Shown one piece after another: positions 1 through 64,000 of a stretch of 64,000 nucleotides of DNA. Position numbers and translations under genes: made by a program. The notes beneath the pieces were generated by a model, which was given only the letters and a program-made list of their open reading frames with translations, had not been told where the DNA came from and did no database searches. Within the stretch, counting starts at the first letter, position 1, and every line of letters begins with the position of its first letter. The DNA is from Fomitopsis serialis. Lineage: Eukaryota > Basidiomycota > Agaricomycetes > Polyporales > Fomitopsidaceae. The DNA lies in the NCBI RefSeq assembly GCF_022376445.1, contig NW_025955007.1, forward strand, positions 124,001 through 188,000, read 5' to 3'.

Positions 1-1037
1 CTGCAGGTGGTCGTAGCGTGAAAGGTTATAGTGTTGCCCTGTAGACATGAAACACTCAGCCAAGTGCCCAGAAAGAGAAAAAAGAAGACTTTCCGACTAT
101 GGTATCAATTGTATCATCACGAACAGGAGAACCGAGACCAATATTGAGCATGACCCTTTCTGCAGATGTGCAACTCGCATCCAGCAAAGTCTGGCTTCTG
201 CTGGCCGCCGAGGATGGATCCAACTCGCTGTCCACCGCAAGTTCTAGCAGCCGCACTCGAGACGCCCGGCTGATCTGCACGAAGAGGTCCTCAACTTCTG
301 GCGCAACCCATTTCACATTGAGCCACTCCAGATTTGCACAATTCAGTGGAAGGGAGGCCGGTGGGACTTGCTGTTTCTGCAAGCAACTGACATGGAAGCA
401 CCAAAAGTCCGTAAGCCGCGGGAGTGCCAAAATGAGGTGGGACAGCAGAGAAACACTGGACAAAATGACGTTGCGGATGGTCAGAAAGCCAATGCAGCTG
501 AACGCAGCTAGGTAGCGGATGTCCTCCATTCGGACCGAGCCGGTGGTCCATTCCGCATCCTCGATGGTGAACCTCCACAACCTTGGAAGCTTGCCCACGA
601 GCATGACGGCAAACACCCCCAGATGCCGGATTGGTTGACGCTTCCCGGGAGAAGCACCCGATATGATGACCTCTTGAATGAACTCACGGAGGCGTGGCAT
701 TTTGCAGAGTGTCTTGTAGAGCGAGAGGACGTCCTTCCGGTCTCGCAGATGGATGCGTCGGCGAAGATGATGCCACGTCAGGTAATACCAGTCTCGGCAT
801 ACGAGTGCGCAGGCACTGAGAGTGACCACGTGCAGCTGTCCCTCGGTAATCCAGCATCCAAAGTCCACCCTCATCGCGACGTGGTCAATGATCCGTCCAC
901 AGACCTCCACAGGAAGCCGCGGGGTCGAAGGGCCCTGAGAGGAGCCTTCGGAGGTTGCGGTCGTCCTGTAGGTTTATGTGTGAACCGTATTACCCGCTTT
1001 CGCACAGTGACACTTACATCGACTCGACTGTGTCCAT
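1..1037 (-). CDS. F-box protein, array copy 1 (3' end off the left edge)
   Basis: Exon 1 is 1018-1037 (ATG, 20 bases, MDTVES), exon 2 is 94-965, and exon 3 begins at 38 and leaves the window. After a short Ser/Thr-rich leader comes an F-box-like start (RLPVEVCGRIIDHVA), then the family block CALVCRDWYYLTWHHL and a leucine-rich region. F-box proteins bind Skp1 and recruit substrates to SCF ubiquitin ligases; that role is inferred from the family, and no substrate is suggested. Intron 1 is standard (GTAAGTG...CTACAG). Intron 2 (39-93, 55 bases) starts with GA (G|GAAAGT) where copy 3 has GTAAGT. If it is not spliced, the protein ends 11 residues later. The start is chosen because an ATG plus 17-base exon is conserved at this place in all six copies. 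Confidence 0.72.
39..93 (-). other. 55-base intron with GA 5' splice site (F-box copy 1)
   Basis: Read on the minus strand, the exon-intron border is ATAGTCG|GAAAGTCTTC and the acceptor is GTCTACAG|GG. The same border in copy 3 is ACAGTCG|GTAAGTCTTC. Length and position are identical to the introns of copies 2, 3 and 5. Nearby GT dinucleotides (4 bases later, or a few bases earlier) would throw exon 3 out of frame. Confidence 0.6.
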
Positions 1038-4000
1038 TCCGCTGAGATGGGATGTGCACTACGGCGACGTGACCACGCAGTGGCACCGATCAAAGTCTCA
1101 AGGATTCGTGCACGTTTGCGATGACAACGTAGATCCACGACGACGAATACACGTTACTGATGACATCGTCTCAGATCGCAATTCTCCAAGAGCAAGCACA
1201 ATGCGGTAACACACTACCTGATTTCCGGTATGTATACTGCTACCAGCTAAGCCAAGATGCGTCGTCCGGGTCCGGTCGTCAATTCGTCAGTCACTCACGA
1301 CCGTTCAGGCTTACGAGGCTACAAGGAAAGCACGACGTCAGTAAGGATATCCATTTTCGAAAGCGAAGTCGTACCTCGCGGGGACTTTCAATGGCTCTTG
1401 GTGCGTGCTGCAAAAGTTCAAAGCTAGACGAAGGGGAGAGCGCAGGGGCAGCGAAGGCAAAGATAGGCGATGTATATATGCATTGATCCAAGCGCTAGCC
1501 CACTGGCGTGTATGAAGTATCAAACACAGACACATGATGTCGAAAACGGTTCTTTGCTTTCAATGGACACCGCGAAGTCGAGGCCTTTCGCGGCCGATGA
1601 CATATTAGCCCGCTATGACCGGGTTACTGTGCAAAGCGGTACTCACAATACTCCCGTGCAGTCCGCGGCGAGTACACGGAAACCACATAGACTAAGAGGA
1701 GACTGCCTGGATGCAGTGCGCCTGATTCTGGTGAGCGCGGGCAAGGCACGCGTGTCCGAACCTTGAGCTTGTTGTATGAACGCTGGTCGATAATCAAGTG
1801 GACCACATAGACGTGCGATCAAGCAGGATTCTGCATAGAGAAAGGGAACACGCGGACCAATGCCGCATCCAATTCAGTACCAGCGAGAGGTATGGCGCAT
1901 CTATCTCTAGATAAGATGTGTTGCACCCAAGTTGCATCAGTTATCATGGCACCTATAGCATCTGCATGTACTTAGAGGAACGTGGAGACCCTCAGGCCTC
2001 ATACCTTGCCGCTTCCGTTCCTCGTCATGCCTTATATGATCTCCTCGGGCGCCGACATGGTCGTAGAACACGCGGCCACTCCACTTGACACTGACGCTGT
2101 CGTGTCTTCGGCGTAATCGCTACGCACGCTCCGCACAGGATCAGCCAGCGCGAAAGAGAGGCAGGCTCCTGTCCGGTCCCAGTCTCCGCGCGTGCCCAGC
2201 TGTGCATATACTGTATACAGGTTGAGCGTGATGCAAACGTTGATCATAGCTACAGCACGGCATGCAGCGTGAAGGTCAGTGTTGGATGGGCGTACATTTC
2301 AGGGTGGACGAGATGTAGTGATTGCGAAACATCAGCCGCGTAGCGTAGCATCTGCATCCAGCGAATACCACCTCAGCGAAGTCATATAACTCGAGCGGCA
2401 CCGGACGACATACCAGTATTGTGCTCATCCGGTACACCGACTAACGTCTATACCAGGTAGACGAGGCGAACGTAGTGCTGTATATGTAATACGCACGTTC
2501 AAATGTCAGACGGGTCCCCAGGCATGCGCGGACATGACATACCCATATCAACCGGATGATACGTTGAAACAAGTTCGGCCGCACTCAGCTTTCGGTAATC
2601 TTCCCGACGAACGCGTGAAGATGTACGAAAACAGCATCCATGCCTCCATGTCGGATTACTCCTCAGGATGTACGAGGCACGGTATGAACCCGTGCAGCCA
2701 GGCATCGCACCAGCACTCAGATCCATCCGCAGCCGACTGATTCGAGGGGTAGGCAAACCACATCCCAGGGCACGACTAAGTGGTGACTAGAGGTGGACTG
2801 GTCTTCGGGTGGACGCCGCACGCTCGCAAGGCAACGGTCCACAGTGAGACCGGGGAGCGAATGGACGAATGGGCACGGCGGGCTGGTCGCACAGAGGAGG
2901 TCGCCTGGTAAAGACTCGGGGAGTGCCTGTCGGCCTGTCTTGGTCATGTTTCCCGTAGGTTTGAGGTCGTGATTGACCAGGAGGCAAACAACTCGCATGT
3001 GGCGCAGACATAGCGAGCCGATGGAAGACAATCTATTTAAGTTGAGGAGAAGATACGGGTACGAGCGCGACCGACTGAGGGGGAGGAGGAGGAGGAGGGT
3101 GGGGGTTGGGTGGGGGCGCTGCGTCGGCCCGCGAATGCCCGACAATTGCCCGGTGCGCGTGCGACGTCGCCTCTCGTCGCCTCCTCGCTCTTCGAGCGAC
3201 GCTGGAGAGCCTGTTCTCAACTCCGCGACCCCGTGCGGCCACACCGATCCATTCTGGGGTGAGGCGTATGTGACTCTGTCTACTAGTAGGACAGCACTGA
3301 CGCGGCCTCGACACCCGCTGTCAACGTTAAGTAGCTGCGGCGTGCGCTCTTCCGCGCCGGTCCTCCTCTACCCAGCCTCTTCCTCTGCCGCTGCCTAGCC
3401 ACGCATGCATATGCCCCTAGCGTCGTCATGTCGTCCGTGAGCACAGCATGGGCACGCCCCACCGCCCGCTCTTGACTGCCACCTACAGCCTCTTCTCTCT
3501 CGTCTTGACGCCCATTTCAGCTCCCCGGGGAACCGTTGCGCGCCCGCTGTCTTGTGCTTTCCCTTTCCTGCTCTCTGCTGCTCGCCTCCCAACGTCCCTC
3601 TCCACTCTGTGACCCTTCCCTGAGCTCTTCCCGTGCCCACCGCCTACACAGGTCGATGCGGATGACCGAGCCAAGTCTGTCAACGCCCACAACTCCTGGT
3701 CTCCACCCTTCCCGCGCTCGCAGGGGTGCGTTCTCACTTCGGTGAGCATATCGCGTGCCTTCAACGAGTCCAGTCGTCTGCGGAAGCGCCGCCCCGACTT
3801 GCTGTCCCTGCCGTACGCCCATATTCGCCGGCCTGGGAGGCTCAGGAACGGTACCAAATGGTGTCTTCGACTCGTATCTGAACCCTCCAAGCGGGACGAC
3901 GCGCGCGGCGATGTTCTCTGCGACGTACTGAAAGGCGTTCGGCATCGACCCCCGCACGCCGCATCCACGGTCTCCAACCCTGTGGCCATCCTGGATGACA

Positions 4001-5829
4001 GCAATGGACATTCCGCGCGAGCCCGTGCAAGTCCGAAGCTGCATGCTGTACTACACGCCGCGTAGCACCGCCCCCGATCTGTGTCAAGTCCCGATGCACT
4101 CCCTCCTCACACTCGTCACTGAACGCCGCCACGCGCAGCTGGACACTCGCACAGAGACGTGCTTTTACAACGACCCGGTGTGTGCTCGCAGTGCAATCCG
4201 ATCAACAGTAACTCCCTCACACGACCTCGTCCTCCACCACCCCTCACAGTGAACGCGCGGTGGTTCGCGGGCTCGTATCATGATTGCGGTAAGCTCTATC
4301 TAAACTGAACTACATGGCTCGTCTCACTAATCGCCAGCCGATGCACAGCTGCTCGTCCGAGCACGTCTCCCCACTGCGGATGTATTACCTCGCAACGGTG
4401 AGGCAGTCGACAGATAAGAAGGGAGGTGAAGAGAATGAGGCAGGCCGGGAGAGGCGAGTATGAAGCAAGCCAGTAGGAACGAGGATGGGTCAGGCTGGGG
4501 AGAGACGTAATGGGAGCGAACAAAAGGTACGGCGATGAAGACGAGGGGCACCGAAGTCAGGCACGCGAAGTCACGGTGCTACGCCTGCGCGTAGACCAGA
4601 CACACGCAACGCAAGGCAACGCGGTGGCGGGCGATGATGTTCCAAGCTTCAAGCTTCAAGCCGGACCCGGAGCAAGGTCGCCATGCCACGCGTGACGCCA
4701 ACCAGGCAACCACGGGACGCGCCGCACCGCTACCAAACATGCAGCGGTGCTCGTCCGGGCACTACGCTGCAGGCTACCACGCGCGCGTAGTCTCCGTAGC
4801 TGACCAAAAAGAGATACTCTCGTTTTTTAACGCGCGCGGCCGTTTCAGATCGCTTACACCACGACGTCACCGCCGACCCGCCTACCGACGTAACCCATCG
4901 CAAGGATATATTCTGACAGGTATATATGCTAGGACACTCTGTCTCGTTCGGATGTACGCCATTGGTGAGCCCTTGCATGGCATCAATCTCATCTCAACGG
5001 GTCTAATGAGTCCAGGGACGCAGGTCTCATTCACTCATCTCGTCGTTGCTCGTACCAAGTGCCGTCGTCACACATGTCAGCTTACCCGTCGAGCGGTGCG
5101 CCCGTTTATCTGTGACACATCAGTTGTGTTCCTCTTCTCGCGGCATGCATTCAACTTAAGTGTATACCGCCGTTTGCTGACATGCGACAGGGTACCAGCC
5201 AGATTCGTCATTCAAAGCAGACCGTCGGTCAGGAGAGTACCTCATTCAGGATCCGCTGTGTCGTCTGTGACAGATCCTGGGGCCGTCAAGTTGGAAAACG
5301 ACGGTCAAGGGAACGCCATGGGTGATTTCCTTGCTCTTTTAGGGTGGAGTAGTCTGCGTGGCGGTACGTCGGAAGGCGTTCAGAAGGCCGGTGGAGGTGC
5401 AGTCCTCATTTCTCATAGTGGCTTCGCGTCCGCAGCACTTCGTCGTCTCCGCACACGACGCGTGGTTCCCGTCGTTTTCCGTACATACAAAACTATCCAT
5501 TCCTTCGGATCGTCTCTGATGACTCACCATCTACACTTCCAGATTGTTGGATGTACGGCACGTTGTTCGCGCATCCAACATACATATCAATTATCGTCTA
5601 CCTAATACTCCTGCGTTCAAGAAATAATCATCATCTGGTGCACGTAAACAAGAGTGAATGTGAATGCCTTCCCCGGCGCTAGCGACATCTCGACCTGCGT
5701 CGCGGTCGCCATATCATTCCATCTCTTGATGTCACAGAACAACTTAGCAAAGCGGCATCCAGGATGACAACTCCATGCTCACGGGACTCTATGCAATGGT
5801 ATGAGCGAGTACGTAGGGTCGCAAGGCTG
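1038..5829. repeat. Intergenic spacer of the F-box array with duplicated blocks
   Basis: No convincing gene was found. The first 1.7 kb carries blocks that recur upstream of the other F-box copies: a TATA-like stretch near 1470, a block near 2040-2290 that resembles 7940-8050, 13960-14300 and 19860-20110, and a block near 2630-2720 that resembles 8520-8630 and 14820-14900. The segment 5240-5590 resembles 10660-10960, so the duplicated unit also extends beyond the gene's 3' side. Between about 3050 and 4700 lies GC- and pyrimidine-rich sequence that I did not recognise in the other spacers. The 324-codon open frame at 4634-5605 is probably chance. Confidence 0.55.
1466..1484 (-). promoter_or_regulatory. 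Putative TATA element of F-box copy 1
   Basis: The stretch GATGTATATATGCAT reads ATGCATATATACATC on the gene's strand and lies about 430 bases upstream of the ATG. The same element with similar flanking sequence is found upstream of copy 3 (13448-13463), and a variant (GCTATATATG) upstream of copy 2 (7864-7874). Conservation across copies supports a function, but no transcript start is visible. Confidence 0.35.
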
Positions 5830-7476
5830 TCAATCCATGTCGCCTAGAGGACCAGGTTCATCATCTTGATCGTCGGGCTGCGCTTCCCCTTCGACATTCG
5901 TCTGCTCGGCTGGCGCGCCGGTACATATCCTATCCATGTCCTGCATCCAGCCGCGGAAATCTTCCATGTCATACATGGTGCTGTGAAGAGCATTTAGCCC
6001 GTTTTCCTCCGTAATTTACCCCAAGTCAATGTACGACGTACACCAGGACACCCCGTTCATGCGAGAGGGGCATCTTCCGCCTCACGAGCTCATCCCATCG
6101 ATCGGACTGTTCCTGGAGTCTTGTATCCGTCCCGATTTGGAGCTCTGCGCAAGACCTCCAGGTGCTGTTCTGATGGTAAAAGCCTAGACAGACACCGCAC
6201 GGCGCAACGCTACTGAAGAAGCGCTTCTCCTGCAGAATGCTGTCCAATCGTCCCAAGACGTTATCCTTCTCCATCGTCGTCAGCATTCGATCCAGGTCAA
6301 TGACTATGTGATCTGTTCGGAGCAGTAACACGACCAACATGGTTTGAAAGTGTCCCGAAGTGATGCGAGACAATATATGCGGGATCCAGGCATACGATGC
6401 ATAGGGATGGTGCAAGTAGATCTCCAGCTTCCATAGGTGTTTGTGACGCGAAAGGTTATAATGTCGTTCTGTATGCATGAAAAGGGATTAGCCAAGTGGC
6501 GAGAGAGGACAAAGAATACTTTCCCACTGTAGCATCAATTGTATGGTTATGTACGAGAGAGCTCGGATTGATCCACAGCTCAAGTTCTCCTGCAGATGCG
6601 GAACTTGCATCCAGCAACGTCTGACTTCTGCTAGCTGCCGAGGATGGATCCAACTCGCCGGCGTTCGCCCCAACATTGAGTTGATGTACTCGAGAAGCAC
6701 GACTGATCCGTACGAACAGGTCTTCGACTGCTGGTGCAACCCATCGCACGTCGATGACCTCCAAATCCGCAGAGTTCAGTGGGAGGCGGGCTGAGAGGAC
6801 TTCCGGTGCCTGCGAGCTACTGACGTTGACACACCGTAGATGCCGAAGCCCCGGGAGTGCCGAAATAAGCTGGGACAGCTGGGAAGCACTCGACAAGATG
6901 ACACCGACGATGTGTAGAGTGTGGATCGCGCTGAAGGCAGCCAGGTAGCTGATGTCTTCCGTCCGTACCGAGCCGATGGTCCATTCCACGTCTCTGATGG
7001 TAATTTGCGACAGGTATGGAACCTTGCCCACGAGCATGGCAGCAAACGTCCCCAGGTGTCGAATCGGATGACGCTCGCCGGACGAAGCACTAGTTATGAT
7101 GACCTCTCCAACCACCTCCGAAGGCGCGGTCTTTTGTGCAGCATCTTGCACAGTGAGAGAACATCTGTCCGGTCTCGCAGATAGACACATTGGTGCAGGT
7201 GATACCACGTCAGGTAGTACCAGTCGCGGCATACAAGCGCGCAGGATGTGAGAGTGGATAGATAGGGCTCTACCTTCAAGAACGTGTAATGGAAACTCAA
7301 TCCCATCGCGACGTGGGTGATGATCCTTTCACAGACGTCCGCAGGAACTTGAAGCCGTGGAATCAGAGTATCCTGCGAGGAGTCCTCGGACGTAACAGCG
7401 GTACTGTGCTCCCCATGCGTGAAACGTGTTATCTGCAGTCGTATAATGGCACTTACGTTGATTCGTCTCTGCCCAT
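5830..7476 (-). CDS. F-box protein, array copy 2 (one single-base frame break)
   Basis: Four exons match copy 3: 7457-7476, 6524-7403, 6042-6468 and 5830-5980. The leader is MGRDES, followed by an F-box (VPADVCERIITHVA), CALVCRDWYYLTWYHL, a leucine-rich middle, a C-terminal exon beginning ERHYNLSRHKHLW, and an acidic tail ending GDMD. The total exon length is one base short of a multiple of three. The break is at about 7114, where AGG-TGG replaces an expected AGGGTGG. It resembles the many one-base losses in other genes here, so the copy may be intact in the organism. Intron 2 (6469-6523, 55 bases) has a GA donor (GTGG|GAAAGT). Intron 3 has GTACGT. SCF adaptor function is inferred only from the F-box. 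Confidence 0.68.
6469..6523 (-). other. 55-base intron with GA 5' splice site (F-box copy 2)
   Basis: The border reads ACAGTGG|GAAAGTATTC and the acceptor ATGCATACAG|AACG. Retention of this intron would replace the conserved 190-residue C-terminal part with about 22 unrelated residues, yet that part is fully open (6042-6468) and similar to copies 3 and 5. Confidence 0.6.
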
Positions 7477-10400
7477 TCCGTGAATCCGTCGAAAAATTGC
7501 AGGGCTCCGTGGGTATGTGCTATAACGCAGACCTTCGATGACGATCACACTGGTGCTAACAACATCGTCTTGAATCGGGTTTCAAGAGCAAGCATATTGC
7601 GAAAAGACGCTACCTGAATTCCGGTACTATGTGAATTGGCCACTAGGCCAGTGGGGACCAAGCTTATTTGTCCCGAGTCGTCAGTTCAACGCGGTCTCAC
7701 ACGATCGTTAGGGTCGGCAACACTGCAAAGAAGAACACGATCTTAGCAGGACCATCCGTAGCAGAAACAAATCCTTACCTCGCAAGACCTCCTGACGACT
7801 TTGAGCTGTGCACTGCAGAAACCTCACGAAGGGGAGAGGGTGAGCACAGCCAAAGGCGACAGGAGCTATATATGTCTTGTTCTCGGCATTAGAGCGACAG
7901 ATGCCACCAACGCCTTCAGTTACATCGGCACATGCATGAACAACTTCCCGCGTGCTCTCAGCTGTGCATATAGCTGGTTTGAGCGTGGCAGAACATCTAT
8001 GATTGACAGGGGTGGCAGTATGAAATGCAAGATGAAGGTCTGCATGACAGCGAAGCCCACCTCAGCAAAGGCATGCCATCCACTGAATGACGCCGAGCGA
8101 CGTACAATGATGTGATCATCTGGTACACCGACTGAACGGGATTTGACATCCAGATTTTAGATAGACGAAGCGGACAAATGAATGACCGCTTACATGCATG
8201 TTGGAAAGTCGAACGGGTTCGTCAGACCTGTAGCGGCTGAAATTCGGTCAACCGTGGCCGCCAGTAGTTACACCACGGGCCCAGCGAGCGTATGAAGGTG
8301 TTACGTAGAAACATCAGTCATGATGCATGAACTACGGCCGTAGGCGGGCGTAAGCCGAGATGCATGAACTAGATTTTAGTGTCGCGCAATGTGGTGGCTC
8401 TCTTGCGATGAAGGTATAACTCATTCAAATGAATCGTGAGCCGGGAGTGCTACGCAGCCAATCTTTACGAAGCATCAGGAATAGCAACGCACAAAGAAAG
8501 GAAAAGAACGTGCCTACGAATGTTAGCTTCCATGCTCTCTGATGCTGGACTACTCTTCAAAATGTCCGAGGCGCAGGATGTCGATGAGCCCGCGAGACTC
8601 TTCGGCATCGCACCAGCAAGGCTGAAACAGTACGCTCACTCATAGACACTGAGGATGAAATCAAACATAGGCCACAGCAAGAGCACTATAAGCCCGAGGT
8701 CCAATAACTGAGATCGAACGACGCACCATTGCTGCTGAGTTATGACGAGTTGATTAACGTTCGGACCTGCTATTTCGTGTTGACGTCGGAAGATGGATCC
8801 GCGAAGAACCTGCGAACCAGACTTCAACAGGTGTTGGCCGAAGAATGGTGAATCTACAATATCATGATGCAGAATTGAGTATTAAGGAGGATTGAAAGAG
8901 GACTTCCGACGATGATCTCACATTCTAGACCGAATTGACGGACCGTGACGAGCGGCAGGCTGCAGGGCAGCCAGATGCAAGCTGTAGTGGTCGCTGGTGT
9001 CTTCGTATGGCATTCAGCAGAAGCGCGTTTGAAGAGAGAGGAGACGGAGACCAGACCAGGGAGCATATGTCAAAACAAAGCACCAGGACAACGAGGACGG
9101 GCGGGTGTCGGGCGCACTGTCGCGGTAGGTCGCAAGTCGTTAAGAGTCTTAGGCTACACTGTAGTCCGGGGATGACGCGGACGGACAAACTCGCACCCTC
9201 TGGATCTGACGTTGTGAGGGTGGATGTGGTTGAAAATCTTGGAGTACATGATACGACCTCCTCCTCCTGCTCGCAACAAGCATTCGCTATGCATACTTGT
9301 ATTTTATCAGTCTCGAAACAAGCCATAATAGTCGAGACTCACCAGGTCGACCGTGGCAGTCCTTCCTCCGCCGTCAGTGGCCTCAAAGATGCAACTTGCG
9401 GCTATACGCAGTTATGGCGAGCGCTGAGACGTGATCACAGGTCGAGGAGAGCAAGATGGAGATCCAGCCAAGATCGACGCGTCCATTGAGTCATGTGCCG
9501 CGTCGCGTCCGATTCGAATTCATTGAGTCTAAGTCTGTCCTCCTCTCATAGCCGTTGTTCTCGACATAACGAGTCTCACAAATCGAGGGATTCACAATCA
9601 TGCCTCGCCATCACAATCGACTTACGCGTCTTTGCTCTTCTTGCGCCCAGTATCGTCGTGCCCATCCGCTGCCTCGTCAATTGATTCTAAGTTACCCTCG
9701 TGAGACTTCGTGTCACGGAGCATGCATTGGACTCAGCGGCCAAGGGCGTAGTAGCATTAGCTGACTGGTGGCGACTCGATAGGGGCGTTCATCATTCCAG
9801 GCAGACTGTTCATCAAGAGACACTGTGACGGAGCGAATCCTGCCTCAGTGAGTCAGTCTGCCGAGCCCTGTTATACCACAACACAGGCTGCGAGTGATCA
9901 ATTCCGCTCCTTTCTCTACGTGCTTATGAATGGCGGTCCGCCGGTTCACACACTTAGTGCGACGAATGCGCTCTGTTTGCGAATCACACTAGCCGAAGGT
10001 GAGTTGATACTCACAGAGGTCGCTGCGTGTCCAGCTCACTCGCGTGGTCAATCCAATCCTCACCTCAGTTGCTGCGAACCCCACTGTGTCTCTGTACGGC
10101 AAGGTCGCGACGTACAACCGCGCCTCTAAAGCCAGCGCATCTAGCTGAGCCGGTCTCCACGGCGTTCGTACTTAGTGTCGGTCCCCGGGATGCACAGCGT
10201 GTAGACTGGGTAGTACGGTGAGCTCACTTTGTCGATACCACACAATGCTGCAATATTTGATGTCCCCGTCGGTGGACACATGCAACCGTATCATGCAATC
10301 ATTCGCTGCCCTGTGATCCTACTCGCACAGGCTGCAGTGCCGTGTTTCAGTCTTCGTGCACATGGGACTCGGAATAGGGCTAATCATTGTTTAGTGCGCA

Positions 10401-11380
10401 TAATTCTTGGCTGTCGTATACTGTGCTGGTGTCGTCGTCAGAGATCGACCCCATTAATGCCCTTGAGGCCGCGTTGCCGTGATGACTGGTTACCAGGTCA
10501 GCCATTTCGAATCGAACGCGAGGCTGTGCAGAACCGCAGAACCCGCAGACTAGACTGCCCAACTCAAGGCGATCCGTTAATCGAGAAGGCCCGAAAAGCG
10601 TGGTACGTTTTACATCTTGACTCGTCCTCCTGGCTGTTTAGATCGCTCTCCGTCACGCAGGACCCAACGTGGCGTTTGCGACCGATCCCGGGTGCTCAAG
10701 ACGGGAGGCTATGTCTGACTCGTAGGTCCCAGTAGACGATGCCTTGTCCAGGAAGTACGGAGCAGCTCACATGGCGGCAACGAAGGCTATCCGGAGGCCA
10801 ATTGAGGTGTGATCCTCGCGCAGTGACATTCGTGTCCCCGCCATCGTGTCGCCTGCGCACACACCGCGTGGTTCTCCCCGCATTTTGTAAATGCAAGATC
10901 ATACCACTCCCTTCGGACAGCCTCTGTCGCCGTCAGTGGGTGCTCTTTATTGACTGATGCACGGTACGTAGCCAGTACCTACCCGTTTATGACTCTACGC
11001 CATGTATTCAGCTGCTCGTAGCAGCCGTGAAGTTGCGTGTCGATCATGGCGAGGCCAATTGACACGCGCAGTGCCCAAATACAATTGGATGCATCTAGTC
11101 TCGACGAAACCCCGTTATATAATGAGCGAATATCTGTCTCGAGCATATAATATTCATGCCGCCGTCCATCCAATTCTTCAGGAGAAATGCTACAGCCTAC
11201 TTATGATCATGAGCAAATGTCAATATGTTCCCTGACACCAACATCTCGACCCGTGTTGCGGTCGCGGGCTCATTGTGTATCTTGAGAACGTGCTCACAGT
11301 TAGCAGAGCGGCATCAGAGGTGATAGTTTGTACTCACGGACTCCACGCGACGCAAGTGAGCATGCATGGTGACAAGCGTG
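7477..11380. repeat. Array spacer between F-box copies 2 and 3
   Basis: No gene could be supported. 7820-8640 contains upstream blocks shared with the spacers of copies 1, 3 and 5, including the TATA variant at 7864-7874. 10660-10960 resembles 5240-5590, and 11230-11380 resembles 5640-5830. These matches show tandem duplication with a spacing of about 5.4-5.5 kb. 8880-10600 is not recognised; short open frames there do not match between units and are not called. Confidence 0.5.
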
Positions 11381-13005
11381 TCAATCCGTGCCGCCTCGAG
11401 GACCCTCAGGCTCGCCGTCTTGACCCTCGGGCTGTGCCTCTCCGTCGGCATTTGGCATGCTACCATGTATCCTTCTCATGTCCTGCCTCCAGTTGAAGAA
11501 TTCTGGGATGGTATATACGGTGCTATAAGGAACACTCAGCTTGTCTTTGCAATTCGACTAAGTCCATAGTACTACATACCTCAATATACCTCGTCCATGC
11601 GAGTGTGGCATCCTCCGCCTAACGAGCTCGTCCCACCGATTGTACAGTTCTCGTAGTGCTGCACTCATCTTGATAAGTTCATCGCCAGATTTCCAAGTGG
11701 TGTTATCATGGTCGAATCCTAGACAGACGCCGCGCGACGCAATAGTACCGGAGAAGCGCTTCTCCTGCAGTATACGGTCCAATTGCGCCAAGACATCATC
11801 CTTCTCCATTGTCGTAATCAGCGCATCCAGATCATCGGCCATGTGGTCGGTCCGAAGCACCAACATAACAGATACAGCCTGGAAGTGATTCGAGGTGATG
11901 TGTGACAGGATATGCGGGATCCAGAGCCACTCTGAAAAGGGGTGGTATAGCCAGATCCCCAACCTCCACAGGTGGTCGTGGTGTGAAAGATTGTAATGTC
12001 GCTCTGTAGGCATGAAACAATCAGCCAAATGGAAAGATAGATATCCGAGAAGACTTACCGACTGTGGTATCAATTGTACCGTCACGAACAGGAGGACTGG
12101 GCAAAATATTGAGCACAACTTCCTCTGTATGTATGGAGCTTGCATCCAGCAGAGTCTGACTTCGGCTGACTACCGAGGATGGACCCAATTCGCCGTGCAC
12201 CCCAATCTTGAGATCGCGCACTCGAGAAGCCCGGCAGATCTGCACGATGAGGTCTTCGACTGCTGGTGCAACCCATTGCACAGCGATCTCCTCTAGATTT
12301 GCGCAACTCAATGGGAGAGAAGGTGGGGAGACTTGCTGTTTCTGCAAGCAGTCGACATCATCGCACCATAGATTCCTAAGCCGCGGGAGCGCTGAAACAA
12401 GGTGGGACAGCTGGGCGACGCTCGACAAGGTCACACTGACAATGTAAAGAGTGTCAATGCAGCTGAACGCAGTCAGGTAACCGATGTCCTCCATGCGGAC
12501 CGAGCCGATGGTCCACTCAGCGTCTTCAATGCTGATCCTCGACAACTTCGGAGCCTTGCCCGCGAGCATAGCGGCAAACGTCCCCAGGTGCCGGATTGGT
12601 TGACGCTTCCCGGGAGAAGCACCTGATATGACGACCTGTTGAACGACCTCACGGAGGCGAGGTTTTGCGTGGAGCGTCTTGGAAAGCAAGAGGACGTCCT
12701 TCCGGTCTCGTAGATGGATGCGTTGACGAAGATGGTACCACGTCAGGTAATACCAGTCTCGGCATACCAGTGCACAGGATGTGAGAGTGGTCAGATATGG
12801 CTCGCCTTTCATAGAGAAATAATAGTAGAGATCCACTCCCGTGGCTATGTGGTCAATGATTCGTTCACAGACCTCCACAGGAAGCCGCAGGATTGAAGCA
12901 TCGTGGGAGGAGTCCTCGGACGTTCCGGCTGTACTGTATTCCACATTTAAACCACGTGAGTCCGAGTCCTGACAGTAACACTTACATCGACTCGTCTCTG
13001 TCCAT
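11381..13005 (-). CDS. F-box protein, array copy 3 (intact, canonical introns)
   Basis: Model: complement of exons 11381-11522, 11580-12003, 12059-12933 and 12986-13005; 1461 bases, 486 residues, no interruption. Exon 1 encodes MDRDES. The F-box follows at about residues 25-70 (LRLPVEVCERIIDHIA, then CALVCRDWYYLTWYHL). Leucine-rich segments fill the middle, and a conserved C-terminal module starts ERHYNLSHHDHLWRL. An acidic Gly/Glu tail ends GGTD. All three introns are GT...AG; intron 2 (12004-12058) is the reference for the GA introns of copies 1, 2 and 5. Likely an SCF ubiquitin-ligase adaptor, judged by the F-box alone. This is the best template for annotating the other copies. Confidence 0.82.
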
Positions 13006-15064
13006 TCCGTGTAATTCAATATGTGCTACAGCGACGTGACCGTGTTGTTGCAGCGATAGAAGTGTCAATACTTCGTGCACGTGTGCGACGACAGCCACGT
13101 AGGTCCTCGACGATGAAGACACGCTCCTAGGCTGTAGTGACATCTTAGATCGCGGCTCATGGAGGGTAAGCAAAATGCGGAAAAAAAAACAAGCTACCTG
13201 TTCCTTGGTATACACTGACTACCAGACAAGCTGATGTGTCGCCCGGGTCGTCGGTTTCGCCAGTCGCTTGCGACCGTTTGGGCTCGCGACGCTTGAGGAA
13301 AACACAATGTCAATAAGAGCCTTATCCGTTGGCAAGAGCGGATTCATACCTTGCAAGAGACTTTCAATGGCTCTTCGTGTGCGCTGCACAGACTCGAAAC
13401 CGGACGAAGAGGAGAGTATAGGGAGTCCAGCGAAGGGAACAATAGGTGATGTATATATGCATCGACACAACGTAGCGCTAGCTCGCCGGCACGTATAGAA
13501 GCGTCGATTTCAGATACAAGATGTCGTAGGCGGGTCTTTGCATTCAGTGGATGCCGTGAAGTCAAGGCTTTCCGAGTCGCAGCCAATGCCAGATAGTCCT
13601 GTATGACCTGAGGGAGGCTGTGTGAAGCAGTAATCGCATTACTAGTATTCAGTCATCGACGAACGGTGCACGAGAAACACATACAGAGGAGCGGGCTCCT
13701 CGGATGCAGCCTCAGGCTGCGAACCTTGAGCTTGTGAAATGAACTTCTATTGATAATCAAGGCGAACGAACCAGTTCTCCATTCAATTCGGTACCAGGGA
13801 CGGGTATCGTGTACCGCGTGTCTAACATGCTAGTGCATAGCATTAGTCCTATACATCAAGAGACGGACTACAACTCGGCGTTATCCGATCGCGAGTTAAC
13901 ACGACACTCCTCCCCTGCATGACAGGCTGTATGCGGCCCCTCATACCTGCCCAATACATATCATAGCCATGAGCCACTTCATCGCCTCGAGTGCCGACAT
14001 AGTCGTGGAACACGCGACCACCCCGCTTGTCATTGCCATGTCCTCTGTGTACTTATCATCATGATCGCAGCACACGCTCTACATAATAAGAAGGACCAGC
14101 GGGCGCGAATGAAAGTGACAGACTCCAACGCCAACGCCATCTGTCTGCGTTGTATGTGCCTGAGTGACCTCCCGCGCTCAATCAGCTGCGAAAAATGCCA
14201 GCTTATGCGTGATGCGAACGATGACTAATAATAACGATACGGAATGCAGCATGACCGTCTGCGATGCCCGAATGTACGTTGCAAGGATGAAGCGCGTGCG
14301 GATGAACGCCCCATAACATTGACATGCCAACGAATTTGACCGCAGCGAAGCCAAGTGCACCTAGTAACGAAACCACATGACATACCGGTAATTTTATGCA
14401 GTACATCGACTTATCGCGGTCTGACAACCCTTATATCAGGTAGACGACGTGGACAAAGAACTACATACACATGTATGTTCAAATTTCAGACGAGTCCACT
14501 AGGCATGTGTGAATGTGACATACCGATCGTGGCTGGATCGTACGTCGAAAGCACGGCCGCACTGACCGCCTTCGGCCATGAAACGGACCTAACACGTGAA
14601 GATGTTGGGTGAGAGGGCGAAAGTACGGCCGTAGGCGAGCGAACGCTAGATCGCGGTGTCTGCGCGACGTCGTGAGTTTCGTACAAAGACGCACAGCTGA
14701 ATTGCGTGGACGCTGAGAGAGAGGGTGTGGTGAGACAGAATTGGTACCCAACCAGTTCTAGGAAGCATCAGCAATGGTGCCGCGCAGAGAGCCTGAGGGC
14801 GAAAACGCACTGGAGAAAGATAGCCTTTATGCTCTCGTCTGTCGGATTACTCTTCAGGATGTACTAAGCACAAGATGAATCAGCGAAAATGTTGATCAGG
14901 CAGCACATCAGTGCATCAGTACCTGTCCTACCGTCCTAGTACAGGTGCATCTGCAGCAGACTATGTCAAATACAATGAGAAGCAGGACAAATATAATCCA
15001 GAAGACTACGTGGTAACAGACCTAAAGCGAAGGAAGAGGCAAACAGGTCTCCGGGTGGATATCG
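13006..15064. repeat. Array spacer upstream of copy 3
   Basis: Contains the upstream blocks of the array: the TATA-like element GATGTATATATGCAT at 13448-13463, a block at 13960-14300 matching 2020-2290, and a block at 14820-14900 matching 2630-2720 and 8520-8630. No gene was recognised. Near 15065 the homology of copy 4's third exon stops abruptly, so a deletion breakpoint probably joins the two units here. Confidence 0.5.
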
Positions 15065-16479
15065 CACACTGTTACAGTGCGGCATCTTCCGCCTCACCAC
15101 CTCGTCCCACCGATCCCACCGCTCTTGGAGTGCTGATTCGGCCCCAATCAACTCTTTCCCGGAGTACCAAGTGCTGCCATCGAGCCGAAAGCCCAAACAG
15201 ACACCATACCGTGACGGCGCACTGGTGCCGGAGAAATCCTCCTCCTGCAGGGCTTCATCTAACCGTGCCAAGACGTTGTCGTCCTCCATCGTCGTGAGCA
15301 GCCCGTCCAGGTCATCGGATAAGTGGCTCCTCCGAAGCAGTAACACGATGAACACAACCCGGAAGTGCGTCGAGGTGATGCGGGACAGTATCTGGGGGAT
15401 CCAGGACCATAGCACGAAGGGATGGAATAGCCAGATCTCCAACCTGGACAAGTGCTCGTGACGCGAAAGGTCGTAGTGCTGTTCTGTGGTGTTCGACGAT
15501 TAGTCAAGCGGAGAGAGAGAGCTGAGAACTAGAAAGACTGACCTAATGTGGTGTCAACGGTCACAGAGCCGACATCAACCGAGAGCGAAACCACTTCTAC
15601 GGATGCCGCGCTTGCTATCAGTACTGTCTGGTTTTCGCCCATTGTCGAGGATCTATCGAAATTTTCGTACACGCCGAGAGTGATATGTTGCAATTGAGAA
15701 GTCTGGATGATCCGCACGAAGAGGTCTTCAACTGCCGCTGCGAACCCATCGCACTTCCAGCATCTCCAGATTTGTGCAGTTCAGTGGAAGCGAGACGACG
15801 TAGGCTTGCTGTTCCTGTGCGCAGTGGACATTCATGCAACAGAATTCCTTCAGCCCCGGGAGGGCTGACACAAGGTGGGATAGCTGGGCGATGCTCGACA
15901 GAATGACATGCGCGAGGTATAGAGTACTGACAGAGCGAAACGCAGCGAGATAACTGAGGTGCTTCATTTGGACCGAGTTGGTGGTCCATTTCGTGCGTGT
16001 GATGCTGATCCTCGTCAAATTCGGGGCCTTGCCCGCGAGCATACCGGCAAACGTTCCCAGATGCTGCATGGACCGATAACGTCCGGATGGGGTGCCTAGG
16101 ATGGAAACTTGTTGGACAACCTCGCGGAGACGCGGTCTTGCGCGAAGCGTCTTGGCGAGCGAGACAACGTCCTTCTGGTCCTGCAGGTGGACGCGTTGGC
16201 GGAGATATTACCACGTCAAATAATACCAGTCTCTGCATACAAGCGCGCAGGACGTGAGTGCAATGAGGTGGGGTTCCCCCGTCACGGACGTGTAAAAGAG
16301 TTGTAATCCCGTCGCTACGTAGTGGATGATTCGTTCACAGACCTCCACAGAAAGCCGTGGACTCGAACGATCTTAAGAGGGGCTCCTAGAGGTAGTAGTA
16401 GTGCTGTGCGTTTCATAATGTATGGTGAGCTGTGGCAACCACAACTTGACAATGAGGCTTACCTTGAATCTCTGATCAT
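15065..16479 (-). pseudogene. F-box array copy 4, pseudogene
   Basis: Exon 1 is 16463-16479 (MIRDS), followed by an intron with GTAAGC; intron 2 is 15484-15542 with GTCAGT; exon 3 starts at 15483 (EQHYDLSRHEHL). Several lesions are present. There is an in-frame TAA just before the F-box, at the Gln position of copy 1. A second TAA lies inside the family block, where TGGTAC has become TGGTAA in the segment after RDWYYLTW. An extra base near 15745 follows RWV. The fourth exon is lost: similarity ends after RRKMPHC near 15065. These are substitutions, an insertion and a deletion, not the simple one-base losses seen elsewhere, so decay is genuine. Confidence 0.8.
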
Positions 16480-17468
16480 TCGGTGGAATTGCGTGCGATT
16501 GTGCAGACCTTCGGTGGCAGAGACGCCACTCCTAGTGCCATCCGTTCAGACTTGCGGTACTTAAAGGACAAGCGAAGAGTGAAATCAAGCACACCTGTGG
16601 TCACTGGCTATGTTACTGGCTACCAAATTAGTTTGGGACAAGATGTTTTGTCTGAGTCGTCGCCGGGGGGCTTGCTGGTGGCTGAAGACCATTAGTGGTT
16701 TCAACGCTGGAACGGAGGCACAACGAGAGCATCCACAAGCCAAAAGGACTAACCTTGGCCGCCGTGAGAACTGTCAATGATTCTCGGGGCTGCAATGTAA
16801 AGACTTGAGGCCGGACGACCTGGAAGAGGAGAGAGCGGTAACAACGAAGGCAATGACAGCCTATCACTGGAGGTAGCAAGGAGACTACGATATGTCCGGT
16901 ATCCATCGCTACTACTTGCGTGGCGCTCATCTGCACTTACATAGAAGCATCGAATGGATACGCACGACGCCAGAAGCAGTGCTTCCGAGATCCGTCAATA
17001 ACTGATGCGAGGACAGACCTCAACGGCCTGAAGGAAGACTCCGGGAAGACTCTTCAGATCGAAACTCGCCGACGCAGCGCACCCAATCGCTTGCAAAAGA
17101 AACTATTGCTAATAACTTAAACTCACCTCCTAGGATGCCAGTTTGCTTGGTTGTAATCCACGCACAGTGAGCCCGCGCGACGCTAAGTGCTGATCGATAA
17201 TCAGGGTGTGCAGTGAATGTGGGATCTGGGCAGAATGCTGTGCATGCGTACAATAGATGGACCGTCAGGTTCAATACAATGCTCGTCTCCATGATGAGTC
17301 GCATGCGGACCCTCATACAGTCATCACGTATGAAGTTTGAAGGTAGTGAGACATACATCTACTTGCGATTAGCATAGCCTGATCAATCGAGGTCCCTACT
17401 AAACGGTATCAGCGCAATGGCACGCACGACAGAGGAATCATATTGACTGTTCTCCGCGCCCCACGGAA
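16480..17468. other. Spacer between copies 4 and 5
   Basis: About 1 kb without a supportable gene. It holds the short upstream region of the copy 4 pseudogene and the downstream flank of copy 5. It is clearly shorter than the other spacers, which fits a deletion within the tandem array. Confidence 0.4.
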
Positions 17469-19123
17469 CTAGCGAGAAGACGTGGCGGAGGGCAAGTTAA
17501 TTTGGGTCAATGGATTCTGGCCATGTAGACCGTCGGGCTGCGCCTCTCCGATGTTGGTTCGTCCTGCTGTCATGCTACTGGTACGCATCCAATACATGTT
17601 CTCCCTCCAAATTTCTACTTCTTGAACAGTATGCGTCGTGCTGCAAAGCATACTCCGAATTAGCCTTCCTCTCCGATTACCTGTAAGCAGCATGACATAC
17701 GTCAAGATACCCCGTCTATTAGAGTGTGGCATCTTCCGCCTGATGAGCTCATCCCACCGATCGCATAGCTGTTGGAACGTCGGACCCGTCCCAACGAGCT
17801 CCTCACCGGAGCGCCAAGTGACACCGTCATGATCGAAGGCTAGACAGATACCACCCGGCGAAATAGTACTGGAGAAGCGGTTCTCCTGCAGTACATCGTC
17901 CAACTGTGTCAAGACGTTGTCCGCCTCCATGGTCATGAGCATTCTATCTAGATCTTGGATTATGTGGTCCGTTCGCAGAGGCAACACGACGGCCATGCCT
18001 CGGAAATGTACCGAAAAGACATGTGCCAGTATATGCGGAACCCAGGGCCATGTCACGAAGGGGTGGTACAGCCGGATTCCCAAGTACCACAGACATTCGT
18101 GTCTTGAAAGGTTATAGTGCCGTTCTATAGACATTGACTAGTCAGCTAAACGAGTCTGAAGAGAAGGAAGAAGACTTTCCGATGGTAGCCTGAATAGTAC
18201 CGTTGTGCAAGGGAGAGTTGGGATGAATGTGGATTCGAAGCTCTTCGACCGATGCAGCACTTGCGTCCAGCACGGCCTGACTTCTACTAGTGATCGAGGA
18301 TTGATTCGACTTGCCGTCTACTCCGAGAGTGAGATAACGCACTCCAGAAGCTTGGCTGATCCGCACGAAGAGGTCCTCCACTGCCGGCGCGACCCATTGC
18401 ACCTCGAGGTCCTCCAACTTCGCACAGTTCAGGGGAAGAGAGATTGCAGAAAACTGCGGGTTCTGTAAGCACTCAACGTTGAAGCACCACAGATGACTGA
18501 GCTCCGAGAGTGCCGAAATGAGATGCGAGAGCTGGGCGATGCTCGACAGGGTGACGGTGTGTATGTATAGGGTGTGAACAGAGCGAAACACGGCTAGGTA
18601 GCCGAAGTCCTCTATCCGGACTGACCCAGTGGTCCAATCCGCGTCTGCGATGGTAATCCTCGACAGCTCTGGTGTCTTGCCCGCAAGCATAGCGGCAAAG
18701 GTCCCCAGGTGCCGAATTGGTTGACGTTTCCCCGGAGAGGCACCCGATATCCAGACCTGTTGGACGACCTTACGAAGGCGTGGCCTCTCGTGAAGGGTCT
18801 TTGACAATAAGAGGACGTCTTGTCGGTCCCGTAGGTGAACGCGTTGATGGAGATAGTACCACGTCAAGTAGTACCAGTCTCGGCAGACAAGGGCACAGGA
18901 GGCGAGGGTAGATAGATGTGGCTCTCCCGTCAAGACCGCATGGCTGAGAGGCAATCCCATTGCTATGTAGTCGATGATCTTTTCACAGACCTCAACAGGA
19001 AGCCACAGAACCGCAGGAAATGGAGAGGAGCCGTCGGAGGTAGTAGCTGCCGTACTAGCTTCGCTATGAACCAGGTGAACCGCATTTTGACGAAGGCACT
19101 TACATCGAGTTAGCTACGCTCAT
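17469..19123 (-). CDS. F-box protein, array copy 5 (open throughout, GA intron)
   Basis: Model: complement of 17469-17640, 17701-18124, 18180-19054 and 19104-19123; 1491 bases, 496 residues, every exon in frame. The leader is MSVANS. The F-box is WLPVEVCEKIIDYIA, followed by CALVCRDWYYLTWYYL, a leucine-rich middle and the C-terminal module ERHYNLSRHECLW. A longer tail ends SATSSR. Introns 1 and 3 are canonical (GTAAGT, GTATGT). Intron 2 (18125-18179) begins with GA (CATCG|GAAAGT), like copies 1 and 2. If GA is not used, translation stops 11 codons into the intron and the C-terminal third is lost. Intactness of that third argues for splicing. Confidence 0.75.
18125..18179 (-). other. 55-base intron with GA 5' splice site (F-box copy 5)
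   Basis: Border ACCATCG|GAAAGTCTTC, acceptor GTCTATAG|AACG. Same length, phase and GAAAGT hexamer as copies 1 and 2. The neighbouring exons are free of stops, and 875 bases of exon 2 match copy 3 in length exactly. Confidence 0.62.
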
Positions 19124-21002
19124 GCGTTCGACAGCGACTATGTACGACAGCGATTGGACAACGCTGCCGTCTTGACGGAAGTCGCAAGCTCTTGTTCACG
19201 AAACTGATCGTCGATCACGGAGATAGCACTGTGAATGTCATCCCCTCAGCCCACTGCTCTTGAAGGACGAACACAAGCAAGAATAAGTTACCTGCTTCGA
19301 CTACGTTCACTGACTACCGCAACAGTAGAACAGGAGGCGTTGCCCAGGTTGCCGGTGTGCGACGCTCGGGCTGGGGCTACACAGGGGAAAGACGTAGTAT
19401 CAACGAAAGCATTCACAAACGAAGCTAACTATGGACTCACCCTTCGCAACTTTCGATTTCTCTTGCACTGCGGAATATGGAGCTGGACGAAGGGGAGAGG
19501 GCGGGTGGCAGGGTAAAGTTATGATATTACTGAGAACGCATAGCGCTCTCCGGTACGTGTAGTATATTGAGCGTAGGCGCAGGATGTCACAAGTGTCATT
19601 GTCAGATAGTGTTCTGTCCGTGCAACACATCTCAAGGCACCAGTCAAGATTGCCCAGGTTGCTCACAACGGACGCTAGATACCCTTGGACGCCGGAGGGT
19701 TCTGCGAAATGTACCAGTCACCGAGTGCAGAGAGCCATCTAGGAGCTGCAGGTGTCGCATAGATGCAGACGGGTCGACTGCAGGCTCAATACAATATTGC
19801 TCGCCTCCGGTATAGTATTGCATGCGAACCTTCATATACACATCCACACCAATCCGCGACACGCCCTGATCAGCGCCTGGACAGTCCTTGAAACACGAGA
19901 CCGACCCACTTGACGTCGACGCTGTTGTGCTTCAGTATGATAGCTATGCGTGCTCTGCGCAGAACCTACGCCGTCAGTCGGTGCTGTATACACTAGGACA
20001 TTGCTTGCAAATGTTAGCTGCGCGCATATCTAGTTCGAGCTAATCGTGACGAACGTTGACTAAGGATGACAGCACAGGTGTGGCGCAAAGGTCGGCGATA
20101 GATGGGCAGGCAGCGCTGCGATAGCGGACGCAACGTCTACCGTACACGTAACGTGACGCATGCTGCTAAGAACGACGTGGCATCTGCCCGTCAGCAAAGA
20201 CCAGTCCAATAAAGTCGGATGACACCGACCTGACGAACCAAAGTGCAGTCAATAAGGCCCCTTGTTATTTGAGATTTGACGCCTCGCACACCAGGTTAAT
20301 ACAAGTGGCCAACACCGTTAGAGCGTGAACAAATACACGCACACTGACATGGCTCATCCACGCCGTGCAGCGCCATGCTCATCAGTCAACCTGAAGGTAG
20401 CCGCGTTAGCCACCCGTAAACTTTGGTAAAGTACTCACAAAAACGAGCCTCATCGCTAGACAGATCCGAGAGTTCGCGACGGGGACTTGTTGATTCAGAT
20501 GAGGCCGAGGTTCTTCAGACCGCCGTTGTACGGTCAACATCCTAGGGCGGTCGTGAGTGAGACGTAGAACGACGAGATTGGCCCAAGACATATGATGTGG
20601 AGCGAGATGCTCTGCGGCGTGCATGATACAGTTGCAGAGAGCCAGCCAGTGACAGCCGCAGGACGTCGGAGACGCCCGGAGTCGTGATCTACTCGATGCA
20701 TCTGTGGCGCTGAGATCCCAGATCTCGAACATCGACTCTGTGGCCACTGTGGCCGCCGCGGCATCCCCGCTTGGCTAACTTCGTATTCTGGGATCTACCT
20801 GGTGTCTTTCGAGGCGACCCTGTATGTGCACTCTTCAATGGATGCGACTGTACGGACTCACTCTGACAAGCCGCACTGGAAGCTGTGAGATTGCTGTGGG
20901 AGATCGAAGCGCAGCGGGAGTCTGGAGATAGGTGGGGTATGTAACACCGCGCCATCGAGTCCCGTACTTTCTCAAGCTTGTCTCGCGACACCACCTTCGA
21001 AC
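19124..21002. other. Right end of the F-box array
   Basis: The part up to about 20110 carries decayed versions of the upstream blocks of the array (for example 19860-20110 resembling 2020-2290). From there to the oxidoreductase start I see no gene; short open frames of up to 114 codons show no family features. Confidence 0.4.
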
Positions 21003-22914
21003 ATGGGCAACCTCGCGTCCAAGGTCAAGCTATACTTAGCTGCCACAGCGCAGCTCAAAGAGACATTCGACCTTCTCAACAAGCGCATCGAGACACCGCC
21101 AGGCATCCCTGTCCCTAATCCTACTCGTCCGTTCTGGACCGTCCCTGCGTCCGCAATATCGACCCATGATGAGCCCTTCCCATACAACGCGGATATTGTC
21201 ATCGTTGGATCAGGGATAACGGGAACGTCTGTGGCGTATAATATCCTTTCGAATGGCAGCAAGGCACGGATTGTTATGCTCGAGGCACGAGACGTGTGCT
21301 CGGGTGCAACTGCAAGGTATGTGCCCAAGCTCCTTTCTTTCTTCCCATTCTCATCTTTACCTCTACGACAGGAATGGTGGTCATATAAATCCGCCTCTTT
21401 ACCACGATTACTCTGAGCTGGAGGAGAGCTTCGGCGAGGATGCTGCCAAGCGGATGATAAGGTTTCGTCTCGCACACCAGAAGGAGATGCAGCGAATCGC
21501 GGAGAAAGAGTGTATTGTCAAGGAATCTCAGGTTCGCGAAACAGAGCACCTGGATGTCTACACTTGCCCGGAGACCTATACGGAGGCCAAGGAGAACCTA
21601 CGCAAATGGAAGTCTGCCATGCCGGATGAGTCGAAGACGTTCGGGTTCATGGATGCTAAGGAAGCCGTTGAGGTAGGTCCCCTTTAATCGGGTAGTGATG
21701 GCACGGCGAGGACTCTGCTTCCCTAGCCCGGCCGCACGGCGTTCTGATTTAGTCAGGGAGATGTGGCACGTCCACTCCCTCGATGTCTGAGACGGCATTG
21801 CAGCACTGTCTGTCTTCGCCAAGAACAAGTCTGTCGATCGCTGATACCTCACGCCGATTGTGCATAGAAATACCATCTCTCACCAGACACACTGGGGTGC
21901 ATTTACGGCTCTGGCGGAGCAATGCACCCTTACAGGTTCGTTACTTCGCTTCTCGCGAAGTTGCTGGACAAGCATTCCGACAAGTGCGTATCCTAATGAT
22001 TCTTACTTTCTTCATGCGAACCATCCATTTCTCAACACGTCCTCAGCTTCCATGTCGCAACGCATACACCGTGCCTTGCTATCATCGCTCCAAGTGCTGA
22101 CAGTCCTCACTATGTCATCGAAACATCAAGAGGACCTATTACAGCCCTGCACATCGTACACGCCACGAACGGCTGGTGCTCACATCTACTCGAGCCCCTT
22201 CGTACAAAGGTCATCCCGGCGCGAGGTGTCATGTCTGCCCAGCGTCCAGGTACGCTCCTGCGCAACTCGACACTCGACGGCTACCGGTCCTTCGTCTTCT
22301 ACCGCGGCACAAGCGGATACGACTACCTCACCCAGCTCCCGACGGGCGAGCACGAGCTGATGTACGGCGGCGGCTGGGCGCAGTCGTGCGAGAATAGCCT
22401 GCCCGACATCGGCATCACCGACGACTCCGTCTTCAACTTCGCCGGCGCAGCGCACCTCGCGGGCTCCCTGCCGCTCTATTTCGGCGGGGACAACTGGGGT
22501 GGAGAGGCTGTCCCTGCGGAGGAGCCGGAGGGGGAGGTGCGCTGGGGTATCGGGCGCACAAAGGCGCAGTGGTCTGGTATTCTGGGCATCTCGACTGATC
22601 TCCTGCCTTGGGTTGGGCGGCTGCCCGCCAAGGTGTCGGGGCGGCCAGAACCCCGCGCCTCATCCGCGGATCGCTTTGTTCCCGTGTCGGAGAAAGAAGG
22701 GTCTTGCTTGCACCTGGCCTCGCCGGGAGAGTGGCTCGCGGCAGGGTACACGGGCGAGGGCATGGTGCACGCCTGGATGAGCGGCAGGGCGCTCGCGTAC
22801 ATGATACTCGATCAGGAGGACGCTCTCGAGGACTGGTTCCCGGATATTCTGCGGGTGACGGAGAAGCGGTGGAAGAAAGCGAGCGTGGACACGCTTGTAG
22901 CCCGGTTCATGTAG
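21003..22914 (+). CDS. FAD-dependent oxidoreductase, DAO family
   Basis: Exons 21003-21316, 21372-21672, 21868-21983 and 22047-22914 give 532 residues with no break. The FAD dinucleotide-binding motif is at about residues 64-80 (IVIVGSGITGTSVAYNIL), followed by an acidic end of the second strand (MLEARD) and the family signature GATARNGGH split across intron 1. Further hallmarks are a GAMHPYRFVTSLL segment (substrate-side region of D-amino-acid-oxidase-like proteins) and the C-terminal GYTGEGMVHAWMSGRALA. These are flavoenzymes that oxidise amines or amino acids; the substrate cannot be read from sequence. No signal peptide is seen. It ends 192 bases from the amidase, tail to tail. Confidence 0.85.
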
Positions 22915-23106
22915 GTGCCGTGCTCATGATTGGATCTCGTCTATTGTGTACGGTCGTCGTCATGCAGTTATCGATCTCTCTCGTCTCGGACGGTCTTCGG
23001 CTTCCTGTATCTTTCGGATCTTAGCCTACGTGACTATTGTACAGTGGTCTGCGGTTTGTGTACATCTTACGATCCTCCGTTCGGAGGCTCCATCCGGGAA
23101 TCCTCA

Positions 23107-25770
23107 TTACATTGTCTTCAGTGCCTTGTCAACAACTTCCGTCATGGCAATCACACCCTCTTCCTCCAGCGTCCGCCCAATCAGCTGAAGGCCGACGGGG
23201 AGCCCATGGAAGAGCTGCGGATCGTCTGAAACAGGGACGAGCATTGTCAGAACACCGCGCGCAAAGACCCCGGCGCCCCAAGTTGATCACGTACAAAGCT
23301 TGTAAACCGCCTCGTCTTCGTGGTTGAAGAACTCGTGTGGAGGCTCGGCCATGTCGAGCTCAGCATCCGCGTACGTCACCGGGAAACAGGACGTAGTGTA
23401 GTCCAGTGTGTTTGTCAGGGTTGTGTAGAATGCATCCCTGAGGTACGGAGTCAGCGCCCCGGGCCATTGGCGCGCCATTTATACCGTGCCCCGCAGCTCA
23501 GGGTATGAGTGATGCAGAAGGGGAACGACGTACGAGTTGCAGCCGTGCGGGCAGGCCGTGTACGGGGCCACGGGGCTGATGATCGCGTCGACTGGACGGC
23601 CCGTGCCCGTGCGCGCGACGGTCGCCTCCCAGTGGTCAAGGTGGGACTTGCGTAGATCCCGCTTTCGCGCGTGTAGCTGCCAGAGCTGCTCACCAGAAAC
23701 ACCACAGGGCCGGCGAGCGATTCGATATCCAGTCAGTCATCAATCATGGTGATTAGTAGCGCGTCGCGGGAGGCGCGGGCTAAGTAAGACGCACCTCGTA
23801 CGCACTGAGGTGCCGGCGCTCGCCACAATCGTGCGCGCGAAGGGCTCGTCGAGGGCGTACTCGTGCGCGTCCGTGTCTGGACTCATCGTCTGGATGAGCG
23901 GCTCCCCGGACAGCGCGCATGCGGCGAGATAGTCCTGCGCGTCGTCCGCGGCGAAGATGCGCTCCTATCCGATCGGAATGAGTGTCAGGACCAGAGAATG
24001 GAGCAAGGCTAGATCGCTGCGCGTCCGGCTGAATATGCGACGCGCCACGGAGTGGGGGGCATCTGGACTCTGGCAGGGGGCACGCACCGTTACCTCGTAG
24101 AACTCCAAGTGTCGGTGGTTCTCCCAGTCAATCACTACACACAGCCTTAGCCTCTGGAGCGTCACCATGAAACGTCCGTCTCTCACCGGTATGCCCCGCC
24201 GCCTCCAACGCCGTCTTCACTATCTCCATCGCGCGCCTCACTGGCGGGTGCGGCTTCACCATGCCATTATCCCACATGACCGCGAAGCACATCCTCCCGC
24301 CCGCGCCGTGCTCCGCGAGCGCGTACTCGTCCCACGCCCACGGCTTGCGCACCGCGAGCGGGTCGCGGCGCCACGGACGCGTAGCGAGGACCGCCTGCGT
24401 GAACACGCGTACGCCCGCGAGGCTGGGGGACAGCGGGCCGAGTACGGAGGATATGGACTCCTGTCCGGGGGCGACGTTGACGGCTTTCGCGTAGGGTAGA
24501 CGTTCGTAGGACGGGCGCAGGCCGTAGAGACCGCAGAAAGAGGCCGGGATGCGGACGGAGCTGGTGGGGTGAGCGGCGCGTGAGGGATGGCGAGGGCATA
24601 TGTAACTCACCCGCCGATGTCGGTCCCGACACCCAAGGGACTGCCGTGGATAGCTACGAGGGCACCCTCGCCGCCGGAGGAGCCGCCCGGTGTCATGTAC
24701 CGGTTGTACGGGTTCGTCGTCCGGCCGAAGACGTGGTTGGACGTCTCGCCCCACTGAGGCTTGCGAATGAGCATGGGGGTTTTTGCGCGCCAGGGACAGA
24801 GGTCGATATACGATCACCCCAAAATGCGCAAATATCCGACCGAGAAAGGAGAGGGCATTCGCATCCAAGGATTCATTGCTCCCCGAGCCCTATATAAGGA
24901 GACGAGCTACTCAAATGGAGCCAACTCCTTGCGAGGTTCGCCCCTCTTTGCGATCTACTTGGTCACGACTAGGCCCTTGCGGAAACGTTCTCAGGGTATC
25001 AATGCCAATCATATCAGTGTTGAAGTTTTGTGGTTGGATTGTCGCTCGTTTGGGGGCACTCGTATACCGACAAATGTCTCTGGCGAATGCGAGGAAAACA
25101 CGCACCACGAGGGTCTGGGGCACGTTGGTGCGGACGAAGGGGACCGCGCCTTGTTCGTAAAGGATCTCAACGAGCACGCAGTCCGAGTCGGCGTAGCGGC
25201 CGATCCATCCAGCGTAGCCTGCACGGGTATTCAGAGCCGCACTCCCAAACGAGAAACAAGATAGGCCCACCCATGATGGTCTCGAGCCCCTTGATAGGGA
25301 ACTGGTCCTTGAGCGAGATGGGGAGGCCATGGAGGGCACCGATGGGCCTCCCGGTCGCCTTGAGATAGTCGTCGACCTCCTTCGCACGGGCAAGGGCGCG
25401 ATCAACAAAGATCTCTGTCAAGCAATTTGTCTGCGAATCAGCAAAGCACCGTCAGCGCGGGTCAGTCAACGATACGCGGGGAAATGATGACCAGCTGCTG
25501 CGCAACGATAGCGCGCTTGTAGAACGCGGTGGTGACCTCGACGGAGGACCAGACGGCGGTGCGGAGGTTGAGGAGGAGGAGGTCGGTGTCTGTCGTCTCT
25601 GTGATCTCGAGCTCGCGCGGGGAGAGCAGGCCACAGGCGCGCGGGACGTCGCGAACATCGCGGAGGTCGGTGGGCGGGAGGTCGATGAGCCAGTCCTTGG
25701 GGATGGACTCGGCCTGGACACGCCTGCGAGCCTTGCAGAGGTCCTGCCAGCTATGCGTCTCGGAGGACAT
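23107..25770 (-). CDS. Amidase (amidase signature family)
   Basis: Ten exons: 25492-25770, 25271-25430, 25106-25218, 24611-24753, 24187-24560, 24094-24134, 23806-23964, 23534-23685, 23295-23437 and 23107-23225; exactly 560 residues. The Ser-cisSer-Lys triad is complete: Lys in PISLKDQFPIKG, Ser in TPGGSSGGEGALVA, and Ser in GVGTDIGGSVRIPASF (split by intron 4). The conserved C-terminus GLPVGLQLIGRTLEEEGVIA is also present. The family hydrolyses carboxamides to acid and ammonia; length and layout match fungal acetamidase-type enzymes. Introns are mostly 50-130 bases, but intron 3 is 352 bases. The border after exon 7 is the least certain (TCA|GTGCGT chosen because it keeps frame). An upstream in-frame ATG at 25794 would add eight residues. 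Confidence 0.88.
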
Positions 25771-26662
25771 GGTGTTCAGCAGCAAGCCGGGCACGGGGCG
25801 GGATTGAAATGGGGCGGGCTGTCATTGCTGGTAGACGCGAGGGCGAGTATGTACATACAGATAATGACGATCTACATACATACTCGGTGCGATAGCGCGT
25901 GTGCGTGGGATCGGATCTGGGTGTGCCTTTCTCAAGGGGCGACTGCTTGGCTGCCGTCGGCGACGGCGCCCGCAGCTCGACGAGGATGGCAACGACGAGA
26001 GTGGTCGCCACGGCGTGGGCGAGCACGCGCGGACAACAGGCACACGGAGGGGAGGGGACGGTGATGGAAACACCGCAAGAGCATGCCCGTTCCGACAACA
26101 AATAAGTATTGTTGGAAGAGGGCAGCTGGGAAGAGACTAGCGCAGATGGCGTGATGTATCGGGCAGGGAGAGCCGGGAACACCGCCTGCCAGCGGCGGTA
26201 TCACAGGCGACCCACGCCGACCACCGCGCCGCCGTCTGCAATGCGTGAAAATGGCGGCGAGAGGGCTGGCGGCGTCGGTGTGCACAGGGAGCGAGCATCG
26301 TGCGCGACGGGGAGGAGGACATGTCGGGGTGGCGGAGGTGTTTGCGAGTGTTTGGGAGGGATAGCAAACGGGCGCTTGTCTGTGGAGGAGCGGTGGCGGG
26401 TTTATCTGTTGGCGCGTTGCTTGGCCGCTGCCGACCTGCTCCTCGTCGCTCTCACCGCATCTCTCCTCTCGTTTGTCTTCGTTCCAAAAAGGTGCCCCCT
26501 TCATCTCTTCCTTCTTCCTTCATCGCGAGCTTTCTTCTGAACGCACTGCAGGCCGTCGGTGTGCAGCAATCTCTGACGACGGCGACGATCGCGACGACAA
26601 CCTCCTCCCCTGCTGCCGCGTCCGCGCGCAGGCCCGTCTCCGCTGCATCCTAGCCGTGTTCC
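25771..26662. promoter_or_regulatory. Divergent promoter region, amidase / Bni4-like gene
   Basis: About 0.9 kb separates two genes transcribed away from each other. Pyrimidine-rich tracts near 26450-26525 precede the plus-strand gene, as is common just upstream of fungal transcription starts. No TATA box or known operator was identified, and the open frames here overlap on both strands and look like GC-rich noise. Confidence 0.4.
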
Positions 26663-29442
26663 ATGGCCGTGCTCGTCTCGCAGGACTGGCAGCCTCCCAA
26701 AGACCATACCATGGACGCGCTGCCCTCCCAATCCTCCGCCATCAACCCCGCCGTTCCTCGTCAGCGCTCATCACCCGCCAACGACCAGGCAGTGTCCCCC
26801 ACCATGTCCAACCAGCAGCAGCCCTACCCCTACCCCGTCCAGCAGCAGCAGCAGCAGCAGCAGGCCGGCTGGTCGCCCGCCCACTCGCCGCAGCAGTACT
26901 ACCCTGCCTTCTACCAAAACCAGCCGTCCTACCCCGTCCACGGCCACCCGCCCCAGCAGCAGATGCACGCCCCCTACTACGACCCCGCCAACAACCAGTA
27001 CGCCCAGTGGGCCTATCAGCAGATGATGTTCACCGCCCAGCAGCAGGCCCATCAAATGTCCCACGTCCCCCAGCACATCGGCTCCCAGCGCGGTAGGTCC
27101 GCGCCGCCGTCTGGCGACTACTTTGCGATCAACCAGCTCCCCGGGTTCAATCCCTTCCCCAGCGGCACACCGCCCCCGCATCCGTCGCAGCTGCCCAACG
27201 GCGGCTACCCGCCGAGCGACCAGCAGCCTCCGCAGTACCAGGGCTTCCACCCGTACCGACGCCCGCCGCGCCAGGCGTCGGCGTCCAGCCAGGATCCAGC
27301 CCCGAACGGCGAGTGGCGGCCCCCGCCGCAGACAGGTCCTTTCCAGGCGCCGTACGTCCGCGCCGACGCTGCCGGATCGTCGACATCGATCAACTCGTCG
27401 TCCAGCAGCCAGCGACAGCGCACGAACAGCAACCAGGGTCCGCCTGCATCCCCGCCCTCGTCCCTCCATGTAAAGCCGAGCAGCCACCCTCGCGGCGGGA
27501 GCGCTGTGTCTTCCCCACCGCCCAGCACGTCCTCGCAACGAACACACGGCCGCACGTCTTCCACGTCTTCCGCATCTTCTACGACACGCGCACCCAGCAC
27601 GACGACTGCCTCCACCTCGGTACCCGCGGCTGGCGGCGCGACGCAACGAAAGCCGTCGCCGCTCTCGCAGGGTAATTTTACCGCAGCGGAGAAGCGAATG
27701 TCCCGCGACGACAGCGACCTGGCCGCGATGCTGGAGCCGAACCCGAACGCACCAGGCGTGCGCAGCGGTGGGCTCAAAGGGCGATTGCGACGTGCACTCT
27801 CGCTCGGAGCGAACAACACGCTGCTCGAGGAGGACGAGGGCGGCGAGGAGGACACAGCGAAGGGGGCGCGCCCGGCTCCCACGGGGAGCGGGAGCTCACA
27901 GGCGACGATCACGGGGGACGACGAGTCCACGGCGACGGTGCAGAAGAAAAAGTCGCGGTCACTGTTCAACTCACGGCTCAATCGCTCGACGGACAATATC
28001 TCTCTGTCTTCAACCATGTCCTCTGCGTCGATGGTCATCCGAAAGCTCGGCTCGATCGGGAAGCTCACACGCCGCAACTCGCTTGCGGGGATAACGTCAC
28101 TCTTCAAAGACAAGAAGGAGAAAGAGGACGAGGAAGCTGCTGTCGCCGCCGGGAAAAAGACCAAGAAGAAGAAGGGTGAAAAGGGCGCCCCCGCAGAAGC
28201 TAGCGTGTCGATGGCTACCGCGGAGCTTGACCGCACGGAGTACGGTGGCCCAGAGCTCGCAGGGCTCAGTCCCGCCGCGCGACTCGCGCGGCAGCATACG
28301 CTGAAGAGCAACGCCGAGGCCGCTGCAAAGGCCAAGGCCGAGGCCGAGGCGCGTGCCGCCGCCGCCGCAGCAGCAGCGGCGCAGAACGGCGAGCAAGTGG
28401 ACGTGCCGACGACGTGGGAGAAGAACACCACGAACCGGCAGGGCGATCCCGCAGGTGGACGACGGGTGAACGAGGAGGGGATGGGCATCGTGGACGACAA
28501 CTCAGATAGCGGCAGCGACGAGGGGCCGCAAGACCGCCATCCGCAGAACTACAGCATGGACGGGTGGGACGACGACGAGGACTGGAACGAGGCGCAGGAG
28601 GAGGAGGACGTGACGATCCGGGCGGAGTTCGAGCATGCGACGCTGGAGGACCAGGAGGAGATGGAGCCGTGGGCGGTGAACGTGCGGAGGAGCGTCGAGA
28701 AGGCACGGAAGCCGGCGAAGGGCATCTTGAAAAGTGAGTCGCCCGTCTGTCAGGAGGTCTAGACTGACCGTGTCCGTCCCAGCGCAAGGCTACGAGCAGG
28801 ACGCGTACCTCCACCCGGAGCCGCCGTTCGCGCGCATGCGCTCAAACTCGTACGACTCGGCGCCCTCGCGCAGCGGCGAGCTCGGCCCGCTCGCGCGCAT
28901 ACCGTCGCCCGACCCCGACCACATCGACGGGCTGCACAAACACAACTCGCATAGCCCGCCAAATGGTCAGGGCGCGTCGAACAACGGCGTGTTCATCCCG
29001 CCGCTGGCCTTCGAGAGCAATGGGCTCTCACTCGACTCGCCGAAGGACGTCACCGACACGAGCAGTGTGAACTCGGGCGCCACGGAGAAGGTCTCTTCAC
29101 ACATCCGAACTCGTCTGCACCGGCGCTGTCGGCGATGTTCTCGCCAAATCCGCCGACGCTCTCGCAGCGTTCTGCGACGGCGCCGGCAAAGCGACTCGCC
29201 TTCGCGTCCAATCTGTCGGTCTATGACACGTTCCCAGCGGCGGTGTACGACAGGCGAAGCGAACCTGCGACATGGAGCCGGCTCACGCCGGCGTTGGCGC
29301 AACGCATAAAGGAGGAGCTAAACTCGTACAAGATGGAGGAGATGGAAGTGCATGCTTCGAGCCGTGTCCAGTGCGTACCTTCCGTTGTCCCTAGCTACAT
29401 CGTCGCTGACCGTCTTGCCACAGCACACAATTCTTCGTTTGA
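26663..29442 (+). CDS. Low-complexity scaffold with Bni4/Afr1-like C-terminus
   Basis: Exons 26663-28733, 28783-29370 and 29424-29442. The N-terminal 300 residues are Gln/Pro-rich (a run of Gln near residues 60-70), then Ser/Thr-rich, a Lys-rich stretch, an Ala-rich coiled-coil-like stretch (ARLARQHTLKSNAEAAAKAK), and acidic DDDEDW. The C-terminus has NLSVYDTFPAAVYDRR, then LTPALAQRIKEELNSYKMEE and SRVHTQFFV at the stop. From memory this pattern (YDRR..., LTP-LA--IKEELN-YK-EM, THFF end) matches the C-terminus of yeast Bni4/Afr1-type proteins, which link septins and protein phosphatase 1. Frame changes once near 29085 (AAGGTCTC, where AAGGGTCTC would keep frame); a weak 87-base intron is the alternative. 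Start could also be the Met at 26711. Confidence 0.6.
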
Positions 29443-30228
29443 TACTTACTCACGTGGAGGCGGCTTTCGGTTCCTTCTCACTTCTCACTTGTGCGACATT
29501 GCAAAACAATTACTACGGTTCCCCGCGTCCTGCCTGTTGCACTCACCCCCTTTCACAAAGCCCGCCTCTCCCATTCAACCGCTGCCCCAGTCGTCGTCCC
29601 TTGCACCACTATTCGCACATGACAGCTGTTCACGCACTTTTTGGATCAGATATTCGCGGTTCTCGATCTCATCTCAAGTTATAGTATACCCCATCAATGC
29701 CCCAATGTGTAATACTATGACGCATCGTGTCGGTCCGATCCCTACGTACATGTACGCTGTGCCGTACTTATTTGACATCTCATTCCTTTTTGCACTCATA
29801 CGGACCTTGCATGGCTGCAGTGTGCGCATCATAGCTAACTCTTATCACGCATTCCTGTTCGTAATCATCTTGGTCCGTCCGCTCGCTCTTCCCGTATTCT
29901 TACTGCGCAACTATCTACTTTCATCTCTCACATCGATGTGTCGTAAGCTGCCGGCAGTCCTGAGACGAACCGATGAACAGCTCGTACGTTATTGCCAGTG
30001 AGGATGTCAATTCTGTTGCATCCCTACATCGCACCGAGTACAGTACAGACAACTCGGTGAGTACACTGGAAAGAGCAGGAATAACAAGACGAGTATTGTG
30101 CCAATAATCTACATACGTGCGTGCTTAGTGTGAGAGGGCTATGATGATGCGGGCTGATATGGTAAAGTCAAGAATGTCCCAACGACAACGTCCGACGAGG
30201 TGAAAGATTTGGAATGCTATTCTCAGCA
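29443..30228. other. Gap between convergent genes
   Basis: 3' flanks of the Bni4-like gene and RPB1. The plus-strand frame stays open to 30001 by chance: it follows the correct stop at 29440-29442 and has no family features. No polyadenylation signal could be assigned with confidence. Confidence 0.4.
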
Positions 30229-33200
30229 TCACTCCCAGGACGGTGAGGTGCTGTATGAGTGATTGCGAGAGGCAGACCCGTTCTGCTGCGGTGGCGGTGG
30301 CGGCTGCTGTGCCGGGCTCGATGGCGACCATTGCGGCGACGTCGGACTGTACGCGGGGGACGCAGGAGCTGTAACGGCGCTTCAGTGACGGCTCCAATGT
30401 CATATACGCAGATTATACTCACAGTATGCAGGGGCTACGAGGGTTGAGATGAGGCAGATCAGTAACACATCAAGACACATCTACTGGAATACGTACAAGC
30501 TGGCGAGTAGGTTGGCGACGTCGGTGCTAAAGGGACGTTAACAACAGCGTAGCAAGGGTTGCACGGTTACTCACAGTACTTGGGAGATGCGGGTGACGCT
30601 GGCGAGGTCGGTGAATACTTCGGCGACGAAGGAGACATCTGGGCAGGAGCTATTGATCGTGTCAATCACAAATTCGAATAGTATAAATCCTTTGAACCTA
30701 CACGTCGGAGAGTCTGCAAGCATTGAAGACGTCAGAGCAAGGCGAAGACTCAGGTCAGAGACACTTACATCTCGGTGAAGCCGGGCTGAACGATGGACTC
30801 GTTGGTGAGTACCGTGGCGACGTTGGGCTGAACGACGGGGACTGCGGGCTGTATCGAGGCGACGTCGGGGAGAATGATGGCGAAGTGGGTGAGTAGCGAG
30901 GACTCGTGGGTGAGTATCCCGGCGATGTGAGGTTCAGAGCTGGGGACGTCGGCGAGTATGTAGGCGAGGTTGGTCCACGGGCTCGGTCGTAGAATGGTGA
31001 CGTTGCGTAGGGCGAGGTGCCGAACGGGGAGGTCGCACCACCGTATGGCGATGGTGGTACATACGGAGACGTCGGCGAATACACATTCGGCGAGCTAGGA
31101 CTGTATCCGGGGGCCGCTGGCGACATGCCTCCAGCACCCATGGGGCTCTGCCCGAACCCGAGATACGAGAAGTTCGCTGGGTCTTCACCACCATTGACAG
31201 CAAGTGGTGAGAACGCAGCGGCTTCTCCTTTGAACGAAGCATCGGCGTTCCATGTCGGCGAGTTGGAATCGTAAGGGGTCATAGCCACTTGACCCGGCGT
31301 CATGCCAGCGTCGACTTGAGCCGCCATGAGGGTCTGCACAGGCAGCCGGTGGTCTACAATCACATCCTTGAGCATATCAATGTCCAGGGCGACGTCAAAC
31401 GCGCCAGTTCCCATAGGTGCCATTTGCCCGAATATGACGTTCTCCGCGATACCATGGCAGTCATCTCTCTCGCCAACTGCAGCCGCCTCCATCAGGATCT
31501 CGACGGTCTCCTCGAACGAACTCCGCATGAGCGCGCCCGTGTCAGCTCGATTGATTCCATGCCGGGTGATAGCCATCAGTGTACCGCGATGTGTCATGAG
31601 ATCGCACAGCAACGATAGATGTCGATAATTGACATAGGACCCGTCGAACTCGATGACACCACGGAGTTCCTTCATGATGGCGACGCGGGCAGCTTCGATA
31701 CCGAGTACATTGAAGATCTCGACACAACTGTTTGAGTACGTTCGCCGGAAGTCCACGCCGTCGACGGTCATGACGGTCTTGAGATTGACACCGTCCGTCT
31801 CGAGAACCCACTCTTTCTCCTGGTGGGCCTTGATGCTGCCCTCGTCGGTGATGACAACTTTGTCGTGCTCGAGCAAGAACACGCGGTTGATCCCGGGTAC
31901 ACCACGCAGGCTGATTGAGTTCAGCATAGTGTTCTCGAGTTGTCGAAGGAAGATATCCTCTTCCACGGTCTCCATACCATCCTCGTCCTTGTCGGCACCA
32001 CCTAACACACGGCAGCGAATGATGAGCTTCTCGGAGTTGTCTTCACTCCAAATGACGAACAGGTCAGTCTTGAAACTCTCCGCGATCCGACCAGCGACGT
32101 AGGACATCGTCAGCTTACGATCGATCATCTTCGCACGATCCAGCTCCAGACGCAAGAGCCACGGAGACTGGAGGTGTAGCTTCTGTTCAACCTCCTCGTC
32201 GGGGATTGCAAAGAACGACTCGACGAAAACGCTGTCCTCCTCGATGATGGTGGAAGTCGGATCGGGATCATACCAGATCTCCACCGCCGCCGTGACAGTG
32301 CGCAGAGACGTGTATGCCAACTCCTGTTGAACTCCGTTCGCAAGAATCTTGTCCTTGGCGATGTGCGGTGCGAGGAACACGGAGAGTGAGGGCGTCTTGA
32401 TGTTCGTCGCGACGTTGATGATTTCCTTCAACCGCGGCACACCGAGCGTGACGTTCTTACTGGATACACCGGCATAGTGGAACGTGTTCAGCGTCATCTG
32501 CGTCGCCGGTTCACCGATAGATTGCGCTGCGAGCGTACCGCACATCTCGCCTGGGTGCGCCACGGATTGATTGAACTTCGCCTCGACTTCGCCAAGAACC
32601 CACTCGAATGCTTCCTGGTTCAAGTGAAAGCGCTCCAGGACTCTCCGCGCAGCGAACGTAGCACGAAGGTGAGTGCGGAACAGGAGAGTTGCGTTGTTCT
32701 GGGCCTCCTGCGAGATACGACCATCGCCACGAACAACAACTAGGCGCTCTGCCAGCTCGCGCACGGAGTCGATGATGTAAGCGGGGTCGAGGTCACTTGG
32801 TTTGCGTCGGTCGATATGGAAGATTTGTATCGCGTTCTGTACAATCCGCTGAAGGTTGACGGGAAGGTGGTGAGGGACACTGGGATCCTGAGAACGGAAT
32901 ACGAATTCGCGTAGCAGGCGGCGATCTTGGACGAGCTGGTCGTACTCCTCGTCAAGCTTCCCTTGCAGCTCCAGAGAACTGTCGTCCAAGCCAGCCTGGA
33001 GTACTCCGGGTAGGAAACCTCCAGACGGATCCGTAACGTCAACGCGGTAGTTGTGGGCGAATTCGCGGTCGTTCAGAGCAAACGTCTCGATGTTTTGGCG
33101 CTCGATGAATGCACCATCCATGCCGTCTTCGCCATACACGAACTGAACGAGATCGCCGAGGGAATTTCGGACCGTTCCATCGTAACATACCGCGACATCC

Positions 33201-36200
33201 TCGAGTGCCTTGACGAGACGCCGCTGGATATAACCCGTCTCCGCTGTTTTGACAGCGGTATCGATCAGACCCTCTCGTCCAGCCATGGCGTGGAAGAAGA
33301 ATTCCTGTGGCGTCAGACCACGAAGGTACGAGTTCTCAACGAATCCGCGAGCTTCCGGGCTAAAGTCGTCCTTGGTGAAGTGCGGAAGCGTCCGGTGGCG
33401 GAAACCAAATGGTATCGACGCCCTTCGACGATCTGTTGGCCGACGCAAACCGACATCTGGGAGATGTTGATGAAGGACCCCTTGGATCCGGCGGTTACCA
33501 TCTGCTTCACGTTGTTATCCTCCTTCAAGGCCTTTTGCGCGTACTGCCCGTTCTGGTCACGAGCCAGGTTGAGCTCTCGCTCCACTCGACTCTCGAAGGA
33601 CTCTCGGATGGTCATGCCAGGCGCGGCTTTGAGACGATCGTGCGTGGCGTCCTCGATGGCTTGGACGACGCTCTGCTTCCGGATCGAGATCTGCTCCTTG
33701 ATATGCTCCATCGTGTTTCGATCCGCGATGGTGTCGCCGATACCGATGCTAAAACCGTTGTGGAACAACCAATAATTCACGACCTGCTGCAGACCCGTGA
33801 ACAGGGTCCTCGTAGCCTCTGGACCCTTCTCGCGGAAGCAGATATGGATGAGACCGCCTTGAGACGCTCCCACGGTCTTCTTGTCAACGATGCCGAAGAT
33901 GATCTCTCCGTTCTCGACATTCATGCCGTCATCGAAGACGGGGTTTGCGGACTTGGGATCCGGCGAACGGAAGACGTTGAGACCTCGGGGTATGCACATA
34001 CTGAGGATCTGTTTGCCGGTCCACAAAGGTTTAGGCTTGATGATGGCAGGCGTCGGTATAGAGCCGTCCCAGTCTGGCACCCATAGAAGGATATTCTGCA
34101 CTTGGGTCCAATCGAGAAACGAATCGCGCAGGGTAAACTTGCGGATACCGCAAAGCGTATCTTGCACGATTGCCATGACGGGTTTGTTAGCCTGTGGCGA
34201 GATGATCTGAGGAGGTGTTTGCGTGAGTGACTATCATTAGAAGTGAGGACAAGTCATACTTGTCGGGGCACCCAGGCGATTTGACTCAACTCAGCACGAG
34301 TCTCCTCGCTTTGTGGCACGCTGCAAACATCGTCAGGTCACTGGAAAGTATACGAAAAGAAGCTTTACTTACTGCATGTTCATTTCGTCACCATCGAAAT
34401 CGGCGTTGTATGGAGGCGTGACGGACAGATTTAACCGGAAAGCTACACGAGTCAGTCGCATTGATCCACCGCAGTCGGAATGGACGTACTAGAGTATGGC
34501 ATGAGTTTGACTCGATGGCTCATCATACTCATCTTGTGCAGACTAGGCTGCCGATTGAAGAGAACGAAACTATCATATTGGTGAGATTCATGCAGCATAC
34601 GGGCGGCTGAATGTACGTACTCTCCATCCCTCAGGTGTCGTTCGACGATCCAGCCGTACTGCAGGAAGGCGTCTGCGCGCTTGTTGTACCGGAGGTCTAT
34701 CCGCTCTCCCGTGTCCCGAACAACGTATCGTGCACCCGGGTATGCGGTCGGGCCGTTCCTGACAAGCTCCTGCAAGTATGCGATATTGTACGGCGTCACT
34801 GCGATACCGTAAGTATGGATCTGATGCGTGATTACCACGCTTTACGTACCACGCTCGGGGTAGGTCAGATTCATGGCGATGCTCTTCGGTACGCCAACCT
34901 CGTCAAGCTCGAGGTTCGGATCGCCAGTAATGACCGTACGCGCGGAGAAGTCCACACGTTTGCCCATCAGATTGCCCCGCAGCCGGCCCTCTTTACCCTT
35001 CAGACGAGCGCGGATAGCTTTCACGGCCTGCCAGATTTCTGCAGAGCCTGCGGAATTCCAGCAATATCATTGTCCATGTACGTTGCAACGTGGAACTGCA
35101 ACGTCGGGCATCAGCAGACGTTGTGCACCATTTAGACTCTACGCACCTGAAGGAGCTGCTCGAATTCGGTGATGACGTGAGCCGGAGCACCCTCCTGCTC
35201 GCAACGGCGGACATTTTGCGACGCCTTTATGATATCGCCCAGCTTGTATGTCAGATCATCTTCGCTCCGCATCGTGCCACCGTCTACCGCAATGCTCGGT
35301 CGCACAGGGGGCGGCGGTACGGGCATAACGGTCAAGATCATCCATTCCGGCCGCGCGTAGTCCTCCGAGAGGCCCAACATGTGCAGGTCAGCGTCAGAAA
35401 TCTTCTTCAATGCCGTGTAAACTTCGTGCGGAGGGAAGAGCCGCTTGTCTGGCTGCAACGACTTCACCTCCTGCAGGGAGATTAGAATTGGCTCCCAATG
35501 GTAGCCCTGGAACAAACCTCATCGTCGTCCTTCGACCTCTTGTATTGCACGAAGAGCTTGAGGCCTTCTTTTCGAATCAACGGCTGTGCAGCACCACAAC
35601 CCCCATGACCCTTCTTCGGCTCGTCATTTTCCGGGCCATCAGGATCGTCCTTAGGATCATCCGTCTCGCACATCATCTTCCCCTTGCAGGCGTTCCAGAC
35701 AGTTTGCATTCGCGCTTTCGGGTCACGGTGGGTGCGTTTGATCTTCTCGGCGAACCCCACGTCCGACTTACAGATGGCACCATCATCGAAGAATATGAAA
35801 CATGAACGTCAGCAAAGGTTCGTAGTTACCTGCACAATCGCGTCGTGCAGCATCCTGCGACGAGTACCACATAACAACGGAACAACAGGGGGCTACAGAA
35901 CTCGAGTTATCAAGTGCTGGCCAAAGACAAGCCACTCAGCCTGCGTCACAGGGAGGGCTGTCTGACCATCCATCGCAGCGTGGTTCACAAGAATCCATCG
36001 CATACATTTTCGCACTATCTCGCTCAGCCCCCCATTTCACCACGCCACTGCGTGTCCAACCAGCGCCGGATGGTGTAGCGGTCAACGCGGCGATCAAGCG
36101 ACCGAAAACGCGCGTCTCCCTCACCCGGGCGGAAGAACGCCTCGATTGTCGAGGACATCCGCAGAGCGGGCTTGGGGTTCTCCATGTGTGGAGAGAGCCC

Positions 36201-36708
36201 CCAGAAAATTGGGTGGTGGGGTGCGAACGAGTAGAGGAAAAGAACAAAACTCACGCTGCTAACTTTCAACCTCCCGCAATTTACGCAAATACACTCCAAA
36301 ATCTTCTTCACTTTCACGATGAAGCCTAAGAAACAGTCAAGGGTATGTCCATTGTATTGCGGATGCGACGTACCTGGGTGAAAGACAGGTCTGGCAAGCT
36401 CAATGTGGCCGAAATGCCCAGGGCATTCCGACATCCCCTCTCCACACGTCTGACACTTGAAATTCCTGTCTATAGTACCCATCCGGGGATCCATCAAGCC
36501 ACCCGCCCTAGGCTTGTGTGTCGCCTCATCCATGACTTCAGGATGCTCGATTTTCGCGACCGAATACGCTTTCTGGACAAGACGTGAGATTAAAGCAGCA
36601 AGATATTCCAACAACACGCACGATCTCTTCAGGTGAGAGAATGCCAAACTGAACCTCCTTCACTTTGCGGATCGGCGCCGCAGAGTACGCAAACTGGTGG
36701 CCTAGCAT
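30229..36708 (-). CDS. RPB1: RNA polymerase II largest subunit Rpb1
   Basis: Start [20 protein letters not shown] at 36708. In order: the clamp zinc site [17 protein letters not shown]; a second zinc-binding region near KMMCETDD...HGGCG; the switch/lid region ending in [20 protein letters not shown]; the catalytic Mg loop [12 protein letters not shown] (34390-34420); [26 protein letters not shown]; the funnel/bridge helix region [16 protein letters not shown]; and GAPS-like trigger-loop neighbourhood [17 protein letters not shown]. The C-terminal domain has about 25 degenerate YSPTSPS repeats, many with Arg, Lys or Phe substitutions, and a PPPPPQQ tail ending SPSWE. One base is missing near 33419 between EGRR and [13 protein letters not shown], unacceptable in an essential single-copy gene and therefore probably a consensus error. 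Divergent from VPS27. Confidence 0.95.
30423..30434 (-). other. RPB1: 12-base microexon in the RPB1 CTD
   Basis: CTCGTAG|CCCCTGCATACT|GTGAGT on the minus strand encodes the core of S-P-A-Y. Joined to the 30-base exon 30497-30526 and the last exon 30229-30368 it keeps both frame and heptad register ([20 protein letters not shown]). Confidence 0.7.
30702..30713 (-). other. RPB1: 12-base microexon in the RPB1 CTD
   Basis: CTTGCAG|ACTCTCCGACGT|GTAGGT on the minus strand. It joins exon end CCGAGAT at 30769 to exon 30575-30649, giving [18 protein letters not shown] in register. Confidence 0.7.
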
Positions 36709-37245
36709 GATGACAGAGTCGTCGAGGACAATAGAAACGCTGGAGCACAGAAGTCGGCAAAGGGCGAAGGGATTAGCAGTAGCTAGTACGATAGGGAACC
36801 GAGGAGTCTATTCAGACAGGTATATATCGACGTTGACGCGTTCCGCGTATCCTCGTTGAGGACGGGTCGCTCAGGAGGTTGTCGCGGATTTTTGACCGAG
36901 CTGAGTAAACGCCGTCAGACGCGGTCGGATCGTCCAGAGCTCGCGAGAGCTGTCGTTAGCGGGCCTAGAGACGCTCTGAGAGCTGTGACCAAGACCAAGA
37001 AGTGCCGGAGAGGGGCGACGACGGGCGGGACGACGACGGCGAGGTGGTTGGAGGACAACTCACGATGAGCCGCACAAGGGTCGGGGCCGTGCCTTTAGTC
37101 ACGCCCTCCTGCGGACCACACGCTCGGTCACGCTCAGTCACACTGCGTCACACCCGCGCAGCCTGAGCACTTGAGCGAGCGCCGGGCTGGGTGAGGTCAG
37201 CGCTCACAACTGGCGCAGCGCAACGAACACTCCTCATCGCCCACC
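36709..37245. promoter_or_regulatory. Shared divergent promoter, RPB1 / VPS27
   Basis: A 537-base interval lies between the two start codons. It contains ACACTGCGTCACACCC- and CACGCTCGGTCACGCTCAGT-like GC-rich direct repeats around 37100-37160 but no TATA element, as expected for housekeeping genes. The repeats may be binding sites; that is inference only. Confidence 0.4.
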
Positions 37246-39651
37246 ATGACCTCCTACCTGAGCTCGCTCATCTGGGGCACCTCCCAGGTCGATGATGCAG
37301 TCGGTGAGTATTGCTCTTCTGTGGTGTCAACTTACAGGAGATAACAAGCGGTCATAGACAAGGCGACCTCGGAGCTGCTGCCGTCTGGCACCGAGGACAT
37401 CGCCCTCAGCCTCGAGATCAGCGACCAGATACGATCCAAGTCTGTCTCGCCGAAAGATGCTATGCGTGCTCTCAAGCGTCGTCTGAACCACAAGAATCCT
37501 AATGTGCAACTCCTTGCACTGGGCGTACGTGTGCACCTGCTGCGTATGAAGCGTGACTGACCCTTACTCCCACTTCAGTTGACGATACGTGTGTCAAGAA
37601 CGGCGGCGACCAGTTTCTCCAGGAAGTTGTGACACGCGAGTTCATGGACAATTTCGTCAGCATCCTGAAGATGCCTGCTCTCAACCACGATGTCAAGGAC
37701 AAGATATTGAGGCTCGTCCAGAACTGGGCTCTGGCGTTTGAGGGCAAACCTAGCCTCGGCTATGTCGGTGAGGTCTACAGGACGTTGCAACATGAAGGTC
37801 GGGTTTCGATATCCTCCGCACAACGCGTCATGTTGACAATCATTGAAGGGTTTACGTTCCCTCCACGCGACCCCGCCGCGACTAGTTCTGCCATGGTTGA
37901 CACGCAGACAGCTCCTGAATGGATCGATTCAGATGTTTGTCTGCGCTGTAGAACGCCGTTTACGTTCACGAATCGCAAGCATCACTGCAGGAACTGCGGT
38001 CAGGTCTTTGATCAACAATGCTCGTCGAAGACCCTTCCTCTGCCGCACTTCGGGATAACACAAGAAGTCCGAGTCTGCGACACTTGCTACAACAAGCTGC
38101 ATAAGAAGGCTACCAAGTACGTCCTGTGTCTCTGCATTGAGCTCGAGTTGACCGTTCACTCCAGGAACCACCGTCCTTCTCAGAGTGTGTCTGGCTCTCG
38201 CCATCGTGCGGCCCGGGATCTCTATGATGCAGAACTACACCGAGCCATTCAGCTCTCCCTTGAAGAAGTTGGCGCCGCTGGTGGTCGTCGGCCAGGGTAT
38301 GTTCCGTCCCCTTCATCGTGGCAGTCCTCAGAGCCACCGTTGGTGGACCGCCGTACGCATCCTTCCACTGCGGCATCACGCTCTCAAGAGGAGGAGGAGG
38401 ACCCAGATCTCAAAGCTGCAATTGAGGCCAGTCTACGCGAAGCGAACGCTCCAAGGCCCAGCGCACCGGTCGTCATCGATACGCCTTCACAGGAGCAGCC
38501 TGGTGTTTACAATAACGGGTATGGTTTCCCATCCTCGTATCCTCCCTCGGCAGCGACGCCGAAGCCGAGGGCACCGAGTCTTCCGAACTATGACCTCGAA
38601 CCGTTGGAGGCAGACGCTATCATGACCTTCAACCAAACAGTGGAGCAAGTTCAGACGCAAGGGATTACCGATGTCTCGAGATATCCCGCGGTGACGGAGT
38701 TGTATGACAAGGCGAATGGATTGAGGCCGAAGCTAGCGATGAGCCTGAGTGATACAGGGCGCAAAGAGCGTGCGTGTTTTGATGCTCTACAAAGAGGCCC
38801 ATAGCTGAACACTGTTGTCCCCAGAGTTGCTCCAAGAGATGCACGAGAAACTGTCCCAAGCAGTCAAGCTCTACGACAACCTGCTGACTCAACAAGTCTC
38901 TCGACCAACTTGGCAACAGGCTTCGACGAGCTATCAGCAAGCTAATGGATATACTCCTCAGTATCGAACAGCGGAGCCCGTTTACAGTCAGTGGAATCCA
39001 CCTCAGCCGCAACAGCAGATGTCTCCGGGCCTGCGCAAGCACTCCATTACCTTACCTTAGTCGCGACCAACCGGTCACTAACGGGGCGTATGTAACGTCG
39101 CCTACGGCAGAAACACCGCCTCAACCGATGTATCAACCATCGTACCAATCGCCACAGATGATCACATCTCAGCAACCGTACTCTCACTCGTCGTATGCGC
39201 AGGCTGCACCTGCGAGTCCTGTGCCGGTCACCATCCCCCAGTACGGTGCTCCTCCGCCGGCGCCTCCTACCGCTGTGCCCTACCCACCTCCGACGCCGGC
39301 TCAGCATTTTCCGCCCCTTCCGCACCCCCACCTCAGACTGCGTCCGTCCCGGTTCCTCAAGTCGCATCCCCATCTTCCTCCTCCCCTGCTCTCCAATCGT
39401 CGTTGACGCGGTCCCACACTGTCGCTTCGCACTACCGTCCTTCGGACCAACAGGCGCAAGCGTACATCCACCGACACAGCACGATGTCGCACCCCCAGGA
39501 GCAGTTGCAACAACTGCAGCAGCTCGCGGCGCCGCCTCAGCTGCCTAACTTCCCTGCAGTGCCGACGGGTTCTCCCCAGACGTATGCGGCGTATGGTCAG
39601 CCAATACATGCGGAGCCGGAAAGAAAGGAAGCGTTGTTGATCGACTTGTAA
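37246..39651 (+). CDS. VPS27: ESCRT-0 subunit Vps27 (VHS, FYVE, UIM)
   Basis: Start [22 protein letters not shown] domain over about residues 20-150 ([46 protein letters not shown]), then a FYVE zinc finger ([21 protein letters not shown]...CDTC) that binds PI3P on endosomes. Two ubiquitin-interacting motifs follow ([26 protein letters not shown]), then a helical region ([20 protein letters not shown]) and a long Pro/Gln-rich tail ending EALLIDL, a clathrin-box-like end. It sorts ubiquitinated cargo into multivesicular bodies. One base is lost near 37583 (TTGAC-GATACG inside [10 protein letters not shown]). In the Pro/Gln tail the frame changes near 39020-39060 and returns near 39300; either further base losses or two short introns would explain this. 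Confidence 0.9.
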
Positions 39652-40098
39652 CGGACCATTCTGTACCGCTGTGGATGTATGGTTATATGTATATGGCTGC
39701 TAGACGATGGAGTTCCAACATGTGTTATCTTAGGAATTCGTATGAATTTGAAGCATGGGCGAGTTTGGGCCCTGAGCAACGTAGCATCCCATTCTAGTGC
39801 GTTGCAACGAGAATTATCGCTTGAGGTCAGTTTGTTCAGCCGCGTCAAAAGATATGAACGTAGGCAGGTTGGCCGGGGCTGACAATATGTTACATTGACA
39901 CGAAGCAAACGACGGTGAGGTGGATCAGAATCCATCGGTATCGATTCATGACGTACGCCTACCAGCTCACAGCAGTGGAAATACAGGTGCGAAGATCACT
40001 AAGGCGGGATCACTTACAACATTATATATACACCAGAAATATCATATGAACGACGAATAAACAAAATTGGATGACCGTCCAGTTCCATACAATTCAAG
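39652..40098. other. Gap between convergent VPS27 and VPS35
   Basis: 447 bases of 3' flanking sequence, AT-richer than the genes (for example 40015-40070). AATAAA-like sequence (CGAATAAACAAAA at about 40053) might serve as a polyadenylation signal for VPS27. No gene seen. Confidence 0.4.
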
Positions 40099-43000
40099 CT
40101 ACCGCGCACCGATTCCCATCTTGAGCATAGCACCTACTACGTCGACATCATCCCATCTGGACGCTGCGCTACCCCCCTCGGAGCTTCCCGCACTCTTCTT
40201 TGTCTGGATGTATATGAGCGCATTGCGGAAATGGCGGGTGATCATGTCGGGTGTCTGTACACCCTCCAGCAGCCCTGGTGGCGCACGTTGTGAGGGGTGG
40301 ACGTCGGGAGAAGAGATGTTGTCGATCGAAGAGGTGATAAGGTCAACCAAGCTGTTGACGAATTTCGGTGTCACCTGCGAGTACCCACGACATCAATTGG
40401 CAACACCGCATCAGAGACAACGAGGACTTACAGCAGGTGCACCACGATCGAGATAATACAGGTATTGATCGAGAGTATCACAATACAGCTGCACCGTGAC
40501 GATCTCTTCGATTGCCGAGCTTGCGATACGGAGCGCTTTCTGGAGGCACTCCAAAACACGCTTGCTATCCTGATGAGGATGCTTCGGTTTCCAAGTCAGC
40601 ACCCACAGCTTGAAAACACTGCGCAGGGTTCTCACCGCTTTCTTGACGTTCTCCGCGCCATCCTCCGTCGGCGCCGAAGGTTCTGGATCCTTCGAAGGAG
40701 CCTCCTCGTCGGGAGGTACCTCTTGCCACCAGAGGTGACTGGCGAGGTTGACTGCGGTCGCCTGGTGCGGCTTCTTCAACAGCCTAGCGCCATGCAGAGC
40801 CGCCTTGGTGATGAGGGTGTCATAGTTGTCCTCGCTGAATACCCTTGCACCTTGCAGAGTCCCAATGATAAGGGTGATCGCCTGCAACTGAGCACGGCTT
40901 TCTGAGATACTGTCCTCGTAGACAGAGAACGCGGACACATATAGATCGTACGCAAGGTCTTCGAACCCACACTCGTCGGCGATCTGTGCAGCGAGAAGGA
41001 AGAGTCTAAGCGCAATCGAAGGTGCCTCGACCTGAGTAGCCAGGATGGCAATGAGTTGTCGCGCAAACTTGAGGATGTTGGAGGCTTTGTTACGCCAATC
41101 GTCCTCCTATGAGATACCACGTCAGAGCGGCAGAGATCGCGTTCGCGCGGAAGACGCACCACATGTTCCCTCTTTTTATACCGTCTGCATAGCTTGACGG
41201 CGGCAGTGATAAGGGCTGGGTAGGTATAGCGCATCCGATCTCCACCGGTCTCGAAATGTCTTCGAGCAGTTTGCAGGAGCTGGGGCGCCCAGTCACCAAT
41301 TGAAGGAGCATCAGGATTGTGGGACACATACCTCGAACTGCACGTCCAACGACTCCGCCCGGAACAGATGCACCATTCGCGCCACCCAGCCCTGTTCCTC
41401 TGCCATCTCTTCCCGGTCCGGATGATACACACCTCTTCTTTGCTCCTTCGGTATCGCTTGCGAGCCCAGTAGCATACCTGTGCCATCGGTTTGATCCCGA
41501 ATGAGAACATGACATAGCTCCAGGATTCCGTTGACATCCTCCGGAGTCTCGATGATGGTCTCGTTCTTGAGAACGGACGAGATAAGGGCATGGGCGAGCG
41601 ACCGGCGAGTTTGTAAGGTCTGTACGGCCAGAAGCGGGGTATATTGTTGCAGAGCCAGGAGAGTAAGCACGGACTGGTAGGAGTTGATGGGCGCGGCAAG
41701 CAGAGATGCGAGATTGGCTACGGTCTGCGGTGAGTGTAAGTCAGGACTACGGATGCTGTTAGCATCGTGACAACGTCAGTGGTGAGCGAGGAGTCACCTG
41801 TCTGCGTATTCCTTGATTTTGTCATGGGCGAAACCAAGCACTTGATCCACGTATTCCAGCCGATCGGGGTAGCAGCTCAGGGACAGATTCGTCAGGGACA
41901 CTAGAAGAGCAGTCATATCCTGTATTGAAAGGTCTGGCCGTGCCTGTGGATGCGGCTGAACGTGAGATCATGTCGCAAGGTGTACGAATGCGGCGCACCT
42001 TGATGAGCTCGACAACCTGCTGCCAGAACACTTCAAACAGCTTCACGTCCTCCGGTACACCCCTGAACTTTCGCAGATGCGTCTCCTTCTCCTTCTCCTT
42101 ACCCTTGTCGAGCTTCTCGCCCTCCACCGCCGTTTCCTCTGTGCCGTGTGCTGTACTTGAAGCTGCATCGAAATCCTTCTCCTTGTCGACAACAGGGCTG
42201 GTCGGCGTTGATCCCCAAGCAGCACTCTCCGCAGCGACAGTTTCGGAAGTAGGACTTGACATGCCGTTCGTGTGACCATTCATCCGCAACTTGGCTTTCT
42301 GAACCTTGACCTTCTCCGCAAGTCGGCGCGCAGCAGCCTCCTCTTGCCGTTTCGTCTCCTCGGGGTCCTCGTTCTCTGCTTCACGGGCGGCGTAGGCGGC
42401 AAGGCGGTCAATCAATGCAATGACAATTTGTTTGATGTTGACCTTGGGATGCAGCTGGGCTGTGGCAGACAAGAATGGACCCAGAGTGTGTAGGTGGAAT
42501 TCGTCGGTAAACACCTGCACAACGGTGAACCATGCAATCGAATGTTCAACAATGCACGGCGTACCTGGATTACGACCTCCATCAGGTACTCCTGCGCAAT
42601 GACATCCTTACAGCTGACGACTTGCTGGAGGACGTTTGGCAGGATCATTTGCTGGTATAGATCGAGGTCCACGCCGTCAAGCTGACTGAGACGGACGAGG
42701 TTGGTCCCGACAAGTATACGGAGCTCCTTGCGCTCCATCTCACGCTTCTCGCGGTCTCGCGAATGTCCTTGATGTTGTAGGCGTACCCATAGCTTGTTCA
42801 TCTCGACGAAGTTCGTGAGCACGAAGGAGATAGAGTCCTGGAGGTTGCCTCCGGGGCTGTGCGACACCACTTAAGCTTTCCTACACAACATCAGGAAAAA
42901 AACACGCACCCTGGATCCGTCCCAACTGGTAGATGATCTCTCGTCTGCCCGCTGAGATAGTGTCGCAAGAATAATCCCCTGATAGGGTGCAGAACGCCTC

Positions 43001-43521
43001 GCGACATCTCCATCATGTCCTTCATGATCTCCTTCACCGGCGCGTCGGGGACGGACATGTATACTGAGCCGACAGTGATCATCAAGTAGAGTCGAGGAAC
43101 GATGTTGCCAGCGTATTGCACGAGCTCGTAAAGATCGGCTAGGTGGTGACGACCCTGGGTGTGGGCGTCATATAGATAATTGGATAAGTGACGGAGAGCA
43201 TCGAAAACGGCCATATCTACAGAGGTGTCAGTAGATAAACACTGTGAAGAGAAGCTTGAACGAACACAATTCATAGTACTGCTTCGGGGACAGGGAAGAG
43301 GTGCGTAACTCAGCCAGCATAAGGCTCGCGCTTTTGAGCGCGTCCATGAGCTGGTCAAGCTCCTACGCCAGGTCAGTCAGCTCCGTTTCAGACGATGCAA
43401 GATGTAAGACGCGACGCACTAAATGCCTCTTCATCTGCTGGGTCTGTATCTTGACCGTGCTCAGTGATTCACTGAGCAGCTTACCCTCCTCCGGCACCAT
43501 CGTCTGCGGCGTAGTAGCCAT
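40099..43521 (-). CDS. VPS35: Retromer subunit Vps35
   Basis: Start [20 protein letters not shown] at 43521. The N-terminal Vps26-binding region is plain: [41 protein letters not shown], then [20 protein letters not shown] (the PRLYL-type motif). The rest is alpha-helical repeats ([50 protein letters not shown]) to the C-terminal [18 protein letters not shown]...[15 protein letters not shown]. Vps35 is the scaffold of the retromer cargo-recognition complex that retrieves receptors from endosomes. A charged, Ser/Thr-rich insertion of roughly 110 residues (42050-42380) sits between helical repeats, after [18 protein letters not shown]; a comparable linker occurs in other fungal Vps35. All exons are in frame. 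Confidence 0.93.
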
Positions 43522-44161
43522 CCCGCCTAGTGAACGAGGCGACTTTTGAGAAGTCGCTGCGTCGGTCGCGTAGCAGAGAAGTGGACGGCCAGCAAGATGG
43601 GCCTGGTGAGTTGGACGGTACCGCAGCGGGGGCGACCCGGCTACGTATCCTCAGCTGGCATCCATATTCGGTATTCTTACGCTACGCCTGAGCGCTCGCG
43701 TTGCGGCATTTCTCACGGCGACTGAGACTTCTTTTTTGACGATGCCCACTTGGATGCCTGGCAGCATGTACACAACAGCAAAAATCCAGCTTATGCATGT
43801 CGCCGCCGAGCTCATACCGTTATATTGGATTGCATTGAGATACCAACGAGACCGCCGCATTGCAGTACATGGTAGTACTCGGCGTGAGCCTGAGCTGGCT
43901 TAGACTCTTCCGAGTCTTCGCAGCGTGTCACCAACCCCGCTGCCAGTTCCTCTTAAGTAGCCTCAGGCCGCTCACTCCAGCATGCGTTCCCGGCAGGAGT
44001 CCATGAAATCGTCATAAAGAGTACATCTAACTTGAGTGAAAACCAGCCTCGCATCAAGAAGACAATTGGGAGCATTAATAGACCTTTCAACTAACATACG
44101 GTGCCGCCAAGGCTACTCCCTGTGAGCCACGCTTGTCCATTAGCGCATGCACATTTGAAAA
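43522..44161. other. Gap upstream of VPS35
   Basis: VPS35 promoter and the 3' flank of the next membrane-protein gene. No TATA box and no gene recognised; the 69-codon minus frame at 43651-43860 shows no family features. Confidence 0.35.
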
Positions 44162-45439
44162 TCAACACGTACCACTAGATGGATATTCAGTCCAATCGGT
44201 CCCTGCATGCTCTATACTCAGTTCCGTCACATCTCTCGTTACCGTACCCAGCGAGTCTGTCCGGCGTTGCCTGTTGTCTGCCTTGCTAGGTGTAGCCTCA
44301 CGATCGGCGAAGTCAAGAGTTGGGGCAAATTCCGGCGCCGTTGGTTCCGTGGAAACCCCGCTCCAAATACGAATGATAATCAAGTCAAAAGATACGCCAG
44401 CCAGCTCCAAGCTCTATCATTGCCATCGAATTGACAAATGAGCAGAAGTGAGGCCTCAAAACGAAATAGACCTTACCATGTCCGATGTCCCGTAGTTCCC
44501 ATTCGTCTTAGCTAGTTCGGTAACCAGTGTAATGGCGACTGAGAGCGTGTATAAAAGAGCCGACTCGACGAAGATCCTATTCACTTGTGACAAATTGACC
44601 CTGCCACTGCCTCTCCAGGTCTTCGTGAAGAGCCCTGACGAGAGCTTCTGCATGGACCAGATGCGGTATACCATCAGTCCTGAGGACGTCGCCAATCAAC
44701 ATACGTTCGATGTTGCTGCAACTCTAAGATCACTCACCAGTAGTGATGATGTTGACGGCTAATGACGTGGCGAAGACAGTATGATAGTAAGGTTGTATCT
44801 TTTTTGCGGAGGGTATTGTTGTGGCTTGCTTGAGCTCGAACATGTAGTACACTGCCAACGCAGCACAGACTGCTGCTGCGACCCAGAGAAGCACCGGTAG
44901 AAGCAAGACGACCAATAATCGTTGGTAGATGATCCAGCATCGATATATCTGCCAATTATGTCCTCGTGGGCAAAAGCACTCGAGCGTACTGATCAGCAGT
45001 GGGACGATCCTTACCAAAGCTGCGTCGGAAATCAAGGCTTGAAGATACCACCAAACACTCTAACAAGCCAAACTTATCAGACTACAAACATATAATGAGG
45101 GATAGTGTTTTCGGAGCTCACCCGCATAACATTGATCCAGTTCGAGATATCCTCGAATTCGGCGTTTGCTCCACCAGGTCCCGTGAAGAATACAAAAGCC
45201 ACAAGGTTGTGGTAGAAATTGAAGCATACGTCTATGGTGCCGAAGATAAACAAGGCAATGGCTACCACCATCCATGGCCAACGATTTGAAGCTCGCAACG
45301 TCCGATGGCGCCAAAACCAGGCGTACATGCACGCTGCGAACGTGACGACGTGTATGCCGTACGCTATGCTCTGCATAAACAACGCTGCCAACTGTGCTTC
45401 GGCGATGGGAAACGGCATGCTTTTCGGTGCGGGAAGCAC
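44162..45439 (-). CDS. Seven-helix-type fungal membrane protein
   Basis: Exons 45122-45439, 45015-45059, 44738-44948, 44477-44679 and about 44162-44413; phases agree throughout. Hydrophobic segments: LFMQSIAYGIHVVTFAACMY, WMVVAIALFIFGTIDV, a third around HNLVAFVFFTG, then LISDAALIYRCWIIYQRLLV (typical of this family), VLLWVAAAVCAALAVYYMF, HTVFATSLAVNIITTGLMVY, and SALLYTLSVAITLVTEL. A polar Ser/Thr-rich C-terminal tail follows. The layout matches the large agaricomycete family of uncharacterised multipass proteins; no ligand or activity is known to me. The last exon may splice onward at CTAGTG|GTACGT, so the C-terminal end is approximate. Confidence 0.7.
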
Positions 45440-47164
45440 GAAGAGGAAGCGATGATGTGGGAGGCAAGGAAGTTGAACGCTGGCATAGTCCTTGGGCGCA
45501 TATATGATGTCCGGATGTACACAGCCCCAAATCTGAGAGACTAGTTTCTGTTAGGGACGAGTACTTCCAACAGATGGATTTGCCCGAGCAGCTACTGGAG
45601 GAGTGCTTCTCGTCTGCAGCTATGAGTATCAATCATCACCCACACAACCTGCGACGCGGGCCACACACTGACTGATATGTCCCTGGTATGATTGCAACAA
45701 AAGTGGTTGTTAATCACCGCACTACGCCGCAGCATCCAACACGTCCACCACTGGCAAGAAGCAGTGCGCTAGAGACACGGCAGTCTCCGATGGTGTAGGT
45801 AGCTTACAGTAGTACTGCACAAGTTCTGCAGGCTGCAGATGGTGAACTTGCGGTGAACGCTCCGATGTATAAGAACTTTCTGACATCATCACCTTGAAGC
45901 TTGACAGATCGATTGAGCGCGTATCGCTGTGACGATAGGCTGGCGGTAGCCTGCGAGTGAGCGAGATGCGCAATGCGCCTAAACCATGCGAGCAGATTTC
46001 ACTTTTCTACTGCACGGATCTTGGCAGTGAAGACGCAGACTGCGTGAAAGCAAGGGCTAGCCACCAGGGAGGAGGTGCGTATGAGAGACATCTGCATTTA
46101 TAACTCCGACGCTCTTTCTGAGTGCTTTTCCGGGGCGTAACAGGGCCGCGCGGGGATATGTACTCACCACAACAGACTAGAAGCACCCTCGGGAGTTTCC
46201 CGCTGACAGTGCGCGCAGCCTGTCCGTCCACTGACACCAATCATAGATGCGGCATTCCCAGCGCCCTGGTGAGAGCTCCGAGCCGCAACCCCGTCGGAAT
46301 GCCAACGGCTGTTACAAAATCCGAATGCAAAGTTGGTTGAGCTTGGCAAACGCACCTGTGATCTTAGTAACCATCCATCCCATGTGTCAGACCTAGCCTG
46401 CCGTAGGCAGACCACAATCACGACCTCTTTGACGGGGGGAGGACAGTTGTGTCAGACGTGAGGCGGACGTTGTGCATATCTTGTGTAGGTCGTCAGCCTA
46501 CTTTGTCAGCAGCGATCCAGAGATCATTACGTGTCCGCCACCGACAACACACATGGCATATGTGGCACGATACGGTCCCTGTGGGCGGTTAGTCGAACTT
46601 CTGACCAGTTGTTGGGGACAAGTTCTACGACTCGCGGAATAAGAGTGTTTTGCACTCACGCGCACCGCCCCGAGTAGCACGGTTCAGTCATGAGTCCACA
46701 TAGATGGTCACGTTGAGTCGATTCCCCGTTCCTTATGATCTGATGCTTCCTACGGCGGTGCGAACCTTCTGGGCAGTCAATCGGGTACTCGACTGGCCAG
46801 CTCGGGGCTGAGCATGCTGCAAGAATGCCTCAGACAAGGAACTCCTTCATGTGATTGCGCCCTGTCTATACGATGTTGTCACGGAATCTTGAGCTAGGCA
46901 GTGGCGGGCCCCTGCCTCACTACGCGGCGTGCCTGTCTTTGACCGTATCGATCATGTCTATGCGCGAGCGCAAACCGTCAATGGTTCGTCTAACAATGTG
47001 ATTCAACACATCTAAGTTGATGAAGAGTCATCCAATGATCGTTCCGTGCATGTAAGACCTCATGCTCACCGATTTTGAGAGCTACATTTCCCTGCAAAAC
47101 CTATGTAGATAAGTGCTGTCGTAAGAGCATTAAGTGAACACACAATATCCGGACCCAAACCCGC
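45440..47164. other. Gene-poor stretch of 1.7 kb
   Basis: Promoter side of the membrane-protein gene and the 3' flank of the DUF202 gene. Only short, mutually overlapping open frames; none shows a domain, signal peptide or conserved splice pattern. Confidence 0.35.
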
Positions 47165-47613
47165 TCAAACTTCACTGACCTGAGCTTGGCGCAGCTCACT
47201 CCTCACGACGGCAGTAGTGACGCATGCGCAGCCAACAACTACGAGCGCAACGCCGTGCACATTAGGGCGGAATACCCCTTTCTGTAGATCGGCAACGTGG
47301 CATAATACCGCCAGGTCCCCATCACAAGCGTCGCCACGCCGGTTGTAAGGAGCGTCCCAGCTAGCTGTTGCCCATGCCCGACCTGGCGCTCGTGTTCTGC
47401 TTGGATGTCTGGGGACGCCGGTGCGATTTGCGTCTTGAGGTCCGCCCGTAATCTCTCGAAGCGCTCTACGCCGATGCCGAGTGCAATGAGGCCAAGAGAA
47501 GTGCGCGTCCATGCGAGATATGTTCGCTCGTTTGCTAGATGATCCCGCGCGGTGGAACCTGTGTTTTCGACGCGCCCGTAGCCACGGAAAATGAGGCGGA
47601 TGAGCTTGTTCAT
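47165..47613 (-). CDS. DUF202 family membrane protein
   Basis: Start MNKLIRLIFRGYGRVENTGS, then the DUF202 signature ARDHLANERTYLAWTRTSLG running into a first membrane helix (LIALGIGVERF), a polar loop, a second helix (LLTTGVATLVMGTWRYYATL) and a third (VHGVALVVVGCACVTTAVV). About 149 residues, single exon. The domain occurs in small membrane proteins and at the C-terminus of vacuolar transporter chaperone subunits; by size this is a stand-alone form of unknown function. The frame shifts by one lost base in the G run near 47275 (YRKG|VFRPN). Without correction the protein would lose its third helix. Confidence 0.75.
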
Positions 47614-48136
47614 AAGGGGGTAAAGCAGATGCGCAGAGTTGCTGTAAAGAAGAGAAGCTTCCGTGTGCCGGCAATGACGACGAGCCCTGGATGGTGGGTG
47701 TCAACAAGCAATGTCAACTCGTGACGGTCTCACGAAAACCGGTCGCTTGTGGCGACGGGCGTTCGGTAGAAAATCCCAATATGGCAATGTCTTACATACC
47801 CAAGCCGTCATGCGGCTCCTCGTCGATTCCGCCGTCGTGCGCGACAGCCTCCTCCAATGCCCTCACTCCCCTCTGCATGCGTTCTTCCTATCTTTCTACC
47901 TCCTCGCTATGCAGCATTTCTCCGGGACCACAACTCATAGTCCAGCGTTGGACCTATAGTTCGGGCACCGGGACCATTCTGATGGGATCGCAATCATGTG
48001 CGGCAGCGTGAAGGTCGGCGCCGTCTAGCGTCGCCTTCCTCGGAGTGCTCGGTCGCCTTATAATCAAAGCTGCTTGGACACCCCGACGGTGCCCCGCTCT
48101 TCTGACTTAGAGTTAGGTGTGCGCCATTCCTGCACA
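47614..48136. promoter_or_regulatory. Divergent intergenic region, DUF202 / hydrolase
   Basis: About 520 bases between two start codons pointing away from each other. Pyrimidine-rich runs at 47880-47930. No recognisable operator. Confidence 0.35.
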
Positions 48137-49478
48137 ATGGTCTCCTACGACACCTCGACCATCGTCTTCCGGTATCCCATACTTCCCAGCCCGGGCTCAA
48201 GCTAGTCGCGAAACGCTACGTGCCCAATGGTGCGGTCCCTGCGGGTTTGACTCTGCTCTTTACTCACTGCACCGGATCACGTACGTACTCCAGCCCCTTC
48301 GTTATCCTCCCATTCTCAGCGTGTCTTCGTTGACAGACAAGGAGTCCTGGGAGGTCGTCATCGCTGAGCTACTTCAGCTCAAAGACTCTGCGTTCAACGC
48401 GCCCGTCGTGCGCGAGGCGTGGTCCGTCGACTGGCAGAGCCATGGCGAAGCTGCGACTGTGAACGAGAACATTCTGAAGATCGACACTGAGGGCCTTTGT
48501 ACGTCCCCATCTTATACTTCGAGGTTGTCCATCTGATCCTTCTTCAGCTGTAACAGAGTATGCCGCCGGTCTCCGTGCCCTTGTTTGTTCAGAGCACCTC
48601 TCTGGACACCAACTCGTAGCCATCGGACACTCTGCGGGAGTGACTGCCATGTACGTTGGGGTCATATCAACGTGCACACCGCACTGATAAAGCATTGCCA
48701 GACTGCTTTCTACGCTCTCATTGCCATCCGACAAGACGCCCTATCGCGCTGTTGTTTTCATGGAGCCCTCCCTTGTCACGCGCGACGCGTTCAACAAGCA
48801 CGGCGTCAACAGGAAGGCAGCACTGGAGATGATGTACAAGGCTATGGAAGCGCGCAAGGATACGTGGAACAGCCGCGAGGAGGCCCTTGCGTACTTCAAG
48901 GAGCGCCTCCCTTGGAAGATGTGGGATCCACGGATCCTCGAGTTACTTGCGGTTCGTTTCTTAGGCTTATCCACCATGTCTCTGTTGACAATGCACGGCA
49001 GCGCCATGGCCTCAAGGAAGTCCGTGGGCGGGAGAACGGCGAGGATGTGACCAAAGTCAGTTTGGCGTGTACGACATTGCAAGAGAAGAAGGCCTTCGCG
49101 GACACCGAACCGCACTTCACCGCGACCGAGCGAATTGGCACGCTCGATCCCCAAATCGAGGTACATTGCATTCTCGGCGAACGATCAGACGTGGTGTGCG
49201 TGCGATGTTCTCTTGAGTCCTCACGTATATTACTCACTTGTTTATAAATGTCTTTCAGCCCGAAGTACTGCCACGACTCCATTTTAGAGCTACGCAAAGT
49301 CACGTCCATACAGTATGTTCAGCGAGCCGGGCATTTTGTGCGTATTCGGACGTTTATCTGGCATTACTTTACATCTGACTTGTGAGCGTCCCAGGCCCTA
49401 CAAGAGAACCCGGATGGTCTAGCAGCGTGCATTGCAAATGTCTTGAGAAGTCTTGCTAGCGCGCGCTCAAAACTATAA
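48137..49478 (+). CDS. Alpha/beta hydrolase
   Basis: Start MVSYDTSTIVFRYPILPSPG. The frame then needs one extra base at 48193-48195 (CCGGGCTC for CCGGGGCTC) to reach GLKLVAKRYVPNGAVPAGL. Hallmarks of the fold: LTLLFTHCTGSHKESWE (oxyanion-side HC-G motif), WSVDWQSHGEAA, the nucleophile elbow AIGHSAGVTAM (Ser), the strand AVVFMEPSL, and a C-terminal QYVQRAGHF carrying the likely catalytic His. Several introns of 50-60 bases; the end is SLASARSKL. The arrangement (E-W-VD--HG--A--N) is shared by a fungal hydrolase group of unknown substrate; some members sit in secondary-metabolite clusters, but no such cluster is visible here. Confidence 0.75.
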
Positions 49479-50416
49479 GGGTGTGTAATAAGGTGTATTA
49501 CCGCCTACACCATTCGCCTTGACCGCAAAATAGCTATCAGATCGCTTTGAGTCTCCCGTACATGTCAGTTCTCTGCTTCTGGACACATGTCATTGTGGCT
49601 CGGTCGTGGCGTACAATGTCGTATTTCTTACCTCGACTCTTCCTGGGCTCGCGCTGCGCAGCGCTTGCGCGGTCGGACCCTCAGAGTCACCGAGCAGGTG
49701 CAGTGGCGCCTGCCAGCTGCTTCTGGACTGTCTTCAGCAGTAGGTTGCTTACATGTACTCGTAGCCTTGGAAGCGAAAACGGACGCCCGTCCAAGCCGGA
49801 GACAATGTCCGCGCTCGGCCTGGCTCGGCGAGAACAGTGCTGTCCAGAGAGGAATGCGAGGACCGAGAAAGCACTGCTCGCGTTATCGCCGCCAGGAACA
49901 AGAACGCGTGTATACAGGCTGTTGAACTGTTCGTCATGGGCACGACCGCGGCGACTGCAGCAGCGTGTGCAGTGTGGCGACGAGGACGCATTTGGCCCGC
50001 GTGGCTCAAGTATCTCGCGCCGGGGACTCGGAGTTTTCAGAGCAAGCTTCCCGGAAAGGCCTAGCGGGATAGGGCCTGGTAGGGCGGCGCGCGCAGCGGG
50101 GAGGACCGGATCACAACAAAGCAGCATTCCTGCAGCGAGCGCCGTGTGTTCCATCAACATCTCTGCATTGCCAATCCGCCAACTGATCGATGCGCTGGGT
50201 CTGATTCAGATCCATGATGCATGATGCGTTGCCCGACCGCACCACCCGTCCAGCTTCTTCCGTCCATGGATATACTTCTCCCCAAATACTGGCGCTAGCA
50301 CCCGTCCCCGCCTTCACCTCTGCCTTCATCCTCTTCGTATTTTTCTTCTCTCTCTACCCCGCCCTTCTTTGGTCGGTCTCCGTATTTTCTGAGCTCTTCA
50401 CGATCCCTCCTAGAAG
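49479..50416 (+). other. Interval with one possible small ORF
   Basis: The plus frame ending at 50064 (about 75 codons from 49837) contains a plausible hydrophobic stretch ELFVMGTTAATAAACAVWRR, but no family is recognised and upstream exons cannot be placed. The rest is the promoter of the DUF6534-type gene, pyrimidine-rich at 50280-50370. Confidence 0.25.
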
Positions 50417-52340
50417 ATGTCGGCTGCGGAACAGGAGGAGATTTTGGCTCTCGTCAAGCCCACCCTCGGCGCGATCCTGCTCGGTCTCGTATTCAGCTCG
50501 ACGTGAGTCTCCATGCGAATAGACGTGTGTGTTTGACTTCGACGCGACGGTCGTCAGATTTTTCGGAGTGACCCTTCTCCAGACTACCAATACTATGATC
50601 GCTACTGGAATGACACCAAGTGGCTGAAGCTCTTTGTGCGTATGGCTCTCCGCTGTCCATTGATCGGTACGCTCACGAGCTGGGCAGGTAGCGTTAATAT
50701 TGTACGTCTCCTCAACGCGGACGAAGGTTTGGTTCTGACCATAGGTTTCGCAGCGTACTCGACGTGGTCCAAGTTATAACAGTCGTACATTCCAATTGGT
50801 GGTATCTTATTCAGAACTACGCCATGCCGCAGTCCCTCGCAATCGTGCCATGGTATGTCGTTATTTCATAAACGTTCAGTTCAGTAACTCACTATTATCG
50901 CAGGAGCTTGGGTGTACGTCTAACGATCATGCCGTCGCACGTCACTGATGCGTTCCATCTCAGCTCGAGGTCGGCATAACGACGTCGATTGGCTTGCTTG
51001 TGCAAGGGTATATTCACTCCATGGCCCATAAGTACGCCTGCTAACCATTCCACCAGGTTCTTCGCCTTACGAGTGTACATCCGTGCGTATCACGCTCAAT
51101 AGCATTTTCCAATCCTCATTGTACCGTTAGTCAGCCGAGGGAATTATTTCGTAACTGGTACCATCGTGAGTTCCATGTCTCGTTGACCCGCCTGCAGTCG
51201 TTGAAGCAGTTGCTATTAGCTCGCGCTCACCATGACCCAATGGAGTGCGTATCAATTACTAGACGGTTTCTGATTATGATTAACCATTCCTGCCTCTCTT
51301 TCAGTCCTCGGTGTTTGTGAGTGTCGTTACGGTCATACAAATTGTATACCAGATTGACGAGAACATTTGGATGAACTAGACTACGCCGGTAAAGGGTGAG
51401 TCTCGAATTGAGTCATCTCGCTCCATTCACCTACAATCATTGTCCTGCAGACAAGAGACCAAGCTCGTTGCCACGATTGCGATGATCACAGTGCGTTCGG
51501 TCGAAGAGACTACTTGTCGTAGCCCTCACATTCTTCGCAGTGGGCATCTACAGCATCCCTAGCGTGTAGCATCGCAGGAGACGCCATCATCACGGGCGCC
51601 ATGTGCTATTACCTACACTTGTCGCGATCTGGTATCAAGAGGTAAATGAGCTCACTTGCTTCTCCGTACCACTGCCTGAGACGTCAACTCCCAGGACGGA
51701 CAAGCTATTGATATCATGATCGTGTACTGCGTGAACACAGGCCTTCTGACGACGTTCGTACTCACGTTCGCTCTCAGCCGCTATCGAATGCTGACGCGTT
51801 TCCCTAGCATCTGTGCAATCTGTACCATTATCTTGGTGAGCTGAGCTTGCACACTTTTAACGATGTACTCAGCATCACGCAGTCCGAAGTCGTCTCCAAC
51901 ACGTACTGGGACACTATGTTTTACTTCCTCATCAGCAAGTGTAAGTCCATCACTTTGCTTCTGCCTTCAGCAACAGATGCTCATTCAGCACCATCAGGCT
52001 ACGTGAACTCCACGCTAGCAACGTGCGTTCTATAGACCTAACTCATCGTCTGTGATGCTGATCCCTATTTTCCGGATCAGGCTGAATGCGCGCGAGAAGC
52101 TGCGCGGCACAACCCAATACGCCATCTCGGACAGAACGGTCCCGCTCAATGCGGTAGGTCGGGGCAGCTCGACGCCGTCAAGGGACCCGAAAGCCTTGGT
52201 ACGGTCGTCATTGTCTGCGCTGACAACCGTTATACTGATGTCGGTCTTTCCTTTCACGACGTAGTATTATAGCCAGGGAACCGACATCTCGTTCGCGACG
52301 AATCCCGGAGCCTTCAAGACTGATATGTCCGAGGTGCGGA
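50417..52340 (+). CDS. DUF6534-type multipass membrane protein
   Basis: Start MSAAEQEEILALVKPTLGAI followed by LLGLVFSSTFFGVTLLQT, the family's first helix. Then YYDRYWNDTKWLKLF, VLDVVQVITVVHSNWWYLIQ, LEVGITTSIGLLVQGFFALR, ACSIAGDAIITGAMCYYLHL, the NTGLLTTFVLTFAL helix, and YVNSTLATLNAREKLRG near the C-terminus. Many very short exons are separated by 50-60 base introns. One base is missing at about 50592 (ACCAA-TACTATG before YDRYW) and one near 51705 (DKL-IDIMIVY), so the gene may be hit by consensus errors or may be decaying. The family is common in mushrooms and functionally unknown. The end is uncertain: a final exon after TATAG near 52272 could continue. Confidence 0.68.
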
Positions 52341-52937
52341 TCGTTAATTATGGGCGTAGTGTGCCGCCTATCGTCAAGCGACTGATATATCTCCCTTCTT
52401 CAGGTTACCACCGGATCGGTGGACGTATAATCTCGATCCTCCTCGATTTTTGCATTGCCAACCACCTGCAACTTGTGTACTGTACATATTATTATTCGAT
52501 TCCTTTCGGACAGTGCCCTATACCCGCACTCCTTGCTTACCCTTCCCTGATCTGTGCCATACTTAGTCAATTGACTTTCGCCGCCTGTACACTGGATCGT
52601 AACGAAGCTAGCCTTGATTCACATGTTAGTCGACCGTCGTCGTGGTCTATAATCTTCTCGTAGGACGTCGTGCGCCTTTCGCTGTCCAATAGGTTGCCCT
52701 TTGACGACAAGTACATCAGTGTTGGTCGAGCACACCGTATCTTGGTGTGTACCTTCGTTGATCGCGAGAATGTCTGAAGGATGCCTGTGTTATCTCCTTG
52801 TGAGCAGCGTCATCCCCAGGTGGATTCTGCGCTGTGACGAGGCCTGTGTTGGTGACTGTCTAAACCCGTGCTCTGCGACTACGTCAATGACAAGCGAGAT
52901 CATGATGCCGCTACGTACCATTGACTTGGCCTTCAGG
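52341..52937. other. Gap between the DUF6534-type gene and the F-box relic
   Basis: A plus frame (to 52663) is continuous with the possible last exon of the membrane-protein gene but shows no conserved features. Nothing else supported. Confidence 0.3.
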
Positions 52938-54486
52938 CTATGCCTCTGCAGAACGTGTCTGTCCTGCGGTCGTGCTAGGTACTTCCTTCATATCCTTCAT
53001 CCAGTCACGCAGCCCTTGGAAGCTATGCCGCCTGCTGTGAAGTGCATTCAGCTTTCTTCCGCTGATCCACTCAAGCATTTGACCACATGCGTTAATGTAC
53101 CATGAGCCTCCGCATATGGCATCTTCCGCCCGACGAGGTCATCCATCTGCTTTTGATATGTTGGACCCATACTGGAAGTATCTTCTTCCGAGATCCACGA
53201 AGGACTTTGCCACCTGGCGCAATTGTGGAAAAGTGTTTCTCCTATAGCAAAGTGTCTAGTTGTTCCAGGACTCCAATCTCCTCCATTGTTGCCATGATCC
53301 CATCCATGTCATCGGCCACATGCCCTGTCCGAAGCCATAGGACAGCAGCTATTCCTCGGAAGCATTCCGAAGTGACGCGGGATAGCACTTCAAAAATCCA
53401 GGACCATGCTGTGAATGGGTAGGACAGCCATATCTCTAATTTCCGCAGGCACGATGGCGCGAAAGATCGCATGAATCTGTGGATATCTCATCGTTAGTCT
53501 GGCGGCTCTCGATGCCATCGCGAAAACTTGCCTGGTACGGGTAATGTAACATCAACAACACCGTCCTTTGCGGACGACGGAGCGTCGATATGGAGCCGAA
53601 TCACTTCTAGTGACGCTGCACTCGCATCCAGCAAAGTCTGGCATCCATCAAATTGTCGAAGACTGATGTGGCTCGACGTCCACTCCGAGACTGAGGAAGC
53701 GAACTCGAGAAGCACGACTGATCTGCAAGAAGAGGTCTTTAACTGGTGGTGCAACCCATCGCACCTCGAGGTCATCCAGATTTGAACAGCGTAGTGGGAG
53801 GGTGGCCGGAGAGACCAGCTGTGTCTGCACGCATTGACATTCGTGCACCATAGACTTCGTAGTCCTTGGAGTGCGGAAATGAGGCTGGTAAGCTGGGAGA
53901 CGCTCGACAAAGTAGTGGAACTGATGGATAGTTGACGAACGGAGCGAAAGGCGGTCAAGTAGCTGATGCTCTTTGGTTGAACCGAGCCACTAGTCCATTC
54001 AGCGCTTTTGATGGCGATCAGGAACATATTGGGGAGCTTCCCTGCGAGCATGACTGCAAATGTCCCTAGGTGCCCAATTGTCGAACGTTCCCAGGGCGAG
54101 GACCCCGAGACAGTGACCCGTCGGATGGCCTCACGGAGGCGTGGCCTTTCAAGGAGAGTCCTGGAGAGTGATACGACGTCCTTCCGGTGTTGTAAATGAA
54201 TGTGCTGGCGTAGATAGTACCACGTCGAGTAGTACCAGTCCCTGCACAGCGAGCAAGACACGAGTGCAGACAGATGGGATTCTCCCTTGAGGGCACATAG
54301 TTCAGATCTAACCCCGGCATCGCTACGTGGTCGACGATCCGTTCCCAGGCCTCCACTGGAAGCCGTGGTATAGAACTTTCGACATCTTTGTCCGGACTTC
54401 CAGAGGAGGTAGTTGTGCTGTACAGCTCAGACAGTCAGTCATGCTCACCGTAATCTGGTAATTGAACTCACGTCGGGCCGGTCTGT
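52938..54486 (-). pseudogene. Dispersed F-box copy 6, pseudogene
   Basis: Same gene structure as the 0-20 kb array: a short first exon (MKQTGP, GTGAGT donor), F-box LPVEAWERIVDHVA, SLCRDWYYSTWYYL, leucine-rich middle, C-terminal module, and acidic last exon. It has at least four frame breaks: after DLNYV near 54300, near 53840, back again near 53650, and at the start of exon 3 near 53455. The last exon ends early with TAG at 52938-52940 where relatives read Gln. Both later introns have GC donors (CCAG|GCAAGT at 53531 and TTAAC|GCATGT near 53095). The number of lesions is higher than the background of one-base losses in this window, so a pseudogene call is reasonable. Confidence 0.75.
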
Positions 54487-55655
54487 TTCATCTTACCTGA
54501 ATGCAGCGAGAACGTCGTCCCGACACAAATCGCAACACCATTGCCAGTAATCAACCACGCGTACGGTCGATCTTGGCCCGGGCCTACTGAGCAACTGATA
54601 GTGAAAGTGTCTCGCATTCAGCGCAGTTGAGAGAGAACAGGCCAAAGGTAGAATCAAAACACAGCAGTTCCTGAAACCCTTGTCCGCGTCGCGCCGCGCA
54701 CGTGAAAAATAAAACAAATCGAAAAAATCATGAAAAATCGGGAAAATCGAGAAAAGGGCTGCACACCTCGTAGACACTGTAGAACATCTGCTGTAGACTC
54801 ACTAAGGCGTGCCACGCATCTGAACGGGCCATCGAGGGTGGCGTTGTCGTGTGATGAACGTTGTGCGATGGTCGACGTGCCGCCAACAACGGGCGCTAAC
54901 GCTGGGGAGCCCGGAGAACATCCATGGCAGAACACAGCTGTGGGTGCTCGACAAGGTATGCGGGATCACTTGGAGAGATGGCGATTACATAGATATGAGC
55001 TGCAGAGAGGAAGAAGGCTGTACATTTGACGGGTGATTAGGTTGGAGACTTACCTCCGACTGTGCGCGCAAGAATGTCACCACGGAAAACGAGGATCGCA
55101 CCCTTCAGCTTCCTTCTGACCTCACTCAACAAGGTCGGTTTGTGAACAGTGTTTCTGTTATGGCCACAGGGGACTTCAGCGACGGGCACTGCCATTGTAC
55201 ACGAATCAATCATGTCGGAATTAGCGCGACAGGGCAATGCACTGGCAGGGACTCACCTGAAGCATTTAGTGATGCCGCTTTCAGAGTTCGAATTCGTTAC
55301 ACGGTTCGTTTTCATTATGGCGGACAGCTGAAGAGGAGGGACACCAAACTACATAGATACTCTCTGATGGAGGTCAGCGGCGCTTCAGCCTGCACAAGTC
55401 CGGTAGTACAGGTCGTATTCATGACGCTGCCGCCGCATGCTTCCAGACGGACGTCCGAGTCACGGTCGCGCCATCCAACGTTGGCAGATCCGCTGATGAG
55501 TTCATTCCCTCCTGCCGGAATGCGTCGCATCTGCTCGTCTCGATGCATGCGGCCCTCGTGTCACGGTCGCGACAGAGCATTGCCATCACTCAGGCCTCAG
55601 GCCTCAGGGATGGCCAGTCATGACCGTGACAGAATGATGGCGCCCGCTCCGACGT
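54487..55655. other. Intergenic stretch without recognised gene
   Basis: About 1.2 kb. A 187-codon plus frame at 55142-55702 is Arg/Ser/His-rich without domains and runs into the GH76 promoter, so it is not called. Confidence 0.35.
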
Positions 55656-55667
55656 GTATATATATCT
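55655..55667 (+). promoter_or_regulatory. TATA box of the GH76 gene
   Basis: GTGTATATATATCTC ends about 50 bases upstream of the presumed ATG at 55717. A strong TATA box is typical of regulated secreted-enzyme genes and is absent from the housekeeping promoters in this window. Confidence 0.5.
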
Positions 55668-55716
55668 CAAGGCCATGCAAGTCTCATGCCCATAGCTACT
55701 AGTACTCTATATCGAC

Positions 55717-57507
55717 ATGTTGGTTATCTCGTCCGAGTCGCTGCAGTGTTGCTATCTGCCGCCTGGGTCCGGCACAGGATCTCGGGGTCCCCACATCGTG
55801 GCGTGTAAGATTCCATCGTGTTAGATTCACTCAAAATATCATGCTGATCCGTCCTTTCCATTAGGAATTCAGCAACAATCGCTCTTTGTCTGAGCGCGTT
55901 TCCATCGCGCAGGCCGGCATCAACGTCATTGCTGCCAACTGGACACTAGCACGGCTTCGTTCTCTGGGCTTGGCTACTGGCAGAATGGGAACGTTTTCTC
56001 TGCAATGGCGAACCAGGACTACTTCGCGAAGACGACGACATATGAGAGCACTGTGGTGAACGCATTGAACACAGTGTACTCTCTCTACGCAAACGCTGAT
56101 CAGTATGGTTACAACGACGATGCCATGTAAGTTCTTGTGCGAGCATCGTTTGTAAGAGGTGTTCATATGCATGATTATTAGGTGGTGGGCGACGGCGGCA
56201 TACTACGCCTACCGCGCGTATGGAGTCAGTGGCAAGTTATTCTCCGGGATCAATTCACTGACGTATATGTCGCACTAGAATAAGGACATGCTCAACCACG
56301 CCGTTGCGACCTGGCAGCATGTCTCCGCTTAGTGAGTTCGCTTAAGCAACCAGGAGGAATTGGCCAGTCACTGACTTCATTTCTCCCGTACTAGCCAGAT
56401 CACCGCTGCACAAGCTCTGCAAACTCGACCCCGGTCAAGGATTTCAGTCTCGCTGGGACGTGCGATGGGAGTGAGTACAAATCTGTCGATCGTGCACTGT
56501 ATGTTCTGACATGCGCTTGCTTGTCTAATTAGCAACGATGGCAGGCGGCGTCTTCTGGCGGCCCGCGACCGACGATCAGGGCATTAACTCGATCACTACG
56601 GGGTATGTGAGCACTACGCTATCGACGGAAGTAGACCTTTGACGATGTGTTGGGGCTCCACTAGACTTTTCCTCACGTAGGTCGAGCTCCGCTTTATCTA
56701 CGACCACGCTGTTGACTGCGACTACCACAGGCTTTCCGCTTTTCTCGCATCCGCAACAGATGATACATCCACGTATCTGGGCCCAGCGGTCGCCGCGGCG
56801 CAGTGGATTGAGAATCAGAATATCAACTCAGCGAGTCTCGTGCTGGATAGCGTCGACGGGCATGACTGCACTCGTTCGGCCGCGTCGTGGTTGTTCACGT
56901 ACAACACGGGCAAGTTTGTCGAGGGCCTCGCAGTGCTGGCCGATGTCAGCGGAGACGCACACTGGACGACGCTGTACGTCATTGACTCGGTCTTGAGGAA
57001 CGTCGTAAAACTCAGGCTCATGACTTTGCCTTGTTGCGACCTGCAGAATGATCAATGTCGTGGCGGCAGGCACCAAGAATGCCCCGTGGCAAGGCACCGA
57101 TGGTATCATCACAGAGGGCGCCGGAGACACCTCAGACAACGATGGTGCAGGCTTCAAGGGTACGTTGCCGATTATTCTGAGCGTTGCCCGGGCTAAAAGA
57201 GACGGCCTCTGCTTAGCGATATACATCCGCGGGCTGAACGAGGCGTTCGTGCGCAATCAAGACGACTGGGACTTCCAGGTCCTCATCCACAGCTATATCG
57301 ATGTCCAGGTGCGATGATGGTCTTCTTTCTACGCTGTCTACTCGACGCTGAGCATACCTTTTCCCGCAGTATAACGCGCTGCTTGATCTCGCCGACAACA
57401 GCAACTCATATGCGATCAACTGGCACGGTCCTGCTGCTTCGTACACAGCCTGGGGACAGCTCGCTGCACTGGATGTTCTCGTCTCCGCGATCTCGGCGAA
57501 CACCTAG
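55717..57507 (+). CDS. GH76 family glycosidase (alpha-1,6-mannanase type)
   Basis: Mature N-terminus AQDLGVPTSWR; then GYWQNGNVFSAMANQDYF, the double-Asp motif QYGYNDDAMWWATAAYYAYR (adjacent catalytic aspartates in GH76), GGVFWRP, WLFTYNTGKFVEGLAVLADV, FKAIYIRGLNEAF, and a C-terminal NWHGPAASYTAWGQLAALDV. GH76 enzymes cleave alpha-1,6-mannan or remodel GPI-anchored wall proteins. A hydrophobic stretch like a signal peptide (YLVRVAAVLLSAAW) lies in the wrong frame just after the ATG, and single-base losses are also apparent at about 55945 (AACTGG-ACACT) and about 56418. The sequence therefore needs several one-base corrections, or the gene is decaying. No GPI signal was evident at the end. Confidence 0.82.
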
Positions 57508-57780
57508 TCGACCGTTATGACTTCGTATTATTTATTGGTGAGGTGCATTATTATATAGGAGCACTATGGCATGTACCCGGAATTCGTCCCATAACACTCG
57601 TTTACAGGATCTAATCTATTCATCATAATGGCATTCGTTAACTGACAACTTACAAACTGACTGCCACTTCCAACCTCACGCACGTAACGGTCATAGGAGA
57701 CACTATCAATCTGAACATCTGCATAGGGCGTAGAATTCACAGTGTTACAGAGGATAGCAAAACAGTCAATATTGCGCCAA

Positions 57781-60700
57781 TCACAAGGTCTCCCTCAACA
57801 CTTGGGTGATGTCTGTTTGAATCCTGCCGAGGTATGTTGCTAGCTCTTCGTCCGGAAGGGTGGAATGTTCGAAGGCTTGCGTCAATTGAGTTCGAAGCTA
57901 GCCCAGTAGGTAGAAGACGTGGCAAGGTTCGAGAAATTGCACAGGTCAGCAATGTCAAGCAGAGTCAGATTCGTCGGAGTACCCTCAAGAGAGCTTTGCG
58001 CCGTATGGCGACTTTGTTTGTTTGACTGTCTTGTTGTTGTCGTTCCTGGAGGCTCTGAAGACCTAAGGCAACTCGTCTGCCTTCGTCAAGAACGTCCTCG
58101 GGGAGGTCGGCCAGTCTGGCGAGTTCCAGCCCTAGAGAAGAGATAGTCGTTGACCAACATTAGTAAGATGTCCCAGACCACGTACCGTAGTGCTTGATGT
58201 CGTCCGATGCACCATCGACAATCCTGCAAAGCCAGTCAGCAGTCCATAGAACCATGCATACCCGACGCACTTGTATTGGAATGTCAGGCCAAAGTTCGTT
58301 GTGGACCTACGGGCTCTCTGCGATGTATGAGGATTTAGCTTGGCAAATGGTCACGGGCAAATATGTTACCTGCACAGCAAGGTGTAGACTGGAACGCAAG
58401 TCAGCTTGTCGCCGATCATGTAACAATAGCACGCACTTGACGACCGATGGCTTATGCGACAACGTCACTGTAAGCTCAGTGAAGTGTCTGATAGTGGCAT
58501 AGCTTCAGCCAAAATCACAAGGCACGACTGTGTTCACAGTGAACAGGTGGACTTACGTTGCGAAGAAGACATATGACTGCGGGTATTGAGGGCAACGCGA
58601 CACAAGCGAACCATGCATGTACTCACCTTCGCCCTAATGAGTTCTTCAGCAATGGCGTGTGCAACACCCATCCCTTCTCGGGGGGATGTACCGCGCCCGA
58701 CTTCATCCATCATTACGAGGGAGTCTGCTGTCGCTAGTCCTGAAGAGGGGATTAGATCGGCGAATATGGAAAGTAGATGGTCGCACCTAGAATCATGGCG
58801 CAAGATGCCATTTCATTGGCAAAAGTACTTAAGCTCTTCTCCATATCATCATCGTTAGAGAGGCGAGAGAGTAATGCGTCGTGCAGTCTACGAGGACATC
58901 AGTATACCATGAGACTCATGGGCTGTACTCCACTGACTTGAAGCTCCCATATTCCGCAGGAACGAAGCATCCGCTCATAGCCATGACTGTCAATAATCCG
59001 ATTTGGCGCAAATACGTGCTCTTTCCTGCACATTGACGATCAGACAAGCACTATCTAGTAATGGAACCAATATACCTGACATGCTATGATATGCGTATGA
59101 ATTAGCCAAGATACATCTTTTCAGAGTACCATTGACGAACTTGGGCCCTTGCACTATCTGAAATGAGGCTGCCTCAGAGCAATACACGTCGTTCGGGACT
59201 AGGGTCCCAGCCGATTGGACTGTCTCCAGAATGGGATGGCGGCCTGCTTTGATCGCCAAGGTTCCCGTGAATTCAGGACGCACTGCATCACCGTCAACAT
59301 CGACCCCAGGATGTGTAGGATAGGCGTACCATAGTTCCGCACTACATGAACAGAATCCGTGGCGTGAGTCGAAGAGTGTCCAGAAACAGAGAAAAGATAC
59401 GGTACGAATGGAAACATGTGCGAAAGACCAGAGCATGTCTAGTATGGCGACAGCCTCTGAGGCTTTATAGAGCGCGCCGATGTCAATCACGACCTCGGTT
59501 GCCAGATCTTGGATGATCCTGAATCGAATGGTGAGTGATCATATGCGGTTGAACACTTGAATATTGATGAACATACTTGTTGCTCAGGATGAGTGATTCG
59601 TCCAAAGCGTCCTTCATTCGCGCATTACGCTTTTTCTGTGAACACCGGGCGTCGGAAACGGAGGATAAATCGAAAGGAAGGCTGTTCGCTTACCATCTCA
59701 ATGCTCGAAAAAAGCCACCGCCCTTTCTGGATGGTGACATTGATGAACCCTTTTGGCAGCTCGCCTTCAAGTTCGTTCTTCTTGAGCGCGAATACAAATC
59801 CGGTGTCCTGATAGACCAGACTGAGCGGAAGATTGTGACGTTCTGACAAGTCTCGATTCAGGGTGAAGATGTCTCCCAAATTCTCTTTGTAGGTTTCGCG
59901 CGCGACGTCTAGGAGACGGTTGCAATTTGCCTGCACGAAGTAATTCGAGTTCAAGCTACTAGTTCGCGTGAAAGGGTTGTTATGGCTACCTTTACCGCGT
60001 AGACGCGAGCGTTCAGTGCGCCTAAGCCAGCCTATGTCGACGTCAGTGATAAATCCCATTATCAACTGGAATCATGCTACCTTTGCTGGGGTAGCCGCTT
60101 CGTTTAAGCTATCCGTGACTAGCCTCTCGATCTTCGCCAGCCGTTCATCTGATACCATCTGTTCGAAGGCGCGCAATACCGGTCGGTGTCTGGCAGACAG
60201 AAAGCAAAAGATACATGCGCCGCACCTCCGCAATGACGCTCAGTAACTGAGAACGGCAGCCTCCTAGGGCTCGAGACAGAAGAGGCATGGTTTTTACGAT
60301 GTTTCGGAGATTCAGCATCTGTGATACACGAGCCGCTGCTGGTTTTGCAGTGTCGCTTTCCCGTGCTTCGGACGCAGCGAGCTACTGGCGTGTCATAATC
60401 ATTGCGTCGCTCAGATAGTAAGTGAGACGCACCGAGCAGATCAACTTGTCAAAGTCCATCTTGTTCAAGGCTTTCAGCGCATTCTTGACTTCATTGAAGC
60501 GATCTTCGTTTTGCACCAGCTCTACAGGTGATAGATCAAGAAAGTTCATAGGTGGAACATGATCGAAAACCTTCTACAGCGTCCAGACGCGCTTCAATCG
60601 ATCCTTGCACTGCAGGAATCCATGTCAGAGTCTGTCTAAATGCTCTGAGTGGACGCACCAGTGTTCGGAGCAAGAATATTGACTCGTAGCAGCCGAGCCC

Positions 60701-61655
60701 CCATTGCCGTGTACGTATGGTTCATCAGTCTGATGTTTTCAAGTCATCAGTCGAAGACTTAGAATGCCATGCTATGAGAGTACCCGAAGAGTGAGTGAGT
60801 GGACTTCTTGCTAGACATATTGCCGACAAGCTCCAAGTTACGAGATGTCTCTGGATCAATCATCATCGTGCCATCCGCTTGCCCAAAGCGAATGAGCAAC
60901 GAGGCCGAAGCGAAACGTATATTAAGCCTTGATTCAGCATGCTTGAACAGCGCACTGGCTGCGGAGAGTGCATAGTACCTACTCGCTGAATTAGAGGACC
61001 GAATTTGATCGAGATCGGGCGCATATACTCACTTGGTGGAAGCTGCGACGATCGTGCCAGCCCTCTCGTCACCCTCCACAATGAGTTGTGTGATGAAGTC
61101 GAGACCTAGAGCCATCAGCCATTCAGAACAGTACGTAGAGCCATGAACCTACCGGCAGTTCGTTCCAGTACTTCCTCTGACAGGTTCAATCGGTACGTCG
61201 AACTCCTCCATCATGCACTGTACGAGGACAGACGTCGTTGACGGTTTCTTCCCACCCGAGGCCAACGAGACGTCCGACATCGACAAGAACGTATCAGGAA
61301 CAAGTATGAGCGACGGTGAATGCAAATGGAGTTGATGTAAAGTCTTGATATAGGTCGGGCTATCTGCGAGCTAGGAGAGCGCATAAGCTGTCGCCCATCT
61401 TCGTGGTCTTCACCCACGGACCTGTATCAACGACACCCTACCCGTATCCTTCTCGAGGGCAGCAATACCGACTTCCCGGGCGACACCTCGACCTTCGAGC
61501 ACAGACACCACGTAGCTCGCCTCATGACGGGAGGATACAGCAGTTTGAGGGCGTCCAGTACCTGTACGTGACTGAGCGGTCCATGGTCGGGACATACCCG
61601 TTGCTGGGCGGGAAGATGAGTTCCAGGCCGTGGTGAGCTGCAGTTGTTCAGACAT
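57781..61655 (-). CDS. MSH4: Meiotic MutS homologue Msh4
   Basis: Start [20 protein letters not shown]. Recognisable parts: an N-terminal connector-like region ([20 protein letters not shown]); the core [15 protein letters not shown] and [20 protein letters not shown]; the clamp/lever helices; [19 protein letters not shown]; and the ATPase with Walker [17 protein letters not shown] and Walker [20 protein letters not shown]. The C-terminal helix-turn-helix region is [20 protein letters not shown]. The absence of an N-terminal mismatch-recognition domain with the Phe-X-Glu motif, plus the Msh4-like Walker B neighbourhood (SPREGMG), points to Msh4 rather than Msh2/3/6. It works with Msh5 in meiotic crossover formation. 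Many exons, two of them micro (59330-59341, 59076-59083). Ends 273 bases from GH76, convergent. Confidence 0.85.
59076..59083 (-). other. MSH4: 8-base microexon inside the MSH4 Walker A motif
   Basis: Minus strand: ATCATAG|CATGTCAG|GTATAT. It supplies N(part)-M-S-G(part) of GPNMSGKS between exon end GGGCCCAA (59141) and exon start GAAAGAGC (59025). No other joining restores the motif. Confidence 0.75.
59330..59341 (-). other. MSH4: 12-base microexon in MSH4
   Basis: Minus strand: CATGTAG|TGCGGAACTATG|GTACGC. With donor ATTC|GTACCG before and TGCGTCC after, it gives SILRNYVRPEFTG, matching the conserved NYVRPEF of Msh4 proteins. Confidence 0.65.
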
Positions 61656-61962
61656 ATTCTATCGCGAGTTGAGAGCAGGTAGAAGAGTTCCGGTAGAGAG
61701 TATTTGTGGGAAAGAGCTAAGAATGTTGGCGTCGGCGTCGGGACTCGCGACGCGACGCGACTCTGTAAGTCACGTGGTACGTGACGTCGACGCCGACAGA
61801 CTCAACGTCAACTCAACGTACTCAACGACCGCTGTTCTGTGAATAAGCCGTGTTCAATGGATTCAGGAATCAGGATAGCATCACAACAGAAGAAAATCGA
61901 CCAATAGATGTGCTGCATGTACGCATTTCAACAGCGGAGAAACGCAACGCCAGCGACAAGCC
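61656..61962. promoter_or_regulatory. MSH4 promoter / YL1 3' flank
   Basis: A 307-base gap between two minus-strand genes. A palindrome-rich GACGTCGACGCCGAC/GTCGCG stretch (61730-61800) just upstream of MSH4 could be regulatory; no known meiotic element identified. Confidence 0.35.
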
Positions 61963-63723
61963 CTAGCCAACATAACAGCCTAGGCTGTCGTTCCATACGT
62001 ACTCGTGCTCCAGGACCTTGGTCAACGTCTCATACGCAGCAACGTCTGCAAACGGCACGTTCGTTCGAGGGTCGCGGTAATTCGCCACCTTCCCAGTGAT
62101 TGGACAGCGTAGCACAGGTCGAGCTGTGTGTCTGTGAGCAATATGTCGTGTCGGCGAAGGAAGAGACGCGCGCACATAAAGGTCTCCCTTTCGACGTATA
62201 TACCCTCAGCTCTTCCCATTTGACATGGTCCCCGAACATCGCCTTCATGGTCGAGTGCCACGGAGGGCGCTGTTTCTCTTGCTGCGACAGCTCATGTATG
62301 ACGTAGTTCTTCGTGACCTTTTCTGTCCGCTCTATGGGCTCCGCGGGGCTAGGGGCCACTTGTGGCTGCGCATATTGCTGATGGTAGTAGTAGTACGGGT
62401 GTGTATACTGAGCCGACTGCGAGTACGATGTCGAAGGCGTTTGCTGGGGCTCTGGATGAGAAGCATATTGCGAGGCCGGATGTGTGTATGGTGCAGAGGA
62501 TGGAGCCTGCGGATGAGACGGAGCCGGCGGTGAATATTGTGTGTGGTAGTCCGCAGAGTACGTAGGATATTGAGGTTGTGACTGGGGAGTAGCCGAAGGA
62601 TCAGATTTCTGGAGGTCGGCATGATATGAAGCTGATACATGTAAGTACGATCTTGGTGCAGCATTCGACGCCGGCGAGCGCGTACTCTGTGGAGGAGGCG
62701 GCGGCGGCGGGTAGTACGGATATGCAGCATGGGCATATGTGTATGACGGCGGTGCGGGGGGCGGAGGCTCGACTCGCACGGTGACCTCTTCCGCTTTGCT
62801 GATCCACCGCAGGAGAGGTCCCTGCACGGCGGTGCGCACGAGACGCGCTTTCTTGCGCTTCTCTTCTTCCGTGCTGAGATACTCGCGATGTTCTTTGATG
62901 TTGCCTTCCTCCATCTTCAGCGCACGCTCGATGAGCTCACGTTGAGTCGGCAGTCGTTCGGGGGTCTTTGCTTTCTTTGGTACTGTAGACTACAGACGTA
63001 TCAGCTTATGCATTTCTGCCCCCTCAGATACGCTGAGGCATACCTTCTTCACTTCTGCGTCTTTCATGCGGCTGGCAGTCTCTGATGTATTCTGCATCGT
63101 GTGCGATCTCCGACTATGTCTCTTAGTCCCCTCTACAACTTCTCCCGTTTCCGCGTCGATGACCGAACCCATGGACACCCTCCTCTTCACTTTGCTACCG
63201 TCACGTTCCCTCGTCTGCTGGTCTTCCAGCTGCGGATTGAAAGTGGCCTTGTGGCGCGCATGCGCGGCGGCAGTTACCCTGTCCAATTTGGAACGAGCGG
63301 TCTACGGGAGTATGAGTGGTCAAACGCGCGATATGACGGACGAGCTACCTTGCGAGACCGTCTTTCATCCTCCCAAGCCTTCCTCTCCTCCAAACCATTG
63401 GTGTCCTCTTGAGCCTCCTCTTCGTCGGTGCTCTCGAAGTCAGAACCAAAGGCATCCTGTTCGTCTACGCTTGAGAGGCGAGCGTTCCATGAGCGGCGAA
63501 TATCGTACGGCGCGAGTATGCTCACCTTTCTCAACGACAAAGTCAACGTCTTCTTCCACGTCTACGCCAACATCTTCCGCGCGAAATTCAGCCAAAACCG
63601 CCTCCATCCTGCGATGTTGTTAAGATTGTGATGCTGAGCATGAAGCACGATGCTATCTGACCTGTTACCAGCAGTGCTCCGCTTTGGCCTGCGCATGACG
63701 AGCGAGTCATCGTGTTCTGCCAT
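61963..63723 (-). CDS. SWC2: YL1/Swc2 (Vps72), SWR1-complex subunit
   Basis: Exons 63662-63723, 63526-63608, 63349-63464, 63044-63301, 62176-62989 and 61963-62123; 497 residues, all in frame. N-terminal YL1 region: LVMRRPKRSTAGNRMEAVLA, then acidic FGSDFESTDEEEAQED that in the family binds H2A.Z-H2B, a basic RRSRK/KVKRR segment, and conserved LPTQRELIERALKMEEGNIK. A Pro/Tyr/Gln-rich linker of about 170 residues follows. The C-terminal YL1_C domain reads RCPITGKVANYRDPRTNVPF...LEHEYVWNDSLGCYVG. Swc2 helps the SWR1 remodeller deposit H2A.Z. Start chosen at 63723 because homologous proteins begin just before the RRPKRSTAGNR motif. Confidence 0.93.
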
Positions 63724-64000
63724 GATCAGCGCGTTGTAATACTGCTGCAGGGGTGCGAGGAGGACCGCGCGAGTGGCGGGAGCTTGAAGAGAAGAGGCGC
63801 GTGAGACACGCGCGTTGACGAACACCGGACTCTGAGGCGCTCGACGCGCCGTCTTCCCCGCGCATGCATGACCACCCAGCATGACCGCCATGGCCCGCCT
63901 CTCCAGTCCACAGCCACCTCAGGCTTTGCGTCGCTGCCTCTATGTTCACACTGCAGCTTATTCGCCCTCGATCGGCCAGTCTCATCTCTCGTTTCCACAC
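63724..64000. promoter_or_regulatory. YL1 upstream region to window edge
   Basis: Presumed promoter of the YL1 gene. Minus-strand frames run open to the edge (97 and 90 codons) but are Arg/Ser/Cys-rich and lack domain features. Confidence 0.35.

What the first reader, a model, noticed from the sequence alone, without database searches (positions are those of the whole stretch)
39..18179. The same intron has a GA 5' splice site in three F-box paralogues
Intron 2 (55 bases in copies 1, 2, 3 and 5) starts GTAAGT in copy 3 but GAAAGT in copies 1 (93), 2 (6523) and 5 (18179); copy 4 has GTCAGT (59 bases) and copy 6 GCAAGT. In copies 2 and 5 the exon beyond the intron is open and similar in protein to copy 3 over about 190 residues, and copy 5 is open from start to stop only if this intron is removed exactly at GA. 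Alternative GT sites nearby break frame. Either a GA donor is used and inherited through gene duplication, or the three copies share a truncated form in which the downstream exon is free to decay but has not yet done so. GA donors are known to work in a few cases (vertebrate FGFR genes); I know of no such report for a duplicated fungal gene array.
Basis: partly seen in the sequence, partly recalled or inferred. Interest (0 to 1): 0.75.

Follow-up and report, generated by a model that had tools for sequence, protein, structure and literature searches.

The report
GA-start intron across fungal F-box family
In a wood-decay fungus, most examined copies of a large F-box-like gene family carry an intron that begins with GA where nearly all introns begin with GT, and the conserved exon behind it indicates that the cell still cuts this intron out.

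Summary
The window lies in a Fomitopsis serialis assembly (66.2 Mb held; species inferred from matching contig lengths). I aligned the same intron in 59 paralogues: 41 begin GA, 15 GC, 2 GT and 1 GG. GA is the usual state; the GT of copy 3 is nested among GA copies, so it looks like a reversion. Introns 1 and 3 are GT wherever my pattern found them (52 of 52, 39 of 39).

Over 42 open copies, donor positions +1, +3, +5 and +6, the branch A and the final AG never change. Position +2 changes 7 times, like the intron body (mean 6.2). Exon 3 of GA copies is under moderate purifying selection (omega 0.70; exon 2, 0.65) and open in 31 of 41. In-frame GT alternatives exist but are weak and none is in every copy. 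One public model of a GA copy equals the GA-AG product exactly; 8 of 11 assigned to GA copies read into the intron and stop.

Best reading: a U2-type GA-AG intron, really spliced, in about 34 distinct copies, perhaps inefficiently. No RNA from these copies was seen. GA-AG introns are known but rare; I found no report of one across a gene family.

The parts
39..93 (-). Copy 1, intron 2: GA donor at 93 (TCG|GAAAGT), acceptor CTACAG|GG; exon 3 continues left of the window (C412:123599-124039)
94..973 (-). Copy 1, exon 2 (open frame into the donor)
6026..6468 (-). Copy 2, exon 3 and beyond, open 146 codons after the junction
6469..6523 (-). Copy 2, intron 2: GA donor at 6523 (TGG|GAAAGT); acceptor CAG|AAC, so no AG at +2
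6524..7519 (-). Copy 2, exon 2, frameshifted near 7.1 kb
11558..12003 (-). Copy 3, exon 3 and following open frame (intron 3, GTATGT donor, lies inside, by eye)
12004..12058 (-). Copy 3, intron 2: GTAAGT donor; the GT lineage nested among GA copies
12059..13025 (-). Copy 3, exon 2 open frame
15484..15542 (-). Copy 4 (broken gene), intron 2: GTCAGT, 59 nt
17469..18124 (-). Copy 5, exon 3 and following open frame (217 codons after the junction)
18125..18179 (-). Copy 5, intron 2: GA donor at 18179 (ATCG|GAAAGT, no GT at -4), acceptor TATAG|AAC
18180..19113 (-). Copy 5, exon 2 open frame (weak F-box-like match near its start)
19103..19123 (-). Copy 5, exon 1 (ATG at 19123) up to the first base of intron 1 (GTAAGT) at 19103
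53477..53531 (-). Copy 6 (distant, exon 3 broken), intron 2: GCAAGT

Best explanation
Intron 2 of this F-box-like family is a short U2-type intron spliced at a GA donor (mostly TCG|GAAAGT ... CTNAY ... YAG|). Shown here: the donor apart from +2 and +4, the branch A and the 3' AG are held constant; exon 3 is maintained as coding sequence; GA is shared by most examined copies and lies deep in the tree. Inferred: the spliceosome removes the intron because the rest of the donor (G-1, G+1, A+3, A+4, G+5, T+6) matches U1 well and the intron is short with a good branch site, so a mismatch at +2 is tolerated in this context. A GC donor may have been the stepping stone, and GA has since changed to GC, to GT in copy 3 and to GG in one copy. 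Splicing is probably incomplete, so some transcripts read through GGN-AAR and stop in the intron.
For: Donor census, 59 paralogues: 41 GA, 15 GC, 2 GT, 1 GG. Parsimony steps on 42 copies: +1 0, +2 7, +3 0, +4 4, +5 0, +6 0; branch A 0; 3' A and G 0; intron body mean 6.2, none of its 28 columns with 0. Exon 3 omega in 24 GA copies 0.70, lnL -5444.5 against -5457.8 at omega 1; exon 2 0.65. Copy 5 against copy 2, both GA: exon 3 dN/dS 0.27. Exon 3 open at least 135 codons in 31 of 41 GA copies; a neutral simulation leaves a mean of 1.2 of 24 tips free of stops, at most 9 in 500 runs. Intron lengths 54-62 nt (mostly 55; open GA copies also 56, 59 and 62) with exon 3 in frame. The GA site matches the donor consensus at least as well as the best in-frame GT alternative in each of 31 open GA copies (one tie). 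Public model P0008 equals the GA-AG product of C212_43574 over 321 residues. Proteins of relatives on small contigs (P0010, P0021, P0038, P0060, P0061) join at the same place without the intron.
Against: No RNA read from any GA copy was seen; whether P0008 was built from transcripts is unknown. Of 11 public models that assigned to GA copies, 8 read through and stop and 2 use the GT at -21; by eye P0022, P0034 and P0062 use other joins too. A GT about 27 codons upstream, in frame, is in 25 of 28 open GA copies when aligned by homology. Ten of 41 GA copies have a broken exon 3. Omega near 0.7 is only moderate constraint, and other GA pairs give exon 3 dN/dS of 0.42 to 0.92, highest for copy 1 and its neighbour. 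P0036, a relative of the GG copy, has intron 1 removed but intron 2 retained. If unspliced, +2 is the third base of a Gly codon (GGN), so its freedom alone proves nothing about splicing. The donor dinucleotide behind the relatives' joined sequences is unknown, and intronless genes or a gene finder's join cannot be excluded for them.
Confidence: 0.84

Rival explanations
1. The intron is retained in GA copies; the protein ends a few residues into it (VGKS...stop), and exon 3 is a relic.
For: 8 of the 11 public models that assigned to GA copies are of this form (P0005, P0016, P0023-P0026, P0030, P0032). +2 would be a free third codon position of Gly and +3..+5 a Lys/Arg codon. P0036 shows retention in a relative of the GG copy. 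Ten of 41 GA copies have a broken exon 3; copy 1's exon 3 dN/dS is 0.92.
Against: Exon 3 is constrained in GA copies taken together. Branch A and 3' AG are invariant. T at +6 never changes although the next base changes 11 times; none of 46 exonic codons with a second base that variable (8 or more steps) has an unchanging first base.
Confidence: 0.08
2. Splicing uses another donor: a GT 21 nt upstream or one about 81 nt upstream with the same acceptor, or GT at -4 with an AG at +2.
For: GT at -21 is present in 25 of 41 GA copies and used in public models P0006 and P0007. The GT near -81 is in copies 1, 2 and 5 and, aligned by homology, in 25 of 28 open GA copies, by fixed distance, had counted it in 19 of 31. 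GT at -4 is in 36 of 41.
Against: -21: its G changes 11 times on the tree and GT is absent from 16 of 41 GA copies. Near -81: the site reads mostly GTTCCA, lacks A+3 and G+5, varies at +1 and +2 (3 steps each) and is missing from 3 of 28 (C79_438345, C290_317138, C20_44084); the Ser codon there can explain its conservation; P0008 and the relatives' joined proteins keep the 27 codons that it would remove. -4/+2: in frame in 15 of 31; copy 5 has no GT at -4.
Confidence: 0.06
3. Exon 3 is a separate reading frame started at an ATG just before the acceptor (M-P-T-E-R-H).
For: An in-frame ATG is there in 13 of 31 GA copies.
Against: 18 of 31 lack it; proteins of relatives join exons 2 and 3.
Confidence: 0.02

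Closest known systems
Trema orientalis SYMRK intron 12 (PMC10668435, passages read)
   Same: GA-AG intron derived from a GC donor; functional; single-base route.
   Different: One gene and local plant populations; here one intron position in about 34 distinct fungal copies, with changes to GC, GT and GG.
GA-AG introns of Ganoderma lingzhi (PMC11590231, passages read)
   Same: Polypore fungus; 35 GA-AG introns in a corrected annotation of about 92,000.
   Different: Listed in a table of types; no gene family described in the passages seen.
Vertebrate FGFR GA donor (as described in PMC4176328 and PMC7072748, passages)
   Same: Conserved GA-AG U2-type intron.
   Different: Reported to depend on a GT 6 nt upstream; here -6 is C or T in all 42 copies examined, and 5 of 41 GA copies, copy 5 among them, lack even a GT at -4.
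GA-AG introns of Eurytemora affinis and Oikopleura dioica (PMC7072748, passages)
   Same: Many GA donors in one species.
   Different: There over the whole genome, with a different motif (A/GATAAGT) and a proposed U1 variant; here seen in one intron of one family, introns 1 and 3 staying GT; the rest of the genome was not surveyed.

Membership tests
U2-type GA-AG intron | GA at +1/+2 and AG at the 3' end | tested here: met
   GA in 41 of 59 copies, AG in all 59
U2-type GA-AG intron | U2-type rest of donor and branch site (CTRAY) | tested here: met
   +3 A, +5 G, +6 T and branch A invariant in 42 copies; the R of CTRAY is C in 3 of 42
U2-type GA-AG intron | Intron shown to be removed at the GA in RNA | not testable with these tools
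   No reads; only the indirect gene model P0008
FGFR-like GA donor | Needs a GT 6 nt upstream | tested here: not met
   -6 is C (33) or T (9) in 42 copies
E. affinis-type GA donors | Genome-wide use, U1 snRNA variant | tested here: inconclusive
   Introns 1 and 3 are GT; genome-wide use not surveyed. Three ATACTTTCCTGG sites show no U1 match, but the fungus's own U1 was not identified
F-box protein | F-box domain (Pfam PF12937) | tested here: inconclusive
   16.5-19.6 bits in 5 proteins, cut-off 24.3; two family proteins, P0012 and P0036, carry a precomputed PF12937

The most novel reading that the evidence does not exclude
In this intron the second base of the donor is functionally free: A, C, T and G all occur and change at the rate of the intron body, while +1, +3, +5, +6, the branch A and the 3' AG are frozen. 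GA then acts as an inherited weak donor that sets a balance between a truncated (about 300 aa) and a full-length (about 480 aa) F-box-like protein across a large, fast-evolving family, and may be older than the split from Rhodofomes roseus.
Probability: 0.3. Interest if true: 0.82.

Novelty: new variant of a known kind. Interest (0 to 1): 0.72.

Why it matters
U at donor position +2 is close to universal, and GA-AG introns are known mostly as isolated curiosities. A family in which GA is the common, long-lived state, with natural GC, GT and GG versions of the same intron in one genome, is a ready-made set for asking what lets the spliceosome accept a base other than U at +2. It also shows a practical fault: public models of several of these genes end inside the intron, probably because gene finders do not take GA donors.

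Tried and rejected
U1 compensation: Rfam U1 in the own genome gave two hits far under the cut-off (21.3 and 16 bits; alignments do not look like U1 genes). A U1-like pattern with the loop GATCAYGAAG gave none. ATACTTWCCTGG gave 20 sites, 3 of them with T at U1 position 7 (reversed control pattern 7 sites). Those three show no U1 match; the other 17 were not read. The U1 motifs were recalled, not looked up. So a U1 variant is neither found nor excluded.

Papers: none holds 'Fomitopsis serialis' with 'genome'; searches for GA donors in families or fungi listed no family-wide case. Searches were off target. Supplementary tables of PMC11590231 were not available, so I could not see whether its 35 GA-AG introns include this family.

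Donor at another GT, independent exon 3 start: rejected, see rivals. My first count of GT alternatives used fixed distances and understated the GT near -81; searches corrected it, and I moved 0.01 from the best reading to that rival. A sequencing error in three copies is made unlikely by 41 GA copies on many contigs. Rows dropped: 59 sites were taken from the 105 matches, the other 46 being distant paralogues or fragments; 17 of 59 copies failed the openness filter for the DNA tree and step counts; four near-identical GA copies were dropped before omega (28 to 24); copy 4 and other copies with short exon 2 frames are not in the protein tree. An F-box motif filter undercounted intact copies (23); by frame length gives 25 of 41. 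The two trees disagree on C224: rooted protein tree basal, DNA tree next to copy 5.

Full report
WHAT WAS CHECKED. The genes lie on the minus strand. The window is positions 124001-188000 of a 269,847-base contig of a 66.2 Mb assembly. Public proteins carrying locus tags of Fomitopsis serialis sit on contigs whose lengths equal those of this assembly (548607, 116572, 305036, 292574, 420011 and others), which names the species by inference.

THE FAMILY. A copy-3 exon 2 query gave 105 matches in the genome and an exon 3 query 77 (the tool calls such counts lower bounds). I took 59 paralogues with both sides of intron 2; the other 46 matches are distant paralogues or fragments. Donors: 39 GAAAGT, 2 GAAGGT, 11 GCAGGT, 3 GCAAGT, 1 GCAAAG, 1 GTAAGT (copy 3), 1 GTCAGT (copy 4), 1 GGAAGT. 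Some are near-identical pairs on different contigs, perhaps two haplotypes; the 41 GA copies make 34 groups at 97% identity (ungapped, so possibly split too finely), 22 of which hold a copy open through exons 2 and 3. Introns 1 and 3 of the same genes are GT in all 52 and 39 copies where my pattern found them, and the pattern left +2 free.

IS IT SPLICED? Four lines say yes. First, splice signals: on a tree of 42 open copies, +1, +3, +5, +6, the branch-point A and the final AG have zero changes, +2 has seven and +4 four, and the 28 intron-body columns average 6.2 with none at zero. Second, exon 3 is kept: omega is 0.70 in 24 GA copies against 0.65 for exon 2, and fixing omega at 1 costs 13.3 log units (kappa was searched on a coarse grid whose edge was reached for one kappa, so this is approximate). 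Copy 5 against copy 2, both GA, has exon 3 dN/dS 0.27; five other GA pairs give 0.92 (copy 1 and its neighbour), 0.74, 0.65, 0.64 and 0.42, so constraint is uneven. Exon 3 is open for at least 135 codons in 31 of 41 GA copies, where a neutral simulation on 24 GA tips leaves 1.2 stop-free on average and at most 9 (those 24 rows were chosen as open, so 31 of 41 is the fair observed count). Third, intron length varies from 54 to 62 nt, not in steps of three, while exon 3 stays in frame in the open copies. Fourth, the GT alternatives are poor. By fixed distance the commonest in-frame pair is in 19 of 31. Aligned by homology, a GT about 27 codons upstream is in 25 of 28 open GA copies, but it reads mostly GTTCCA without A+3 or G+5, is missing from three, and sits in a conserved Ser codon. 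The G of the -21 GT that two public models use changes 11 times on the tree. In each of the 31 copies the GA site matches the donor consensus at least as well as the best alternative, with one tie.

PUBLIC MODELS. P0008 (B0H18DRAFT_1210792) matches the GA-AG product of C212_43574 over 321 residues across the junction. P0001-P0003 match GC-AG products. Of 11 models assigned to GA copies, 8 stop in the intron and P0006 and P0007 use the -21 GT; by eye P0022, P0034 and P0062 use still other joins. That a model was built at a GA suggests transcript support, but I could not see its source. Five proteins of relatives from small contigs run through the junction without the intron: P0010, P0021 and P0038 also lack intron 3 and look like cDNA; P0061 keeps intron 3, and P0060 runs out of the family pattern there. 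P0036, 88% identical to the GG copy, has intron 1 removed and intron 2 retained. The donors of all of these are unknown.

DIRECTION OF CHANGE. Rooted with Daedalea quercina and one Fomitopsis schrenkii protein, two long F. serialis branches (C224 and copy 6) with GCAAGT are basal, copy 5 (GA) branches next to or outside the Rhodofomes roseus clade (supports 34 to 76; labels can shift on re-rooting), copy 3's GT sits inside GA copies (several enclosing nodes at 86 to 99, exact sister unresolved), and the GCAGGT copies also lie among GA copies. The DNA tree instead places C224 beside copy 5, so a GC ancestor is only likely. Two more distant paralogues on C190 have GT at what appears to be the same intron (by eye). 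A GC stage before GA fits the history proposed for Trema SYMRK (PMC10668435, passages).

THE STRONGEST COUNTER-ARGUMENT. Without splicing, +2 is the free third base of a glycine codon and +3..+5 a lysine or arginine codon. That could explain +1 to +5, but not the constant T at +6 (0 of 46 comparable exonic codons behave so), the frozen branch A and 3' AG, or a constrained exon 3. I therefore take splicing at GA as likely (0.84), with some read-through.

MECHANISM. Shown: what is conserved. Inferred: U1 pairs with G-1, G+1, A+3, A+4, G+5 and T+6, and the short intron with its good branch site makes up for +2. A compensating U1 was looked for without success, and the fungus's normal U1 was not recognised either, so this stays open.

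NOVELTY. GA-AG introns are known: 35 of about 92,000 in Ganoderma lingzhi (PMC11590231, passages), FGFR genes, E. affinis and O. dioica (PMC7072748 and PMC4176328, passages). A GA donor as the common state of a multigene family was not among the papers listed; of those I read passages of four.

Noticed in passing
C378:21331, C46:188722, C290:317138, C39:99642, C568:43217 (L007, L053, L075, L030, L028): Five copies (perhaps three lineages) have an intron 2 of 57 nt without in-frame stops, so it can be read as coding; perhaps a response to poor splicing, or chance.
   Followed up: partly
window 6456-7519: Copy 2 has a frameshift in exon 2 near 7.1 kb although its exon 3 is open.
   Followed up: partly
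C412:122088-123271 (L062): A further GA copy with a 62-nt intron 2 lies just left of the window.
   Followed up: yes
protein P0036: A relative 88% identical to the GG-donor copy C41:78361 has intron 1 removed but intron 2 retained, hinting that GG is spliced poorly.
   Followed up: partly
public F. serialis gene models: Several members, GC copies included (P0011, P0012, P0014, P0015), are annotated as proteins of about 300 aa that end in intron 2; likely mis-annotation.
   Followed up: partly
C346/C440, C379/C51, C69/C212, C255/C248, C46/C39, C46/C633, C568/C39 contig pairs: Near-identical copies on separate contigs suggest that both haplotypes are partly in the assembly.
   Followed up: no
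Rhodofomes roseus proteins P0048, P0049, P0050 and P0013, P0017, P0018, P0020: Two annotations of R. roseus treat this intron differently: one reads through (STVGKLYT...), the other joins exons (STVERH...), so its donor there may also not be a plain GT.
   Followed up: partly
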